NCBI RefSeq assembly: GCF_017304615.1
Contig: NZ_JAFKLZ010000004.1
Location: 62,001-126,000 of the forward strand
Source: Sphingomonas sp.
Lineage (GTDB): Bacteria; Pseudomonadota; Alphaproteobacteria; Sphingomonadales; Sphingomonadaceae
DNA length: 64,000 nucleotides
Direction of reading: 5' to 3'
The translations under genes and the position numbers were made by a program. Positions 1 through 64,000 of the stretch are shown piece after piece; position 1 is the stretch's first letter, and every line of letters starts with the position of its first letter. The notes beneath the pieces are model-generated. The model was not told where the DNA came from. It was given only the letters and a program-made list of their open reading frames with translations, and did not search any database.

Positions 1-345
1 AACGTCTCGACCGTCGGCGGCGCCTTCGAAGGGGAGTTCGCAAAGTCGATCCACGGTGCCGCGGATGACCCCCAATTCTTCGCCACCGGAATCAGCTTGG
101 TCGCGCACATGGCGAATCCGCATGTCCCGGCCGTGCACATGAATTGCCGTTTCCTCGTCACGACCAAGCGCTGGTTCGGCGGTGGCGCCGACCTCAACCC
201 GCCTATCCCCTATGAGGAAGATACCAGCAGTTTCCACGCGGAGCTCAAAGCAGCCTGCGACCGGCACGGCGCTGATTATTACGAACGCTTCAGCAAATGG
301 GCGCATGTACGCGAAATGCCCAGGCGGGAATTTCGCGCATTTTAG
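1..345 (+). pseudogene. hemF: Coproporphyrinogen III oxidase (HemF) remnant, 3'-truncated
   Basis: Reading frame 1 is open from the window edge and matches the central part of oxygen-dependent coproporphyrinogen III oxidase. The hallmarks ATGISLVAHM, NPHVPAVHMN, TTKRWFGGGADL and the FHAELKAACDRH region are all present. Homology stops near base 303, after the residues YERFSKWA. The frame then runs through about 14 unrelated residues to a TAG. The last third of HemF, with its conserved GVGGIFFD-type segment, is absent from all frames, and the next gene begins at base 400, so there is no room for it. The upstream part lies outside the window. This is most likely a decayed copy whose 3' part was deleted. 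A functional HemF or HemN should exist elsewhere, since heme synthesis is normally essential. Confidence 0.8.
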
Positions 346-399
346 TGAGGGAAGCGCGAGCGACCTCGCCAAAGACTCCGGCCTTCGCGACGTACCCCT

Positions 400-1518
400 T
401 TAAACTCCGAACACCGACTTCGGCACATGCGTGATCCTGCACGCCAGGTCCGCTTCACCCGACGCGACGACATAATGGTCGCCGCCATCGGCGATTCCCG
501 TCGTGAATACGACGTCGCGTAGGTACATCTGATGCTCGATCGGCACGGTCAGGTCCGGGCTTGGCTCGAGAACCGGATGATGGCTCGTCCGCACCACCCT
601 GCTCGGATCGTCGCGGTCGAGGATCGACCAATAGGTTCGATAGATGCCGACGATCTCCTTAGGTTCGACCCCGTGCCATAGCGTCAGCCAGCCATCGTCG
701 GTCAGGGTCGGCGGCGCGCCGCCGCCGATCCGCGCGGTCGCCACGGTCGCGCTGTACGGCCGGATCCCTGGCTCGCGATACGGCTTCCAGTGATGCCCGT
801 CGGGCGACGTCGCCAGGTTGATCGCGGGTCCCGCGCGCCACTCGCTACCCGGCGGATATGCGAAATAGAGGTCGCCGAGCGGGCGCGTCTGCGCCCAGTA
901 TTGGTCGCCGATCAGCCCTTCGAAGATCAGCATGTCCTTGTTCTGGTGATCGAGCACGATATCCTCGAACGTCCAGTCGAGCCCGTTCGCCGAGCTATGG
1001 AGCGTCGTCGAATGGCGCTCCGGGCTGACCGAACAGGTGGTCATCAGCAACCGCTCGCCGACCCGGCTGATCCGCGCATCCTCTATGCCGTAACATTGGA
1101 AGCTGGCGGTCGGCGCGATCGCCTTGTCGTAATGGATCGCGATCCGCTCGAGCCCGTCGGGCGACAGTTCGACCGGCAAGAGCCACGACAGCGAGGTCAG
1201 CGCCATCACCGGCCACCCACCGCCAAGCACGCGGAACTTGCGCGGGTCCGCGGTATCGACCTGATCGAGCGGCCACGCGTCTAGCACATAGCGACCGTCA
1301 TCCCAGCGGATCGACCGCACATGACCGTCGCGGATCGGGTGGCGCAACGCCTCCGCCACGCGCACCATCAGCAGCAGATTGCCGGTGGCGAGACGAGTCA
1401 TCCCCGGATTGAAGGCGCCGAGGACGTAGGTCTCCTCGCCTATATGCCCGGCCAGCGGTGATCGGCCGAGGTCGACATCGTCGGGAACGAAGACCAGCCG
1501 GTCGATGGCATATGGCAT
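400..1518 (-). CDS. Glycoside hydrolase family 130-like protein (beta-mannoside phosphorylase/hydrolase fold)
   Basis: A 372-residue cytosolic protein with no signal peptide, about the usual length for GH130. Features typical of this five-bladed beta-propeller family are the N-terminal FNPG turn, the central YGIEDARIS block (the Asp is the expected general acid position), NKDMLIFEG, GGGAPPTLTDDGWLTLWHG and a C-terminal VASGEADLACRIT strand. GH130 enzymes act on beta-mannosides, as phosphorylases or hydrolases. The substrate cannot be told from this sequence, and the neighbours give no glycan context. It is transcribed divergently from the RND efflux operon across a 282-bp spacer that holds tandem palindromes. 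The ATG at 1518 is the first start in a conserved context. Confidence 0.75.
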   Translation of the reverse strand: MPYAIDRLVFVPDDVDLGRSPLAGHIGEETYVLGAFNPGMTRLATGNLLLMVRVAEALRHPIRDGHVRSIRWDDGRYVLDAWPLDQVDTADPRKFRVLGGGWPVMALTSLSWLLPVELSPDGLERIAIHYDKAIAPTASFQCYGIEDARISRVGERLLMTTCSVSPERHSTTLHSSANGLDWTFEDIVLDHQNKDMLIFEGLIGDQYWAQTRPLGDLYFAYPPGSEWRAGPAINLATSPDGHHWKPYREPGIRPYSATVATARIGGGAPPTLTDDGWLTLWHGVEPKEIVGIYRTYWSILDRDDPSRVVRTSHHPVLEPSPDLTVPIEHQMYLRDVVFTTGIADGGDHYVVASGEADLACRITHVPKSVFGV

Positions 1519-1640
1519 AAGGCGTCCTGTTTTCGCGGCGCTGCCCGGCCAACCTCCGTGGGCAGATCTCGTTCCCTATCGAGGATCGGATGGACACGCG
1601 AGCGGTTCGGCTTGGCCCGGACGGTCATCCAGGGGCATTG

Positions 1641-1677
1641 TTGGCGACAATTGTCAGGGTTGGCGACAATTGTCAGG
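1641..1677. promoter_or_regulatory. Two tandem palindromic operator-like sites
   Basis: An identical 18-base unit, TTGGCGACAATTGTCAGG, occurs at 1641-1658 and 1660-1677. Each copy has the perfect 10-bp palindrome GACAATTGTC at its centre, and the centres are 19 bp apart, about two helical turns, so two dimers could sit on the same DNA face. The pair lies between the GH130 gene and the efflux operon, about 125 bp upstream of the adaptor start. No TetR or MarR gene adjoins the operon, so a regulator would act in trans. The rest of this spacer (1519-1800) shows no gene. Confidence 0.6.
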
Positions 1678-1800
1678 CGCGAAGGCAATGCCGATGTGAA
1701 TGCCGATCGCCCCCCGGGAACATTTTTTCCGCAGACGCGTGACAACTTTTGCGACAAACCCGCGTTTGACACGCATCAACCGGGGAACCACTAGCCAGTC

Positions 1801-3027
1801 ATGGTTTCTATTGCACTGCGGCAAGAATCCGCGCGTTCACTGATCGCCGCCGCATCACTCGCTCTCCTGGCATTGTCGGGCTGCGGCGCGCGCGACGATT
1901 CGGCAACGGGCGGACGGCGCGGGCAACAGGGCACGCCCGAGGTCGGCTATGTCGTCGTGCAACCGACGGCGGTGCCGCTCGTGACCGAACTCGCCGGCCG
2001 CACCAACGCCTTCGCCACCTCCGAAGTCCGCCCTCAGGTATCGGGCATCATTCGCAAACGCTTCTTCGCCGAAGGATCGTATGTGCGCAAAGGGCAGCCG
2101 CTCTACCAGATCGACCCCAGCCTCTATCGCGCGGCCGCCAACCAGGCGTCGGCCAACCTCGCCAGCGCCCAGGCAAATGCTGAGGCCGCGCGCGCCAAGG
2201 CCGACCGCTACAAGCCGCTCGCCGACCAGCAGGCCGTGGCGGCGCAGGATTATACCGACGCCGCCGCCGCCGCCCGCGCCGCGCGTGCTGCGGTGGATCA
2301 GAACCGCGCCGCGCTCGACACCGCGCGGATCAATCTTCGGTTCACCACCGTTCCTGCCCCGATCAGCGGCAAGGTCGGGCGATCGCTGTTCACCGAGGGC
2401 GCGCTGGTCACCACCAATCAGACCGATCCGCTCGCGACGATCACCGCGCTCGACCCGATCTATGTCGACATCCAGCAAAGCTCGGCCGACTTGCTCAGGC
2501 TGCGTCAGTCGCTCGCCAGCGGCGGCGCGACCCCAAGCAGCGCCGAAGTGCGGCTGAAGCTGGAGGACGGCAGCGACTACGGCTACGCCGGCACCGTTCA
2601 GTTCGCCGAAGTGGTGGTCGATCCGTCGACCGGAACCGTCACGGTGCGCGCGCGCTTCCCCAATCCTCAAGGGTTGCTGCTGCCCGGAATGTTTGTCCGT
2701 GCAAGCTTCGCGCAAGCGACTGATCCCAGCGCGTTCCTGATCCCCCAACAGGCGGTCACGCGCGACGCCAAGGGCAACGCCCAGGTCTATCTGGTCGGCC
2801 CCGACAACAAGGCAGTGGTGCGGGCGGTAACGGCGACGCGGACGATGGGCGCGAACTGGGTGGTGACCGCTGGCCTCAAGCCCGGCGACAAGGTCATTAC
2901 CGAAGGGGTGGGCAAGGTGAAGCCGGGCGGCGACATCAAGCCGGTCACCGCCGGATCCCCACCGAACCTGAATCCGAAGGGCAAGGGCAACCAACAGGGC
3001 GGGACTGGCAACCGCAAGGGCGGCTGA
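1801..3027 (+). CDS. acrA: RND efflux periplasmic adaptor (AcrA/MexA family)
   Basis: A 408-residue membrane fusion protein of a tripartite RND pump. The N terminus has a hydrophobic segment ending in LALSGC, a lipobox predicting signal peptidase II cleavage and a lipid-anchored periplasmic protein. It then shows the barrel-sandwich half motif around VRPQVSGIIRKRFFAEGSYV, an alanine-rich alpha-hairpin at about residues 110-175, the second lipoyl half (VPAPISGKVGRSLFTEGALV), and beta-barrel and membrane-proximal domains. A basic Gly/Lys-rich tail follows residue 380. The gene lies 6 bp upstream of the pump gene, so the two are co-transcribed. The substrate is not predictable. Confidence 0.93.
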   Translation: MVSIALRQESARSLIAAASLALLALSGCGARDDSATGGRRGQQGTPEVGYVVVQPTAVPLVTELAGRTNAFATSEVRPQVSGIIRKRFFAEGSYVRKGQPLYQIDPSLYRAAANQASANLASAQANAEAARAKADRYKPLADQQAVAAQDYTDAAAAARAARAAVDQNRAALDTARINLRFTTVPAPISGKVGRSLFTEGALVTTNQTDPLATITALDPIYVDIQQSSADLLRLRQSLASGGATPSSAEVRLKLEDGSDYGYAGTVQFAEVVVDPSTGTVTVRARFPNPQGLLLPGMFVRASFAQATDPSAFLIPQQAVTRDAKGNAQVYLVGPDNKAVVRAVTATRTMGANWVVTAGLKPGDKVITEGVGKVKPGGDIKPVTAGSPPNLNPKGKGNQQGGTGNRKGG

Positions 3028-3033
3028 TCGGTC

Positions 3034-6000
3034 ATGTCGAAGATTTTCATCGATCGGCCCATTTTCGCTTGGGTCATCGCCATCATCATCATGCTGGTCG
3101 GCGCTGGCTCGATCTTCAGCCTTCCCGTCGAACAATTCCCCGACATCGCCCCGCCCCAAGTCAATATCCGCGCCAGCTATCCTGGCGCGTCGGCGGACAC
3201 GCTCGAAACCAGCGTGGCGCAGGTGATCGAACAGCAGCTCCAGGGCATCGACGGATTGCTCTATTTCACGACCAATTCGTCGTCGCGCGGCGCCGTGTCG
3301 ATCAGCGTGACCTTTGCCAAGGGCACCGACCCCGACATCGCGCAGGTCCAGGTCCAGAACAAGGTGCAGCAAGCGCTCAGCCGCCTGCCGCAACAGGTCC
3401 AGCAACAGGGGCTGACCGTCACCAAGTCCAACCCCGACTTCCTGCTGATTGCGGCGATCTATGACACGACCGACCGCAGTACGAACATCGACGTGTCCGA
3501 TTACATGGTCACCAACCTGCAGGACACGATCGGCCGCCTGAAGGGTGTTGGCGATATCAACGTGTTCGGGTCGCAATATGCGATGCGGATCTGGCTTAAC
3601 CCGGACAAGCTTTCCGCTGTCGGGCTGATGCCGAGCGATGTCGTGAACGCGATCACCGCGCAGAATGCCGAGGTGGCTGCGGGCGAAATCGGCGCGGTGC
3701 CGAGTGGCCCCGACCAGTATCTGGACGCCACTGTCACCGCGCAATCGCGCCTGTCCACGCCGGCACAGTTCGCCGCCATCGTGCTCAAGACTCAGCCCGA
3801 CGGATCGACCGTCAAGCTGGCCGATGTCGCTCGGGTGGAACTCGGGGCCGAGAGCTACGCGTCGATAAGCCGCGTGAACGGCCATCCGGGCGCGGGCATC
3901 GCGATCAGCCTGGCCCCCGGCGCCGACGCGCTCAGCACCGCCGAACTGGTCAAGAAGCAGATCGAAACGTCGTCGAAGAATTTCCCGCCCGGCTACGCAT
4001 ATGATTTCCCGAACGACTCCACGACCTTCATCAAACTGTCGATCGAGGACGTCGTTAAGACCCTGATCGAAGCGATCGTGCTGGTCGTGATCGTCATGTT
4101 CGTGTTCCTGCAAAGCTGGCGCGCGACGCTGATCCCGACGATCGCGGTGCCGGTCGTGCTGCTCGGCACGTTCGGCGTGTTCGCCGTCGCCGGTTTCTCG
4201 ATCAATACGCTGACCCTGTTCGGACTCGTCCTCGCAATCGGCCTGCTCGTCGACGACGCGATCGTCGTGGTCGAGAATGTCGAGCGCGTAATGGAAGAAA
4301 ATCCGGAGATGTCGCCGCGCGACGCGACGGTGAAGTCGATGGGAGAGATCCAGGTCGCGCTGATCGCCATCGCGCTGGTGCTGTCGGCAGTGTTCCTGCC
4401 GATGGCGTTCTTCGGCGGATCGACCGGCGTTATCTATCGCCAATTCTCGCTGACGATCGTGTCGGCGATGGTGCTGTCGGTGATCGTGGCGTTGATCCTG
4501 ACCCCGGCGCTGACCGCGACCTTGCTCAAGCGCAAGGAGGAAGAGAACCACGACAGCTGGATGTATCGCAAAACCGAAGGCGCACGACGCTGGTTCAACG
4601 ACCGGTTTGAGCGGTTGGTGGCCTGGTACACCGCGAGGGTATCGCGCGTGGTCGATCGCAAATGGCTGTTCGTCGGCATCTACGCGATCGTCGTCGTGCT
4701 GCTCGTGCTGATGTTCGTGCGGCTGCCGACCGGCTTCCTGCCGAACGAGGATCAGGGCTTCGCGCAGCTTCAGTTCAATCTGCCCGGCGGCGCGACGATC
4801 AACCGGACCCAGCAAGCGCAGCGGCAGATCGAAGACTATTTCCTCAAGACCGAAGGCAAGAACGTCGCCGCTATCCTCTCTGTGGCGGGTGCCGGCGGGG
4901 GCAGCAGCGGCGGCCAGAATGCCGGCCGCGGCTTCGTCGCGCTTGCGCCGTGGGATAAGCGAAGCGGCAGCGACAATACCGCCGATGCGATCACCCGCCG
5001 TGCGACACGGGCGCTTAGCGGCCTGCGCGACGTTGAATTCTACGCGACCGTGCCGGCGGCGGTGCGCGGACTCGGCCAGTCGTCGGGCTTCACGATCGAA
5101 CTGCAGAATACTGGCGGCCTTTCGCGAGACGATTTCAAAGCGGCGCGCGACCGGCTGCTCAACGCTGCACGCGGCGACGCCGATCTCACGAACGTCCGGC
5201 TCAGCGACCTACCCGAACAGCCGACGCTCAAGGTCGATATGGACGCGCAGAAACTGTCGGTGCTCGGACTCAGCCAGACCGACGTCAACAACACGCTCTC
5301 GACCGCCTGGGGCGGACGCTATGTCAACGATTTCAACGATCGCGGACGCGTAAAGCGGGTCTACGTTCAGGGCGACGCGCCGTATCGCGCATCGCCCGAC
5401 GACATCGGCAAATGGTTCGTCCGGGGATCGAGCGGCCAAATGGCGCCCTTCTCCGCCTTCGCCTCGACCGGCTGGTCGAACGCGCCGACCTCGCTGAGCC
5501 GTTTCAACGGAATCGCGAATTACGAATTTTCGGGCCAACCGGCACAGGGCAAGAGTTCCGGTGAAGCGCTGGCGAAGATGGAGGCGCTCGCCGCGCAAAT
5601 TCCGGGTGTCTCGGTATCGCTTTCCGGCGCGTCGTATCAGGAACGGTTGGCGTCGGGACAGGCCCCGCTCCTCTATGGCCTGTCGCTGCTCGTCGTGTTC
5701 CTGTGCCTCGCCGCGCTCTACGAAAGCTGGACGATCCCGGTCGCGGTGCTGCTGATTATTCCGCTCGGCCTGGTGGGCGCGATCTTCGCCGTCACGCTCC
5801 GGGGGCTGCAGAACGACGTCTATCTGCAGATTGGTCTGCTAACGACGATGGGCCTCGCCGCGAAGAACGCGATCCTAATGATCGAGTTCGCCGAGCAGGC
5901 GGAAAAATCGGGCAAGCGCGTCATCGACGCCGCGCTGGAGGCCGCACGCATCCGCCTGCGCCCGATCCTGATGACCAGCTTTGCCTTCATCTTCGGCGTG

Positions 6001-6210
6001 CTGCCGCTGGCGATCTCGACCGGCGCGGGCGCGAACAGCCGCATCGCGATCGGCACGGCGGTGATTGGCGGGATGCTGACGGCGACGTTGCTCGCGGTGT
6101 TCTACATTCCGTTGTTCTTCGTGATGGTGCGCCGCGGGGTGCGCGACGGACTGAAGAAGTTGCGGCACGAACCTCCCTCCCCGCCCCCCGAGCCGGAGGC
6201 GGCCGCATGA
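3034..6210 (+). CDS. acrB: RND multidrug efflux pump, HAE1 family (AcrB-like)
   Basis: A 1058-residue inner-membrane proton/drug antiporter of normal HAE1 length. It opens with the standard FIDRPIFAWVIAI helix and has the large periplasmic loop with PGASADTLETSVAQVIEQ. The proton-relay Asp pair is seen in TM4 (GLLVDDAIVVVEN) and the relay Lys in TM10 (GLAAKNAILMIEFAEQ). A second periplasmic porter region lies around residues 560-870. The C-terminal 25 residues are Pro/Glu-rich. The stop overlaps the start of the outer membrane factor by ATGA, so the three genes form one operon. The role is export of hydrophobic or amphiphilic toxic compounds; specificity is unknown. Confidence 0.96.
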   Translation: MSKIFIDRPIFAWVIAIIIMLVGAGSIFSLPVEQFPDIAPPQVNIRASYPGASADTLETSVAQVIEQQLQGIDGLLYFTTNSSSRGAVSISVTFAKGTDPDIAQVQVQNKVQQALSRLPQQVQQQGLTVTKSNPDFLLIAAIYDTTDRSTNIDVSDYMVTNLQDTIGRLKGVGDINVFGSQYAMRIWLNPDKLSAVGLMPSDVVNAITAQNAEVAAGEIGAVPSGPDQYLDATVTAQSRLSTPAQFAAIVLKTQPDGSTVKLADVARVELGAESYASISRVNGHPGAGIAISLAPGADALSTAELVKKQIETSSKNFPPGYAYDFPNDSTTFIKLSIEDVVKTLIEAIVLVVIVMFVFLQSWRATLIPTIAVPVVLLGTFGVFAVAGFSINTLTLFGLVLAIGLLVDDAIVVVENVERVMEENPEMSPRDATVKSMGEIQVALIAIALVLSAVFLPMAFFGGSTGVIYRQFSLTIVSAMVLSVIVALILTPALTATLLKRKEEENHDSWMYRKTEGARRWFNDRFERLVAWYTARVSRVVDRKWLFVGIYAIVVVLLVLMFVRLPTGFLPNEDQGFAQLQFNLPGGATINRTQQAQRQIEDYFLKTEGKNVAAILSVAGAGGGSSGGQNAGRGFVALAPWDKRSGSDNTADAITRRATRALSGLRDVEFYATVPAAVRGLGQSSGFTIELQNTGGLSRDDFKAARDRLLNAARGDADLTNVRLSDLPEQPTLKVDMDAQKLSVLGLSQTDVNNTLSTAWGGRYVNDFNDRGRVKRVYVQGDAPYRASPDDIGKWFVRGSSGQMAPFSAFASTGWSNAPTSLSRFNGIANYEFSGQPAQGKSSGEALAKMEALAAQIPGVSVSLSGASYQERLASGQAPLLYGLSLLVVFLCLAALYESWTIPVAVLLIIPLGLVGAIFAVTLRGLQNDVYLQIGLLTTMGLAAKNAILMIEFAEQAEKSGKRVIDAALEAARIRLRPILMTSFAFIFGVLPLAISTGAGANSRIAIGTAVIGGMLTATLLAVFYIPLFFVMVRRGVRDGLKKLRHEPPSPPPEPEAAA

Positions 6211-7667
6211 TCCGCAAGCTCACCGCACTGGCGTCGATGGCGAGCCTGACGGCCTGCTCGCTCGCACCGGCCTATGTCCGCCCCGAAGCGCCCGTGCCGC
6301 AGAGTTGGCCGGTCGGCGACGCCTATCTCGTGTCGAGCGAGGCCGCGCTGCCCGCCGTCCGCTACCAGGACATCTTCCGCGATCCCCGGCTCCAGTCGAT
6401 CATTTCGCAGGCGCTGGCGAACAATCGCGACCTGCGGGTCGCCGCGGCCAATATCGCAATCGCGCGCGGCCAGTTCCGCATCCAGCGTGCCGAATTGCTG
6501 CCGGAAGTCGACGCCAGCGCCGGGGTGACCGCGCGCAACGGCGGCACGGGCACAACCGGCACCGGCACGACGGGGTCGGGCGGCGGCGGCACGCGGACGA
6601 GTTTCACGTCGGACATCGGCATCACCGGGTTCGAAATCGACCTGTTCGGCCGCATCCGCTCGCTGACCACGGCGGCGCAGAATCGCTATTTCGCGACCGA
6701 GGCGGCGGCGCGCGCGACGCGATTGGCACTGATTGGCGACATCGCTGACGCCTGGCTGACCTATGCGTCGGACAGGAGCTTGCTCGAGATCGCGCAGGAT
6801 ACCGCGGCGAGCGCGGCGAAAAGCGTGGAGCTGACGCAGAAACGCCTCGACGGCGGCATCGCGCCGCGCACCGACTTGCGCCAGGCGCAATTGGTGCTGG
6901 ACGCGGCAAAATCGGATGTAGCGGCGCAGACCACGGCGGTAGCGCAGGATGTCAACGCGCTGCAATTGCTTGTCGGCGCGCCTGTCGACCCCGCGCTGTT
7001 GCCCGATTCGATCGACGAGACGGTGGCGACCGTCGCCGAACTGCCAGCAGGACTGGACTCCTCGATCCTGCTGCGTCGTCCCGACGTGGTCGAAGCCGAA
7101 TACCAGCTCCGCGCCGCCAATGCGGACATCGGCGCCGCACGCGCGGAACTGTTCCCGCGCATCACGCTGACCGGGCTGATCGGGTTCGCCAGCAATGCCC
7201 TGGGCGCGCTGTTCGTCGGCGGCGCGTTCAACTGGCAGGCGGGCGGCGCGGCGAGCTATCCGATCTTCCGCGCGGGTGCCGGCCGCGCCAACGTCGCCGT
7301 CAGCAAGGCGCAGCGCGACGCCGCGCTCGCGACCTACGAAAAGGCGATCCAGACCGCGTTCCGCGAAGTCGCCGACGCGCTCGCCCGGCGCGGGACGATC
7401 ACCGATCAACTCAACGCCACGCGCGATCAGCGCGACGCGGCCGCGGACAATTTCAAGCTGTCGGACGCGCGCTATCGCGGCGGGATCGACAGCTATCTGC
7501 AAAGCCTGGACGCGCAACGCTCGCTCTATTCGGCGGAGCGGACGCTAGTGACGACGCAACTCACCCGCGCCGGTAACCTCGTCACGCTTTACCGCGTCCT
7601 TGGTGGGGATTCGCTGATGGAGGCGACCAAGGCAGGCCCGCAACCGACCTCCCCCTCCACGCCCTAA
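6207..7667 (+). CDS. RND efflux outer membrane factor (NodT/OprM family lipoprotein)
   Basis: A 486-residue TolC-like channel. The ATG at 6207 overlaps the pump stop (ATGA) and begins a short signal ending in the lipobox SLTAC, so the mature protein is probably lipid-anchored with its beta-barrel in the outer membrane. Two internally related OEP repeats with long coiled alpha-helices are visible, and the second contains LLRRPDVVEAEYQLRAANA, a signature of this family. A Gly/Thr-rich low-complexity stretch near residues 112-130 is an insertion. It completes the efflux operon. The frame is open further upstream inside the pump gene, but that part is antiparallel coding noise. Confidence 0.93.
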   Translation: MIRKLTALASMASLTACSLAPAYVRPEAPVPQSWPVGDAYLVSSEAALPAVRYQDIFRDPRLQSIISQALANNRDLRVAAANIAIARGQFRIQRAELLPEVDASAGVTARNGGTGTTGTGTTGSGGGGTRTSFTSDIGITGFEIDLFGRIRSLTTAAQNRYFATEAAARATRLALIGDIADAWLTYASDRSLLEIAQDTAASAAKSVELTQKRLDGGIAPRTDLRQAQLVLDAAKSDVAAQTTAVAQDVNALQLLVGAPVDPALLPDSIDETVATVAELPAGLDSSILLRRPDVVEAEYQLRAANADIGAARAELFPRITLTGLIGFASNALGALFVGGAFNWQAGGAASYPIFRAGAGRANVAVSKAQRDAALATYEKAIQTAFREVADALARRGTITDQLNATRDQRDAAADNFKLSDARYRGGIDSYLQSLDAQRSLYSAERTLVTTQLTRAGNLVTLYRVLGGDSLMEATKAGPQPTSPSTP

Positions 7668-7745
7668 TACCCGGAAATCGACGCTCGGGTGCATAAGCGG
7701 TCAGGCCTATCCGTTTCGCCTGCCGGTCCTCGTCGCGACAAACGA

Positions 7746-7773
7746 AAGCCGCCGGTCCTGAGACCGGCGGCTT
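7746..7773. terminator. Bidirectional intrinsic terminator between efflux operon and wrbA
   Basis: Perfect 12-bp arms AAGCCGCCGGTC (7746-7757) and GACCGGCGGCTT (7762-7773) flank a CTGA loop. A pyrimidine-rich tract follows on the plus strand and TTTCGTTTG on the minus strand. It lies between two convergent transcription units. Confidence 0.8.
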
Positions 7774-7800
7774 CTTGTTCGATGGTCGACTAAACCGGAG

Positions 7801-8403
7801 CTACGCGGCCAGCTTTGTAGCAACCTCGGCAATACGACGACCCTGATACCGCGCACCGGCCAGATCGGTCTCGCTCGGCTGGCGGCTGCCGTCCCCGCCC
7901 GCTATCGTCGTAGCGCCATAAGGCGCGCCGCCGACCACGTCGGTGTGACCCATCTGCCCCTGATGCCCGTAGTCGAGACCCACAATGGTCAGGCCGAAGT
8001 GCAGCAGGTTGGTGATCAGCGAGAACAAGGTCGTCTCGTTACCGCCATGCTGCGTCGCCGACGAGGTGAAGGCACCGCCCACCTTGCCGTGCAGCGCCCC
8101 GGTCGCCCACAGGCCGCCCGCAGTATCCCAGAACGACGCCATCTGGCTCGACAGGCGGCCAAAGCGCGTCGGCGACCCGACGATGATCGCATCATAGTTC
8201 TTGAGCGCGTCGGGACCCTCGATCACCGGGTGTGCGCTATCAGTCTTGAAGTGCGCCGCCTCGATCACGGCCTGCGGCGCAGTTTCGGGAACGCGGCGAA
8301 TATCGACTTCGGCGCCCGCCGATCGCGCGCCTTCCGCGACGGCATCTGCCATCTGCTCGATATGACCGTAAGACGAATAATAGAGGACCAGAACCTTGGG
8401 CAT
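7801..8403 (-). CDS. wrbA: NAD(P)H:quinone oxidoreductase, WrbA type
   Basis: A 200-residue flavodoxin-fold protein of standard WrbA length. It has the FMN phosphate loop ([12 protein letters not shown]), the [12 protein letters not shown] segment, the family-diagnostic block around [16 protein letters not shown], and [20 protein letters not shown] near the C terminus. WrbA carries out two-electron reduction of quinones with FMN and NAD(P)H, avoiding semiquinone formation. It lies downstream of the pirin gene on the same strand, and both diverge from a LysR gene, a common quinone/redox-stress arrangement in proteobacteria. A 9-bp-arm hairpin separates it from pirin. Confidence 0.95.
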
Positions 8404-8435
8404 TGTGCTTCCTTTCGCGTGCGATGAAATAGGGT

Positions 8436-8466
8436 GCTCCCTCCCCAGGAGGATTGAGGAGGGAGC
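8436..8466 (-). terminator. Hairpin between pirin and wrbA
   Basis: The inverted repeat GCTCCCTCC (8436-8444) and GGAGGGAGC (8458-8466) has a 13-nt loop and lies just downstream of the pirin stop. There is no clear T tract, so it may be an attenuator or processing site rather than a full terminator. Confidence 0.4.
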
Positions 8467-8510
8467 TGGATCGGCGCGCCCGGGAGGGGGATCTGGCGCG
8501 CCGAAAGGGG

Positions 8511-9227
8511 TCAGTCGGCGTCGACCAGGACGATTTCGGCGTCGTCGATCGCGACGATCGTCACGGTCTGACCTCCCGACAGCGCAGCGCCGTCGCGAGC
8601 GTCGAACCGCTGGCCATCGATCTCGATCGAGCCGGTCGCGGGGACCAGATAGGCATGACGCCCCTCTCCGACCGTGTGCGTCAACGTCTCACCAGCCTTG
8701 ACCGTCGCCGCCATCACGCGAGCGTCGGCCCGGATCGGCAGGGCGTCGCCATCCTCGGCAAACCCGCTCGCCAGCGTCACGAACTTGCCGCTGCGGTCGC
8801 CTTTGGGGAACGGCTTTGCGCCCCAACTCGGCGAACCCCCGGTGCGGGTCGGCTCGATCCAGATCTGGAAGAGCGTGGTCGGTTCGGTCTCCAGGTTATA
8901 TTCGGCATGGCGCACGCCAGTGCCCGCGCTCATCACCTGGACGTCGCCGGCCGCGGTCTTACCGACATTACCCATCGAGTCCTGGTGCGTGATAGCGCCG
9001 GTGCGGACATAGGTGATGATTTCCATGTCGCGGTGCGGGTGCGGCGGAAAGCCGCTGTTCGGGCCGATCGTGTCGTCGTTCCATACGCGGATCGCGCCCC
9101 AGCTCATCCGCGCCGGATCATAATAATCGGCGAAGCTGAAATGATGCCGGGCATCGAGCCAACCGTGATTGGCATGACCCAGGCTGGCGAACGGGCGGCG
9201 TTGAATTTCGGTGTCGGTATCGATCAT
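8511..9227 (-). CDS. Pirin family protein (quercetinase-like bicupin)
   Basis: A 238-residue cupin protein of the pirin/YhhW class. The metal-binding motif is intact: HPHRDME around residues 63-69, and a His/Glu pair in [10 protein letters not shown] near residues 107-109. The N-terminal cupin holds the metal site; the C-terminal half is the metal-free cupin. Bacterial members such as YhhW can show quercetin 2,3-dioxygenase activity, but the physiological substrate is usually unknown. It is probably the first gene of a pirin-wrbA unit and diverges from the LysR gene across 96 bp. Confidence 0.88.
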
Positions 9228-9280
9228 CTCGGATCTCCTTGCTTGCCGCCAAGATAGGGATTGCGCGCATCGCGTAAATG

Positions 9281-9304
9281 GAAACGATTGAAACGGATTG
9301 TTTC
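9281..9304. promoter_or_regulatory. Candidate LysR operator in the pirin/lysR spacer
   Basis: GAAAC-GGATT-GTTTC (9290-9304) is a 15-bp interrupted palindrome of the LysR-box type. A further GAAAC half-site lies at 9281-9285, one LTTR-like step upstream. The position midway between divergent starts fits control of both directions. Confidence 0.5.
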
Positions 9305-9323
9305 GTGATTTAGGCTCAGCCGC

Positions 9324-10232
9324 ATGAAACTCCCCGATTTCGAAGCGTGGGCCGTCTTCGCCACCGTAGCCGAACAGCGCTCGTTCAGCGCCGCGGCCGA
9401 TGCGCTCGGGGTATCGAAGGCCACGGTGTCGAAGGCGATCACGCGACTGGAAGCGTCGCTCGGCACGTCGCTATTCCATCGCACCTCGCGCCGCCTGACG
9501 CTGACCGAAAGCGGCCATACGCTCGCCGAACACGCGCAACGCATCCTTGCCGAAGGTCACGCGGCGGAGGAAACCGCGCACGATACGGCCAGCGCCCCCG
9601 CTGGGATGATCCGCATCGCCGCGCCGATGACGTTCGGGATCGCCTATGTTGCGCCGGCCATAGCAGACTTCATGGCGGCGCATCCGGCGGTGCATATCGA
9701 TCTGCGGCTGTCCGACGCGAAGGTCGACATCGTCGCGGAGGGCATCGACATCGCGCTGCGCATCGCCGATTTGCCCGACAGCAGCCTTCGCGCACGCCGC
9801 CTTGCCCCGGTCGAAACGCGCGTGGTCGCCTCCCCCGCCTATCTCGAACGCCATGGCCGTCCGCGGCATCCGCTCGACCTCGGCGAGCACGACATCTTCG
9901 CCTACGCCAACGTGCCGAGCACGACCTGGACCTTTCGCGGCCCCAATGGCGAGGAGGTCGCCGTTCGCCCGAACGGGCGCTTTACCACCGACAGCGGGGA
10001 TGCGATGCTGCCGCTGCTCCATACGGGGCTGGGGATCGCGCGTTTGCCGGACTTCATCGTGGACACGGAGATCGCGGCGGGGCGGCTGGAGGCGATCCTG
10101 ACCGACTGGGCGGGTCCGGCGACCGCGCTCCACCTCGTCACTCCTCCCAGCGCGTTGCGGCCGGTGCGCGTCGAACTGCTGATCGAATTTCTCGCCGAAC
10201 GCTTCCGCCAACTGTGCGCCACCCGTAAATGA
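9324..10232 (+). CDS. LysR-type transcriptional regulator of the pirin/wrbA locus
   Basis: A 302-residue regulator with the N-terminal winged HTH of LTTRs at residues 1-65 (SFSAAADALGVSKATVSKAI, LFHRTSRRLTLTESG). The periplasmic-binding-like effector domain spans about 90-295 and belongs to the CrgA/AaeR-like subgroup (DIVAEGIDIALRIADLPDSS). It is divergent from pirin and wrbA, which it most likely controls in response to a quinone or electrophile (inference). The stop overlaps the next gene by ATGA. Confidence 0.9.
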   Translation: MKLPDFEAWAVFATVAEQRSFSAAADALGVSKATVSKAITRLEASLGTSLFHRTSRRLTLTESGHTLAEHAQRILAEGHAAEETAHDTASAPAGMIRIAAPMTFGIAYVAPAIADFMAAHPAVHIDLRLSDAKVDIVAEGIDIALRIADLPDSSLRARRLAPVETRVVASPAYLERHGRPRHPLDLGEHDIFAYANVPSTTWTFRGPNGEEVAVRPNGRFTTDSGDAMLPLLHTGLGIARLPDFIVDTEIAAGRLEAILTDWAGPATALHLVTPPSALRPVRVELLIEFLAERFRQLCATRK

Positions 10233-11266
10233 AGCGGCTGGCGCCCGATGCCGACGACGCGCGCTTCATCCGCCGCGTCGTCCTGATCATCCTGATCGCC
10301 GGACTGACGATTGCGCTCTACCGCGTGGGCACGCTGCTGATCCTGGCGTTCGGATCGGTACTGGGCGCGATCACGATCCACGCCATCGCCGGCCGGCTCC
10401 AACGCCACCTCGGCGTGCCCCAACGCTACGCGATATGCCTTGCCATGCTCTCCGCACTGGCGGTGACGGGCTTCCTCGTCTGGCTGCTCACCGCGCAGTT
10501 CGGGACGCAGATCAACGCGCTGATCACCGAGACCCCGCAACTGCTAGGACGCCTCGCCGCGTGGATGTCGCAATCGGCGGTCGGCGCCAAGATCGTCGAA
10601 GCGGTCAACGTTGCCTATGCGGGCGCGCAGGCTGCGCAGGACCTCAGCGCGTTCGCGCGCGGCGGCGCGGACTTCGTACTCAACACCATCCTGCTCATCG
10701 TCGGCTCGATGTTCTTCGCAATGGAGCCCCGGCGCTATCGCGACGGGCTCCTTTTGCTCCTGCCCAAGGACAAGCGCGCCGCGTTCGGCGATGCGTTCGA
10801 CGATCTCGGCCGCAACCTGCGGCTATGGCTGCGCGCGCAGATCATCCTGATGCTGTTGATGGGCATTTCGATCGGCGTCGGGCTGTGGTTGTCGGGGGTG
10901 CCCTCGGCCGCGGCCCTGGGCCTGCTGGCGGGGATCAGCGAGTTCATCCCTTATATCGGCCCGACCGTTGCGATGCTGCCGGCGCTAGGTCTCGCAGCCA
11001 ATGCCGGCACCGGGCCATTGGTCGGCGCGATCGCGACCTATGCGATCGTCCGCATCGTCCAGGACATGATCGTAACGCCGGTCATTCAGAGCCATGTGAT
11101 CGCGATACCGCCCGCGATCACATTGTTCGCGATGGTCGGGATCGGCTATATTTTCGGGCTTACCGGCCTGGTATTCGCCGCCCCCCTGTTGGTCGCGATC
11201 TTCGCCCTTACGCATTCGCTCTACATCCGCGAAACGCTCGGCGAAAACACTACCCAGATCGATTGA
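10229..11266 (+). CDS. AI-2E family transporter (PerM/TqsA family permease)
   Basis: A 345-residue integral membrane protein with about eight hydrophobic segments. These include the first pair (VVLIILIAGLTIALYRVGTL), the conserved mid-protein GLLAGISEFIPYIGPTVAM motif, and the C-terminal helix pair with IGYIFGLTGLVFAAPLLVAI. TqsA and related members export autoinducer-2; others are of unknown function or act as sodium/proton antiporters. It starts with an ATGA overlap on the LysR stop. Its stop codon abuts the GANTC cluster upstream of ctrA. Confidence 0.85.
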   Translation: MKRLAPDADDARFIRRVVLIILIAGLTIALYRVGTLLILAFGSVLGAITIHAIAGRLQRHLGVPQRYAICLAMLSALAVTGFLVWLLTAQFGTQINALITETPQLLGRLAAWMSQSAVGAKIVEAVNVAYAGAQAAQDLSAFARGGADFVLNTILLIVGSMFFAMEPRRYRDGLLLLLPKDKRAAFGDAFDDLGRNLRLWLRAQIILMLLMGISIGVGLWLSGVPSAAALGLLAGISEFIPYIGPTVAMLPALGLAANAGTGPLVGAIATYAIVRIVQDMIVTPVIQSHVIAIPPAITLFAMVGIGYIFGLTGLVFAAPLLVAIFALTHSLYIRETLGENTTQID

Positions 11267-11321
11267 CTCCAAACCCGAAACGAGTCCGCCTGACTCGCGA
11301 TTCCGCACGACTCGTGGAGTC
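11265..11321. promoter_or_regulatory. Six GANTC (CcrM methylation) sites upstream of ctrA
   Basis: GANTC occurs at 11265, 11282, 11292, 11299, 11309 and 11317, six times in 57 bp, where about 0.2 would be expected by chance. The last two form GACTC-GTG-GAGTC. CcrM methylates this motif in Alphaproteobacteria, and hemimethylation state controls the ctrA P1 promoter in Caulobacter. The cluster ends 114 bp upstream of the ctrA ATG. Confidence 0.8.
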
Positions 11322-11328
11322 AGGCCGG

Positions 11329-11344
11329 TTAGCGAAGAATTAAC
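11329..11344 (+). promoter_or_regulatory. Candidate CtrA box (autoregulation)
   Basis: TTAG-N7-TTAAC at 11329-11344 matches the CtrA consensus TTAA-N7-TTAAC with one mismatch. It follows directly on the GANTC cluster and precedes the ctrA start by about 90 bp. A further GGTTAA half-site lies at 11367-11372. Confidence 0.6.
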
Positions 11345-11434
11345 CTTTGTCCTTCAGACACGCTTAGGTTAATGGATTGCGTCGAAGCGCGTCGTGATTG
11401 GGCACGGCAGACTTCGAAAACGGGGGAATGCCGC

Positions 11435-12136
11435 ATGCGCGTGCTGCTGATCGAGGACGAGCCGACGACGGCCAAGGCCATCGAGCTGATGCTCACCACC
11501 GAAGGCTTCAACGTCTATACGACGGACCTGGGCGAAGAGGGCTTGGACCTCGCCAAGCTCTACGACTACGACATCATCCTGCTCGATTTGAACTTGCCGG
11601 ACATGCATGGCTACGACGTGCTCAAGAAAGTACGCGTCGCCCGTGTCCAGACGCCGGTGCTGATCCTGTCGGGCATTTCGGAGATGGACAGCAAGGTCCG
11701 CTCGTTCGGCTTTGGGGCCGACGATTACGTCACCAAGCCGTTCCACCGCGAGGAACTGACCGCGCGCATCCACGCCGTGGTCCGCCGATCGAAGGGCCAT
11801 TCTCAGTCGGTTATCAAGACCGGCAAGCTGGCGGTGAACCTCGATGCGAAGACCGTCGAAGTCGACGGCGCCCGCGTCCACCTGACCGGCAAGGAATATG
11901 CGATGCTGGAGCTGCTGTCGCTCCGCAAGGGCACGACGCTGACCAAGGAAATGTTCCTGAACCACCTGTACGGCGGGATGGACGAGCCCGAGCTCAAGAT
12001 CATCGACGTCTTCATCTGCAAGCTGCGCAAGAAGCTCAGCCTGGCGACCGACGGCGAAAATTACATCGAAACCGTCTGGGGCCGCGGCTACGTGCTGCGC
12101 GAGGCGGACGAAGTGGTCGCGGCGCAAGTCGCGTAA
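11435..12136 (+). CDS. ctrA: Cell-cycle master response regulator CtrA
   Basis: A 233-residue OmpR-family regulator. The receiver domain spans about 1-120, with the acidic pair E7/D8, phospho-acceptor D51 ([16 protein letters not shown]), the Ser/Thr switch in LILSGIS and Lys in [10 protein letters not shown]. The C-terminal winged helix includes [14 protein letters not shown] and [14 protein letters not shown], near-invariant in CtrA. The start at 11435 (MRVLLIEDE) fits all CtrA proteins and has GGGGGA upstream; the longer in-frame version would add 21 atypical residues. CtrA controls flagellar and division genes and, in some species, replication. The GANTC cluster and CtrA box upstream fit cell-cycle control. 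Confidence 0.97.
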
Positions 12137-12160
12137 CACTTACCGATTTCCAAGGGGGAT

Positions 12161-12200
12161 GGGCCGCGGCGTTGGAAAGCGCCGCGGCCCTTTTCTTTTC
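12161..12200 (+). terminator. Intrinsic terminator of ctrA
   Basis: Perfect 11-bp GC-rich arms GGGCCGCGGCG (12161-12171) and CGCCGCGGCCC (12180-12190), an 8-nt loop, then TTTTCTTTTC. A textbook rho-independent terminator. Confidence 0.92.
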
Positions 12201-13862
12201 CTACGGCTTCCGCACGTACACCTTCACCCCGCCGATCCAGGTTTCTTCGACCTTGGTTGCACGCAGGTCGGTGGGGCCGGACAGCAACGGGTCGCGGTCG
12301 ACGATGATGAAGTCGGCGGCTTGGCCGGGTGCGAGGCGACCGAACTTGTCCTCGGCGAACCCGGCATAGGCGGCGCCCTGGGTGAAGGCCCACCACGCCT
12401 GTTCGCGCGTCACCTTTTCCTCGGGACGCCAGCCGCCGAACGGTTCACCGTTCGCATCCATGCGGGTGAATGCCGCGGCCCACCCGGCCCACGGATCGGG
12501 GCTTTCGACCGGATAGTCGCTGCCGAATGCAAGCGGCACGCCGTTCCTTAGCATGGTCGCCCAGGCATAGGCGCCGGTCAGCCGCTCCGGCCCCAATCGC
12601 GCCTCCGCCATCTTCATGTCCGACGTCGCGTGCGTTGGCTGCATCGACGCGATCACCTTCAGGCTCGCGAAGCGCGGCAAGTCGGCGGGATCGACGATCT
12701 GGGCGTGCTCGATCCGCCAGCGGCGGTCGCCCTTGTACGTGCCAGACAATGCATCGATCGCGTCGAGTACCTGGCGGTTGGCCTTGTCACCGATCGCGTG
12801 GACCGCGACCTGATAGCCGTCCATCGCCGCCCGGCTCATCAAATTCTGCAACAGCGTGTCGGTCATGAAACCGGCGCCCGACTGGCCGGGCGCGTCCTTG
12901 TAGGGTTGGAGCAGCCACGCGCCGCGCGAGCCCAGCGCGCCGTCGGCGTACAGCTTGACCCCGCCCATCCGCAGGCGATCTCCATAGAGCCACGGCGTCG
13001 GCCCGCTGCCGCCGACGCGGATCGCCGTCTCGACCCCCGCGCCATAGCTCATGATCCGCACCATTAGCGCGCCGCGATCGCCCATCCGCCGCATCGCGAG
13101 CCAATCGTCCAGCGACGTACCCATGTCGGCGGTTGCAGTGATGCCGAACGCCAGCAGGATCTCCTGTGCCTTCTGCAGCGCGAAGTCGCGCTCCTTGGGC
13201 AAGGGTTGCGGCACCGCTTTCTCGACCAGGCTCATCGCGGCGTCGACGAAGACCCCCGCCGGTTCGACGCCGATCTTCTCGATGCGCCCGCCCGCCGGCG
13301 TCGCGGTCTTGGCGGTCACACCCGCCGCCTTGATCGCGGCGCTGTTGGCCCACGCCGCATGCCCGTCCGCCCGGCCCAGCCAGACCGGCCGGTCGCTGAC
13401 GACGCCGTCCAGGTCAGCCGCGGTGGGGAAGCGGCCCAGCCCCCATTTCTCCTGATTCCACCCGCCGCCGATGATCCATTTCTTCTCCGGATTTGCGGCG
13501 ACATAGGCCTTGATCTTGGCCTTGGCCTCATCGAGCGTCTTGGTGTCAGACAGATCGAGTTCGAGCGCGCGGAAGCCGAGGTCGAGCACATGGCCATGCG
13601 CGTCGATGAAGCCGGGCAGCAGCGTCCGGCCCTTTTCGTTCGACAGCCAGTCGGGTCGTTCAGGGCGCTTGTCGCCCGATTGCAGCAGCCTCACGACCCG
13701 GCCGTCGCGACCGATCACGATGCCGGTAAAGTGGATGACGTTGCCCTTGGCGTCCATCGTCATGCCGTTGACGTTGTCGACCAGCCCGTCGGCGAGCGCG
13801 GGGGTCGCGACCAGCGACAGGGCAGTCGCTGCGACGACTAGCTTGGGGAACGTACGCTTCAC
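12201..13862 (-). CDS. Exported amidohydrolase (YtcJ-like, amidohydrolase 3 family)
   Basis: A 553-residue metal-dependent hydrolase with a cleavable signal peptide (ATALSLVATPALA, cut near residue 24). The amidohydrolase core carries the first metal motif LLPGFIDAHGH, a central VAVHAIGDKANR with further His ligands, the RIEHAQ motif, and FGSDYPVESPDP with the late Asp. The C-terminal composite beta domain closes with LAPGQAADFIIVDRDPL. The family includes N-substituted formamide deformylases and many uncharacterised members; the substrate is unknown. The start is GTG at 13862, overlapping the upstream dehydrogenase stop (GTGA), so the two genes are probably co-expressed. Confidence 0.85.
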   Translation of the reverse strand: MKRTFPKLVVAATALSLVATPALADGLVDNVNGMTMDAKGNVIHFTGIVIGRDGRVVRLLQSGDKRPERPDWLSNEKGRTLLPGFIDAHGHVLDLGFRALELDLSDTKTLDEAKAKIKAYVAANPEKKWIIGGGWNQEKWGLGRFPTAADLDGVVSDRPVWLGRADGHAAWANSAAIKAAGVTAKTATPAGGRIEKIGVEPAGVFVDAAMSLVEKAVPQPLPKERDFALQKAQEILLAFGITATADMGTSLDDWLAMRRMGDRGALMVRIMSYGAGVETAIRVGGSGPTPWLYGDRLRMGGVKLYADGALGSRGAWLLQPYKDAPGQSGAGFMTDTLLQNLMSRAAMDGYQVAVHAIGDKANRQVLDAIDALSGTYKGDRRWRIEHAQIVDPADLPRFASLKVIASMQPTHATSDMKMAEARLGPERLTGAYAWATMLRNGVPLAFGSDYPVESPDPWAGWAAAFTRMDANGEPFGGWRPEEKVTREQAWWAFTQGAAYAGFAEDKFGRLAPGQAADFIIVDRDPLLSGPTDLRATKVEETWIGGVKVYVRKP

Positions 13863-14725
13863 TTCGGCAATCTCCTCACGAGCGCACTGGTGTCCTGCCG
13901 CGCGCCGCCCATCTTCTGCACCTCGGCATAGAATTGATCGACTAGCGCGGTCATCGGGAGCAGCGCGCCATTGCGCCCCGCTTCGTCGAGCGCGAGGCCC
14001 AGATCCTTGCGCATCCAGTCGATCGCGAAGCCGAAATCGAATTCGTCCTTGGCCATGGTCGGCCAGCGATTGACCATTTGCCAGCTTTGCGCCGCGCCGC
14101 CCGAGATCGCCTCCAGCACCTTGTCCAGATCAAGCTTGCTCGCCTGGGCAAACCGCAAAGCTTCGCTCACGCCCTGCAACACCCCGGCGATCGCGATCTG
14201 GTTAACCATCTTGGTTGTCTGGCCTGCCCCAGGTCCACCGATATGGACGATCCGCGTTGCATAGGCCTGCATCAGCGGCTCGGCGATCGCCATCGCTTCC
14301 GTCGCCCCCCCGCACATGATCGACAGCTTGCCGTCCTCCGCGCCGGCCTGGCCGCCCGATACCGGGGCATCCACCGCCAGCAAGCCGCGCTTCCCCGCTT
14401 CGTCGGCCAGCCGTCGTGCGATGTCGGCGGATACCGTCGTATGGTCGATGAACACCGCGCCCTCGCGCATCGCGCCGAACGCGCCCTCTGTGCCCAGCGT
14501 CACTGCGGCGAGATCATCGTCATTGCCGACGCACGTCAGCACCGCGTCCTGATCGCGCGCCGCTTCGGCGGGCGTCGCCGCGCTCCTGCCGCCATGCTGC
14601 GCGACCCACGCCACCGCCTTGTCCGCGGTGCGGTTATAGACCGTGACGTCGTGCCCCGCCGCCGCCAGATGCCGCGCGATCGGTGCGCCCATCACGCCCA
14701 GCCCGATGAAAGCTACCTTTGCCAT
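13859..14725 (-). CDS. NAD(P)-dependent beta-hydroxyacid dehydrogenase (3-hydroxyisobutyrate/tartronate semialdehyde type)
   Basis: A 288-residue member of the 6-phosphogluconate/3-hydroxyisobutyrate dehydrogenase family. The Rossmann motif GLGVMGAPIARHLAAAGH is at the N terminus, followed by the substrate loop VDAPVSGGQAGAEDGKLS and the catalytic Lys in TTKMVNQIAIAGVLQG. The all-alpha C-terminal domain includes KDLGLALDEA. The likely reaction is oxidation of a short beta-hydroxy acid to its semialdehyde or the reverse; MmsB, GarR and GlxR cannot be told apart here. The start at 14725 (MAKVAFIGLG) is chosen from the Rossmann position. It overlaps the amidohydrolase by 4 bp. Confidence 0.88.
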   Translation of the reverse strand: MAKVAFIGLGVMGAPIARHLAAAGHDVTVYNRTADKAVAWVAQHGGRSAATPAEAARDQDAVLTCVGNDDDLAAVTLGTEGAFGAMREGAVFIDHTTVSADIARRLADEAGKRGLLAVDAPVSGGQAGAEDGKLSIMCGGATEAMAIAEPLMQAYATRIVHIGGPGAGQTTKMVNQIAIAGVLQGVSEALRFAQASKLDLDKVLEAISGGAAQSWQMVNRWPTMAKDEFDFGFAIDWMRKDLGLALDEAGRNGALLPMTALVDQFYAEVQKMGGARQDTSALVRRLPK

Positions 14726-14780
14726 CACCGGCGCATAAGCCGTGTTCCCCCGCCACACCAGATGGTCTAGGCGGCGGTTC

Positions 14781-16004
14781 ATGACTTCCCCCATCCCCGT
14801 CACGATCGACGATGTCCGCGCCGCGCACGAACGCATCCGCTCCAACATCGTCCGCACACCGACTTTCATCAGCAAGACGCTGAGCGACCTGACCGGGGCC
14901 ACGGTCTATCTGAAGTTTGAGAATTTGCAGTTCACCGCCGCCTATAAGGAACGTGGGGCGCTCAACACGCTGCTGCTGCTCGACGACGAGGCCCGGTCGA
15001 AGGGCGTGATCGCGGCATCGGCGGGCAACCATGCGCAGGGTCTCGCCTATCACGCCAACCGGCTCGGCATCCCATCGGTCATCGTCATGCCGACCAACAC
15101 GCCCATCGTGAAGGTGACTCAGACCGAAGGGCATGGCGCGACGGTGATCCTGGAAGGCGACACGTTCGACGCCGCCTACGCCTATGCTCGCGAGCTGGAG
15201 GCGGAGCGTGGTTACACGTTCGTCCATCCCTTTGACGATCCCCGCGTGGTCGCCGGTGCGGGGACGCTGGCCATCGAAATGCTGGAAGACGTGTCGGCGA
15301 TCGACACGTTCATCACGCCCATCGGCGGCGGCGGGCTGATCAGCGGGATGTCGATCGTCGCGAAGGCGGCGGATCATCCGGTGTCGGTGATCGGAGTAGA
15401 GGCCGAGCTGTTCCCCTCGATGTACAACCGCATCAAGGGCACGCAATATCCCTGCGGCGGCGATACGCTGGCGGAGGGCATCGCAGTCAAGGAACCGGGC
15501 GGGATCACCTCAGGCATCGTCCGCGAACTGGTCGACGACATCGTGCTGGTCAGCGAGCGCAACCTCGAACACGCGGTCAGCCTGTTGCTGCAGATCGAGA
15601 AATCGGTGGTCGAGGGCGCGGGTGCTGCCGGCCTCGCGGCGTTGCTCGATCATCCCGAGCGATTCGCCGGCAAGACGGTCGGCGTGGTGCTGTGCGGCGG
15701 CAATATCGACACGCGGTTGCTCGCCAACGTGCTGCTGCGCGATCTCGCGCGGTCAGGACGGCTGGCGCGCCTCCGCATCAAGCTGCAGGATCAGCCGGGC
15801 GCGCTGTTCCATGTCGCACGCATCTTCCACGAACAGCGGATCAACATCATCGAGGTCTATCACCAGCGCGTGTTCACCTCGCTGCCGGCCAAGGGGCTGA
15901 TCACCGACATCGAGTGCGAGGCGCGCGACCGCGATCATCTCGACCGCCTGATCGCCGCACTGAAGGCCGCCGACTATGAAGTGAGCCCTGTCGAACTGGC
16001 ATGA
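14781..16004 (+). CDS. ilvA: Threonine ammonia-lyase with C-terminal ACT domain
   Basis: A 407-residue PLP enzyme converting L-threonine to 2-oxobutyrate and ammonia, the first step of isoleucine synthesis or threonine catabolism. The PLP Lys lies in FTAAYKERGALN, the Ser/Gly phosphate loop in AASAGNHAQGLAYH and PIGGGGLISG, and the C-terminal ACT domain begins at about residue 330 (RLRIKLQDQPGALFHVARIF). It is the single-ACT form, shorter than enterobacterial IlvA (about 514) and like TdcB plus ACT. The ATG at 14781 is preferred; an upstream in-frame GTG would add 13 residues that do not look conserved. Confidence 0.93.
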   Translation: MTSPIPVTIDDVRAAHERIRSNIVRTPTFISKTLSDLTGATVYLKFENLQFTAAYKERGALNTLLLLDDEARSKGVIAASAGNHAQGLAYHANRLGIPSVIVMPTNTPIVKVTQTEGHGATVILEGDTFDAAYAYARELEAERGYTFVHPFDDPRVVAGAGTLAIEMLEDVSAIDTFITPIGGGGLISGMSIVAKAADHPVSVIGVEAELFPSMYNRIKGTQYPCGGDTLAEGIAVKEPGGITSGIVRELVDDIVLVSERNLEHAVSLLLQIEKSVVEGAGAAGLAALLDHPERFAGKTVGVVLCGGNIDTRLLANVLLRDLARSGRLARLRIKLQDQPGALFHVARIFHEQRINIIEVYHQRVFTSLPAKGLITDIECEARDRDHLDRLIAALKAADYEVSPVELA

Positions 16005-16006
16005 AA

Positions 16007-16038
16007 AAAGGGCGGCGCGCCGAAACGCACCGCCCTTT
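16007..16038. terminator. Bidirectional terminator after ilvA
   Basis: AAAGGGCGG (16007-16015) pairs with CCGCCCTTT (16030-16038) across a 14-nt loop. An A-run precedes the stem and so serves as the U-tract for the convergent small gene on the minus strand. Confidence 0.8.
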
Positions 16039-16058
16039 CATCTAACGCTGTAAAGCGA

Positions 16059-16307
16059 TTAGGGGCTCTTGGCCTTGTTGTCCTTGCTCGAACCGATCGC
16101 GACAGCCGCGATAACACCGGCGACAATAAGAACAGCAAAGATGACACCAGTGCCAGCAGCCTTGCTGTTATTGCTGGTCGGCGTGCTCGCGCGGACGCTC
16201 TTGGCGACCGACAGCGACGCCGCCGGATTCGCCGGCGCAGCCGACGCGGCGACCGGCATCGCGGCAACAGCCACGGCAGCCAGAGCGCCAATCATTGACT
16301 TAATCAT
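16059..16307 (-). CDS. Small exported single-helix membrane protein, unknown function
   Basis: An 82-residue protein starting MIKSMIGALAAVAVA, with an N-terminal signal ending near SAAPA. A Ser/Ala-rich linker is followed by one transmembrane helix (GVIFAVLIVAGVIAAVAIGS) and a short charged tail (KDNKAKSP). The ATG at 16307 has a good GGGAGA Shine-Dalgarno; the longer open frame upstream lacks one. No family is recognised. Conserved short proteins of this layout are common in sphingomonads (general knowledge; the specific homologue is not verified). Confidence 0.7.
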   Translation of the reverse strand: MIKSMIGALAAVAVAAMPVAASAAPANPAASLSVAKSVRASTPTSNNSKAAGTGVIFAVLIVAGVIAAVAIGSSKDNKAKSP

Positions 16308-16354
16308 GCGGCAGTCTCCCTTTTGATACTTACGTCGCCATGCAACATGACGCC

Positions 16355-16373
16355 GGAACTCCGTATCAGTTCC
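16355..16373. promoter_or_regulatory. Inverted repeat upstream of the small membrane protein gene
   Basis: GGAACT (16355-16360) and AGTTCC (16368-16373) with a 7-bp spacer form a perfect 6-bp-arm dyad 48-66 bp upstream of the start at 16307. It is a plausible operator; no regulator is identified. Confidence 0.35.
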
Positions 16374-16456
16374 CGGTCCTACAAAAGAATCGCCGGAATG
16401 CAAGCTTTTCGGCGGGTTTTTGCTAGCTGCACGAGTTTAACGACAGGTTAGTCCGT

Positions 16457-16957
16457 TCACCGTTGCGGCGATGCAACTGTTCCGGCCGGTCGCAGGCGCG
16501 GTCCTGACGCCTTGGCGCCCAGCGCGTTGATGTCGTCGAGCGCCCGGATAAGGTCGCGATATTTCGGATTATCGCGGAGCTGCTGTATGAGCGTCACGCT
16601 ATGCTCGCGGCCGTTCGACCGTCGCGTCAGCGTGCAGTCGACGCCGTCCATGACATAGGGCTTTTGCGGCGGCACGACTCGCCGTTCGAAGCGGGCGAGA
16701 TCGAGTTCGCGCCAGATTCGGCTCACTTCGGCACGCGACGCGCGAGCATGCTGCACGTCGGGCGACCGCCGCGTCACCTTCGACACTTGCCCGGTCGCCA
16801 GCACACGGACGACTTCGTGGCGACCGTCGATCCCGCCCGCACATACTGTCTCCACATAATCGACCCCCGCCGGGGCAAAGGGCAATACCGGCGGCATCCG
16901 CTGCGCAAGCGCCGGCGAGGCGACGGCGGCGATCAACGCGAACAACACAACGCGCAT
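16457..16957 (-). CDS. Secreted hypothetical protein
   Basis: A 166-residue protein with a clear signal peptide (MRVVLFALIAAVASPALAQ, cut after LAQ). The mature part carries two Cys (ETVCAGG and GVDCTLTRR) that could form one disulfide, and alternates short beta-like and helical segments (DNPKYRDLIRALDDINALG). No known family is recognised. It is monocistronic, with 254 bp of unremarkable spacer (16958-17211) before the divergent leucyltransferase gene. Expected location is the periplasm. Confidence 0.65.
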   Translation of the reverse strand: MRVVLFALIAAVASPALAQRMPPVLPFAPAGVDYVETVCAGGIDGRHEVVRVLATGQVSKVTRRSPDVQHARASRAEVSRIWRELDLARFERRVVPPQKPYVMDGVDCTLTRRSNGREHSVTLIQQLRDNPKYRDLIRALDDINALGAKASGPRLRPAGTVASPQR

Positions 16958-17211
16958 CCAGACTCTCCTTCGTCTAATCGACTACAGAATCGCGCCTGAA
17001 CCCAACCTTGCGACGAAGCGAATCGGGCGTGCGGCGGACGCCCTTGCCTCGTCGAGTCGCGAGGATCATTGTGACTGCGGAAAGGCCCTTGCCTGCCCTC
17101 CCCGCGCCGTTAACCTTCTTTCATGGTAAAGCCGCTTTTCATCATGCGCGGCGCGATTCATAGTGGGCGCGTTCGCCGGATTCGCCGGCATTTGAAGGGG
17201 ATCAACCGGCG

Positions 17212-18015
17212 GTGACCGCGCCTTTCCGTTTTCCGCGCTTTTTCGTGACATCGCCGTCGCCCTGCCCCTATCTCCCGGGGCGTCAGGAGCGGAAGGTGTT
17301 TACAGAGCTCAACGGCCCGCACGCCGGCGAGCTCAACGACGCGCTGGGCCGGATCGGTTTTCGCCGCAGCCAGTCGGTCGCGTACCGCCCGAGCTGCGTC
17401 GGTTGCTCGGCCTGCGTGTCGGTCCGCGTCGTCACTCCGGACTTCAAGCCCAACGCCACCCAGCGCAAGATCCTGCGCCGCCACGCCGACTTGGAAGTCA
17501 CCGCCTGCAACCCCTGGGCGACCGATGAACAATTCCAGCTGCTCCGCCGCTATCTCTCGGCGCGCCACCCGTCCGGGGGCATGACGCTGATGGACGACGG
17601 CGATTATGCCGACATGGTCGAGCAGTCGCCGGTCAATTCGGTGGTCGTCGAATATCGCGAGCCGAGCCTGCACGGCGAGCGGGGCCGGCTGGTCGGGGCA
17701 TGCCTGACCGATCAACAGGCCGATGGCCTCAGCATGATCTACAGCTTCTTCGTCGCCGATGACGCCACGCGTCCGAGCCTGGGCAACTTCATCATCATGG
17801 ATCACATCATGCGCGCGCGCGCCGCGGGCCTGCCCTATGTCTATCTCGGCTATTGGGTGAAGGGGTCGGCGCGGATGACCTACAAGACGCGCTATCGCCC
17901 GCTCGAAGTGCTCGGACCGAACGGCTGGAGTCTGCTGGCCGATGAGAATGCCAGCTATTCGCCGCCGGTCCATCCGGTCGAACAGGCGCTCGCGCTGTCG
18001 GGCGAGCTGGCCTAG
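17212..18015 (+). CDS. bpt: Aspartate/glutamate leucyltransferase (Bpt; Ate-like N-degron transferase)
   Basis: A 267-residue protein of the ATE family. It has the N-terminal cysteine motifs CPYLPGR and CVGCSAC, the [12 protein letters not shown] region, and the C-terminal GNAT-like half with [20 protein letters not shown]. Bacterial Bpt transfers leucine from Leu-tRNA to N-terminal Asp/Glu (or oxidised Met), making substrates for ClpS-ClpAP. Its length is normal, about 250-270. The start is GTG at 17212. Its stop shares the palindrome CTAG with the convergent transglutaminase gene, a 4-bp tail-to-tail overlap without a terminator. Confidence 0.92.
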
Positions 18016-18692
18016 ACCCCGCTGACCGCCGCGATCCCGGCAAGGTCGAGCGCGCTCGCGACGCGGGCGTGATCTTCGCCTGCCGACAGGCCGAGCACCG
18101 GATCGAACCCGACCCAGCCGATTCCGTCGACATACGCCTCCGCCCAGATATGCGGGCGCGACCCGCCATCGACCGCAAGATACCCCGACACGCAACGCGC
18201 TGGACGGGATAACCGCCGGGCGACGGTCACGAACGACCCGACCAGCACGTCGCTCGAATCGGCGTCGGCGCGCCGGTGCAGCGCGACGTTGGCGAGATGC
18301 AGCCGTTCGATCGGGTCGTTGACCGCTTCCCCCGCCTCGATCGCCAGCGCGGTCAGTTCGGGCACCGGGTCGTCGCCGGGGCGCAGGAACAATGCCGGCG
18401 GCAACGGTTCAGGATGCGCGGCGCTTAGGATGCCGCTCGACGGGCCGGTGAATACTTCCCCGGTAACGTGGAACTGGATGCCGTCGATCGGCCCCTCGGC
18501 ATAGACCATCGTCAGCACGTTGCCGTATCCATCGCGCCCCGTCCGCAACCGCGCGTCGCAGTCGGGGCCGATCCGCCAGCCCGACACCGTCTGGTCGTGA
18601 CTATCTTCCGGCGTGACGCGCAGCGACAGGGCAACGGACGAGCGGGCGAAGGGGAAATCGACGGTCAGCGTGTGGTCGATGACGATCCGCAT
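18012..18692 (-). CDS. Transglutaminase-like protein lacking the catalytic cysteine
   Basis: A 226-residue protein with an N-terminal beta domain typical of bacterial transglutaminase-like proteins and a C-terminal papain-like core. The His (PHIWAEAYV, His181) and Asp (GWVGFDPV, Asp197) of the triad are present. The usual GVCQD motif is replaced by DSSDV, with Ser147 at the Cys position when aligned without gaps to PARCVSGYL. It is also shorter than the usual 270-290 residues. The gene is last in the ATP-grasp/alpha-E operon (TGATG coupling at 18692), where a transglutaminase-like protease is the normal partner. It is probably inactive as a Cys enzyme, or uses Ser or Cys167 (inference). Confidence 0.82.
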
Positions 18693-19627
18693 CAGGCGAA
18701 CTTGAACTGCCGACCGATCGCGAAGTGGAGTTGGGCATTCTCCTCGAGGAACGCCTCGAGATACTGGTGAAGCCCGCTGACGATGATATCGGCCGACCGG
18801 GTCTTGGCGATGCGCGTGTGCCGGGCGCGCGCCATGCGGTCCGCCTCGCCGTGGCGCCCGGTGCGCTTGGCGAGCTGCGACAGCAACTCGACCGTCTCCT
18901 CTGCCGACGCCGCCATGCTGCGCGGCAGTTCGTGGCGCGCGATCAACAGGTCGATGACGTTCGCCGGCTGCAACCCGTCATTGTAGAGCCAGCGATAGGC
19001 GGTGACGGCCGACACGGTCTGCAGGATCGTCGTCCACTGGTCGCGATCGACCACGCCGCCGACATTTTCCCCGTCGGGCAGCAGGATGTGGTACTTCACG
19101 TCGAGCAGACGCGCGGTGTTGTCCGCGCGCTCGACCGCTTGGCCGAGCCGGATGAACCACGTCGTCTGGTTGCGCAGCATCCGATGAATCGCGCCCTCGA
19201 ATCCGCGAGTCTCCGCCTTGACCGCCTCGATCAGGTTCATCGTTGCGGTCGCGCCACCAGGCGACGAACGGCCGTCGAACAGCAGCCAGGCGCGGTTTAT
19301 CCCCGTCCACGCCTCTCGCGTCAGCGCCGTGCGCACCGCGCGGGCGTTGGTCCGCGCCATGTCGAGACAACGGATGATCGAGCCGGGATGGCTGGTGTCG
19401 AGCGTCAGAAAGCGCGCGACCGATTGCTGGCCGATCGTGGCGCCACTGTCCTTGAACGCTTCCTCGGCGTCGATCACGGCGAGCGCGCTGCCCCAGGCGA
19501 TGTCCCCCGCCGGCCGCGGCGACAGCACGTCGAGCCGCACCGTCGCTTCCACCAGCCGCGCGATGAAATCGGCGCGCTCGACGTAACGGCCGAGCCAGTA
19601 AAGCGACGAGGCGGTCCGCGACAGCAT
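18692..19627 (-). CDS. Alpha-E domain protein (DUF403)
   Basis: A 311-residue all-helical protein opening with MLSRTASSLYWLGRYVERAD, the signature of the alpha-E family. It also contains FIRLGQAVERADNTARLLDV, an internal echo of that motif. The family is almost always fused to or encoded beside circularly permuted ATP-grasp enzymes and transglutaminase-like proteins, in systems proposed by comparative genomics to make and process peptide tags. Its biochemical role is not established. It is coupled by 1-bp TGATG overlaps to both neighbours. Confidence 0.92.
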   Translation of the reverse strand: MLSRTASSLYWLGRYVERADFIARLVEATVRLDVLSPRPAGDIAWGSALAVIDAEEAFKDSGATIGQQSVARFLTLDTSHPGSIIRCLDMARTNARAVRTALTREAWTGINRAWLLFDGRSSPGGATATMNLIEAVKAETRGFEGAIHRMLRNQTTWFIRLGQAVERADNTARLLDVKYHILLPDGENVGGVVDRDQWTTILQTVSAVTAYRWLYNDGLQPANVIDLLIARHELPRSMAASAEETVELLSQLAKRTGRHGEADRMARARHTRIAKTRSADIIVSGLHQYLEAFLEENAQLHFAIGRQFKFA

Positions 19628-21093
19628 CAGGCCGACACCTGCGACTGGCTCTGGCCCGGCCCGTTGTCCATCAGCACGAAGCTGTCCTTGGTCCCGCCGC
19701 CCTGCGAAGAATTGACCACCAGCGACCCTTCGCGCAGCGCGACGCGCGTCAGCCCCCCCGGCACGACCTGAATACCCTTCGATCCCGTCAGCACGAACGG
19801 CCGGAAATCGACGTGTCGGGGCGCGAGACCGGCTTCGACCAGCGTCGGCACGGTCGACAGCGCGAGCGTCGGCTGGGCGATGTAGCGCTGCGGCTCGGCG
19901 ACGAGCGCGGCACGGAAGTTCGCGATCTCGTCCTTCGACGCGGTCGGTCCGACCAGCATGCCGTAACCGCCCGACCCGTCGACCAGCTTCACCACCAGCT
20001 CGTCGAGATGATCGAGCGTGTATTTCAGCGCGTCCGGCTCGCGGCAGCGGAAGGTCTGCACGTTGGGCAGCTTCGCCTCGGCGCCCGTATAATAGCGCAC
20101 GATCTCCGGCATGTAGCTGTAGATCGCCTTGTCGTCGGCAATGCCGTTTCCGGGCGCGTTGATGATCGCCACGTTCCCGGCAGCATACGCCGCGATCAGC
20201 CCGCTCACGCCGATCGCCGAGTCCGGGCGGAACACCAGGGGATCGAGGAAATCGTCATCGATGCGCCGGTAGATGACGTCGACCTTCACCCGCCCCGCGA
20301 TCGTCCGCATCCACACGATGTCGTCATCGACCACCAGATCGGCCGCCTCGACCAGTTCGACGCCCATCGAATCGGCGAGGAAGCTATGTTCGTAATACGC
20401 CGAGTTGAAGTGGCCCGGCGTCAGCACGACGCACACCGGGTTGCTGCCCGTTCCCGGCGGCGCGACCGACTTCATCGTCTGGAGCAGCCGGTCCGGATAG
20501 GAATCCACCGCCGCCACGCGGAACTGACGGAACAGTTCCGGGCAGAGCCGCAGCATCGCCTCGCGATTTTCGAGCATGTAGCTGACGCCCGATGGCGTCC
20601 GCGCATTGTCTTCCAGCACGAAGAAATCGTCCGGCCCGGTACGCACCAGGTCGATCCCGCAAATGTGCGCCCAGATGCCGTGCGGCGGGCGCATCCCGGC
20701 AATCTCCGGGCGGAACTGGGGATTGCCGAAGATCAGGTCGTCGGGAAGGATACCCTCCTTCAGGATCCTTCGCTCGCCATAGATGTCGTCGAGGAACAGG
20801 TTGATCGCCTCGACCCGCTGGACCAGGCCCTCGCTCAGCCGCTCCCATTCGTCCTTCAGGAACACGCGCGGCACGATGTCGAACGGGATGATCCGCTCGC
20901 TCGCATCCTCGTCGCCATAGACCGCGAAGGTGATGCCCAGCTGGCGGAAGGTCGCTTCGGCGGATTGCTGGCGGCGGCGGAGTTCAGCGTCGTCGGTGGT
21001 GTCGAGCCATTCGCCGAGCGCGCCGAGCGCGGGGCGCGGCTGGCCTGACCCGGCGGTCCCCATGATCTCGTCGAACGCCGGTCCTACTGCCAT
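19627..21093 (-). CDS. Circularly permuted ATP-grasp protein (DUF404/DUF407), putative peptide ligase
   Basis: A 488-residue protein with the landmarks of the circularly permuted type 2 ATP-grasp family: FLDDIYGERRILKEGILPDDL near residue 110, GIDLVRTGPDDFFVLEDNARTPSG (ATP/Mg-binding Glu and Asn), VLTPGHFNSAYYEHSFLADSMGVELVE, KLVDGSGGYGMLVGP, and the closing VNSSQGGGTKDSFVL. Family members are predicted ATP-dependent carboxylate-amine ligases; the substrate is unknown. It is first gene of a three-gene operon with alpha-E and the transglutaminase-like protein. Confidence 0.93.
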   Translation of the reverse strand: MAVGPAFDEIMGTAGSGQPRPALGALGEWLDTTDDAELRRRQQSAEATFRQLGITFAVYGDEDASERIIPFDIVPRVFLKDEWERLSEGLVQRVEAINLFLDDIYGERRILKEGILPDDLIFGNPQFRPEIAGMRPPHGIWAHICGIDLVRTGPDDFFVLEDNARTPSGVSYMLENREAMLRLCPELFRQFRVAAVDSYPDRLLQTMKSVAPPGTGSNPVCVVLTPGHFNSAYYEHSFLADSMGVELVEAADLVVDDDIVWMRTIAGRVKVDVIYRRIDDDFLDPLVFRPDSAIGVSGLIAAYAAGNVAIINAPGNGIADDKAIYSYMPEIVRYYTGAEAKLPNVQTFRCREPDALKYTLDHLDELVVKLVDGSGGYGMLVGPTASKDEIANFRAALVAEPQRYIAQPTLALSTVPTLVEAGLAPRHVDFRPFVLTGSKGIQVVPGGLTRVALREGSLVVNSSQGGGTKDSFVLMDNGPGQSQSQVSA

Positions 21094-21177
21094 TCATCCC
21101 CCGAACACGCCGCACGTCGCGACAACGCCATGCTGCTATGGATTGTTGCGCCGCACAAGGGGGTGTTGCGCGGGACG

Positions 21178-21999
21178 TTACTGCGCGATCGCGCTTTCCT
21201 TCCGCCACTGCTTGTCGAACGCAGCGCGCGCCTCGGCGACCAGTGCCGGCAACAGCGTCGGTTGCAGGAACTGATCGCCCTTCAGCGTCGTCACGTCCGC
21301 CTGTTCGGGATGCGCGGGCAGCACGACGTCGGCCCTGAGTTTCGCCATCCGGTCGAACGTCGCGCGATAATCGGCGACGATGCCGGGATATTGCTTGTTG
21401 CCCATCAGCTTGTTGCCGGCGACCGTCATGCTGCACGGGAACACGACGGTCTTCACCCCTGCCTTGACTCGCACTGGCAGCACCCAGGTCGTGCATCCCG
21501 CCGTGTGTCCGGGCGTCGCCAGCGCGGTCATCGTCACGCCGCCCAGCGTCACCTTGTCGCCATCCACCAGCACGCGATCCACCTTCACCGGCGCGAAAGT
21601 CCCGACATAATTCTGGTCGCCGAAATGCTTGCCGTTCTCGAGCGCCCAGACATCGCCCTTCATCGCCATCATGGCAGCGCCCGTGTCGCGTTTCAGGTGC
21701 GCCAGGCCCCCGGCATGGTCGAAATGGGCATGGCTGTTGAGCAGGATTTTCACGTCGCTGAGCTTGATCCCCAACGACTTGATATTCGCCTCGATCGCCG
21801 GGACGTTCGCCTCCATCGTCCCGTCGAGCAGGATTGCGCCCTTGGGCGTCGTGATCAGATACGCGGCGAGCCCCTCGCTCCCGACATAATAGATGTTGCC
21901 GATGATGTGGAACGGCTTGATCGGCCGCGTCCATTCAGTCGGGTCGCTCGCGCCAATTGCGAGCAGGGCCGACAGCGCGACGATCATCCGGGCGATCAT
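21178..21999 (-). CDS. Subclass B3-like metallo-beta-lactamase fold hydrolase
   Basis: A 273-residue exported protein (signal peptide MIARMIVALSALLAIGAS). The two-zinc site of subclass B3 is complete: SHAHFDHAGG, PGHTAGC and a distal His in LPAHPEQAD. Length, the TEWTRPIKPFHIIGNIYYVG start and the GTMEANVP loop fit B3 beta-lactamases of the environmental, chromosomally encoded type rather than glyoxalase II or lactonases. Beta-lactam hydrolysis is likely but not certain. It overlaps the upstream dsbD by ATGA, so thiol-disulfide export and this enzyme are co-expressed. No mobile element is near, which supports an intrinsic gene. Confidence 0.85.
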   Translation of the reverse strand: MIARMIVALSALLAIGASDPTEWTRPIKPFHIIGNIYYVGSEGLAAYLITTPKGAILLDGTMEANVPAIEANIKSLGIKLSDVKILLNSHAHFDHAGGLAHLKRDTGAAMMAMKGDVWALENGKHFGDQNYVGTFAPVKVDRVLVDGDKVTLGGVTMTALATPGHTAGCTTWVLPVRVKAGVKTVVFPCSMTVAGNKLMGNKQYPGIVADYRATFDRMAKLRADVVLPAHPEQADVTTLKGDQFLQPTLLPALVAEARAAFDKQWRKESAIAQ

Positions 22000-24023
22000 A
22001 ATTCCTCCAGCATCAACGGGGTCAGCACTTGTGGCAAAACAGTGGGGGCGGCGTCACCTGGGGAATAGTACAGGTACAACGGCACACCGGCGCGGTTGTG
22101 CGATTCGATGAAGCGGCCGAGCACCGGATCCCCGTTTGTCCAGTCGCCAACCAGCACGGCGATATTCTTGGCGCGAAACGCCGCCTGCACGCGATCGGTG
22201 TCGATCGCCACGCGCTCGTTGACCTTGCACGCGACGCACCAGTCGGCGGTGAAATAGACGAACACCGGGCGGCCTTGCGCACGGAGAGCGGCGAGTTTGG
22301 CTTCGCTGAAGGCATTGGCCTCGGCCGTAGAGGTGGCGGCCTGCGCAGGCCTATGCTGGATCAGCCACACGCCGGACACGGCGATCGCAAGCAGGATCAC
22401 GACCGCCGGGACGCCGAAGCCCCGCCCGCGCGCCTGACGCCGACCCGCCGCCCATAGCACGATCGCGAACCCCAACGCGACGAGCAGCGACAGGCCCATC
22501 GCGTCGACCCCCGCCTCCTTGCCCAGCACCCAGGCCAGCGCCACCGCGGTCAACCACATCGGGATCGACAGGATGCGGCGCAGATTCTCCATCCACGCGC
22601 CGGGCCGGGGCAACCGCTTGCGCAGCGCCGGGATGTAGCCGAGCAGCAGGAACGGCAGCGCCAGCCCCAGGCCCAACCCGCCGAACACCGCCAGTGCCGC
22701 CGGCCAGGGCAGCACCAGGGCCGCGCCCAGCGCCACGCCCATGAATGGCCCCGCACACGGCGTCGCGACGAATGCCGCCAGCGCGCCGGTCGCGAACGCG
22801 CCGCTCGCCCCGCCCGCGCTACCGGCGAAACGCGGCACCGGCAGTTCGAACGCGCCCGCGAGATTGAGCGCGATCCCCACCGTCAACAGGAGCAGCAGGA
22901 TGACGACGCGCGGATCTTGCAACTGAAATGCCCAGCCGACCGCGCTGCCGCCCGCGCGCAACGCCAGGATCGTCGCGCCGAGCGCCAGGCACGTCGCCAC
23001 AGCCCCACCGGTATAGGCCAGCGCTTCATGCCGCGCGCCGCGCTCGTCGCCGCCGGCGCGGGCGAGGCTGAGCGCCTTGAGGCTCAGGATCGGGAACACG
23101 CACGGCATGACGTTCAGGATCAGCCCGCCGAGGACCGCCCCGGCAAAGGCGAACAGCACCGCGCTCCAATCGCTTCCCGATGCCGTCCCGGCGGCCACTG
23201 TCCCCGGCGACGCCGTCACCGCCAGCGCGCGGCCGTCGACGCTCAGCACGCCGACGATCGTCCCACCGCCCTTGCCCCCGGTCATAATGATCAACCGGTC
23301 GCCGTCGCGGCGCACGACCTGCGGCGCCGCATAGTCGATCACGTTCCGCGACACCGGGTAGAAATAGGCCCCATCGCCCTTCGCGCTCGCCGGATAGGGC
23401 ACAGCGATCCGCATCTGCCCGTTCGCCGCCTGATAGGTCGCCGGAGAGCCAATCGGTTTCGGCAGTGCCTGCCGCCACGCGTCGAACGTCGCGCGCTGCG
23501 CGGGATCGATCGCGCCGTCACCAACCGTCAGCGTGATTGCGAAATCGCCCTGTTCGGGCACGCACAGCTGCGTCGTGCAGACCAGATACGCCATGTGCAG
23601 CTTGATCGGCAGCGGCGTGCCGACCGCCAGTCCCGCCGGCACCTTCAGCCGGGCGATCGGCGCATAGGGCTGTTCGAACACATAGTTCATCAGATTGGCG
23701 ATCAGCAGCCGCTGCGGCGCGGGATACGCCACTTCGCCGACCGTCACGCCCGTCGGCAGCGTCCAGTCGAGCTTCGCCGGAAAACCGGCGTCGCCGGGGT
23801 TCTGCCAATAGCCGTGCCATCCGGGCTGCGGCGTCGTGTCGAGCGCGATCGCAACGTCGCTGCCCGCTTTGGGCGAATCGCTTTCCGCGATCAGGCTGAT
23901 ACGCAAATGCGGCCCCGGCTGGCTCGACGCGTCCTGCGCCCGCGCCGGCCCCGCCAACGCCGCGAACGCCGCGAACGCCAGCAATATCGTCACAATCATG
24001 AAACCGAACGCGCGCATCGCCAT
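21996..24023 (-). CDS. dsbD: Thiol:disulfide interchange protein DsbD (DsbD/ScsB-like)
   Basis: A 675-residue inner-membrane protein with a signal peptide. A periplasmic N-terminal domain of about 270 residues includes the Cys pair region CTTQLCVPEQ. A multi-helix electron-transfer core has the two essential Cys in NVMPCVFPILSLKAL and VATPCAGPFMGVAL. The C-terminal thioredoxin-like domain has the active site ADWCVACKVNE near residue 595. It passes reducing power from cytoplasmic thioredoxin to periplasmic substrates such as DsbC, cytochrome c maturation or methionine sulfoxide repair systems. The start at 24023 (MRAFGF two codons later is possible) lies 66 bp from the divergent phoK gene. Confidence 0.92.
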   Translation of the reverse strand: MAMRAFGFMIVTILLAFAAFAALAGPARAQDASSQPGPHLRISLIAESDSPKAGSDVAIALDTTPQPGWHGYWQNPGDAGFPAKLDWTLPTGVTVGEVAYPAPQRLLIANLMNYVFEQPYAPIARLKVPAGLAVGTPLPIKLHMAYLVCTTQLCVPEQGDFAITLTVGDGAIDPAQRATFDAWRQALPKPIGSPATYQAANGQMRIAVPYPASAKGDGAYFYPVSRNVIDYAAPQVVRRDGDRLIIMTGGKGGGTIVGVLSVDGRALAVTASPGTVAAGTASGSDWSAVLFAFAGAVLGGLILNVMPCVFPILSLKALSLARAGGDERGARHEALAYTGGAVATCLALGATILALRAGGSAVGWAFQLQDPRVVILLLLLTVGIALNLAGAFELPVPRFAGSAGGASGAFATGALAAFVATPCAGPFMGVALGAALVLPWPAALAVFGGLGLGLALPFLLLGYIPALRKRLPRPGAWMENLRRILSIPMWLTAVALAWVLGKEAGVDAMGLSLLVALGFAIVLWAAGRRQARGRGFGVPAVVILLAIAVSGVWLIQHRPAQAATSTAEANAFSEAKLAALRAQGRPVFVYFTADWCVACKVNERVAIDTDRVQAAFRAKNIAVLVGDWTNGDPVLGRFIESHNRAGVPLYLYYSPGDAAPTVLPQVLTPLMLEEL

Positions 24024-24089
24024 GCCTTGTCACCCAACCCCCGACAGCGCCATAGCGGCGCAGGTCTCCCGCGCCTACGGAGTTGATCG

Positions 24090-25739
24090 ATGCGCCTTGC
24101 CAGACTGTTGCCCGCCGCGCTCCTCCTTCTCGCCAGCCCCGGCACGGCGCAGGACACGCCCGCACCGCCCACCCCTCCGGCCTGGCCGACGCCCAAGCTG
24201 ATCGTCGTGATTTCGGTGGACCAGTTTTCCGCCGATCTGTTCGCGGAATATCGCAATCGCTTCACCGGGGGGTTCAAACGACTGCTCGACGGCGCGGTGT
24301 TCCCGGCGGGCTATCAAAGCCACGCCGCAACCGAGACGTGCCCCGGCCACTCCACGATCATGACCGGCGATCGCCCCGCGCGCACCGGTATCATCGCCAA
24401 CGACTGGTACGACCAGAACGGTCCGCGCCCGGGCATGATCTATTGCTCCGAGGACGAGCGCGTCCCCGGCTCCAGCTTCAGCAACTACACCGCCTCCGAC
24501 ATCAAGCTGCGCGTGCCGACGCTCGGCGAGCGGATGAAGAACGCCGATCCGCGCGTCCGCACTGTGTCGGTCGCGGGCAAGGACCGCGCCGCGATCATGA
24601 TGGGCGGGCACAAGATCGACCAGCTCTGGTTCTGGCGCGACGGCAAGGGGTTCATCTCCTACGGCGACCGCGCCGTGCCCGCGTCGGTCAAGGCCGCCAA
24701 CGCCGCCGCCGAAGCGCAGATCGCCAAACCCGGCCCCGCCTTCGTCGAACCCGCCTGGTGCAAGCCGATCGACCGCGCGATCGTCGCGAACGGCAAGACC
24801 GTCGGCAACGGCCGCTTCGCCCGCCCTGCGAAGAACGAAGGGTTGTGGAAGGCCTCGCCGGCGTTCGACAGCGCGATCTTCGGCCTCGCGACGGCGATGG
24901 TGCAGGACATGAAGCTGGGCAAAGGCCCCGCGATCGACGTGCTGACCGTCGGCGCGTCGGCGACCGACTATGTCGGGCACGGCTTCGGCACCGAAGGGTC
25001 GGAGATGTGCATCCAGCTCGCCAATCTCGACCAGACGCTGGGCAAGTTCTTCGCAATGCTCGACAAGACCGGAGTCGATTATGTCGTCGCACTGACCGCC
25101 GACCATGGTGGCAACGACATCCCCGAACGCGAGCGCGAGCGCGGCATGCCGATGGCGGCACGGATGGACAGTTCGGTCAACATCCGGACGGTCGGCAAGG
25201 AGGTCGCCGCGACGCTGGGGCTGGAAGGCCCGTTGCTGTTCGGCGGGGTCAATGGCGACATCTGGATCAGCAACAAGCTGTCCCCAGGTGACAGGGATCG
25301 TGTGCGTGACGCGGCGGTGAAGCGCTACGCCGCCAATCCGCAGGTCGCCGCCGTCTACACCAAGGCGGAGATCGCCGCCGCACCGCTTCCCGCCGGGCCG
25401 CCCGAAACGTGGAGCCTGCTCCAGCGCGCGCGCGCGTCGTTCGACGCCGAGCGATCGGGCGACATTTCGATCTTCCTGAAGCCGCGCATCACCCCGATCG
25501 CGCCCGCGACGACGCCCGCCGGTACGATCGCGACGCACGGCAGCATCTGGGATTATGACCGCCGCGTGCCGATCCTGTTCTGGCGCAAGGGGATGGCGGG
25601 TTTCGAACAGCCGCTGTCGGTCGAAACGGTGGACATCATGCCAACGCTGGCGGCGTTGGTCGGCTTCACGCTTGCGGCGGGCGATGTCGACGGCCGCTGC
25701 CTCGATCTCGACGGCGGACAGGGGAGCACCTGTCCATGA
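24090..25739 (+). CDS. phoK: Alkaline phosphatase, PhoK/PafA type
   Basis: A 549-residue secreted phosphatase with a signal peptide ending SPGTAQ. The nucleophile Thr83 sits in TETCPGHSTIMTG, which has Thr instead of the PhoA Ser. Zn ligands are recognisable in ISVDQF, SATDYVGHGFG and LTADHGGNDIPER, with a late His in IATHGSIWD. It resembles the Sphingomonas PhoK alkaline phosphatase along its length, including the C-terminal VPILFWRKGM and DGRCLDL segments. The role is release of phosphate from monoesters in the periplasm or medium. A Pho-box was not convincingly visible in the 66-bp spacer. Confidence 0.93.
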   Translation: MRLARLLPAALLLLASPGTAQDTPAPPTPPAWPTPKLIVVISVDQFSADLFAEYRNRFTGGFKRLLDGAVFPAGYQSHAATETCPGHSTIMTGDRPARTGIIANDWYDQNGPRPGMIYCSEDERVPGSSFSNYTASDIKLRVPTLGERMKNADPRVRTVSVAGKDRAAIMMGGHKIDQLWFWRDGKGFISYGDRAVPASVKAANAAAEAQIAKPGPAFVEPAWCKPIDRAIVANGKTVGNGRFARPAKNEGLWKASPAFDSAIFGLATAMVQDMKLGKGPAIDVLTVGASATDYVGHGFGTEGSEMCIQLANLDQTLGKFFAMLDKTGVDYVVALTADHGGNDIPERERERGMPMAARMDSSVNIRTVGKEVAATLGLEGPLLFGGVNGDIWISNKLSPGDRDRVRDAAVKRYAANPQVAAVYTKAEIAAAPLPAGPPETWSLLQRARASFDAERSGDISIFLKPRITPIAPATTPAGTIATHGSIWDYDRRVPILFWRKGMAGFEQPLSVETVDIMPTLAALVGFTLAAGDVDGRCLDLDGGQGSTCP

Positions 25740-26089
25740 GATACCGGATGCGCCGCGTGATCATCTTCACGCACAATTTCGCGGCGATGCGCGACTTCTA
25801 CAGCGATATGTTCGGGTTGGACGTGGTCGAGGAGGATGACGGCTGGGCCGATCTGTCGGCGGGCGATTGCAATATCGCGATCCACGCCGCGGGTTCTGGC
25901 GTAAAGATCGGTCTCGACTTTGAGGGGCCGCACAAGATCGTGTTCCACGCCGACGACGTCCATGCCGCACGCGCCGACCTCATCTCACGCGGCGCGCGAA
26001 TGGGCCCAGTCAAAGTTTTCGGCGGCCTGCATTTGTGCGACGGCAGCGATCCTGACGAAAACCGCTTCCAGATCTCGAACCGCCCCTAA
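25736..26089 (+). CDS. VOC (glyoxalase/bleomycin resistance) superfamily protein
   Basis: A 117-residue single-module VOC protein with the beta-alpha-beta-beta-beta pattern. The opening segment is RRVIIFTHNFAAMRDFYSDM, with a typical FYxxxFGLDV start, and the second half ends CDGSDPDENRFQIS, with a Glu at the usual last metal-ligand position. The family covers glyoxalases, dioxygenases and resistance proteins; function cannot be assigned. It starts within the phoK stop (ATGA), so it is translationally coupled to the phosphatase. Its own stop overlaps the convergent beta-helix gene. Confidence 0.78.
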   Translation: MRYRMRRVIIFTHNFAAMRDFYSDMFGLDVVEEDDGWADLSAGDCNIAIHAAGSGVKIGLDFEGPHKIVFHADDVHAARADLISRGARMGPVKVFGGLHLCDGSDPDENRFQISNRP

Positions 26090-27027
26090 CGCTGTTCGTA
26101 AAGCCGGATGCCCGGCGCGAGCTTGTTTGCGCCGACCGTTAGCTGATCGCGCCCGACATTGGCGACGAACGCCGGGCTCTTGCCGAAATTCGGCGCGAGC
26201 GTCGCGACATTGTCGACCACCCTCAGCCCCGCCGACGAATAGGTCCGCACCTCCGCCGCGACGACGATGAAGGCGGTCCAATTCTCCTTGTTCGGCCCGT
26301 CGGCGAAGGTGTTGCGCGCGATCAGTCCGGTGCCGCCTTCCGACAGGTCGATCATGTAGTTGGTCTTGCGCCCCTGGCTGTCGTCGAAACTGTTGTCGGT
26401 GATCGACACATTGGGCACGCGCAGCTTGACGTAATGCCCGCCGGTGCCGCGTTCGAACCGGGATCGGGTGATCGTCACCGATCCCTTGTTGGCGAGGTAG
26501 ATCGAGTGCGAGCAATCCACCGTCTCGTCGCACTGGCCCAATCCGGCGAAGGTCGACCGCTCGATGACGATCTTCTGACCTGTCGGCTGCCCCCCCAGGA
26601 TACCTTCCTGGCTGTCTAGGAACATCGAGTTGCGCACCGTCAGGTCGCCCATCTCGGTCCGGATTCCCGCGCCGTTGCCGTCCGACACGCGAATGTTGCG
26701 GAACACGATGCCGTCGACCACCGATGACTGCCCGCGCAGGACGAACGCCGCCTTGCCCTCGCACGCCGTCCCATCGAAGATCGCGGTGCCGGGCTGGACC
26801 GCCTTGAACGTGATGTTCCCGCCCGCCTGCACCGTGCATTGCTTGTAGACGCCGGGCGCGATCAGGATCGTCGCGGTCCCCATCCGCACCGACTGCACCG
26901 CGTCGTCGAGATTGGCGAACCCCTGTCCGGTCTCGGCGATCGTGAACGACGCCGAGGGCGACTCCGCGGCGAGCCCGGCGGCGGGGGCCACGACCAGCGG
27001 CAGCAGGGCGAACAGGACACGGCGCAT
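26086..27027 (-). CDS. Secreted right-handed parallel beta-helix protein
   Basis: A 313-residue protein with a signal peptide (VAPAAGLAA). Successive short coils of parallel beta-helix type follow (VDGIVFRNIRVSDGNGAGI, LTVRNSMFLDS, IVIERSTFAGLG, VTITRSRFERG, VSITDNSF, LIARNTFADG). The N-terminal FANLDDAVQSVRMGTATILI matches pectate-lyase-like leader segments. Two Cys pairs may be disulfide bonded. Such proteins bind or cleave polysaccharides, but no catalytic Asp/Arg set of a known lyase could be assigned. The 268-bp spacer to the next gene (27028-27295) holds nothing recognisable. Confidence 0.75.
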   Translation of the reverse strand: MRRVLFALLPLVVAPAAGLAAESPSASFTIAETGQGFANLDDAVQSVRMGTATILIAPGVYKQCTVQAGGNITFKAVQPGTAIFDGTACEGKAAFVLRGQSSVVDGIVFRNIRVSDGNGAGIRTEMGDLTVRNSMFLDSQEGILGGQPTGQKIVIERSTFAGLGQCDETVDCSHSIYLANKGSVTITRSRFERGTGGHYVKLRVPNVSITDNSFDDSQGRKTNYMIDLSEGGTGLIARNTFADGPNKENWTAFIVVAAEVRTYSSAGLRVVDNVATLAPNFGKSPAFVANVGRDQLTVGANKLAPGIRLYEQR

Positions 27028-27295
27028 GAACTAGCTCCTTTATCCTAGCCGTTGCTCGGCCGGCCCGCGAAAGAAACTGGTATAGAGGGTTAACGGTCGC
27101 CCCCGTCGTGATTTGACGCGCTGGGTTCTGAATGCCGACGCCGCTCGCCCCATTGCGAGACGCGCGAGTCGCTGCATCGAGGGTCACGAGAGCCACGGGA
27201 CACGCCCGGAAAAACACGCCGAGCCGTTCGATCGTGCCTCCCAAGGCGTCAGCGACCGGCTGAGCGGTTCAGAGGATTTCCAAACTGGCCAGCGA

Positions 27296-27814
27296 TTACG
27301 ACTGATCCGCTGCAGCCACCTTATGCCGGGCCATATGCGACAGGAAATCCATCTTGCCTAAGGCCAATCCCGCCTTGCGCAGCAAGGCATAGGCCATCGT
27401 CACGTGGAAGTAGAAGTTCGGCAATAACCAGTCTCGAATATCTTCTTCGGACGACATCACGAAGCGTACGCCATTCGGCAATGTCAGATCGACGATGGCG
27501 TTCGCGTCCGCCCAGTCTGCCGGATCGGCTTTATCGATCCGTGCGCGTACAGCCGCTATACGCTCGCGAACCTCCGCCAAGGAACGGTACGCCGTCTCTT
27601 CGAGCGGCTCAGTTTTGCCGCCGACCTGATTCAGCGCCAGCAGCACTTGATTTACCGCTACGCGAATCTGCAGTTCGAGAGGGAACATATCATCCGTGAG
27701 TTTTTCCGCGAGCACATCGTCGTTCATCCCGGCGTCCTGCGCCTTCGCGACGACGCTATCGAGCATATCGAGCATGTCGGCAAAGACCGTGCGGGCGGAA
27801 TCAGCGTATGACAT
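27296..27814 (-). CDS. DUF1993 family protein
   Basis: A 172-residue cytosolic helical protein starting MSYADSARTVFADMLDML. It has the DUF1993 pattern: a central MFPLELQIRVAVNQVLLALN, a Glu-rich LEETAYRSLAEVRERI and a C-terminal LPNFYFHVTMAYALLRKAGLALGKMDF. The fold is predicted to be a DinB-like four-helix bundle; function is unknown. The start at 27814 is preferred, since the frame extends 14 residues upstream without a Shine-Dalgarno. It is followed by metH2, with an 83-bp gap, on the same strand. Confidence 0.8.
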   Translation of the reverse strand: MSYADSARTVFADMLDMLDSVVAKAQDAGMNDDVLAEKLTDDMFPLELQIRVAVNQVLLALNQVGGKTEPLEETAYRSLAEVRERIAAVRARIDKADPADWADANAIVDLTLPNGVRFVMSSEEDIRDWLLPNFYFHVTMAYALLRKAGLALGKMDFLSHMARHKVAAADQS

Positions 27815-27897
27815 GGGCACCTTTCGCGGCGAAATTTCCTTCTGCGCTAAGACCATAAACCGGGCGACGTCCGCAACTGGCCTAGTCCGATGGATTT

Positions 27898-30552
<2,655 letters not shown>

Positions 30553-30572
30553 GTCTGCTTTCTTCGGGCCGC

Positions 30573-31622
30573 TCAGGCGGCCATCGTCATCGGTTCGAGG
30601 CCGGCGAGACGCGTGCGCACGTCGGGCGTCACCACCGTTCGCGGTACCATATCCCGCACGAAATCGGCGATCGCCTTGATGTGCGCGGGCGTCGAGCCAC
30701 AGCACCCGCCGAGCACATTGACTTGCCCCGCTTCGGCCCATTCGCCGACCAGCCCCGCCGTCGTCTCGGGCAGTTCGTCATAAGCGCCGAGCTCGTTGGG
30801 CAACCCGGCGTTAGGATAGACCATGATCAGCGTGTCGGCGATCTCCGACAGTGTCTTGACGTGCGGCCGCAACTGTTCGGCACCGAACGAGCAATTCAGC
30901 CCGATCGTCACCGGCTTGGCGTGCCGGACCGCGTGCCAGAACGCCTCGACCGTATGCCCCGACAGGTTGCGCCCGCTAAGGTCGGTCAGCGTCATCGACA
31001 GCATGATCGGCAGATCGCGCCCCAGGTCGTCGCCCGCCTCGATCGCCGCCATCACGCCCGCCTTGGCGTTGAGCGTGTCGAACACCGTCTCGATCAGGAT
31101 GAAGTCCACCCCACCCTCGACCAGCGCGTCGATCTGCTCGCGATAGACCTGCTTCAGATAATCGAAATCGATCTCGCGAAAGCCGGGATCGTTGACGTCG
31201 GGCGACAGCGACAGCGTCTTGTTGGTCGGTCCGATCGCGCCGGCGACGAACCGGGGCCGGCCGTCCTTCGCCTGGAACTCGTCGGCGACGCGGCGCGCCA
31301 TCCTGGCGGATTCGAGGTTGATCTCGCGAACCAGATGCTCGGCACCGTAATCGGCCTGGCTGATCGAATTGGCCGAAAAGGTGTTGGTTTCGGCAATGTC
31401 CGCGCCCGCCTCGAAATAGGCGCGGTGGATCGATTCCGGCACCTCCGGCTTGGTAAGGGCGAGGATGTCGTTATTGCCCTTCTGGTCATGGGTCAGGCCC
31501 AGCGACCCGGCATAATCCTCTTCCGACAACTTCCAGTTCTGGATCTCCGTCCCGAACGCGCCGTCGGTGATCAGGATACGCTTGGCGGCCTCCGCCAACA
31601 GTTTTTCGCGGGCCGACGTCAT
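30573..31622 (-). CDS. metH: Methionine synthase homocysteine-binding module (MetH part 1)
   Basis: A 349-residue homocysteine S-methyltransferase barrel corresponding to the first domain of MetH. The N terminus [13 protein letters not shown] and the zinc-binding cysteines in [10 protein letters not shown] and [12 protein letters not shown] are intact. It lacks pterin and B12 domains and must act with the downstream 884-residue protein. Such split MetH proteins occur in Alphaproteobacteria, including Caulobacter (family knowledge). The start ATG overlaps the metF stop by 4 bp (31619-31622). Confidence 0.95.
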
Positions 31623-32557
31623 GCCGCCTCCTCCTGCAATGCGGGCTTCGAACGGATGCCGAGCAGATGGCAGATCGCATAGCTCAGTTCCGCGCGGTTG
31701 AGCGTGTAGAAATGGAAATTACGCACGCCACCCGCATAGAGCCGGCGGCACAGCTCCGCCGCGATCGTCGCAGCGACGAGCTGGCGCGCGGCAGGGTGAT
31801 CGTCGAGTCCATCGAACAGGGTGCCCATCCAGTTGGGCACCGCCGTCCCGCACATCGCCGACATGCGCTGGACGCTGGCGAAGTTCATGACGGGCATGAT
31901 TCCCGGCACGATCTCGGCATCGATCCCCGCCGCCGCGGCGGCGTCGCGGAAGCGGAAGAAGGTATCCGCCTCGTGAAAGAATTGCGTGATCGCGCGCGTA
32001 GCCCCGGCATCGATCTTGCGCTTGAGGTTGTCGAGGTCGTGGCCGCTGTCGGGCGAATCCGGATGGCATTCGGGATAGGCCGCGACCGAAATCTCGAACG
32101 GGTGAAGCTTGCGCAAGCCCGCGACCAGAGCCGCCGCATTCTCATACCCACCGACCGGCGAGGTGAACTTCGTCCCCGCGACCGGCGGATCGCCGCGCAA
32201 TGCGACGATATGGCGCACGCCCGCTTCCCAATAGGCGTTGGCGACGGCGTCGATCTCCTCCCTGGTCGCCTCGACGCAAGTCAGGTGCGCGGCGGCCGGG
32301 ATGCTCGTTTCCTTCGCGATCCGCGCCACCGTCGCGTGGGTGCGCTCGCGCGTCGTCCCGCCGGCGCCATAAGTTACCGACACGAAGCGCGGCCCGAGTG
32401 GGCTGAGCGTCTGCACCGACTCCCACAACGTCTCTTCCATCTTCTCCGTCTTGGGCGGGAAGAATTCGAAGCTTACGGCGGAGTCTCCGGCGAGATCGGC
32501 GAACATCGGCGTCGCCAGCGCCCGCCGTGCCTCAGGCATTTTTTCCACCGACACCAT
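31619..32557 (-). CDS. metF: Methylenetetrahydrofolate reductase
   Basis: A 312-residue FAD-dependent TIM-barrel enzyme reducing 5,10-methylene-THF to 5-methyl-THF, the methyl donor for MetH. It shows SFEFFPPKTEKMEETLW at the N terminus (catalytic Glu), SVTYGAGGTTRERT, HLTCVEATREEID, the LRGDPP motif and RAITQFFHEADTFFRF. ATG at 32557 overlaps the upstream regulator stop (TGATG), giving the normal MetF length of about 300; an 18-residue longer frame runs inside the upstream gene and is rejected. Confidence 0.96.
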   Translation of the reverse strand: MVSVEKMPEARRALATPMFADLAGDSAVSFEFFPPKTEKMEETLWESVQTLSPLGPRFVSVTYGAGGTTRERTHATVARIAKETSIPAAAHLTCVEATREEIDAVANAYWEAGVRHIVALRGDPPVAGTKFTSPVGGYENAAALVAGLRKLHPFEISVAAYPECHPDSPDSGHDLDNLKRKIDAGATRAITQFFHEADTFFRFRDAAAAAGIDAEIVPGIMPVMNFASVQRMSAMCGTAVPNWMGTLFDGLDDHPAARQLVAATIAAELCRRLYAGGVRNFHFYTLNRAELSYAICHLLGIRSKPALQEEAA

Positions 32558-33519
32558 CACGCCGCCTCCTTCACGCGTACTCCAGGCTCGCCGGTCTTGC
32601 GCGCGAGCCACAATTTCACGGTCAATTCGCCGCCCTCCAAGGTCTCTGTCCTGACGGGCGCCAATCCCGCATGCTGGAACCAGCCGAGCATCTGTTCGTC
32701 CGAGAAGCCGAGCCGCGCATGCGCGTCGCGCGTCCGCAGTTCCTCGCGGCCATGCGGCGCGAAATCGACGATCAGCAACCGCCCGCCGGGCGACAGCACC
32801 CGCGCCGCCTCGGCGATCGCCGCATCCGGCGTCTGCGCGAAGTGGAGGACGTGGTGCAGGATCGCCAGATCCGCCGTCCCCGCTTCGAGCGGCAACGCGT
32901 AGAGGTCGGCCTGGCGCAGTTCGGCATGGTCTAGCCCGCGCTCGGTCAGCTTGGCGCGCGCCAGCCGCAGCATCTCACTGCTCCGGTCGATGCCGAGCGC
33001 ATGATCCGCCTGTCCAGCAAACAGTTCGAGCATCCGCCCGGTGCCGGTGCCGATGTCGATCAGCCGATCGACCCGCGCCTCGCCCAGCACCGCGGCCATC
33101 GCCGCCTCGACCTGGCTTTCGGCGATGTGGAGCGAGCGGATCGCGTCCCACTCGCCGGCATTGCTTTCGAACCAGCCCGCCGCGTGCGCCGCGCGGTCGG
33201 CGCGCACCGCCGCTAGTCTTGCCGCATCGGCCTCGGCGCGGGCATGCGCGCGGTCGCCTTCCCAGGCATCGAGCGCGGCGCAGAGCGGACCCACGACATC
33301 GCGCGCGCCCATGGCGACGAACACCCAGGACCCTTCCTTGCGACGCTCGACGATCCCGGCGTCCGAGAGAATTTTGACGTGACGCGAAACGCGCGGCTGG
33401 CTCTGCCCCAGCACTTGCGCCAGTTCGCCGACGGACAGCTCCATCGACCGTACCAGCGCGACGATGCGGAGCCGCGTCGAATCGGCCAGTGCGCGGAAGA
33501 TGTCGAGCGTGTTCGGCAT
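32557..33519 (-). CDS. ArsR-family regulator fused to SAM-dependent methyltransferase domain (candidate methionine-cycle repressor)
   Basis: A 320-residue two-domain protein. Residues 1-85 form an ArsR winged helix (STRLRIVALVRSMELSVGEL, GQSQPRVSRHVKILSDAGIV). Residues 140-300 form a class I methyltransferase with the SAM loop LIDIGTGTGRMLELFAG, LGIDRSSEMLRLAR and a motif IV-like LHHVLHF. It is the first gene of the operon with metF and the two metH genes, all with overlapping or near-overlapping ends. The 22-bp palindrome 11 bp before its start suggests autorepression. The likely ligand is SAM or SAH sensed by the methyltransferase fold, as for SahR-type regulators (inference). Confidence 0.88.
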   Translation of the reverse strand: MPNTLDIFRALADSTRLRIVALVRSMELSVGELAQVLGQSQPRVSRHVKILSDAGIVERRKEGSWVFVAMGARDVVGPLCAALDAWEGDRAHARAEADAARLAAVRADRAAHAAGWFESNAGEWDAIRSLHIAESQVEAAMAAVLGEARVDRLIDIGTGTGRMLELFAGQADHALGIDRSSEMLRLARAKLTERGLDHAELRQADLYALPLEAGTADLAILHHVLHFAQTPDAAIAEAARVLSPGGRLLIVDFAPHGREELRTRDAHARLGFSDEQMLGWFQHAGLAPVRTETLEGGELTVKLWLARKTGEPGVRVKEAA

Positions 33520-33529
33520 GTCGCATATA

Positions 33530-33551
33530 GATATAAAGATATCTTTATATC
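33530..33551. promoter_or_regulatory. 22-bp perfect palindrome, operator of the met operon
   Basis: The half-site GATATAAAGAT (33530-33540) is followed directly by its exact reverse complement ATCTTTATATC (33541-33551). This AT-rich island stands in otherwise GC-rich DNA. It ends 11 bp upstream of the start codon at 33519, so a bound ArsR dimer would cover the promoter or transcription start of the methionine operon. Confidence 0.85.
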
Positions 33552-33570
33552 ACGTCAACGCGTTGCGCGC

Positions 33571-33595
33571 GGAACGGGCGCGGCGTAGCAGGGTT
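33571..33595 (+). promoter_or_regulatory. Candidate EcfG (general stress sigma factor) promoter
   Basis: GGAAC (33571-33575), a 17-bp spacer and GTT (33593-33595) match the EcfG-type -35/-10 pattern GGAAC-N16/17-GTT of Alphaproteobacteria. It would start transcription near 33602, about 20 nt before the lipoprotein gene, whose Shine-Dalgarno AGGAG is at 33611-33615. Confidence 0.5.
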
Positions 33596-33623
33596 CATCG
33601 CTTTCCAGCCAGGAGATTTCGTC

Positions 33624-33899
33624 GTGAACAAGGCCCTGATCCCGCTCGCCTTCGCCGCCACGCTCGGCCTCGCCGCTTGCGGCCAGAAGGCACAGGACGA
33701 GACCGCGGGGGCCGCCAACACCCTGTCCGCAGACGCCAACGCGACGATGGCCAAGGCCGCCAGCGACGTAGACGCCGCCGCCGACAAGGCGTTCGGTGCA
33801 GCCGAGAACAGCATGGACAAGGTCGGCAACGTCGCGACCGACGCTCGGAAAAAGGCGGGCGCGGCGGCAAAGGACGTCGGCAACGAGATCGAGGATTGA
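33624..33899 (+). CDS. Small LEA-like alanine-rich lipoprotein
   Basis: A 91-residue protein beginning at GTG 33624 behind AGGAG. A signal with lipobox GLAAC predicts lipidation at residue 19. The mature part is an Ala/Lys/Asp-rich amphipathic helix with repeating AADKAFGAAENSMDKVGN and DARKKAGAAAKDVGNEIED patterns, like LEA/YtxH-type stress proteins. It has no known enzymatic motif. A GGAAC-N17-GTT promoter candidate lies upstream, fitting a general-stress role (inference). It overlaps the next lipoprotein gene (TGATG). Confidence 0.75.
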   Translation: MNKALIPLAFAATLGLAACGQKAQDETAGAANTLSADANATMAKAASDVDAAADKAFGAAENSMDKVGNVATDARKKAGAAAKDVGNEIED

Positions 33900-34093
33900 T
33901 GCGCGCCCCCCTTCCCCTGACCTGCTTCCTGCTTCTCGCCGCGTGCGGGTCGCACAACGACGACGCCGGCAGCGTCTCGCCTGAGGAAGACCGCCTGCTC
34001 AACGAAGCGGCCTCATCGCTCGACGTAAATTCTGCGGCCGCGCCCGACACTGGTGCGGACGCCAACACCACCGATTCAGGGAACGCCCAATGA
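33899..34093 (+). CDS. Very small lipoprotein, unknown function
   Basis: A 64-residue protein: signal MRAPLPLTCFLLLAAC with lipobox LLAAC (Cys16), then a short acidic, Asn/Asp/Thr-rich, probably disordered mature segment of about 48 residues. ATG at 33899 overlaps the preceding stop and its own stop overlaps the aldo/keto reductase start (ATGA), which supports real translation. No family recognised. Confidence 0.6.
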   Translation: MRAPLPLTCFLLLAACGSHNDDAGSVSPEEDRLLNEAASSLDVNSAAAPDTGADANTTDSGNAQ

Positions 34094-35040
34094 CCGAAAG
34101 TCGCCGCCTCGGCGCGAGCCACCTCCACACGCCCAAGCTCTGCCTCGGCGGCAACGTGTTCGGCTGGACCGCCGACAAGGCGACCAGCTTTGCCGTGCTC
34201 GACGCGTTCGCCGATGCGGGCGGGACGCTGGTCGACACCGCCGACGTCTATTCGGCGTGGGTGCCCGGCCATAAGGGCGGCGAGTCGGAGACCGTGATCG
34301 GCGAATGGCTCAAGTCGAGCGGCCGAAAGATGGGCGTCGCCACCAAGGTCGGGATGCTGCCCTGGACCGGCGACGACGGCACCACGCTCAGCCCGGCCGC
34401 GATCGCGGCGGCGTGCGACGCCTCGCTGCGCCGGCTCGGGGTGGAGCAAATCGCGCTCTACTACGCCCATCGCGACGACGAGGTGACGCCGCAGGAAGCC
34501 TATATGGAGGCCTTCGCCAAGCTGGTGGCGGCGGGCAAGGTCGCGACTCTCGGCGCGTCCAACTTCCACGCCGCGCGGCTCAAATCGGCCAACGACATCG
34601 CACGCAAGGCCGGCGCGCCGCATTTCCAGGCGCTCCAACCCGAATACAATCTGCTCAGCCGCCACGCGTTCGAGGGCGAGCTTCAGGACTATTGCGTCGA
34701 ACATAATATCGGCGTGCTGCCCTATTACGGCCTCGCGTCCGGCTATCTGACCGGCAAATACCGCTCCGCCGACGATTTCGGGAAAAGCGTGCGCGGCGGG
34801 CGCATGCAGGCGTATCTCGACGGCAAGGGTCCGTCGGTGCTCGCCGCGATGGACGAGGTGGTGGCGGAAACCGGCGCGACGCTGGCGCAAATCGCGCTGG
34901 CATGGCTGGCGGCGCAACCCGGCGTCACCGCGCCGATCGCCAGCGCGACCAGCGTCAGGCAGCTCGAGGAATTGCTCCCCGCGATGGACCTGGCGCTCAC
35001 GCCCGCGCAGCTCGAAAAGCTCGACGCCGCCGGCGCCTGA
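34090..35040 (+). CDS. Aldo/keto reductase
   Basis: A 316-residue (alpha/beta)8 NADPH-dependent oxidoreductase. The tetrad is visible as Asp/Tyr in LVDTADVYSAW, Lys in VATKVGMLP and His in LYYAHRDDEV. The C-terminal cofactor region reads APIASATSVRQLEELLPAM. It falls in the AKR11/YajO-like group with GESETVIGEWLK. It probably reduces toxic aldehydes or ketones; the substrate is not known. It is coupled by ATGA to the small lipoprotein and followed after 13 bp by the PP2C gene, suggesting one stress-related operon. Confidence 0.9.
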   Translation: MTESRRLGASHLHTPKLCLGGNVFGWTADKATSFAVLDAFADAGGTLVDTADVYSAWVPGHKGGESETVIGEWLKSSGRKMGVATKVGMLPWTGDDGTTLSPAAIAAACDASLRRLGVEQIALYYAHRDDEVTPQEAYMEAFAKLVAAGKVATLGASNFHAARLKSANDIARKAGAPHFQALQPEYNLLSRHAFEGELQDYCVEHNIGVLPYYGLASGYLTGKYRSADDFGKSVRGGRMQAYLDGKGPSVLAAMDEVVAETGATLAQIALAWLAAQPGVTAPIASATSVRQLEELLPAMDLALTPAQLEKLDAAGA

Positions 35041-35053
35041 ACGGAGACGGGCG

Positions 35054-35875
35054 ATGCATCTCGACATCGTCCAGTCGCTGTCGATCGCGGGCGACGCCGC
35101 CAAGGCAAACGACGACCGCACCGGCGCGGGGCATGCGCGCGCCTGGATCATCGACGGCGCGACCGATCTCGGCGATGCGGGGCTGCTCGGCGATCGCGGC
35201 GGCGCAGCGTGGATCGCGGCAGAAGCCGACCGCGCCTTCGCCGCGGCTCCGCCCGGATCGATCGAAGCGACGTGCCGCTTCGTCTTCGAAACGGTCGCCG
35301 CCCGCTTCGCTCAGGACCGCACGCGCCCGCCCGAGGCATGGGAAATTCCGTCTGCTGCGTTTCTCACCATCTCCGTTGCCGACAATGCGCTCGACTGCGC
35401 GTGGCTCGGCGATTGCCCTGGCCTGCTGATCCGCGACGGTGTGGCGATCCCGATCGGCCCGGCGGTCGATGTCCGCGACGACGAAAGCGACCTCGCACGC
35501 AGCGTCGCACATCACGGGCTCGGGTCGGTGCGTCGCGCGGCGCCGGTGCTGGAAACGCTACGCACTGTCCGCGTCAACCCGGACCGCCGCATCCTGGGCA
35601 TCGATCCGGCAGGTGCGGATCATATCCTCTATTCGAGCCAGCCTTGCGTCGCGGGCGACGAATTGCTGCTAATGACCGACGGATTCAGTGCCGCGATTGA
35701 CCTCTATCGCCTGTTCGCGCGACGGGACCTTCCGACCCTACTCGCCAACGAAGGCCTGCACGGAATCGCCGCCCGCCTGCGCACGGCCGAGGAATCCGAT
35801 CCCGACTGTGCACGTTGGCCGCGCTTCAAACGAGGTGACGACGCCACCGCGATTTGGCTGCGCATCGCCGGCTGA
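35054..35875 (+). CDS. PP2C-family serine/threonine phosphatase-like protein
   Basis: A 273-residue protein with PP2C metal-binding landmarks: ANDDRTGAG near residue 20, WIIDGATDLGDAG (Asp for the M1/M2 metals), AWLGDCPGLLIRDG, LLLMTDGFSAAIDLY and the terminal KRGDDATAIWLRI. It is compact compared with typical 230-300-residue stand-alone PP2C domains, and no transmembrane part is present. It probably dephosphorylates Ser/Thr proteins; no partner kinase is encoded nearby. It follows the aldo/keto reductase by 13 bp. Confidence 0.83.
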   Translation: MHLDIVQSLSIAGDAAKANDDRTGAGHARAWIIDGATDLGDAGLLGDRGGAAWIAAEADRAFAAAPPGSIEATCRFVFETVAARFAQDRTRPPEAWEIPSAAFLTISVADNALDCAWLGDCPGLLIRDGVAIPIGPAVDVRDDESDLARSVAHHGLGSVRRAAPVLETLRTVRVNPDRRILGIDPAGADHILYSSQPCVAGDELLLMTDGFSAAIDLYRLFARRDLPTLLANEGLHGIAARLRTAEESDPDCARWPRFKRGDDATAIWLRIAG

Positions 35876-35932
35876 CTTGCCCCGCGCGCAGCCGCGCCAT
35901 AGCGTGCGGCAAAAGATAATCGGGAGAGAGAT

Positions 35933-38149
35933 GTGACCGACCGCGACCCGACCGCCGCGCCACACGCGCCGTTCTGGCCCAGCGGTTCAAAGCCGCCGGC
36001 GGGCGCGCCCAACATCGTCGTCATCCTGTTCGACGATGTCGGCCTGTCCGATTTCGGCTGCTACGGTTCCCCGATCGCCACCCCCGCGATCGACGCGATC
36101 GCAGCCAAAGGTGTGCGTTATTCGAGCTTTCATACGACGGCGATGTGCTCGACGACGCGCGCCGCATTGCTGACCGGGCGCAACCATCATTCGGTCGGCA
36201 TGGGCTGCCTCGCCAATTTCGACAGCGGCTATCCGGGGTACCGCGGCAAGATCGCGCGGGAGGCCGGCACGCTGCCCGAAATGCTCAAGCCCCATGGCTA
36301 CAACGCCTATTTCGTCGGCAAGTGGCATGTCACGCCAGCAAGTGAGGTCGGCCCGACCGGCCCGCACAACGGCTGGCCGCTCGGCCGGGGGTTCGACCAT
36401 TTCTATGGCTTTCTCGATGCCGAGACCGACCAGTTCGCGCCCGAACTGGTGCGCGACAACACGCCCGTCGCGCCGCCGGGCACGTTCGACACCGGCTATC
36501 ACCTGACCGAAGATCTCACGGACGAAGCGGTCCGCTTCATGGCCGATCACGTCGCAGCCAAGCCCGACAAGCCGTTCCTTCTCTGGTTCGCTCCCGGTGC
36601 GTGCCATGCCCCGCACCAGGCCCCGCGCGACCTGATCCTGAAATACGACGCGATGTTCGCCCATGGCTGGGACAAGGAGCGCGAGTTGCGGCTGGCGCGG
36701 ATGATCGCGATGGGACTAGTACCCGTCGACACCACGCTCCCACCGCGCAACGACTTCGTCCAGTCCTGGGCCGATCTCGATCCCGACACGCAACGCCTCG
36801 CGACCCGATTGCAAGGCGCCTATGCCGCGATGCTCGACCATGCCGACCAGCATATCGCGCGGCTCATGGCGTTCCTCGACGCGGCGGGGCTGACCGACGA
36901 CACGCTGATCCTCGTCCTGTCCGACAATGGCGCGAGCCAGGAAGGGATGATCCAGGGCTTCGTCAACGCGATGGGTCCGTACAATATGCGGCCCGAGATG
37001 CTCGCGGAAAAGCTCGCGCGGATCGATGACATCGGCGGGCCCGATAGCCACAGCAACTTTCCGCTCGGATGGGCGATGGCATCCAACACGCCGGTGCGGC
37101 GCTACAAGCAGAACACGCATGGCGGCGGTATCCGCGACCCGTTGTTGGTCAGCTGGCCGAGCCGGTTGCCGGCGCGCGGCGAGGTGCGGCACCAGTTCGC
37201 GCACGCCGTCGATGTTGTGCCGACCCTGCTGGAACTGATCGGGATCGCGCCGCCCGATAGCGTTGCAGGCGTCCCGCAAATGCCGCTCGAAGGCGTCAGC
37301 TTCGCCAAGTCGCTGACCGATGCCGCTGCGCCCGAGCGCGACACGCCGCAATATTTCGAGATGTTCGGGCATCGCGGCATCATCCATCGCGGGTGGAAAG
37401 CGGTGGCGTTCCACCCGCCCGGCACGCCCTATTCCGCAGACAAATGGGAGCTGTTCGACCTCTCGGCTGATTTCGCGGAGACCAACAATCTAGCCGAGCA
37501 ACATCCTGAAAAACTGGCGGAACTGATCGAACTGTGGTGGCGCGAGGCTGAGGCGCACCAGGTCCTGCCGCTCGACGACCGCTTCGGGCCGCGCTTCGCG
37601 GAGAATGCCGCGCGGCACCTCGGAGCGCGGCGCGTCTTCACCTTCCACCGCGGCATGGGCCACATCCCGAGCGACATCGCCCCCGATTTGCGCGCGCGCA
37701 GCTATCGCATCGAGGCTCACGCGCGGATCGCGGCGGGGGACCAGGGCGTGCTGATCGCGCACGGCGACATGACCTGCGGCTACAGCCTCTACGTCAAGGA
37801 TGGGCGGCTGCACTACGACGTCAATGTCGGCGAGCACCAGATCGTATCGAGCGACGCCCCCGTCCCCGCCGGCGAACACGTGTTCGGCGCGCACGTCACC
37901 CATGGCGACGTCAAGCAGGTGACGCTGACGGTCGATGGCGAGCCGGTCGGCAGCGGTACGATCCACTTCGGGTTCGTCAACTTCATCAGCTGGTCGGGGC
38001 TCGACATCGGGCACGACCGGTCGAGTCCAGTGTCGCATTATCCCGCGCCGTTCCGCTTCAGCGGCGAATTGTCGAAGGTCGTCGTGACGATCGAAGACGA
38101 GCAAGGCGACGCCGAGGGCGCGGCGCAGGCTGTGCTGGCGCGCGAATAG
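35933..38149 (+). CDS. Arylsulfatase-like sulfatase with non-canonical CSTTR motif
   Basis: A 738-residue sulfatase of the large bacterial arylsulfatase group. Metal-binding Asp residues are in ILFDDVGLSDFGCYG; the formylglycine-type Cys72 lies in TTAMCSTTRAALLTGRNHH; downstream are FVGKWH, SDNGASQEG and TPVRRYKQNTHGGGIR. About 140 extra C-terminal residues form a beta-rich domain. The canonical consensus is C-x-P/A-x-R; here the third position is Thr, so maturation by a standard formylglycine-generating enzyme is uncertain. No signal peptide is visible. Start is GTG at 35933 after GGGAGAGAG. Confidence 0.88.
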   Translation: MTDRDPTAAPHAPFWPSGSKPPAGAPNIVVILFDDVGLSDFGCYGSPIATPAIDAIAAKGVRYSSFHTTAMCSTTRAALLTGRNHHSVGMGCLANFDSGYPGYRGKIAREAGTLPEMLKPHGYNAYFVGKWHVTPASEVGPTGPHNGWPLGRGFDHFYGFLDAETDQFAPELVRDNTPVAPPGTFDTGYHLTEDLTDEAVRFMADHVAAKPDKPFLLWFAPGACHAPHQAPRDLILKYDAMFAHGWDKERELRLARMIAMGLVPVDTTLPPRNDFVQSWADLDPDTQRLATRLQGAYAAMLDHADQHIARLMAFLDAAGLTDDTLILVLSDNGASQEGMIQGFVNAMGPYNMRPEMLAEKLARIDDIGGPDSHSNFPLGWAMASNTPVRRYKQNTHGGGIRDPLLVSWPSRLPARGEVRHQFAHAVDVVPTLLELIGIAPPDSVAGVPQMPLEGVSFAKSLTDAAAPERDTPQYFEMFGHRGIIHRGWKAVAFHPPGTPYSADKWELFDLSADFAETNNLAEQHPEKLAELIELWWREAEAHQVLPLDDRFGPRFAENAARHLGARRVFTFHRGMGHIPSDIAPDLRARSYRIEAHARIAAGDQGVLIAHGDMTCGYSLYVKDGRLHYDVNVGEHQIVSSDAPVPAGEHVFGAHVTHGDVKQVTLTVDGEPVGSGTIHFGFVNFISWSGLDIGHDRSSPVSHYPAPFRFSGELSKVVVTIEDEQGDAEGAAQAVLARE

Positions 38150-38215
38150 CAACGGCCGGTGCTGCCGTGACAGGGAGCCGTTGCGCCCGGTCCGGGACCG
38201 GCTAAGGGCCGGAGC

Positions 38216-38698
38216 ATGATGCGCCCCCTGTTCGCCGCCATGCTCGCCCTCCCCTTGTTGGGCAATGCCGATCCCGATTTGGCCGGCATCCGTGGGGTAA
38301 TCGACACCTTCCGCGTCGCTATCATCGCCAAGGACAAGGCGGCGCTCGAACGGCTGCCGGCAACCGACACCATCAGTTTCATCGCGTCGATCGACCCGCC
38401 CACGCTCGCCCGCCTGCGTCAGCGCCGCCCCGATGCAAAGCGCATCTTCCCAAGCAGCTATGCCGAATTCGTCAAGGGCGTCGTCACCGACCCGACCCGG
38501 CAGGAAGAAAAATTCTCCAACATCCGCATCCATTCCGACTGGGCCGTCGCAACCGTTTGGTTCGATTACAGCTTCCTCGAAAACGGCAAGGTATCGAATT
38601 GGGGCCACGAAAGCTGGGGGCTGGTCCGCACCGACGATGGGTGGCGGATCAGCTCGATCATCTATTCGATCGCGCTGCCGGCGCCGGCGAAGCAGTAG
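38216..38698 (+). CDS. Exported NTF2-like (DUF4440/SnoaL-type) protein
   Basis: A 160-residue protein with a short signal-like N terminus (MRPLFAAMLALPLLGNA). The mature part has an NTF2-like pattern: helix GIRGVIDTFRVAIIAKDKAALE, then strands FSNIRIHSDWAVATVWFDYSF and SWGLVRTDDGWRISSIIYS. The family includes binding proteins and isomerases; no catalytic residues can be assigned. It has two adjacent Met codons at 38216 and 38219. It lies downstream of the sulfatase without overlap (66 bp). Confidence 0.68.
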   Translation: MMRPLFAAMLALPLLGNADPDLAGIRGVIDTFRVAIIAKDKAALERLPATDTISFIASIDPPTLARLRQRRPDAKRIFPSSYAEFVKGVVTDPTRQEEKFSNIRIHSDWAVATVWFDYSFLENGKVSNWGHESWGLVRTDDGWRISSIIYSIALPAPAKQ

Positions 38699-38839
38699 GA
38701 CGGGCCTGGCATCCCCCGGCGGAGGCCGACTCGCCTGCGTTCGAGAGTCGGCGGAGAGAGAAGGACGGCCCGGGAGAAGGAGTTTCCCCGAGCCGTCCGC
38801 ATCCTCTCCCAAGGATGACCCGGTGATTTCCTTTTCGTC

Positions 38840-38911
38840 ACCCCGGCCTTGAGCCGGGGTCCCGCTTCTCCATAGAGAAGAACGAAGCGGGATGCCGGAT
38901 CAAGTCCGGCA
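38840..38911. repeat. Composite intergenic hairpin element (REP-like), likely bidirectional terminator
   Basis: Three dyads lie in a row: ACCCCGGC/GCCGGGGT (38840-38860), CCCGCTTCTC-type arms with CTTCTC/GAGAAG (38861-38891), and TGCCGGA/TCCGGCA (38893-38911). The outer flanks GTCA and TGAC are also complementary. The element fills the spacer between two convergent genes. Such GTCA-CCCCGG...TGAC units are common intergenic repeats in sphingomonad genomes (general knowledge). Only one copy is seen in this window. Confidence 0.65.
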
Positions 38912-38928
38912 TGACGGATTAGGTGAGG

Positions 38929-40524
38929 TTACGCCGCAAATTGATTCATGGTGTTGTGCACGCCACCAGCCTTCAGAGCGGCTTCCCCAGCGAAATACTC
39001 CTTGTGGTCGTCGCCAATGTCCGACCCGGACATGTTCTGGTGCTTCACGCAAGCAATGCCCTGGCGGATCTCCGCGCGCTGGACGTTCTTGACGTAGCCC
39101 AGCATCCCCTCGTCGCCGAAATATTCCTTGGCGAGGTTGTCGGTCGACAGCGCCGCGGTGTGATACGTCGGCAACGTGATCAGGTGGTGGAAAATCCCCG
39201 CCCGCTTCGCCGCATCGCGCTGGAACGTGCGGATGCGCTCGTCGGCTTCCTGGGCCAGCTCGGTGTCGTCGTAATCCATGCTCATCAGCCGGTCGCGCTC
39301 GAACGCGGACACGTCCTTGCCAGCTTCCTTCCATGCATCAAACACTTGCTGGCGGAAGTTCAGCGTCCAGTTGAAGCTCGGCGAATTGTTGTAGACCAGC
39401 TTCGCGGTCGGATGGACCTCGCGGATGCGGTCGACCATCGATGCGATCTGTTCGATGTGCGGCTTCTCGGTCTCGATCCACAGCAGGTCGGCGCCGTTGT
39501 CGAGGCTGGCGATGCAATCCATCACGCAGCGATCCGCCCCGGTCCCCTCGCGGAACTGGAACAGGTTCGACGGCAGCCGCTTCGGCTTCATCAGCTTGCC
39601 GCCGCGATTGATCACGACGTCGCCGTTGATCGTCGACAGGTCGGTGACCTCCTCGCAATCGAGGTAGCTATTGTACTGGTCGCCGAGGTCGCCCGCTTCC
39701 TTCGACACCGCGATCTGCTTGGTGAGACCGGCGCCCAGCGAGTCGGTGCGCGTGACGATGATCCCGTCCTCGACGCCGAGTTCGAGGAACGCGTAGCGGC
39801 ACGCGCGGACCTTCGCCAGAAAGTCCTCGTGCGGCACGGTGACCTTGCCGTCCTGGTGCCCGCACTGCTTTTCGTCGCTGACCTGGTTCTCGATCTGCAG
39901 CGCACACGCGCCCGCCTCGATCATCTTCTTCGCCAGCAGATACGTCGCCTCGGCATTGCCGAAGCCCGCGTCGATGTCGGCGATGATCGGCACGATATGC
40001 GTCTGGTGATTGTCGATCGCGTGGATCAACCGCTGTTCGGCAACCGCGTCACCGCTGTCGCGCGCCTTGTCGAGCTCCCGGAACATCATGCCCAGCTCGC
40101 GGGCATCGGCCTGGCGCAGGAAGGTGTAGAGTTCCTCGATCAGCGCCGGGACGCTGGTCTTCTCGTGCATCGACTGGTCGGGCAGCGGGCCGAATTCGCT
40201 GCGCAGCGCGGCGACCATCCAGCCGGAGAGGTAGAGGTAACGGCGCTCGGTCGAACCGAAATGCTTCTTAATGCTGATCATCTTCTGCTGGCCGATAAAG
40301 CCGTGCCAGCAGCCAAGCGACTGCGTGTAGTTCGCCGGGTCGGCGTCATAGGCCGCCATGTCGCGGCGCATGATCGCGGCGGTGTAGCGCGCGATGTCGA
40401 GGCCGGTCTGGAAACGATTCTGCGCGCGCATCCGCGCCACGGCTTCGGGGCTGATCCCGTCCCACGTCCCCTTGTAGCCGGCGATCAGCTGGCCGGTTTG
40501 CGCAATATTGTCCTGGTAGGTCAC
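38929..40524 (-). CDS. aceA: Isocitrate lyase
   Basis: A 531-residue enzyme of the longer proteobacterial (Pseudomonas-like) isocitrate lyase subgroup, splitting isocitrate into glyoxylate and succinate. The active-site loop reads EKQCGHQDGK, with the catalytic Cys in CGH. The Mg site IIADIDAGFGNAEAT and the YNNSPSFNW segment are intact. The glyoxylate shunt is needed for growth on C2 units, including acetyl-CoA released from ferulate or p-coumarate side chains. Malate synthase is not in the window. A 12-bp motif shared with the nearby ScfR-type regulator promoter lies 120 bp upstream. Confidence 0.96.
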   Translation of the reverse strand: MTYQDNIAQTGQLIAGYKGTWDGISPEAVARMRAQNRFQTGLDIARYTAAIMRRDMAAYDADPANYTQSLGCWHGFIGQQKMISIKKHFGSTERRYLYLSGWMVAALRSEFGPLPDQSMHEKTSVPALIEELYTFLRQADARELGMMFRELDKARDSGDAVAEQRLIHAIDNHQTHIVPIIADIDAGFGNAEATYLLAKKMIEAGACALQIENQVSDEKQCGHQDGKVTVPHEDFLAKVRACRYAFLELGVEDGIIVTRTDSLGAGLTKQIAVSKEAGDLGDQYNSYLDCEEVTDLSTINGDVVINRGGKLMKPKRLPSNLFQFREGTGADRCVMDCIASLDNGADLLWIETEKPHIEQIASMVDRIREVHPTAKLVYNNSPSFNWTLNFRQQVFDAWKEAGKDVSAFERDRLMSMDYDDTELAQEADERIRTFQRDAAKRAGIFHHLITLPTYHTAALSTDNLAKEYFGDEGMLGYVKNVQRAEIRQGIACVKHQNMSGSDIGDDHKEYFAGEAALKAGGVHNTMNQFAA

Positions 40525-40643
40525 AGTCTCGTCCTCACTCGAAAAGATGTCGAGCGATGTACGCGGATTTACAGAAGACGCCCTTCGTTAAAGCGCAGCC
40601 TCAGCGTGATGATGTGACCTTCGGCACCCCTGCCGTTGTCCAT

Positions 40644-40655
40644 TTGTAAATTATT
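40644..40655. promoter_or_regulatory. Candidate ScfR/RamB-type operator upstream of aceA
   Basis: TTGTAAATTATT at 40644-40655 recurs exactly, inverted, at 42763-42774 before the ScfR-type gene. TTTGTAAA resembles the TTTGCAAA half-site reported for the related PccR. It lies in the 299-bp aceA/csp spacer, which otherwise holds the csp leader with a GC-rich hairpin (40775-40800). Confidence 0.55.
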
Positions 40656-40823
40656 TTCAATGCCGATTTGCTATTCCGGACCCCAGCGCCCATATCACTC
40701 GCGCTACAGTCGCATATCGACGGTCTTCGGCGCTTTGCGGCTCCTTCTCCTTCTTTCCCTGCAGCCGCGGCATCGGGCCGCCCGACACGCGGGCGGGCCC
40801 TGTCACAAAGAAGGACCATCGAA

Positions 40824-41036
40824 ATGACCACCGGCACCGTAAAATTCTTCAATGCCGACAAGGGCTATGGCTTCATCGCGCCGGACGGCGGCGGGCAGGA
40901 CGCGTTCGTCCACATCACCGCGCTCGAAGCGGCTGGCCTGAACACGCTCAACCAGAACGACCGTGTCACTTATGACCTGGAGAACGACCGCCGTGGTAAG
41001 CAAGCCGCGGTGAACGTCAAGATGGCCGCCGAATAA
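40824..41036 (+). CDS. cspA: Cold-shock domain protein (CspA family)
   Basis: A 70-residue single cold-shock domain. The RNA-binding motifs RNP1 (KGYGFIAPD) and RNP2 (DAFVHITAL) are intact after the start TTGTVKFFN. ATG at 40824 is preceded by GAAGGA. The longer open frame upstream lies in the leader and is not coding. The leader has a GC-rich hairpin just before the Shine-Dalgarno, which could affect translation with temperature (inference). It is an RNA chaperone in the cytoplasm. Confidence 0.95.
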   Translation: MTTGTVKFFNADKGYGFIAPDGGGQDAFVHITALEAAGLNTLNQNDRVTYDLENDRRGKQAAVNVKMAAE

Positions 41037-41051
41037 CCATCTAAGCAACTG

Positions 41052-41082
41052 ATAGGCGGTGCGATTCTGTCGCGCCGCCTAT
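41052..41082 (+). terminator. Terminator of cspA
   Basis: ATAGGCGGTGCGA (41052-41064) pairs with TCGCGCCGCCTAT (41070-41082), 13 bp with one G-T wobble and a 5-nt loop, followed by TTGTG. It starts 16 nt after the csp stop. Confidence 0.75.
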
Positions 41083-41117
41083 TTGTGCTACAGCCCTCCG
41101 CAACACCGGAGAATCGA

Positions 41118-41336
41118 ATGTCAGATACCCCCGAACTCTACCGCAACCGCGCCGCGATGGAGCGCGCCAACGCCGCCGCCAGCGGGCTCGAGAACGTCAA
41201 GGCGCGCTGCGAACGCGCCGCCATGGCGTGGGAGGAAATGGCCGAACGCCTTGAACGCACCTCCAAACTGCGCAGCGAACGCGAGGACGCCGCCGCCCGC
41301 GCCGCCGAACAACGGCAATTGATGGCGGCCGAATAG
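41118..41336 (+). CDS. Small coiled-coil protein, unknown function
   Basis: A 72-residue, charged, helical protein (MSDTPELYRNRAAMERANAA start) with heptad-like Arg/Glu/Ala content throughout (CERAAMAWEEMAERLERTSK). No signal peptide or membrane segment. ATG at 41118 gives a compact conserved-looking product; an 11-residue longer frame overlaps the csp terminator and is rejected. No family recognised. Confidence 0.6.
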   Translation: MSDTPELYRNRAAMERANAAASGLENVKARCERAAMAWEEMAERLERTSKLRSEREDAAARAAEQRQLMAAE

Positions 41337-41357
41337 GCTGGCGTCGGCCGCCCTCGA

Positions 41358-42749
41358 TCAATCACCCCCGAACGTAAAGGCGCTGACGCCGCGCTCACGC
41401 TCGTTGATCAGCAGGGCGCGCCCCATGGGCGGCGCACTCCGCTGCGGGCAAGCTGCGCGGCCGCAGGCTCGGCAGCCGAGGCCGATCGGCATCGCCGCTC
41501 CCTTCAGATCAAGCCCGCGCGCCGCCGCCAGTCCGCCCGCGAAATCAGCGGCGATGCCCAGCCCGATCGCGAATTCGGCGCGCACCGCGCCATATTGCCG
41601 CCCCTGCGGCGTCACGGTGCGCGACAGTGTCAGCCAGCGCGCGTCGTCCTCCAGTTCCACCAGTTGCACCGCAAGCTCACCGCGACGGTCGAACGCATCG
41701 TGGACGCGCCATAGCGGGCAGCGCGAATCGCTTTCGGCCAAGGGCGATCCACTCGCGCCGGAAAAGCGCTTTGACGCCTGCCCCGCGCGATCGATCCGCA
41801 CCATGAAGAACGGCAGTCCCCGCGCGCCGACGCGTTGCAGCGTGGTCAGCCGGTGTGCGACTTGCTCGAACCCCGCGCTGAACCGCCGCTGGAGCAATTC
41901 GAGGTCATAACCGGTCGCCTCGCACGCGCGCAGGAAACGGGCGTACGGCATCATCACCGCCGCGGCGAAATAACCGGTGAGGTGGCGGCGGTAGAGCCGC
42001 TCCGCCGCGCGATCGGCGAAGCCGGCGCCGCGAACCAGCCCCTCGATCGCGTCCCGAGCCTCGATCTGCGCGAGTTGCGACGCCGCCGCGAAGGTGCGGC
42101 TGGCGTGATCGAGCGTCTCCGAAAGTTGCAATTGCCGCGCGTGGAGATCGGTGCGGCGGAGCAGATCGGGCATTACGTCGACCGGCAGGATGCGGATCGT
42201 AAGCTGGTGCTTGACGCGCAGCCGCTCGGCGATCGCGCCATAGAGGTCGCCCCCGCCGAGCCGCACCTCGTCCGCCAGCGCTTCAGCGGCGGCGTCGAGA
42301 TCGGCGTAATAGCCGCGCCACCTTTCTATTTCGCGGCGCAGTTCGGCGAGCGGGTCGGTCACATCCGGCGCGCCGTCCGGTCCAGTCGCCACGCCCATCC
42401 GGTCGAACGCGCGCGCGAACGCCTCCGCCCCGCCGGGCGCACCCGCCAGCCATTCCTCGACTTCGTTGCGGTCGATCTCCAGGTCGGCGAACATCGGATC
42501 CGCCAGCCGCCGCCGGAGCGCCGCCGCCCCGCCCCCCGGCTCGCCCGCCGCGAGCGCTCGCGGATCGAAGTCGAACGTCTCGGCCAGCTTGACCAGCAAC
42601 GCCGCCGATACCGGGCGCTGGTTCTTTTCGACGAGGTTGAGGTAGCTCGGGCTGATCGTCAGCATCTCAGCCATCGCCGCCTGGGTCAGCCCCTCGCGCC
42701 GCCGCAGCCGCCGTACAGCATGCCCCGCCAGTATCTTGCGCTCCGCCAT
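41358..42749 (-). CDS. XRE-family short-chain fatty acyl regulator (ScfR/RamB type; HTH + ImmA/IrrE + DUF2083)
   Basis: A 463-residue regulator. An N-terminal Cro/CI helix-turn-helix lies at about residues 10-65 (LTQAAMAEMLTISPSYLNLV). A central ImmA/IrrE-like region has FAAASQLAQIEARDAIEGLV. The C-terminal DUF2083 domain ends in a Cys cluster (GLGCRACGRAACPQR), the pattern of RamB, PccR and MccR that sense short-chain acyl-CoA. It is separated from aceA only by csp and a small gene. The start at 42749 (MAERKILAGH) leaves the motif TTGTAAATTATT 14 bp upstream, suggesting autoregulation and control of aceA. Confidence 0.9.
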   Translation of the reverse strand: MAERKILAGHAVRRLRRREGLTQAAMAEMLTISPSYLNLVEKNQRPVSAALLVKLAETFDFDPRALAAGEPGGGAAALRRRLADPMFADLEIDRNEVEEWLAGAPGGAEAFARAFDRMGVATGPDGAPDVTDPLAELRREIERWRGYYADLDAAAEALADEVRLGGGDLYGAIAERLRVKHQLTIRILPVDVMPDLLRRTDLHARQLQLSETLDHASRTFAAASQLAQIEARDAIEGLVRGAGFADRAAERLYRRHLTGYFAAAVMMPYARFLRACEATGYDLELLQRRFSAGFEQVAHRLTTLQRVGARGLPFFMVRIDRAGQASKRFSGASGSPLAESDSRCPLWRVHDAFDRRGELAVQLVELEDDARWLTLSRTVTPQGRQYGAVRAEFAIGLGIAADFAGGLAAARGLDLKGAAMPIGLGCRACGRAACPQRSAPPMGRALLINERERGVSAFTFGGD

Positions 42750-42762
42750 GACGCCCTCGGTC

Positions 42763-42774
42763 AATAATTTACAA
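42763..42774. promoter_or_regulatory. Candidate autoregulatory operator of the ScfR-type gene
   Basis: AATAATTTACAA (42763-42774) is the exact reverse complement of the 12-mer upstream of aceA at 40644-40655. It sits 14-25 bp before the ATG at 42749, where binding would block initiation. Confidence 0.55.
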
Positions 42775-42911
42775 TATTACCGTAACGCATCGGGCGAAAC
42801 TATACAACCAAACCCCGCTCGGCCTTTGAGTCAGCGTTACCTGCGCAATGTTTGCTCCTATCTGTCGAGCCATACCAGTTCGCTGGTGTCGAAAAATGTA
42901 AAGGAATAGAC

Positions 42912-43067
42912 ATGTCGAACGAACCGCAGCGCAGCCGCGCCGTCTTCTCGACGGAGGATTTCGGTCTGATGAAGGAAGCCGTCGGCGCGTATGTCCGCCA
43001 GATCGCCGACGATCCCCGCTCGGCCAAGTTCTCGAACCTCTATCACCGCCTCGGCCGCGTCGGCTGA
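42912..43067 (+). CDS. Small conserved-looking protein, unknown function
   Basis: A 51-residue protein (MSNEPQRSRAVFSTEDFGLM start) with a strong Shine-Dalgarno AAGGAA at 42901-42906 and a terminator hairpin directly after. The C-terminal half is helical with YVRQIADDPRSAKFSNLYHR. No family is known to me. It is divergent from the ScfR-type gene. Confidence 0.6.
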   Translation: MSNEPQRSRAVFSTEDFGLMKEAVGAYVRQIADDPRSAKFSNLYHRLGRVG

Positions 43068-43074
43068 CGGCGAC

Positions 43075-43111
43075 GCCGCCGCCCCGTTCCCCCGTTTTCC
43101 GGGGCGGCGGC
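43075..43111 (+). terminator. Terminator of the 51-residue protein gene
   Basis: GCCGCCGCCCC (43075-43085) pairs perfectly with GGGGCGGCGGC (43101-43111) over a 15-nt loop, followed by TCAGTTTCC. Confidence 0.65.
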
Positions 43112-43168
43112 TCAGTTTCCTGGGGAGGAAAGGATGCCCGTCGGGTTCGCGCCCGGCGGGCGTTTTCA

Positions 43169-43954
43169 TCAGGCCGCGGTCCAGCCCCCATCCACCGACA
43201 AATTGGCGCCAGTGATCGACTTCGCGTCATCGCCGCAGAGGAAAAGCGCGAGCGCCGCGACCTGTTCGGGCGTGACGAACTCCTTGGTCGGTTGCGCCGC
43301 CAGCAGCACGTCGTTCATCACTTGCTCGCGCGTCAGTCCGCGCGCCTTCATTGTGTCGGGGATCTGATTTTCGACGAGCGGCGTCCAGACATAACCCGGC
43401 GAGATGCAATTGGCGGTGATGCCGTGCGTCGCGACTTCGAGCGCGAGCGCCTTGGTCAGTCCGGCGAGGCCATGCTTGGCGGCGACATAGGCCGATTTGT
43501 TGGGGCTCGCGACCAGGCTGTGCGCCGACGCGGTCGAGATGATCCGCCCCCACTTCTTCGCCTTCATATGGGGGACGGCCGCGCGCATGACATGGAACGC
43601 GCTCGACAGGTTGATCGCGATGATCGCATCCCATTTGTCGATCGGGAATTCGTCGACCGGCGCGACGTGCTGGATGCCGGCATTGTTGATCACGATGTCG
43701 GGACCACCGAGTTTGTCATGGCACCGCGCGATCATCGCCGCGATCTGATCGGGCTTGGTCATGTCGGCCGGGTCGTAAAGCGCCGCCGCGCCACTGGTCG
43801 CCGCCAGCGCTGCGCGCTCCGCCTCGATTGCGTCCGCGTCGCCGAAACCGTTGATCATCACCGACGCGCCCTCGGCGGCCAGCGCTCTTGCGTAAGCGAG
43901 ACCGATGCCCGACGTGGACCCGGTGACGACCGCGCTTTTACCCTTCAGAAACAT
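43169..43954 (-). CDS. bdhA: 3-hydroxybutyrate dehydrogenase (SDR family)
   Basis: A 261-residue short-chain dehydrogenase. NAD-binding TGSTSGIGLAYARAL, the NNAGIQHVAPV motif typical of 3-hydroxybutyrate dehydrogenases, and the catalytic Ser143/Tyr156/Lys160 set (IISTASAHS, YVAAKHG) are seen. It ends in the family's GANLSVDGGWTAA. It oxidises D-3-hydroxybutyrate to acetoacetate in polyhydroxybutyrate or ketone-body use. The start at 43954 (MFLKGKSAVVTG) is preferred over a 22-residue extension. Confidence 0.93.
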   Translation of the reverse strand: MFLKGKSAVVTGSTSGIGLAYARALAAEGASVMINGFGDADAIEAERAALAATSGAAALYDPADMTKPDQIAAMIARCHDKLGGPDIVINNAGIQHVAPVDEFPIDKWDAIIAINLSSAFHVMRAAVPHMKAKKWGRIISTASAHSLVASPNKSAYVAAKHGLAGLTKALALEVATHGITANCISPGYVWTPLVENQIPDTMKARGLTREQVMNDVLLAAQPTKEFVTPEQVAALALFLCGDDAKSITGANLSVDGGWTAA

Positions 43955-44068
43955 GGCATCGACTCCGTGCGTGACTTTGCCTGCGCAAGACCCGATCATG
44001 CCGACGATTGCAACCGCCACGCGCGCGACGCATTTTGATACGCAGCAATAACGAGCAGGGGATTTGTA

Positions 44069-44986
44069 ATGCGTCTCGACGATTTCGATCCGAACATCAA
44101 TGTCGGGGACCAGCGCGGGTCGGGCGGAGGGTTCAGCGGCTTCGGCGGCGGGGGCGGTGGGGGCGGGTTGCTGCTCGCGTTCCTGCCGATGATCTTCAGC
44201 CGGTTCGGCTGTTTCGGCGTCGCGATCGCCGCAGGGTTGTTCCTGGTGTTCGGCGGCGGATTGCAGATGCTGGGCGGCGGCGGCGCACCGATCGGATCGA
44301 GCGCTCCGACCGAAAGTCGCGGCGGCACGACAGCGACGAAGGCGTGCACGGTCGACGCCGCCAGCAAGGCCGCCTGCAACGCCTTCAGTTCAGCCGACAA
44401 GACCTGGGCAGCGATCTTTGCGCAGAACGGCAAGCAGTTCGAACAGCCGAAGCTGTGGTTCTACAGCGGCAACGGTCAGTCGGGCTGCGGCGCCGCGCAA
44501 TCGGCGATGGGTCCGTTCTACTGCCCGCAGGACCAGGGCATCTATCTCGACACCGACTTCTTCCAGGAGCTCGCCCAGAAATTCCGCGCGTCGGGCGATT
44601 TCGCGCAGGATTACGTGATCGCGCACGAATTCGGCCATCACATCCAGAACCTGCTCGGCACGTCCGATCGCGTATCCTCCCTCCAGCGCCGGTCGAGCGC
44701 GACAGACGGCAACAAACTTTCGGTGATGCTCGAGCTTCAGGCCGACTGCTTCGCAGGCGTGTGGGCGGCGAAGAATCGCGACCGCATGGACCCCGACGAT
44801 CTCGGCGAAGGCATGACCGCGGCCAAGGCGATCGGCGACGACACGTTGCAACGCGAAATGCAGGGCCGCGTGGTGCCCGACAGCTTCACTCATGGCACGT
44901 CGGAACAGCGCATGACCTGGTTGAAACGCGGCATCGACACCGGTGACCCCAGCCAGTGCGATACGTTCAACGGCGCGCTGGGATGA
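44069..44986 (+). CDS. ypfJ: Neutral zinc metallopeptidase, YpfJ/KPN_02809 type
   Basis: A 305-residue protein. It has a Gly-rich N terminus (RGSGGGFSGFGGGGGGGG), one transmembrane helix around residues 45-68, then a periplasmic metalloprotease domain. The zinc motif is VIAHEFGHHIQNLLG, with a downstream Glu in ELQADCFAGVWA and YLDTDFFQEL before it. Natural substrates are unknown. Length and domain order match the YpfJ family. It is monocistronic and followed by a hairpin. Confidence 0.9.
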   Translation: MRLDDFDPNINVGDQRGSGGGFSGFGGGGGGGGLLLAFLPMIFSRFGCFGVAIAAGLFLVFGGGLQMLGGGGAPIGSSAPTESRGGTTATKACTVDAASKAACNAFSSADKTWAAIFAQNGKQFEQPKLWFYSGNGQSGCGAAQSAMGPFYCPQDQGIYLDTDFFQELAQKFRASGDFAQDYVIAHEFGHHIQNLLGTSDRVSSLQRRSSATDGNKLSVMLELQADCFAGVWAAKNRDRMDPDDLGEGMTAAKAIGDDTLQREMQGRVVPDSFTHGTSEQRMTWLKRGIDTGDPSQCDTFNGALG

Positions 44987-45003
44987 TCGCCGGACTCGCC
45001 AGT

Positions 45004-45028
45004 CGGCGGAGGCGATCCGCCTCCGCCG
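45004..45028. terminator. GC-rich hairpin after ypfJ
   Basis: CGGCGGAGGCG (45004-45014) and CGCCTCCGCCG (45018-45028), a perfect 11-bp dyad with a 3-nt loop and no T-run. It probably marks the ypfJ transcript end. Confidence 0.45.
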
Positions 45029-45199
45029 AGGCCGGGCTCGAATCCGTTCCCCAAGAAGGGCGCCTGGGTTGGAAGGACGAAGCAGAGCGTGTCCCACTCA
45101 AATCGTCGACCCTTAACGATTTGCCCCCAAGCTCCATTCGTATGCAACACGTACATTCCGCCGGGTTCCCGATAAAGCAGGTCGGCGCGCGATCCGACT

Positions 45200-45216
45200 G
45201 TTGTATGCCATAACAA
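45200..45216. promoter_or_regulatory. Candidate MarR-type operator upstream of the aromatic acid transporter
   Basis: GTTGTATGCCATAACAA (45200-45216) is an imperfect palindrome sharing GTT and CATAACAA (12 of 17 positions) with the site before vdh at 46622-46638. It ends 60 bp upstream of the transporter start. Confidence 0.4.
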
Positions 45217-45275
45217 AGTGCGGCAAGCTCGCCGTAGAGGCTCGGTATAGAGCCCGGCGCAAGAGCGGAGCAGTG

Positions 45276-46583
45276 ATGGCCCAGGACCCACAGACGATTC
45301 TCGACCGCGAGCCGATGTCGGCCCTGCAGTGGCGAGTGGTGGCGGTCATGGTCGGACTCAACGCGCTGGACGGCTTCGACGTTCTATCGATCAGCTTTGC
45401 ATCGCCGGGTATCGCCAAATCCTGGGGGATCGATCGGGCCGCGCTGGGACTGGTCCTGTCGATGGAATTGATCGGCATGGCCGTCGGCTCGCTGCTGCTC
45501 GGCCGGATCGCGGACCGGATCGGCCGCCGCGCGACGATCCTGAGTTGCCTGCTGGTGATGACTGCGGGGATGCTCGGCGCCGCGACCGCGCACAACGTCC
45601 AGATTCTCTCGGGCTGGCGCTTCTTTACCGGCCTGGGGATCGGCGGGATGCTCGCGTCGACCAACGCGGCGGTGGCGGAAGCTGCAAATGCCCGGCGGCG
45701 CGCGTTATGCGTGATCCTGATGGCCGCCGGCTATCCGCTCGGCACGATCATCGGCGGTTCGATCGCGGCCGTTCTGCTTCACTATCATGGCTGGCAGTCG
45801 GTGTTCGTGTTCGGCGCGATCGCGAGCGCCAGCTTCATTCCTGTCGTTCTGCTTGCCGCACCCGAATCGATCGCTTTCCTGGTCCACAAGCGCCCGCCCG
45901 ATGCGCTCGATCGAATCAATCGCCTGCTCGCGCGCATGGGGCACGCCCCGGTCGATGCGCTGCCCGACGCTCCGGACACGCGTCGCAACGCGCCGTTGGC
46001 CGATCTCTTTTCCCCAATGCTGGCGCGGCGGACGATCATGCTGACCCTCGCCTATCTGACGCACATCATGACCTTTTATTTCATCCTGAAATGGATTCCA
46101 AAGATCGTGGTCGACATGGGCTACGCGCCGTCCGCGGCCGCCGGGGTGCTCGTATGGTGCAGCACCGGCGGCGCTGCGGGCGCGCTGCTGCTCGGCCTGC
46201 TGACGGCGCGGGTCCGCGTGCTGCCGCTGACGCTAGTCGCCATGGCGGCCTCGGTCGCGCTCGTCATCTTGTTCGGCAGAGGAGGCAGCGACCTAGCCTC
46301 GCTTTCGATGGTCGCCGCGGCGGCCGGCTTTGCCACCAATGCCGGCGTCGTCGGCCTGTACGCGCTGGTCGCCCGCGCGTTCCCCACCGGTCTGCGCGCC
46401 ACCGCGACCGGATTCGTGATCGGCATCGGGCGCGGCGGGTCGGCACTGGCGCCAGCCCTGGCGGGACTGTTGTTCGCCGCCGGGCAAGCGCTGCCCATGG
46501 TCGCCGTGCTGATGAGCCTCGGCTCCGCGATCGCGGTGCTGGCACTGCTCGCTCTGGTCGGCCGACCGGTGGAGGCGCACTGA
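45276..46583 (+). CDS. MFS transporter, aromatic acid:H+ symporter (AAHS) type
   Basis: A 435-residue 12-helix permease. TM1 carries LNALDGFDVLSISFASPG, the DGFD motif of AAHS transporters such as PcaK and VanK. The loop 2-3 motif is GRIADRIGRRATIL. It heads a run with vdh, ferB and ferA and has a related operator-like site, so it probably imports ferulate, p-coumarate, vanillate or 4-hydroxybenzoate (inference). Start ATG 45276; the longer frame upstream overlaps the operator region and is rejected. Confidence 0.88.
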   Translation: MAQDPQTILDREPMSALQWRVVAVMVGLNALDGFDVLSISFASPGIAKSWGIDRAALGLVLSMELIGMAVGSLLLGRIADRIGRRATILSCLLVMTAGMLGAATAHNVQILSGWRFFTGLGIGGMLASTNAAVAEAANARRRALCVILMAAGYPLGTIIGGSIAAVLLHYHGWQSVFVFGAIASASFIPVVLLAAPESIAFLVHKRPPDALDRINRLLARMGHAPVDALPDAPDTRRNAPLADLFSPMLARRTIMLTLAYLTHIMTFYFILKWIPKIVVDMGYAPSAAAGVLVWCSTGGAAGALLLGLLTARVRVLPLTLVAMAASVALVILFGRGGSDLASLSMVAAAAGFATNAGVVGLYALVARAFPTGLRATATGFVIGIGRGGSALAPALAGLLFAAGQALPMVAVLMSLGSAIAVLALLALVGRPVEAH

Positions 46584-46614
46584 AACCGCACGGGGATCGC
46601 TTGCTTTGCCCATC

Positions 46615-46636
46615 ATCATAAGTTATGATACATAAC
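46615..46636. promoter_or_regulatory. Overlapping palindromes before vdh, candidate FerC/MarR operator
   Basis: ATCATAA-G-TTATGAT (46615-46629) and GTTATG-ATA-CATAAC (46622-46636) are two perfect, interleaved dyads in the 70-bp transporter/vdh spacer. Size and symmetry fit a MarR dimer site; the MarR gene faces ferA downstream. Confidence 0.65.
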
Positions 46637-46653
46637 AATATCTGGAGAGGATA

Positions 46654-48078
46654 ATGGCGACTTTGCTTGGTGACGCCCCCGCGACGTTCGAACGTCGCAA
46701 CCCCGTGACCGGAGAGGTAGCGAGCACGATGCCCGCCGCCAGCGTCCGGGATGCCGAGGCCGCCGCCGAAGCCGCCGCGGCAGCCTTCCCCACCTGGTCC
46801 GCCCTCGGTCCCAATGCCCGTCGCGGCTTGCTGATGAAGGCGGCTGTCGCGCTTGAGGCGCGCGCCGATGCTTTCGTCGATGCGATGATGGGAGAGATCG
46901 GCGCGACCGAAGGCTGGGCACGATTCAACCTGATGCTCGCGGCCGGCATGGTCCGCGAAGCGGCCGCGCTGACCACCCAGATCGCCGGCGAAGTCATTCC
47001 GTCGGACAAGCCCGGCTGCGTCGCGATGGCGCTGCGCGAACCGGTCGGCGTCATGCTCGGCATCGCGCCGTGGAACGCGCCGATCATCCTGGGCGTGCGG
47101 GCCATCGCGGTGCCGCTGGCGTGCGGCAACACCGTGGTGCTCAAAGCGAGCGAACAATGCCCGCGCACGCACGCGCTGATCGTCGAGGCGTTCGCGGAGG
47201 CCGGCCTGCCCGACGGCGCGGTGACGCTGGTGACCAACGCGCCGCAGGATGCGGGCGCGGTCGTCGGCGCATTGATCGACCATCCAGCGGTGCGGCGAAT
47301 CAATTTCACCGGATCGACCGCCGTGGGCAAGATCATCGCCAAGCGCGCGGCCGAGCATCTCAAGCCTGTCCTCCTCGAACTGGGCGGCAAGGCCCCGCTG
47401 ATCGTGCTGGAGGACGCCGACCTGGACGAAGCGGTCAAGGCCGCCGCGTTCGGGGCGTTCATGAACCAGGGCCAGATCTGCATGTCGACCGAGCGGATCA
47501 TCGTCGTCGATGCCGTCGCCGACGAATTCGTCGCGCGGTTCAAGGCGAAGGTCGCGACCATGCCGGTCGGCGATCCGCGCGCGGGCACTACCCCGCTGGG
47601 CGCGGTGGTCGACGCTAAGACCGTGGATCACGTCCAGTCGCTGATCGCCGACGCGACCGCGCAGGGCGCCGTACTCGTCAACGGCGGCGCGCATGATGGC
47701 GTGCTGATGCCGGCGCATGTCGTCGACAAGGTGACGCCCGAGATGAAGCTGTTCCGCGACGAAAGCTTCGGCCCGGTGGTCGGCGTGATCCGCGCGCGGG
47801 ACGAAGCGCATGCGATCGCCCTGGCGAACGATACCGAATACGGCCTTTCGGCCTCGATTTTCACCCGCGACATCGCACGCGGATTGCGCGCGGCGAAACA
47901 GATTCAGTCGGGCATCTGCCACATCAACGGCCCGACCGTGCATGACGAGCCGCAAATGCCTTTCGGCGGCACCAAGGCGTCGGGCTATGGCCGCTTCGGC
48001 GGCAAGGCGGGCATCGACGCCTTCACCGAACTGCGCTGGGTCACGTTCGAGACCCTGCCCGGACACTATCCGATCTGA
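46654..48078 (+). CDS. vdh: Vanillin/4-hydroxybenzaldehyde dehydrogenase
   Basis: A 474-residue NAD(P)-dependent aldehyde dehydrogenase. Motifs are GIAPWNAPIILGVRAIAVPL, the NAD loop NFTGSTAVGKII, catalytic Glu in LLELGGKAPLIV and catalytic Cys in NQGQICMSTERI. HINGPTVHDEPQMPFGGTKASG matches the salicylaldehyde/vanillin dehydrogenase group. It would oxidise vanillin to vanillate and 4-hydroxybenzaldehyde to 4-hydroxybenzoate, the products of the adjacent FerB. The Shine-Dalgarno GGAGAGG lies 6 bp before ATG. The SYK-6 counterpart is LigV. Confidence 0.9.
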   Translation: MATLLGDAPATFERRNPVTGEVASTMPAASVRDAEAAAEAAAAAFPTWSALGPNARRGLLMKAAVALEARADAFVDAMMGEIGATEGWARFNLMLAAGMVREAAALTTQIAGEVIPSDKPGCVAMALREPVGVMLGIAPWNAPIILGVRAIAVPLACGNTVVLKASEQCPRTHALIVEAFAEAGLPDGAVTLVTNAPQDAGAVVGALIDHPAVRRINFTGSTAVGKIIAKRAAEHLKPVLLELGGKAPLIVLEDADLDEAVKAAAFGAFMNQGQICMSTERIIVVDAVADEFVARFKAKVATMPVGDPRAGTTPLGAVVDAKTVDHVQSLIADATAQGAVLVNGGAHDGVLMPAHVVDKVTPEMKLFRDESFGPVVGVIRARDEAHAIALANDTEYGLSASIFTRDIARGLRAAKQIQSGICHINGPTVHDEPQMPFGGTKASGYGRFGGKAGIDAFTELRWVTFETLPGHYPI

Positions 48079-48124
48079 GGGGCGTGCATGCCCCGGCACA
48101 AATCAGCAAGGACCAGATAACAAC

Positions 48125-48976
48125 ATGACCGAGTTCAGCAGCAACGGTGTCGTCGCGTACGACATCCAGGACGGAATCGCCTGGGTCCGGTTCAACCGGC
48201 CGGACAAGCGCAATTGCATGAGCCCGACGCTCAACCGCGACATGATGGAGGTGCTCGAAGCGCTCGAATTCCGCGATGATGTCGGCGTTCTGGTGCTGAG
48301 CGGCGAAGGAAGCGCCTGGTCCGCGGGCATGGACCTGAAGGAATATTTCCGGGAAAACGAATACAAGGGGCTCGCAGCGGTCCGCCATGCCCAGCGCGAA
48401 GCCTATGGCTGGTGGGAACGGCTCCGCTGGTATCACAAGCCGACGATCGCGATGGTCAACGGCTGGTGCTTCGGCGGCGGCTACGGTCCGCTGTTCGCGT
48501 GCGATCTCGCTTTCGCCGCGGAGGACGCCCAGTTCGGGCTGTCGGAGATCAACTGGGGCATCCTGCCGGGTGGCGGCGCGTCCAAGGTGGCAAGCGAGCT
48601 GCTGTCGTTCCGCCGCGCCATGTACCACGCGATGATGGGCGAGAATGTCGACGGTAAGACCGCCGCCGAATGGGGGCTGGTCAACGAAGCGCATCCGCTG
48701 GCGACGCTGAAGGATCGCGTCACCGAAGTCGCGCGGGTCCTGCTGGGCAAGAACGCGGTGGCGCTCAAGGCCACCAAGGACGCCATCCGTCGCGTGCGCG
48801 AAATGACGTATGACAATGCCGAGGACTTCCTCATCCGCGCGCAGGAAGCGGCGAACAGCTTCGATGGCGAGGGCCGCAAGGAGGCGACGCGCCAGTTCAT
48901 CGACGAGAAGTCGTTCAAGCCGGGCCTGGGCGCTTATGACAAGCAGGGCAAGGGCGGCGCGAAGGTCGACGCATAA
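48125..48976 (+). CDS. ferB: Feruloyl-CoA/p-coumaroyl-CoA hydratase-lyase
   Basis: A 283-residue crotonase. It has the hydroxycinnamoyl-CoA hydratase/lyase features FNRPDKRNCMSPTLNRDMM, SAGMDLKEYFRENEYKGLAA, NGWCFGGGYGPLFACDLAFA (oxyanion hole), and the catalytic Glu in FGLSEINWGILPGGG. It hydrates feruloyl-CoA and cleaves it to vanillin plus acetyl-CoA; p-coumaroyl-CoA gives 4-hydroxybenzaldehyde. The start ATG at 48125 is chosen because the family starts just before the first strand; the frame extends upstream inside vdh. It lies 46 bp after vdh and 72 bp before ferA. Confidence 0.93.
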   Translation: MTEFSSNGVVAYDIQDGIAWVRFNRPDKRNCMSPTLNRDMMEVLEALEFRDDVGVLVLSGEGSAWSAGMDLKEYFRENEYKGLAAVRHAQREAYGWWERLRWYHKPTIAMVNGWCFGGGYGPLFACDLAFAAEDAQFGLSEINWGILPGGGASKVASELLSFRRAMYHAMMGENVDGKTAAEWGLVNEAHPLATLKDRVTEVARVLLGKNAVALKATKDAIRRVREMTYDNAEDFLIRAQEAANSFDGEGRKEATRQFIDEKSFKPGLGAYDKQGKGGAKVDA

Positions 48977-49048
48977 CGCCGCCGGTCCCCGCCGCACCGA
49001 CCGACAGATACAATCGCCCGGCCGACCGGCGCGACCATGGAAGTGCCG

Positions 49049-51142
49049 ATGCCAGATCTTTCCCGCCTCCTCGCGCCGCGCTCGGTCGTCATCGTCGGAG
49101 CGTCTCCGACGCCGGGCGCGCTGGGCGCGTCGGTGCTCGCAAATCTCGACCGCCACGGCTTTTCGGGCGACATCCACCTCATCAACCCGAAGCGGGACAC
49201 GATCGGCGACCGGCCCTGCCTGAAGTCGATCGACGACTTGCCCGAAGGCGTGGACGCCGCGATCCTCGCCATCCCCGGTCCGGCTGTGGTGGATGCGCTC
49301 AAGGCGCTGGCGGCGCGCAAGGTGGGCGCCGCGGTGATCTTCGCGGCCGGATTCGCGGAAGGCGGCGCGGATGGGCTGGCGGCGCAGGCCGAAGTCGCTC
49401 GCATCGCCCAAACGCACGACATGGTGATCGAGGGACCGAATTGCCTTGGTCTCGTCAACTATGTCGATGGCGTCCCCCTCACCTTCGTGGAGACGCCGGC
49501 GGTGCGGCTGGACGACCGGCCTGGCGTCGCCATCGTCTCGCAATCCGGCGCGATGGCGGTGGTGCTCGGCACGATCCTGATGAGCAAGGATCTGGGCATC
49601 TCCGTATCGGTATCGACGGGCAATGAAGCGGCCAGCGGGGTCGAGGATTATGTCGAGCACTTGATTGCCGACCCGAACAGCCGCGTGATCGGCATGATCG
49701 TCGAACAGTTCCGCGATCCGGCCCGCTTCCTTTTGCTCGCCGAGCGGGCACGGAGCGCGGGCAAGCCGATCGTGCTGCTCCATCCCGGCAAATCGAGCGC
49801 CGCGCGCGAAAGCGCCGCGACGCACACCGGCGCGATGGCGGGCGACTGGGACGTGATGCGCGCGAAGGTGGAGCGCGCGGGCGTGGTGCTGGTCGACAGC
49901 CTGGAGGAACTGGGCGACGTGCTGGAAATCGCTCTTCGCGCACGGCCGGTCGGCCGGGGCGGCACGGCGGTGCTCGCCGAATCCGGCGCGTTCAAGGCAC
50001 TGACGCTCGATCTGTGCGAAGCGATCGGGCTCCCTTTGCCCGCGCTCGGCGACGCCACAGTGGCGGCAATGCGCGCCGCGCTGCCCGACTTCATTCCCGT
50101 TTCCAATCCCATGGACTTGACCGCGCAGGCGCTGGTCGATCCCGATCTGTATCGTCGCACCTTGGCGCCGTTGCTGGCGGACGATGCGATCGCCGCCGTT
50201 GTCCTGGCGATCATCCAGACCGATCAGGCGACCGCCGCGCGCAAGCTCCCGCCGATCATCGACGCGATCCGCTCGCTCGCGCCGGACAAACCGGTGATCT
50301 ACGCGGGCCTCGACGAGGGCGCGGAGTTCGACCCCGCTTTCGTCGCCGACCTTCGCGCGCTCGGCGTGCCCTGCTTCCCGTCCGCCGACCGGGCCTTTCG
50401 CGCGCTTGGCCAGCTCGCGCGCCTCGCGGAGCGCGATTTCGAGCGGAACGCCGCCCCGCCCCTCGTGCTCGTCGACCTGCCCGCTGGCGTGGTCCCCGAA
50501 TACCGGGCCAAGGTATTGCTCGCGCCCGCGGGCATCGCCTTTCCGAAAGGCGGCTTCGCCGTCGATCTTTCCCAGGCGCAGGGCATGGCGGAACGCATCG
50601 GCTTTCCCGTCGCGCTAAAGGCGCAATCGGCGGCCCTTTCGCACAAGAGCGATGCCGGGGGCGTCATCCTGAACGTCGCGGATGCCGACGCGCTCGGCCG
50701 GGCCTGGAACGCACTGCACGACAATATCGCCACGCACTCGCCCGGTCTCGTTCTCGACGGCGTTCTCATCGAGGCGATGGGCGCGCGCGGAACCGAGATG
50801 ATCGTCGGTGCGCGGTGCGATCCCGATTGGGGGCCGGTGATCCTGGTCGGCTTTGGCGGGGTGCAGGCGGAATTGCTCCACGACGTGCGCCTGCTGGCGC
50901 ATGGCCTGACGCCCGGTGCCGTGGCGGCCGAGCTGCGCAAGCTGCGCCTGGCCCCGTTGCTCGACGGCTTTCGCGGATCACCGCCGCTCGATGTGGATGC
51001 GCTGGCGGACCTGGTATGCCGCCTTGGCCAAGTCATGGCCGGCACGCCCGCCATTCGCGAAATCGACCTTAACCCGGTTATCGTCTATCCGCGTGGCAAA
51101 GGCGTCGTCGCCCTCGACGCGTTGATTGTCACTGCCGCCTAG
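49049..51142 (+). CDS. ferA: Feruloyl-CoA synthetase, NDP-forming acyl-CoA synthetase type
   Basis: A 697-residue single-chain NDP-forming acyl-CoA synthetase. The CoA-binding Rossmann domain spans residues 1-135 (LLAPRSVVIVGASPTPGALG). The succinyl-CoA-ligase-like domain has VSQSGAMAVVLG and the phosphohistidine candidate His259 in SAATHTGAMAGDWD. A C-terminal ATP-grasp module starts near 480 (IGFPVALKAQSAALSHKSDA). SYK-6 FerA belongs to this superfamily, unlike AMP-forming Fcs of pseudomonads (recalled family knowledge). Start at 49049 is preferred over 49037 because GGAAG lies 5-9 bp upstream. It activates ferulate and p-coumarate, feeding FerB. Confidence 0.87.
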   Translation: MPDLSRLLAPRSVVIVGASPTPGALGASVLANLDRHGFSGDIHLINPKRDTIGDRPCLKSIDDLPEGVDAAILAIPGPAVVDALKALAARKVGAAVIFAAGFAEGGADGLAAQAEVARIAQTHDMVIEGPNCLGLVNYVDGVPLTFVETPAVRLDDRPGVAIVSQSGAMAVVLGTILMSKDLGISVSVSTGNEAASGVEDYVEHLIADPNSRVIGMIVEQFRDPARFLLLAERARSAGKPIVLLHPGKSSAARESAATHTGAMAGDWDVMRAKVERAGVVLVDSLEELGDVLEIALRARPVGRGGTAVLAESGAFKALTLDLCEAIGLPLPALGDATVAAMRAALPDFIPVSNPMDLTAQALVDPDLYRRTLAPLLADDAIAAVVLAIIQTDQATAARKLPPIIDAIRSLAPDKPVIYAGLDEGAEFDPAFVADLRALGVPCFPSADRAFRALGQLARLAERDFERNAAPPLVLVDLPAGVVPEYRAKVLLAPAGIAFPKGGFAVDLSQAQGMAERIGFPVALKAQSAALSHKSDAGGVILNVADADALGRAWNALHDNIATHSPGLVLDGVLIEAMGARGTEMIVGARCDPDWGPVILVGFGGVQAELLHDVRLLAHGLTPGAVAAELRKLRLAPLLDGFRGSPPLDVDALADLVCRLGQVMAGTPAIREIDLNPVIVYPRGKGVVALDALIVTAA

Positions 51143-51145
51143 GTC

Positions 51146-51595
51146 TCACTGGTCAGTATCGGCGCCCTGGACCCGCGCGATCAAATCGAGCAGCGTCGCC
51201 CGCTCTTCCTCGGTGAGCCGATCGAGCATGCGCTCCTCGTGCCTGCGGATCCGGTCGAAGCAATCGGAGAGCAGAGCCGTACCCGCCGCCGTGATCGACA
51301 GCGCGAAGGCGCGCCGGTCGCGCGGCGTAACGACGCGTTCGATCAGCCCCTGATCCACCAGTTCGTTGGTCAGCGAGACCATGTTGGCCGGCTTGATGCC
51401 CAGCGCGACGCCCACCGCCCCCTGCTTTACGCCGGGGTTGGCCTCGACCACGGCCAGCACTCCGACGAGCACTTGCCGCATGCCTGTTTCGCCCACGGCG
51501 TCGCGGAAATCGATCGCGAAGGCGCTCGACGCGCGGCGGAGATAATAGCCGACAAGCGTCGACAGTCTGCCAATGCGGATGGACTTCTGGGGCAT
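51146..51595 (-). CDS. ferC: MarR-family regulator, candidate FerC
   Basis: A 149-residue winged-helix repressor. N-terminal helix GYYLRRASSAFAIDFRDAVG, recognition region GVKQGAVGVALGIKPANMVS and wing IERVVTPRDRRAFALSIT are typical MarR. It is convergent with ferA (3-bp gap) and follows ligI on the same strand by 90 bp, so it may be read from the ligK promoter. In SYK-6, FerC represses ferBA and is released by feruloyl-CoA; the same role is inferred here. Start at 51595; a 27-residue extension is not conserved-looking. Confidence 0.8.
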   Translation of the reverse strand: MPQKSIRIGRLSTLVGYYLRRASSAFAIDFRDAVGETGMRQVLVGVLAVVEANPGVKQGAVGVALGIKPANMVSLTNELVDQGLIERVVTPRDRRAFALSITAAGTALLSDCFDRIRRHEERMLDRLTEEERATLLDLIARVQGADTDQ

Positions 51596-51685
51596 GGATC
51601 GTCCAAAGCCATAGCTACGCCAAACCGTCAACCTGATCGGCCGGTGTGGTCCCGCGACCGGGCCGAAGGACGACACGTCCCCGCC

Positions 51686-53608
<1,923 letters not shown>

Positions 53609-53616
<8 letters not shown>

Positions 53617-54280
53617 ATTTCAGGCCCATCGCCTCGAGCTTGCCGCGCATGTCGTAGATATCGAGGCCAAGCTCCCCAGCCGCCAGCCGCGCTCGCTTCG
53701 ACTCCTCGGCCGCTTCCCGCGCCTGCGCCTTTTCCAGCACCGCGGCGGCATCGGCGCGCCTCACGACGCACACGCCGTCATCGTCGGCGACGATCACGTC
53801 GCCCGGCTCCACGGCCGTTCCCGCGCACACGATAGGCACGTTGACCGACCCCAGCGTCGCCTTGACCGTTCCTTGCGCGAATATGGCTTTGGACCAGACC
53901 GGAAAGCCCATCTGGGTCAGGTCGCGCACGTCGCGCACGCCAGCGTCGATCACCAGCCCCCGGCATCCCCGCGCCATTGCCGAGGTGGCCAGCAAGTCGC
54001 CGAAATAACCGTCCTCGCACGGGCTCGTCGGGGCCAGCACCAGGATGTCGCCCGACTGCAACTGTTCGATCGCGATATGGATCATCCAATTGTCGCCGGG
54101 CGGCGCGGAGATGGTGACCGCAGACCCGGCAATCCGCGCACCCGGATAGATCGGACGCAGCCGGCTGGCGAGCAGGCCGATCCGTCCCTGCGCCTCGTGC
54201 ACCGTCGCGACCCCGGCGGCGGCTAGCCCGTCGATCACCGAACCTTCTGCGCGAACGATATTGCGGACGACACGTGCCAT
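53609..54280 (-). CDS. ligK: 4-carboxy-4-hydroxy-2-oxoadipate aldolase
   Basis: A 223-residue HMG/CHA aldolase of the RraA-like class II fold. Motifs are [20 protein letters not shown], the substrate/metal segment [14 protein letters not shown] (Arg and Asp ligands) and [19 protein letters not shown]. It cleaves CHA to pyruvate and oxaloacetate, the last step of the 4,5-cleavage pathway. It is first gene of ligKUI, divergent from ligR across 95 bp. Confidence 0.94.
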
Positions 54281-54329
54281 GAGACGCTCCTTGCGAACTC
54301 CCCGACTAGGCCCGGCGCCCGGATGCTCC

Positions 54330-54341
54330 CAATTGGAATTG
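54330..54341. promoter_or_regulatory. Candidate LigR binding dyad in the ligK/ligR spacer
   Basis: CAATT-GG-AATTG (54330-54341) is a perfect dyad 49 bp upstream of ligK and 34 bp upstream of ligR. Its core TTGGAATT recurs inverted at 55557-55564 and AATTGGA at 55586-55592 before the DUF1932/ligJAB genes. Confidence 0.45.
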
Positions 54342-54375
54342 CGCGGGGGTCATAAGTTATTGCTATAGGATCACC

Positions 54376-55575
54376 ATGGTTCGGCCGTTCGACCTCAATC
54401 TCCGCCACTTGCGCTCGCTGTCCGCCATCGCTGCGCGGGGCAGCATGAACGCGGCGGCAGAAGCCGTGAACCTGTCGCAGCCGGCGCTCACACAAGGGCT
54501 GGCCAAGCTGGAGCGGCAATTGGGCGTCGCGCTGTTCAATCGCCGATCCGACGGTGTCGCCCCGACCGAAGCCGGCGCGTTGATGGCCGAGCGGGCCGAC
54601 GCAGCCTTTTCGTACCTCGCTGCCGCGATGCCGCGCCGGGGCGCGCGCACCTTCGCCCGGTCCGAGCACTTGATGACGGCGAGCCAGGCTCATGCCTTCC
54701 TCGCGCTTGCCGACGCCGGCAGCTTCGTCGCGGCGGCAGAGGCTACCGGCGTCTCGCAGCCCGCGCTGCACCGCGCCGCGCGCGATCTGGAAATGATTTG
54801 CGGTGTCGCACTCGCCGAACGGCGCGGGCGCGGCGTCATACTCACGGCGGCGGGACGGCGGCTGGCGCGAGGCATCCGGCTGGCGGCGAGCGAGATCGCG
54901 GCGGGCATCGCCGACCTGAGCGGAGAGGCGGAAAGCGGGCTGGTATCCATCGGATCGATGCCGCTGAGCCGCGCGCTGATCGTCCCCTATGCGATTGCCG
55001 GTTTCGTCGGCGGCGCGCCGCGCGCGGTGGTCGACGTCACCGAGGGGTCGTGGCGCGAACTCGTCGATCCGCTGCGCGACGGGATCATCGACATCATGGT
55101 GGGGGCGCTCCGCGACGAGACTCCGCACGGGCTGGACCAACGCGCCCTGTTCACCGATCGGCTGGTGGTGATCGGCCGCGCCGGCCACCCGCTGGCGACC
55201 ATCACGGACCCCACGCTGGAGGACCTGGGGCGGTTCGGCTGGATCGTCGGCCACGCCGGAACCCCGCTGCGCGCACATTGGGACGCGCTGTTCGAGGGGC
55301 GGGACAAGCCCGAGGCGCTGATCGAATGCGGGTCGGTCATGGTGATCCGCGGCGTGCTGGGCGACAGCGACCTGCTCACCCTCCTGTCGCCGGACCAGGT
55401 GGCGCTGGAAATCGAGAGCGGGCTGCTCACCGCGATCGGCCCACCGTTGACACAGGCAGTGCGGACGATCGGCATCACGACCCGCACCGGCTGGCGCCCC
55501 ACGGCGGCGCAACGGCGCTTCATCGCCTTGGTCGAGAAGGCGGTGGTGGAAACAAGAATTCCAAAATCCCAATAG
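54376..55575 (+). CDS. ligR: LysR-type regulator of the lig genes with two tandem HTH domains
   Basis: A 399-residue protein, about 95 longer than usual LTTRs. HTH 1 spans about residues 7-80 (GSMNAAAEAVNLSQPALTQG, LFNRRSDGVAPTEAG). HTH 2 spans about 100-172 (GSFVAAAEATGVSQPALHRA, AERRGRGVILTAAG). The SQPAL recognition helices are 93 residues apart, so the segment looks like a tandem duplication. The effector domain starts near 185. It is divergent from ligK and followed by ligJAB, matching LigR of SYK-6, an activator of both lig operons with protocatechuate or gallate as inducer (family knowledge). Confidence 0.88.
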   Translation: MVRPFDLNLRHLRSLSAIAARGSMNAAAEAVNLSQPALTQGLAKLERQLGVALFNRRSDGVAPTEAGALMAERADAAFSYLAAAMPRRGARTFARSEHLMTASQAHAFLALADAGSFVAAAEATGVSQPALHRAARDLEMICGVALAERRGRGVILTAAGRRLARGIRLAASEIAAGIADLSGEAESGLVSIGSMPLSRALIVPYAIAGFVGGAPRAVVDVTEGSWRELVDPLRDGIIDIMVGALRDETPHGLDQRALFTDRLVVIGRAGHPLATITDPTLEDLGRFGWIVGHAGTPLRAHWDALFEGRDKPEALIECGSVMVIRGVLGDSDLLTLLSPDQVALEIESGLLTAIGPPLTQAVRTIGITTRTGWRPTAAQRRFIALVEKAVVETRIPKSQ

Positions 55576-55629
55576 CTGGTCCGGGAATTGGATTGGCAGT
55601 GGTGAGATGGGCTGGCCTAGACGCCGGTC

Positions 55630-56481
55630 GTGGAATCCACATTCGCCTTTATCGGGTTCGGGGAAGCCGGCGCCGCCTTTGCGAGTGGCGCCCAGGCGCG
55701 CGCCTATGACCGGAAGACCGATTTCGCGGAAACCCGCGACGCCAAGCTGGCGGATTTCCGCGCGGCGGGCGTAACGGCCTGCCTGTCCGATACAGAGGCG
55801 CTGGACGGGGCGACGGCCGTCCTGTCGCTCGTCACCGCCGACCAGGCACTGGCCGCCGCCGAGGCCGCCGCACCGAGCCTCAGCCCCGGGACGTTGTGGT
55901 TCGACATGAATAGCGTCGCCCCGGACACCAAGCGCGCCGCCGCCGTCGCGATCGAGGCAGCGGGCGGTCGCTATGTCGATGTCGCGATCATGTCCCCCGT
56001 GCATCCCGCCCGGCTCGCGAGTCCGCTGCTGGTCGCCGGTCCCCATGCGGTCGCTGGCGCCCAGGCGCTGGCCGCTTTCGGCTTCGCCAGTGTCGCGACG
56101 GTGCCCGGCGATGTCGGCGCGGCATCGTCGATCAAGATGATCCGATCGGTGCTGGTGAAGGGGCTCGAAGCGCTTACCGCCGAATGCTTCCTCGCGGCGG
56201 AGGCAGCCGGCGTTACCGATGCCGTCGGCGCATCGCTCGACGCGAGCTGGCCGGGCGTCAGCTGGGCGGCGAAGGCCGACTACAATCTCGAACGGATGAT
56301 GGCGCATGGCGGCCGTCGCGCCGCCGAAATGGAAGAGGTGGCCAAGACGCTCGACGCGCTCGGTACCGGCGCGGCGATGACGCGCGGCACGATCGAACGC
56401 CAACGCGCGATCGGCGCGCTCGGTCTGACCGCGCCTCCCGGCCTTCGCGCCAAGATCGCCGCTATAAGAGGTGCAGCATGA
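55630..56481 (+). CDS. NAD(P)-dependent oxidoreductase with DUF1932 C-terminal domain, lig-operon member
   Basis: A 283-residue protein of the 6-phosphogluconate dehydrogenase-like superfamily. The Rossmann start is FAFIGFGEAGAAFASG; the mid part has DVAIMSPVHPARLASPLLVAG; the C-terminal DUF1932 domain has SSIKMIRSVLVKGLEAL (Lys at the usual catalytic position, the usual Asn replaced by Ser). The start is GTG 55630, 54 bp after ligR; the stop overlaps ligJ (ATGA). No step of the known pathway needs it, so it may reduce or oxidise a hydroxy- or oxo-tricarboxylate side product (inference). Confidence 0.82.
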   Translation: MESTFAFIGFGEAGAAFASGAQARAYDRKTDFAETRDAKLADFRAAGVTACLSDTEALDGATAVLSLVTADQALAAAEAAAPSLSPGTLWFDMNSVAPDTKRAAAVAIEAAGGRYVDVAIMSPVHPARLASPLLVAGPHAVAGAQALAAFGFASVATVPGDVGAASSIKMIRSVLVKGLEALTAECFLAAEAAGVTDAVGASLDASWPGVSWAAKADYNLERMMAHGGRRAAEMEEVAKTLDALGTGAAMTRGTIERQRAIGALGLTAPPGLRAKIAAIRGAA

Positions 56482-57499
56482 CGCTCGTTATCGACTGTCA
56501 CGGCCACTACACCGTGCTGCCCAAGGCCCATGACGCGTGGCGCGAGGAGCAGATGGCGGCGTTCAAGGCCGGCACCCCCGCCCCGCTTTATCCGGACATT
56601 TCCGACGACGACATCCGGGAGACGATCGAAGCGAACCAGCTTCGCCTCATCAAGGAGCGCGGCGCGGACCTGACCATCTTTTCCCCCCGCGCGTCGGCCA
56701 TGGCGCCGCATGTCGGCGACGAGGCGGTGGCGAAGGAATGGGCGCGGCGTTGCAACGACCTGATCGCGCGCGTCGTGGGACTGTTTCCCGATACCTTCGC
56801 CGGCGTCTGCATGTTGCCGCAGAGTCCCAAGGCCGGGATGGAAGCGAGCATCGTCGAACTTGAACGGTGCGTCACCGAACTCGGGTTCATCGGCTGCAAT
56901 TTGAACCCCGATCCGGGCGGCGGCCATTTCACTCATCCGCCGCTGACCGACCGCTATTGGTATCCGTTCTACGAAACAATGGTCGCGCTCGACGTGCCGG
57001 CGATGATCCACGTCTCGGGAAGCTGCAACCCGGCGATGCACGCGACCGGCGGTTATTACATCGCCGCCGATACGATCGCCTTCATGCAGTTGCTGGAGGG
57101 CGATCTGTTCGCCGATTTTCCGACCCTGCGATTCATCATCCCGCACGGCGGTGGCGCGGTGCCTTATCATTGGGGGCGGTATCGGGGCCTGGCGGACATG
57201 CTCAAGAAGCCCGCGCTCGACACGCATCTGATGAACAACATCTTCTTCGATACCTGCGTCTATCACCAGCCGGGGATCGACCTGCTTGCCGACGTGATCG
57301 ACAACAAGAACATCCTGTTCGGCAGCGAGATGGTTGGCGCGGTACGCGGCATCGATCCGACCACCGGCCATTATTTCGACGACACCAAACGCTATGTCGA
57401 CGCGCTCGAGATCAGCGACGCCGAACGCCATGCCATCTTCGAGGGCAACGCGCGCCGCGTCTTCCCACGCCTCGATGCGAAACTGAAGGAGCGCGGCCT

Positions 57500-57503
<4 letters not shown>
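56478..57503 (+). CDS. ligJ: 4-oxalomesaconate hydratase
   Basis: A 341-residue amidohydrolase-superfamily hydratase, the same length as SYK-6 LigJ. Zinc ligands are in VIDCHGHYTVLP, with His in MIHVSGSC, the late FIIPHGGGAVPYHWGR and LFGSEMVGA, and the substrate loop PDPGGGHFTHPPLTD. It hydrates the LigU product to 4-carboxy-4-hydroxy-2-oxoadipate. The ATG at 56478 overlaps the upstream stop, and its own stop overlaps ligA (ATGA). Confidence 0.95.
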
Positions 57504-58749
<1,246 letters not shown>

Positions 58750-58799
58750 ACGATGAAGGCCGCTCCGCTTGCCGGGAGGGGCCAGGAAGGAAAGAAGAC

Positions 58800-59741
58800 A
58801 TGAAAATCGCCCTCGCCGGCGCCGGCGCCTTTGGGGAAAAGCATCTAGACGCGCTGAAGCTGATCGACGGCGTCGAGGTCGTCTCGGTCGTCGGCCGGCG
58901 GCTGGAGGCGACTCAGGCGGTCGCCGCCAAATACGGGATCGGGCACGCCTGCACCGATCTGGCCGAGGCGCTGGAACTGCCCGGTCTCGACGCGGTGATC
59001 CTGGCGACCCCCACCCAGATGCATGCCGACCAGTCGATCCAGTGCCTGGCGGCGGGCAAGCATGTGCAGGTCGAAATTCCGCTGTGCGACAACCTCGCCG
59101 ATGGCGAAGCCGTTCTGAAGAAGCAGCAGGAAACCGGGCTGGTCGCGATGGTCGGCCATACGCGCCGGTTCAACCCCTCCCACCAGTTCATCCACAATCA
59201 GATCGCGGCGGGCGAACTCGCGGTCCAGCAGATGGACGTCCAGACCTATTTCTTCCGCCGCAAGAACATGAACGCCAAAGGTGAGCCGCGGTCGTGGACC
59301 GACCATTTGCTATGGCATCACGCCGCGCACACCGTCGATCTGTTCGCCTATCAGGCCGGCCCGATCGTCGCCGTCAATGCGCTGGAAGGCCCGATCCATC
59401 CCGAGCTCGGCATCGCGATGGACATGTCGATCCAGCTCAAGAGCGAAAGCGGCGCGATCTGTACGCTGTCGCTCAGCTTCAACAATGACGGGCCGCTCGG
59501 CACGTTTTTCCGCTACATCTGCGACAACGGCACCTGGATCGCGCGCTATGACGATCTCGTGACCGGCCGGGAAGAACCGGTCGATCTGGCCGGCGTCGCC
59601 GTTTCCACCAACGGCATCGAATTGCAGGACCGCGAATTCGTCGCCGCAATCCGCGAGGGGCGCGAGCCCAACGCCAGCGTGGCGCAAGTGTTGCCCTGCT
59701 ACCGCGTGCTCGACCAGCTGGAGAGGCAGTTGAAGCGATGA
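58800..59741 (+). CDS. ligC: 4-carboxy-2-hydroxymuconate-6-semialdehyde dehydrogenase
   Basis: A 313-residue GFO/IDH/MocA-family enzyme (315 in SYK-6). N-terminal Rossmann LAGAGAFGEKHLDALKLI, the HVQVEIPLCDN segment (in place of EKP) and HHAAHTVDLFAYQ with catalytic His are seen. It oxidises CHMS hemiacetal with NADP to 2-pyrone-4,6-dicarboxylate. Start ATG 58800 is preceded by AGGAAGG. Spacing of 50 bp from ligB suggests the same transcript. Confidence 0.95.
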   Translation: MKIALAGAGAFGEKHLDALKLIDGVEVVSVVGRRLEATQAVAAKYGIGHACTDLAEALELPGLDAVILATPTQMHADQSIQCLAAGKHVQVEIPLCDNLADGEAVLKKQQETGLVAMVGHTRRFNPSHQFIHNQIAAGELAVQQMDVQTYFFRRKNMNAKGEPRSWTDHLLWHHAAHTVDLFAYQAGPIVAVNALEGPIHPELGIAMDMSIQLKSESGAICTLSLSFNNDGPLGTFFRYICDNGTWIARYDDLVTGREEPVDLAGVAVSTNGIELQDREFVAAIREGREPNASVAQVLPCYRVLDQLERQLKR

Positions 59742-59802
59742 CCCGTGCGCGGGGCCAATCGCGATTTCGTATCCCGGCTTCGCGGCACGCTCAGGTAACG
59801 TC

Positions 59803-60969
59803 GTGAAGACTCAGGTCGCGATCATCGGCGGCGGTCCCGCCGGTCTGCTGCTCGGCCATCTGCTGCGCGCCGACGGGATCGATTGCGTCCTGATCGAGCG
59901 CCAGAGCCGCGAGCACGTGGTCGGCAGAATTCGCGCGGGCGTGCTCGAAACCTGCACCACCGACCTGATGACGCGGCTCGGGCTCGACCGGCGGATGAAC
60001 GCGGACGGGATGATAGAGGGCGGGTTCAACCTGGCGTTCGGCGAGCGCATGACTCGGATCGACATCGCGGCGCTCACGGGCCGCCACGTCACCGTTTACG
60101 GCCAGACCGAGCTGACGCGCGACTTGATGGACGCCGCCGCCGATCGCGGGCTGACCACCATCTACCGGGCCAGCGACGTCGCGCTGCACGGCGTGACCGG
60201 CGACCGCCCCTTCGTGACGTTTTCGGTGAACGACGAACCGCTCCGCCTCGACGCCGACTTCATCGTCGGCTGCGACGGCTTTCACGGCCCCTCGCGTTCG
60301 GCCATTCCCGGCGATGGTCATGCGTTCGAACGAGTCTATCCGTTCGGCTGGCTCGGCATCATGGCCGACGTGCCCCCCTGCCACCCGGAGCTGATCTACT
60401 CCAACGGCCCGCGCGGCTTCGCGCTCGCATCGATGCGCTCGCCGACGCGCAGCCGCTATTACATCCAGGTGCCGCTGAGCGAGAGGATCGAGGATTGGCC
60501 GGAAGAGCGGCTGTGGGACGAACTCGCGTTGCGGTTCGATCCCATTTCCCAGCACGGCATCACGCGCGGCCCGGCGCTCGAAATGTCGATCGCGCCGTTG
60601 CGCTCCTTCGTCTTCGAAAAGATGCGTCATGGCCGGCTTTTCCTCGCGGGCGACGCCGCGCACATCGTCCCGCCGACGGGCGCGAAGGGGCTGAACCTCG
60701 CCGCGTCGGACGTCATCTATCTCGCCGAGGGGCTGATCGACCGGTATCGGCGGGACGATGAGGCCATGCTGGCCGCCTATGAGGCACGGGCGCTCGCGCG
60801 GATCTGGAAGGCCGAGCGGTTCAGTTGGTCGCTCACCCGGCTGATGCACCGCTTCCCGGAGGAAGGCGCGTTCGAACATCGGATGCAGGCCGCCGAGCTC
60901 GACTATGTCGCGTCCTCGATCGCGATGCAGACGGCGATCGCCGAGAATTACGTGGGCTTGCCGTTGTAG
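59803..60969 (+). CDS. pobA: 4-hydroxybenzoate 3-monooxygenase
   Basis: A 388-residue class A flavoprotein (394 in Pseudomonas). FAD motif VAIIGGGPAGLLLGHLL; IERQSREHVVGRIRAGVLE; the DG motif VGCDGFHGPSR; GDAAHIVPPTGAKGLNLAASD. It hydroxylates 4-hydroxybenzoate to protocatechuate with NADPH. The start is GTG 59803. It lies 61 bp after ligC on the same strand, tying 4-hydroxybenzoate (from p-coumarate) directly to the 4,5-cleavage pathway. Its 3' end faces the convergent monooxygenase gene with a 12-bp gap. Confidence 0.96.
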   Translation: MKTQVAIIGGGPAGLLLGHLLRADGIDCVLIERQSREHVVGRIRAGVLETCTTDLMTRLGLDRRMNADGMIEGGFNLAFGERMTRIDIAALTGRHVTVYGQTELTRDLMDAAADRGLTTIYRASDVALHGVTGDRPFVTFSVNDEPLRLDADFIVGCDGFHGPSRSAIPGDGHAFERVYPFGWLGIMADVPPCHPELIYSNGPRGFALASMRSPTRSRYYIQVPLSERIEDWPEERLWDELALRFDPISQHGITRGPALEMSIAPLRSFVFEKMRHGRLFLAGDAAHIVPPTGAKGLNLAASDVIYLAEGLIDRYRRDDEAMLAAYEARALARIWKAERFSWSLTRLMHRFPEEGAFEHRMQAAELDYVASSIAMQTAIAENYVGLPL

Positions 60970-60981
60970 CGTCGCGGCGCG

Positions 60982-62601
60982 CTATCGGCTCAATCGGCCG
61001 GTCGAGCGCTCCAAAGCGTCCGCCGCCGCATGCTCTACGCCGCTACCGGTCCAGGCGACGAACTGGTCAGGCCGGACCAGGATCAGGGTCGCGCCATAAG
61101 CGTCGCGCAAGCCTGGATTCCCGTCCTCGACCACGTCGAGCGGGACGCCCAACGCCGCAGCCGCTTCCTTGAAAGAACTCACGACACCCGCGTCCGCACC
61201 GAACGCCAGCAAAGTGAAGCCCGTCCCCAGCGCATCGTGGACATTCATCCCCGAGGACAAGATCTGCGGCGCGAGATGACGCCCCGCCTCCGCCGCATAG
61301 CTGTGCGATCCCAGCGCGGTGCATCCCGACGCCGGATCGCCAAACACAATGGGCGATCCGCGATAATTGGGTTCGAAACGGATAACTTCACCCGATGCCC
61401 CGGCGCGCCGTTCCCCCCATGCATCGGCGAACGCTTCGGCGTCGCGTTCGGGATCATAGCTTTCCAGAAACGCGCGGTCGGTTTCGATCGACTTCGCGAT
61501 GAAATCGGATGCGGTCGACGCGAACACGCCGTGCCGCTCGGCATGGTAACTCGCCAGCAAGGCGTCCCCGCCCCAGCCCTGCACCGTCGCCGCCAGCTTC
61601 CAGCCAAGGTTCCGGGCATCCTCGAACCCCGTGTTGATCCCGTACCCCCCATAGGGCGGGTGGCTGTGCGCGGCATCGCCCGCCACGAAGATTCGTCCTT
61701 TCCCGTACGCGTCGGCGATCGCGAAACGCAGATCCCAGAAGCCGACATGATCGATTGCGACGTCGAACGCCGCGCCCACCGCCTCGTGCAGCAACGAGAC
61801 GAAATCGAACCCCGGCTCCCGCGCCTCGGGCGGCACCGGCGCGTGGAAGAACCAGTCGTCGTCCAGGCTTACGCGACCGAAGAATAGCCAATATCCCTTC
61901 TGCGACGGGTGAAGCACGTTGTAATAGGATTTACCGGGAAACCGCTCGAGCAGACGGCTCAATTCCTTGGAACGGAATACCAACAGCACCATCAGCCGGT
62001 CATGGTCGGACAGCGACTGGCTGATCCCCGCCTGCTCGCGCGCGATCGAGCGGCTGCCATCACAGCCGACCAGATACCGGCCCGTCAGCCGTTCGCGCTC
62101 GCCGGTGCGCGAGACGATCGAGAGTTCGGCGTGGTCGTCATTCTGCAAGGCCCCATCAACGGTCCAGCCATAGCGCACGTCGACGCAATCCAGTTCGGCG
62201 GCTCGCGCTCGCAAGACCGTTTCGGTCGCGTATTGCGGCAATCGTTCGTTGTCGGCGGCGTAATAGGACCGGACGACATCGCGTTGCAGCCAATCGTAAT
62301 GATGCCCGCTCAACAGCGTGCCGTAGGCCGTCAGCCCGCCGATCCCATATTCGACCGGGATGGTGCGGGCGGCGCGCAGCGCATCCTCGCAATGCCAGCT
62401 GCGAAAATGCTCCATCGTCCGCTGGGTCAGGTTCTGGCCCTTCGGGATCGGCTGCGGCGTCGAATGCCGCTCGACGACGATCGTCCGTACGCCGCGCTGG
62501 CCGAGTTCGATCGCCAGCCCCATACCGACCGGCCCGCCGCCCGAGATCAGCACGTCGGCATCGACCCGCGACGTGGCGCCGGCAGCTTCGTTCGCCATCA
62601 T
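60982..62601 (-). CDS. FAD-dependent aromatic hydroxylase (class A, PheA/MhpA-like)
   Basis: A 539-residue flavoprotein monooxygenase. N-terminal VDADVLISGGGPVGMGLAIE, DG motif LVGCDGSRS, GD motif FVAGDAAHSHPPYGGYGINT and a C-terminal thioredoxin-like domain of the phenol-hydroxylase type. The substrate is unknown; MhpA, TfdB and resorcinol hydroxylases are relatives. The start at 62601 has AAAGG upstream. It follows the NicX-like gene by 33 bp on the same strand and probably forms an operon with it and the MFS gene. Confidence 0.88.
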   Translation of the reverse strand: MMANEAAGATSRVDADVLISGGGPVGMGLAIELGQRGVRTIVVERHSTPQPIPKGQNLTQRTMEHFRSWHCEDALRAARTIPVEYGIGGLTAYGTLLSGHHYDWLQRDVVRSYYAADNERLPQYATETVLRARAAELDCVDVRYGWTVDGALQNDDHAELSIVSRTGERERLTGRYLVGCDGSRSIAREQAGISQSLSDHDRLMVLLVFRSKELSRLLERFPGKSYYNVLHPSQKGYWLFFGRVSLDDDWFFHAPVPPEAREPGFDFVSLLHEAVGAAFDVAIDHVGFWDLRFAIADAYGKGRIFVAGDAAHSHPPYGGYGINTGFEDARNLGWKLAATVQGWGGDALLASYHAERHGVFASTASDFIAKSIETDRAFLESYDPERDAEAFADAWGERRAGASGEVIRFEPNYRGSPIVFGDPASGCTALGSHSYAAEAGRHLAPQILSSGMNVHDALGTGFTLLAFGADAGVVSSFKEAAAALGVPLDVVEDGNPGLRDAYGATLILVRPDQFVAWTGSGVEHAAADALERSTGRLSR

Positions 62602-62634
62602 GTACCTTTCAGTTGCAGCGCAACGGACGAGCGA

Positions 62635-63648
62635 TCAGGAGTCGCGCGTATTCCACTCATCGACCAGGATGTCGCCGCCGCGCGTCAGGACTTGTCCGTC
62701 GACGGTGACTTCGGGCTTGTCGATCACGCCTTCGAGCCGGACGTTAGCGTGGCATGTGCCCCCCAGCGCGATCGTGTCGCCGACGCCGATATGAACGGCG
62801 CCGTATTTCTTCTTGTCGGTGCGCATCAGGCCCGTCGGGGTCACGCGCGGGTTAAGGCCGATCGCGATCTCTGCCGGGCAGTTGTAATTGTTGGGGTTGG
62901 GCCGCCGTTCGAGCAAGTCGCGCCAGATCGCTGCGCCGCGCCCGCCCTCGACATTCGTCACGCCCCCCCTTTCCACTGTCAGGATCAACGGCTCCTCCAG
63001 CCGGCCGGTGCTGTGCGCGGTAAGGTCGAACACGATCCTCCCCTCGCCGGTCCCCTCTTCCGGGCAGACATGCGTTTCGCCGTCGGGAAAGGCGCAGCCC
63101 GTGCCGCCCTTGCCCATCGGATGCGGAATACCCGCGATCGACCGGCCTATCCGCCCGCGGATCCCGGCGGTCAGATCAGTGCCGTTGGGGCATCGCACGC
63201 GCACGGTTTCTCCCGCGGTAAAGACATCCGCGAGCTTCTTGCCCAGCCGGTACAGGGCCGGGTAATCGGCGGTCCCCGGACCGCCCGGCGCGAGCATGTC
63301 CGGCGTTAGCTCCTCCATCAACACCACGCGCTTCATATGATCGCGCATGCGATGCGAGAAATCGGAGTGCGCCATCGCAGTGCTGGTGAGATAGAGGCAC
63401 AGATCGGTTTCGGGGTCGATTCCCGCCGCGATCAGCGGCTGCGGCGGGTTCCTGGTGTGTCCCTCGCGCTTGTTCATGATCGTGACGAGCGGTTCCGCGC
63501 CCAGTTCGGTCGCCGCCGCCTGCGCCGCTTGCCACAGGCTCGGGTCCATGCCGGTATCCGTCAGGATCATCACCCGTTCGCCGGGCTGGACGTTGTTGAG
63601 TTCCAGCGGGGTCCGCAAGACCTTGGTCAGATAGGCAAGATCAGTCAT
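62635..63648 (-). CDS. M29 aminopeptidase/NicX-like protein, possible ring-cleaving dioxygenase
   Basis: A 337-residue protein resembling the leucyl aminopeptidase T (M29)/2,5-dihydroxypyridine 5,6-dioxygenase (NicX) superfamily. Visible blocks are the N-terminal VQPGERVMILTDTGMDPSLW, the central IPHPMGKGGTGCAFPDGETH and the C-terminal YGAVHIGVGDTIALGGTCHA. The C-terminal His-x-Asp pair expected in NicX (and M29) is not clear; CHANVRLEG lies there. Its location between a flavin hydroxylase and a transporter favours an aromatic ring or amide step over peptide hydrolysis (inference). It overlaps the MFS stop by ATGA. Confidence 0.65.
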   Translation of the reverse strand: MTDLAYLTKVLRTPLELNNVQPGERVMILTDTGMDPSLWQAAQAAATELGAEPLVTIMNKREGHTRNPPQPLIAAGIDPETDLCLYLTSTAMAHSDFSHRMRDHMKRVVLMEELTPDMLAPGGPGTADYPALYRLGKKLADVFTAGETVRVRCPNGTDLTAGIRGRIGRSIAGIPHPMGKGGTGCAFPDGETHVCPEEGTGEGRIVFDLTAHSTGRLEEPLILTVERGGVTNVEGGRGAAIWRDLLERRPNPNNYNCPAEIAIGLNPRVTPTGLMRTDKKKYGAVHIGVGDTIALGGTCHANVRLEGVIDKPEVTVDGQVLTRGGDILVDEWNTRDS

Positions 63649-64000
63649 TGGCGCCCCCCGTTCGGCATTGCGGATTCGGCTGCGCGGCGGCGGCGGTCGG
63701 CCCGGCCGAGCGGGATAGTGCACAACAGAGCAATCGTGGCGGGTACCACCATCATGCCGAGCGTGTGCGATACATCGAGCTTGAGGTCGATCAGCACGGC
63801 CGCGGTCAGCGTGCCGATCACGTTGCCCAACCGGCTCATCATGTTGCCCCAACCGACGCCGGTTGCCCGCACTGCCTTGGGATAGAGCGTCGCGTACAAC
63901 CCACGTTCCGCAGTGTGCGACCCGCTCGACAGCAAGCCGGCGATCAGCAGCATGCCCGTCCAGACCGGCACCGATGGCGGGACGACCAGGAACAGCGCCA
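63645..64000 (-). CDS. MFS transporter, C-terminal part (cut by window edge)
   Basis: The last 117 or so residues of a major facilitator permease, running off the window. Hydrophobic helices include WTGMLLIAGLLSSGSHTAE and LGMMVVPATIALLCTIPLG; the GLYATLYPKAVRATGVGWGN segment is the motif seen between TM10 and TM11 of AAHS and sugar-porter-like MFS proteins. It overlaps the NicX-like gene by 4 bp, so it probably imports the substrate of that module. Confidence 0.75.
   Translation of the reverse strand, partial: ALFLVVPPSVPVWTGMLLIAGLLSSGSHTAERGLYATLYPKAVRATGVGWGNMMSRLGNVIGTLTAAVLIDLKLDVSHTLGMMVVPATIALLCTIPLGRADRRRRAAESAMPNGGRQ

Follow-up and report, generated by a model that had tools for sequence, protein, structure and literature searches.

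LigR/FldY of Sphingomonas: a LysR-type regulator with two DNA-binding domains in one chain and an asymmetric operator

The usual picture of LysR-type transcriptional regulators (LTTRs) is that each chain has one DNA-binding domain and that the protein acts on palindromic sites as a homodimer or tetramer. A gene in the 64,000-nucleotide stretch of Sphingomonas sp. DNA analyzed here (the window, to which all coordinates refer) encodes an LTTR with two such domains, and the questions this raises are whether the additional helix-turn-helix (HTH) is genuine, how widely the architecture occurs and what the two domains of one chain might read. The function of this regulator, LigR, is already known from the literature, whereas its double DNA-binding domain is not described in the literature that we searched, nor did we find there any description of a double-HTH LysR architecture, with the original SYK-6 LigR, the LB126 fld and other subscription papers lying outside that search. 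AraC-type chains of the AraC/XylS group likewise have two HTHs (PMC4486848), but these regulators and those of the MarR type, in which the two HTHs belong to a chain or a dimer, differ from LigR in family and in fold arrangement, as both of the LigR HTHs are LysR-type; the papers concerned deal with AraC, TetR, MarR, YodB and Rex proteins (PMC4486848, PMC6018408, PMC8063818).

Domain layout, distribution and age of the double HTH

The gene (ligR/fldY; 54376–55575, plus strand) is a single open frame of 399 amino acids with an ATG start and no internal stops, and encodes two HTH_1 domains and one LysR_substrate domain. HTH1 (residues 9–67; 54400–54576, plus strand) scores 72.6 bits and HTH2 (residues ∼104–161; 54685–54858, plus strand) 62.0 bits to PF00126, each by itself exceeding the curated cut-off of 26.6 bits, and the whole-protein HTH_1 score is 120.3 bits with two passing stretches. 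The first-pass annotation had described two complete LysR HTHs 93 residues apart, and this offset and the five repeat patterns that it listed are indeed present (GSMNAAAEA/GSFVAAAEA, SQPAL/SQPAL, GVAL/GVAL, RRSDGV/RRGRGV and TEAG/TAAG). The two HTHs are identical at 32 of 76 positions, while shuffling HTH2 10,000 times gave 9.4 matches on average and never more than 20. The substrate-binding domain (residues 185–388; 54928–55539, plus strand) scores 105.8 bits against a curated Pfam cut-off of 28. LigR therefore carries both Pfam domains of the LysR superfamily, HTH_1 (twice) and LysR_substrate, but with two HTHs and 399 residues it departs from the canonical single-domain LTTR of one HTH and ∼300 residues, and at 201.7 bits it falls below the curated cut-off of 303.8 for assignment to PcaQ (TIGR02424). 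The 18 HTH_1 matches above the cut-off in its own genome lie in 16 frames, two of which, LigR and a paralogue (L016), are double.

A sequencing frameshift, a gene fusion confined to one strain or an untranslated HTH1 could each give a misleading picture, and the first-pass annotation had itself pointed to a frameshift or an internal start near residue 100 that would leave a normal single-HTH protein. The rarity of the architecture is all that speaks for such an artefact, and against it stand full-length homologues across many independent genomes and the purifying selection acting on HTH1 (pN/pS of 0.016–0.19 in nine pairs of relatives). An internal start at Met100 is rejected, because Met100 is retained in just 28 of 130 sequences and HTH1 is under that selection. 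The mean frequency of the top residue, calculated over 71 sequences, is 0.657 in HTH1, 0.635 in HTH2, 0.595 in the sensor domain and 0.455 in the stretch between the HTHs. Judged by these sequence measures, HTH1 is translated, functional and as conserved as HTH2, and the artefact reading, to which we give a negligible chance, is already refuted for practical purposes.

Other double-HTH LTTRs of ∼400 residues, for which the first-pass annotation had suggested a search, were found in the Alphaproteobacteria and beyond. We searched near, family, class and phylum genome samples, which overlap and include the own genome. Among near genomes the protein is present in 15 of 61, own genome included, with 17 matches, two of which stop short of the C-terminus: L007, which ends early, and L013, which runs off a contig edge. 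The former, a ligR in genome G026 with lig synteny, has a frame of just 323 codons and may be broken or misassembled. The family sample gave matches in 62 of 298 genomes, 61 of them starting at or before query residue 17 and one (G332) at residue 153, with stop codons within the matched range at three places (G061, G174 and G123). Matches in the class sample (14 of 385 genomes) start at or before residue 8 in 12 cases and at residues 72 (G472) and 90 (G576) in the others. Those in the phylum sample (35 of 398 genomes, 13 of which are outside the class Alphaproteobacteria) start at or before residue 8 in 33 cases, and the remaining two, at residues 56 and 66, contain stops. Plasmids gave matches in 99 records, and in every one of these at least 80% of the query is covered at one place. 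When a family profile was run against 150 genomes of one outside family, 53 of them contained a total of 62 places at which the match starts at or before profile position 7, and in the class of G1068 such matches occurred in 2 of 274 genomes; all other profile matches in these two groups start from position 55 onward and resemble single-HTH relatives. Of 10 loci from named genomes, nine, in Sphingomonas, Novosphingobium, Brevundimonas, other Sphingomonadales and Caulobacteraceae, align from residues 1 to 5, and the tenth is a weak Pseudomonas match.

The set of 130 sequences used below was chosen by length (>370 amino acids; earlier loci) or by a full profile match (later loci), so that the presence of both HTHs in 130 of 130 is by construction; L007, L013, L068 (matched from residue 91) and L027 (a weak, single-HTH match) were left out of this count and of the alignments. 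The double HTH is confirmed, and more strongly than first stated, as the mark of a conserved class and not a one-off. Some double-HTH relatives have no lig genes in the stretch fetched (L041, L042/L077, L008/L009, L015, L017, L059, L070 and L071), and L077 is neighbored by genes for a CoA transferase, an aldehyde dehydrogenase and a GMC oxidoreductase. Other catabolic operons may also be under the control of this class.

In a tree of 27 HTH1, 27 HTH2 and 14 single HTHs of the own genome, all HTH1 domains form one clade (support 0.82) and 24 of the 27 HTH2 domains another (support 0.94), with the HTH2 of L100, L102 and L106 falling elsewhere. Since HTH1 and HTH2 are separate clades, both domains are old and have been kept distinct, and their recognition-helix consensus sequences differ (SQPAxTQAxAKLE in HTH1 versus SQPxLHRAxRDLE in HTH2). 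A recent tandem duplication is rejected, as the mean identity of HTH1 to its own HTH2 (31.8%, 27 pairs) is close to that to the HTH2 of other members (31.0%); identity to the single HTHs of the own genome is 29.2%, such that the own HTH2 is only slightly closer. The C-terminal part of LigR (residues 98–391) superposes on full-length LTTRs, which identifies HTH1 as the addition. LigR comes from an old LTTR lineage whose members gained a second DNA-binding unit ahead of a complete LTTR.

The lig locus and its operator

The name LigR given in the first-pass annotation is supported by gene position and by the operator. The regulator lies between ligK (53609–54280, minus strand), its divergent target gene, which encodes an aldolase and is FldZ in an annotated relative (L074), and a gene for a DUF1932-type dehydrogenase (55630–56481, plus strand), the counterpart of SARO_RS14280, which is the first downstream gene and is followed by ligJ. 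This is the position of LigR/FldY, and a divergent ligK was found within 300 bases of the regulator in 58 of the loci compared. The annotated relative is FldY of Sphingobium sp. TomTYG65 (L074, AP027331.1; 383 amino acids, 49.5% identity to LigR), which has both HTHs and is flanked, like LigR, by fldZ (ligK), a DUF1932-type gene and fldW (ligJ), its neighbors being annotated as an aldolase, FldA, a 6-phosphogluconate-dehydrogenase-like gene and an oxalomesaconate hydratase. FldY differs from LigR in its shorter HTH1–HTH2 linker, and its own annotation is just ‘transcriptional regulator’. A second ligU-ligK-ligR-DUF1932-ligJ cluster is present in the own genome (L016; G000:C4:64291-68448), and its regulator is a double-HTH LigR, 61% identical, with a slightly different operator, ATAAGTTTTCTCTAT. 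The two LigR paralogues may divide a regulon or engage in cross-talk.

LigR of Novosphingobium aromaticivorans and Sphingobium SYK-6 is described as an LTTR activator of the protocatechuate 4,5-cleavage genes, through which the lig genes of these relatives respond to protocatechuate or gallate, and it shares both its gene position and an asymmetric operator with the LigR analyzed here (PMC12710314). From position and operator, we infer that those two proteins are also double-HTH; the main text of PMC12710314 has no matches for helix-turn-helix, HTH, domain or tetramer. Its methods give the deletion in the LigR mutant as 3,039,643 to 3,039,815, i.e., 173 bases, far less than the ∼1.2-kb gene.

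The operator ATAAGTTATTGCTAT (54352–54366, plus strand) lies in the ligK-ligR spacer nine bases before the ligR start and has the form ATAAG-N5-GCTAW, with the ATAAG end pointing to ligK. It contains T-N11-A and thus retains one canonical LTTR trait, a T-N11-A operator beside a divergent target gene. The canonical recognition site is also palindromic, and this the LigR operators are not. In 33 of 41 non-redundant ligK spacers, at least 9 of the 10 fixed positions of ATAAG-N5-GCTAW are matched, always on the same strand and mostly 7 to 12 bases before the regulator start codon, while 1.2% of shuffled spacers reach at least 9 and palindromes built from either operator half do so in only 2 of 41 spacers each, although these spacer counts are partly circular because the consensus was drawn from those spacers. 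The same does not apply to two other lines of evidence. ATAAG-N5-GCTAW is the reverse complement of the published LigR motif TT-N-GC-N6-TTAT, which was derived from footprints of the N. aromaticivorans and SYK-6 proteins (PMC12710314) and is found upstream of ligK with one mismatch (54352–54366, minus strand). Upstream of the DUF1932 gene, the asymmetric site scores at least 9 in 6 of 38 loci, its ATAAG end always facing the target gene as at ligK; for the two palindromes the corresponding counts are 0 and 1. The ligK-ligR spacer holds the only exact occurrence of the pattern in the 3.34-Mb genome, as against five of a backward-read control pattern, and the spacer of the L016 paralogue has a near match (9 of 10).

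Two further elements lie near the promoters. On the ligK side, the second conserved element CAATTGGAATTG (54330–54341) may be the activation half, the −35 of ligK or both. Upstream of DUF1932, AATTGGATTGG (55586–55596, plus strand) is a candidate −35 or activation half, and 22 of 38 loci have [AG]ATTGG on the strand concerned. The DUF1932-ligJ operon of the own clade lacks the LigR operator found upstream of DUF1932 in other genomes and has kept the ATTGG element. The LigR footprint without ligand is ∼30 bp per site, and that of the SYK-6 protein extends toward the promoter with protocatechuate or gallate (as cited in PMC12710314). This pattern would fit the operator being bound first and the ATTGG side thereafter.

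Arrangement of the two HTHs

AlphaFold predictions of a single chain gave a pLDDT of 95.2 and a pTM of 0.91 for the full-length protein, and a pLDDT of 96.9 and a pTM of 0.91 for residues 1–183 alone. As loosely related domains should have a clearly lower pTM, HTH1 and HTH2 of one chain are predicted to be in a fixed mutual position. The full-length chains of TsaR, CbnR, BenM and other single-HTH LTTRs superpose on HTH2 plus the sensor domain (residues 98–396); these proteins have one DNA-binding domain per chain, whereas LigR has a second in front, and no single chain among 50 listed from the PDB spans both halves of the tandem. The linker between the HTHs (residues 85–101 in the LigR of the window) is just a few residues long in, for example, L049 and L050, which suits pairing inside one chain. 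All 130 sequences have Arg73 (54592–54594) in predicted linker helix 1 (residues 65–84; 54568–54627, plus strand), and position 173 (54892–54894), in predicted linker helix 2 (residues 158–182; 54847–54921, plus strand), is Glu in 128 and Asp in two, while the equivalent positions 80 and 166 vary. The conservation pattern suggests that Arg73 and Glu173 form one heterotypic contact between the linker helices, a type of pair that is not private to the LigR family since at least one ordinary LTTR of the own genome (L111) has a basic and an acidic residue there. Covariation between HTH1 and HTH2 (130 sequences, Neff 78) gave no clear signal for antiparallel linker helices, and its strongest diagonal is parallel; E80 occurs with H166 in 32 of 37 E80 sequences, on the expected pseudo-symmetric diagonal, a count uncorrected for relatedness.

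We propose, as the most economical reading and one that is on balance probable, that a fixed pseudo-dimer, made up of HTH1 and HTH2 from the same chain, reads an asymmetric operator of fixed polarity. HTH1 with linker helix 1 would pair with HTH2 and linker helix 2 of the same chain, and this covalent pseudo-dimer would replace the homodimer of DNA-binding domains of ordinary LTTRs. Within one T-N11-A operator, the two HTHs would read ATAAG and WTAGC, half-sites that are unlike each other, and for that reason the direction of LigR binding would be set toward the promoter. A pair of chains, held together by their sensor domains, would present two pseudo-dimers, one for the recognition site and one for the activation site, much like a canonical LTTR tetramer. 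Protocatechuate or gallate would then shift the second pseudo-dimer toward the −35 and activate ligK, and the DUF1932-ligJABC operon would be activated in the same way wherever a site exists.

Like might instead pair with like across chains, HTH1 with HTH1 and HTH2 with HTH2, with the resulting units placed on the recognition site and the activation element. The two conserved elements adjoining ligK (the operator and CAATTGGAATTG) would suit such units, the window linker is long enough, and the covariation does not favor intramolecular pairing; but the operator lacks two-fold symmetry, the single chain of residues 1–183 has a high pTM, and the very short linker of L049 and L050 leaves little room for a partner swap, which makes this arrangement unlikely. 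Less probable still is that HTH1 is a regulatory or dimerization element derived from a DNA-binding domain that stays off the DNA, with HTH2 alone binding. The ligand-free footprint of ∼30 bp per site, no larger than that of one DNA-binding unit (PMC12710314), would agree with it, as would the Gln in the recognition helix of HTH1 (T39-Q40) versus Arg in HTH2 (H133-R134), but the recognition-helix core of HTH1 ranks with the best conserved parts (Q35, A37 and E46 at ≥90%), and HTH1 and HTH2 have similarly low pN/pS values.

The first-pass annotation had reasoned that a LigR tetramer would, by simple arithmetic, display eight HTHs and could bridge the ligK and ligJ promoters, which lie 1.2 kb from each other, or read two different motifs. 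The spacing is right for bridging, both flanking promoters are bound in N. aromaticivorans, and looping is not excluded by that work (PMC12710314). In the own genome, however, the single exact operator has no counterpart upstream of DUF1932 or ligJ, where the best windows reach 2.5 and −4.4 bits, compared with 27.1 bits at the spacer site; the bridging idea thus finds no support and is rejected for this genome. The N. aromaticivorans ligK and SARO_RS14280 promoters, moreover, shift as separate ∼200-bp fragments, with ligJ unbound, and their sites share one motif (PMC12710314). Two HTHs are hence not needed for two promoters, nor are there two promoter motifs, and we consider bridging very improbable. 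The notion of two motifs fails across the two promoters and survives as two unlike half-sites within one operator, as in the pseudo-dimer proposed above.

Implications

More tentatively, LigR/FldY could be the type of a widespread proteobacterial class of LTTRs in which a covalent, heterotypic pseudo-dimer reads a polar operator, such that a dimer does the work of the canonical tetramer and the operator itself encodes the direction of activation. A large class of LTTRs with two diverged DNA-binding domains breaks the rule of one domain per chain, and in the proposed reading the double HTH would give LTTRs a means of polar binding and would explain the asymmetric LigR motif that has been published. 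LigR controls the central pathway of lignin-to-product strains, and its architecture is therefore relevant to their engineering.
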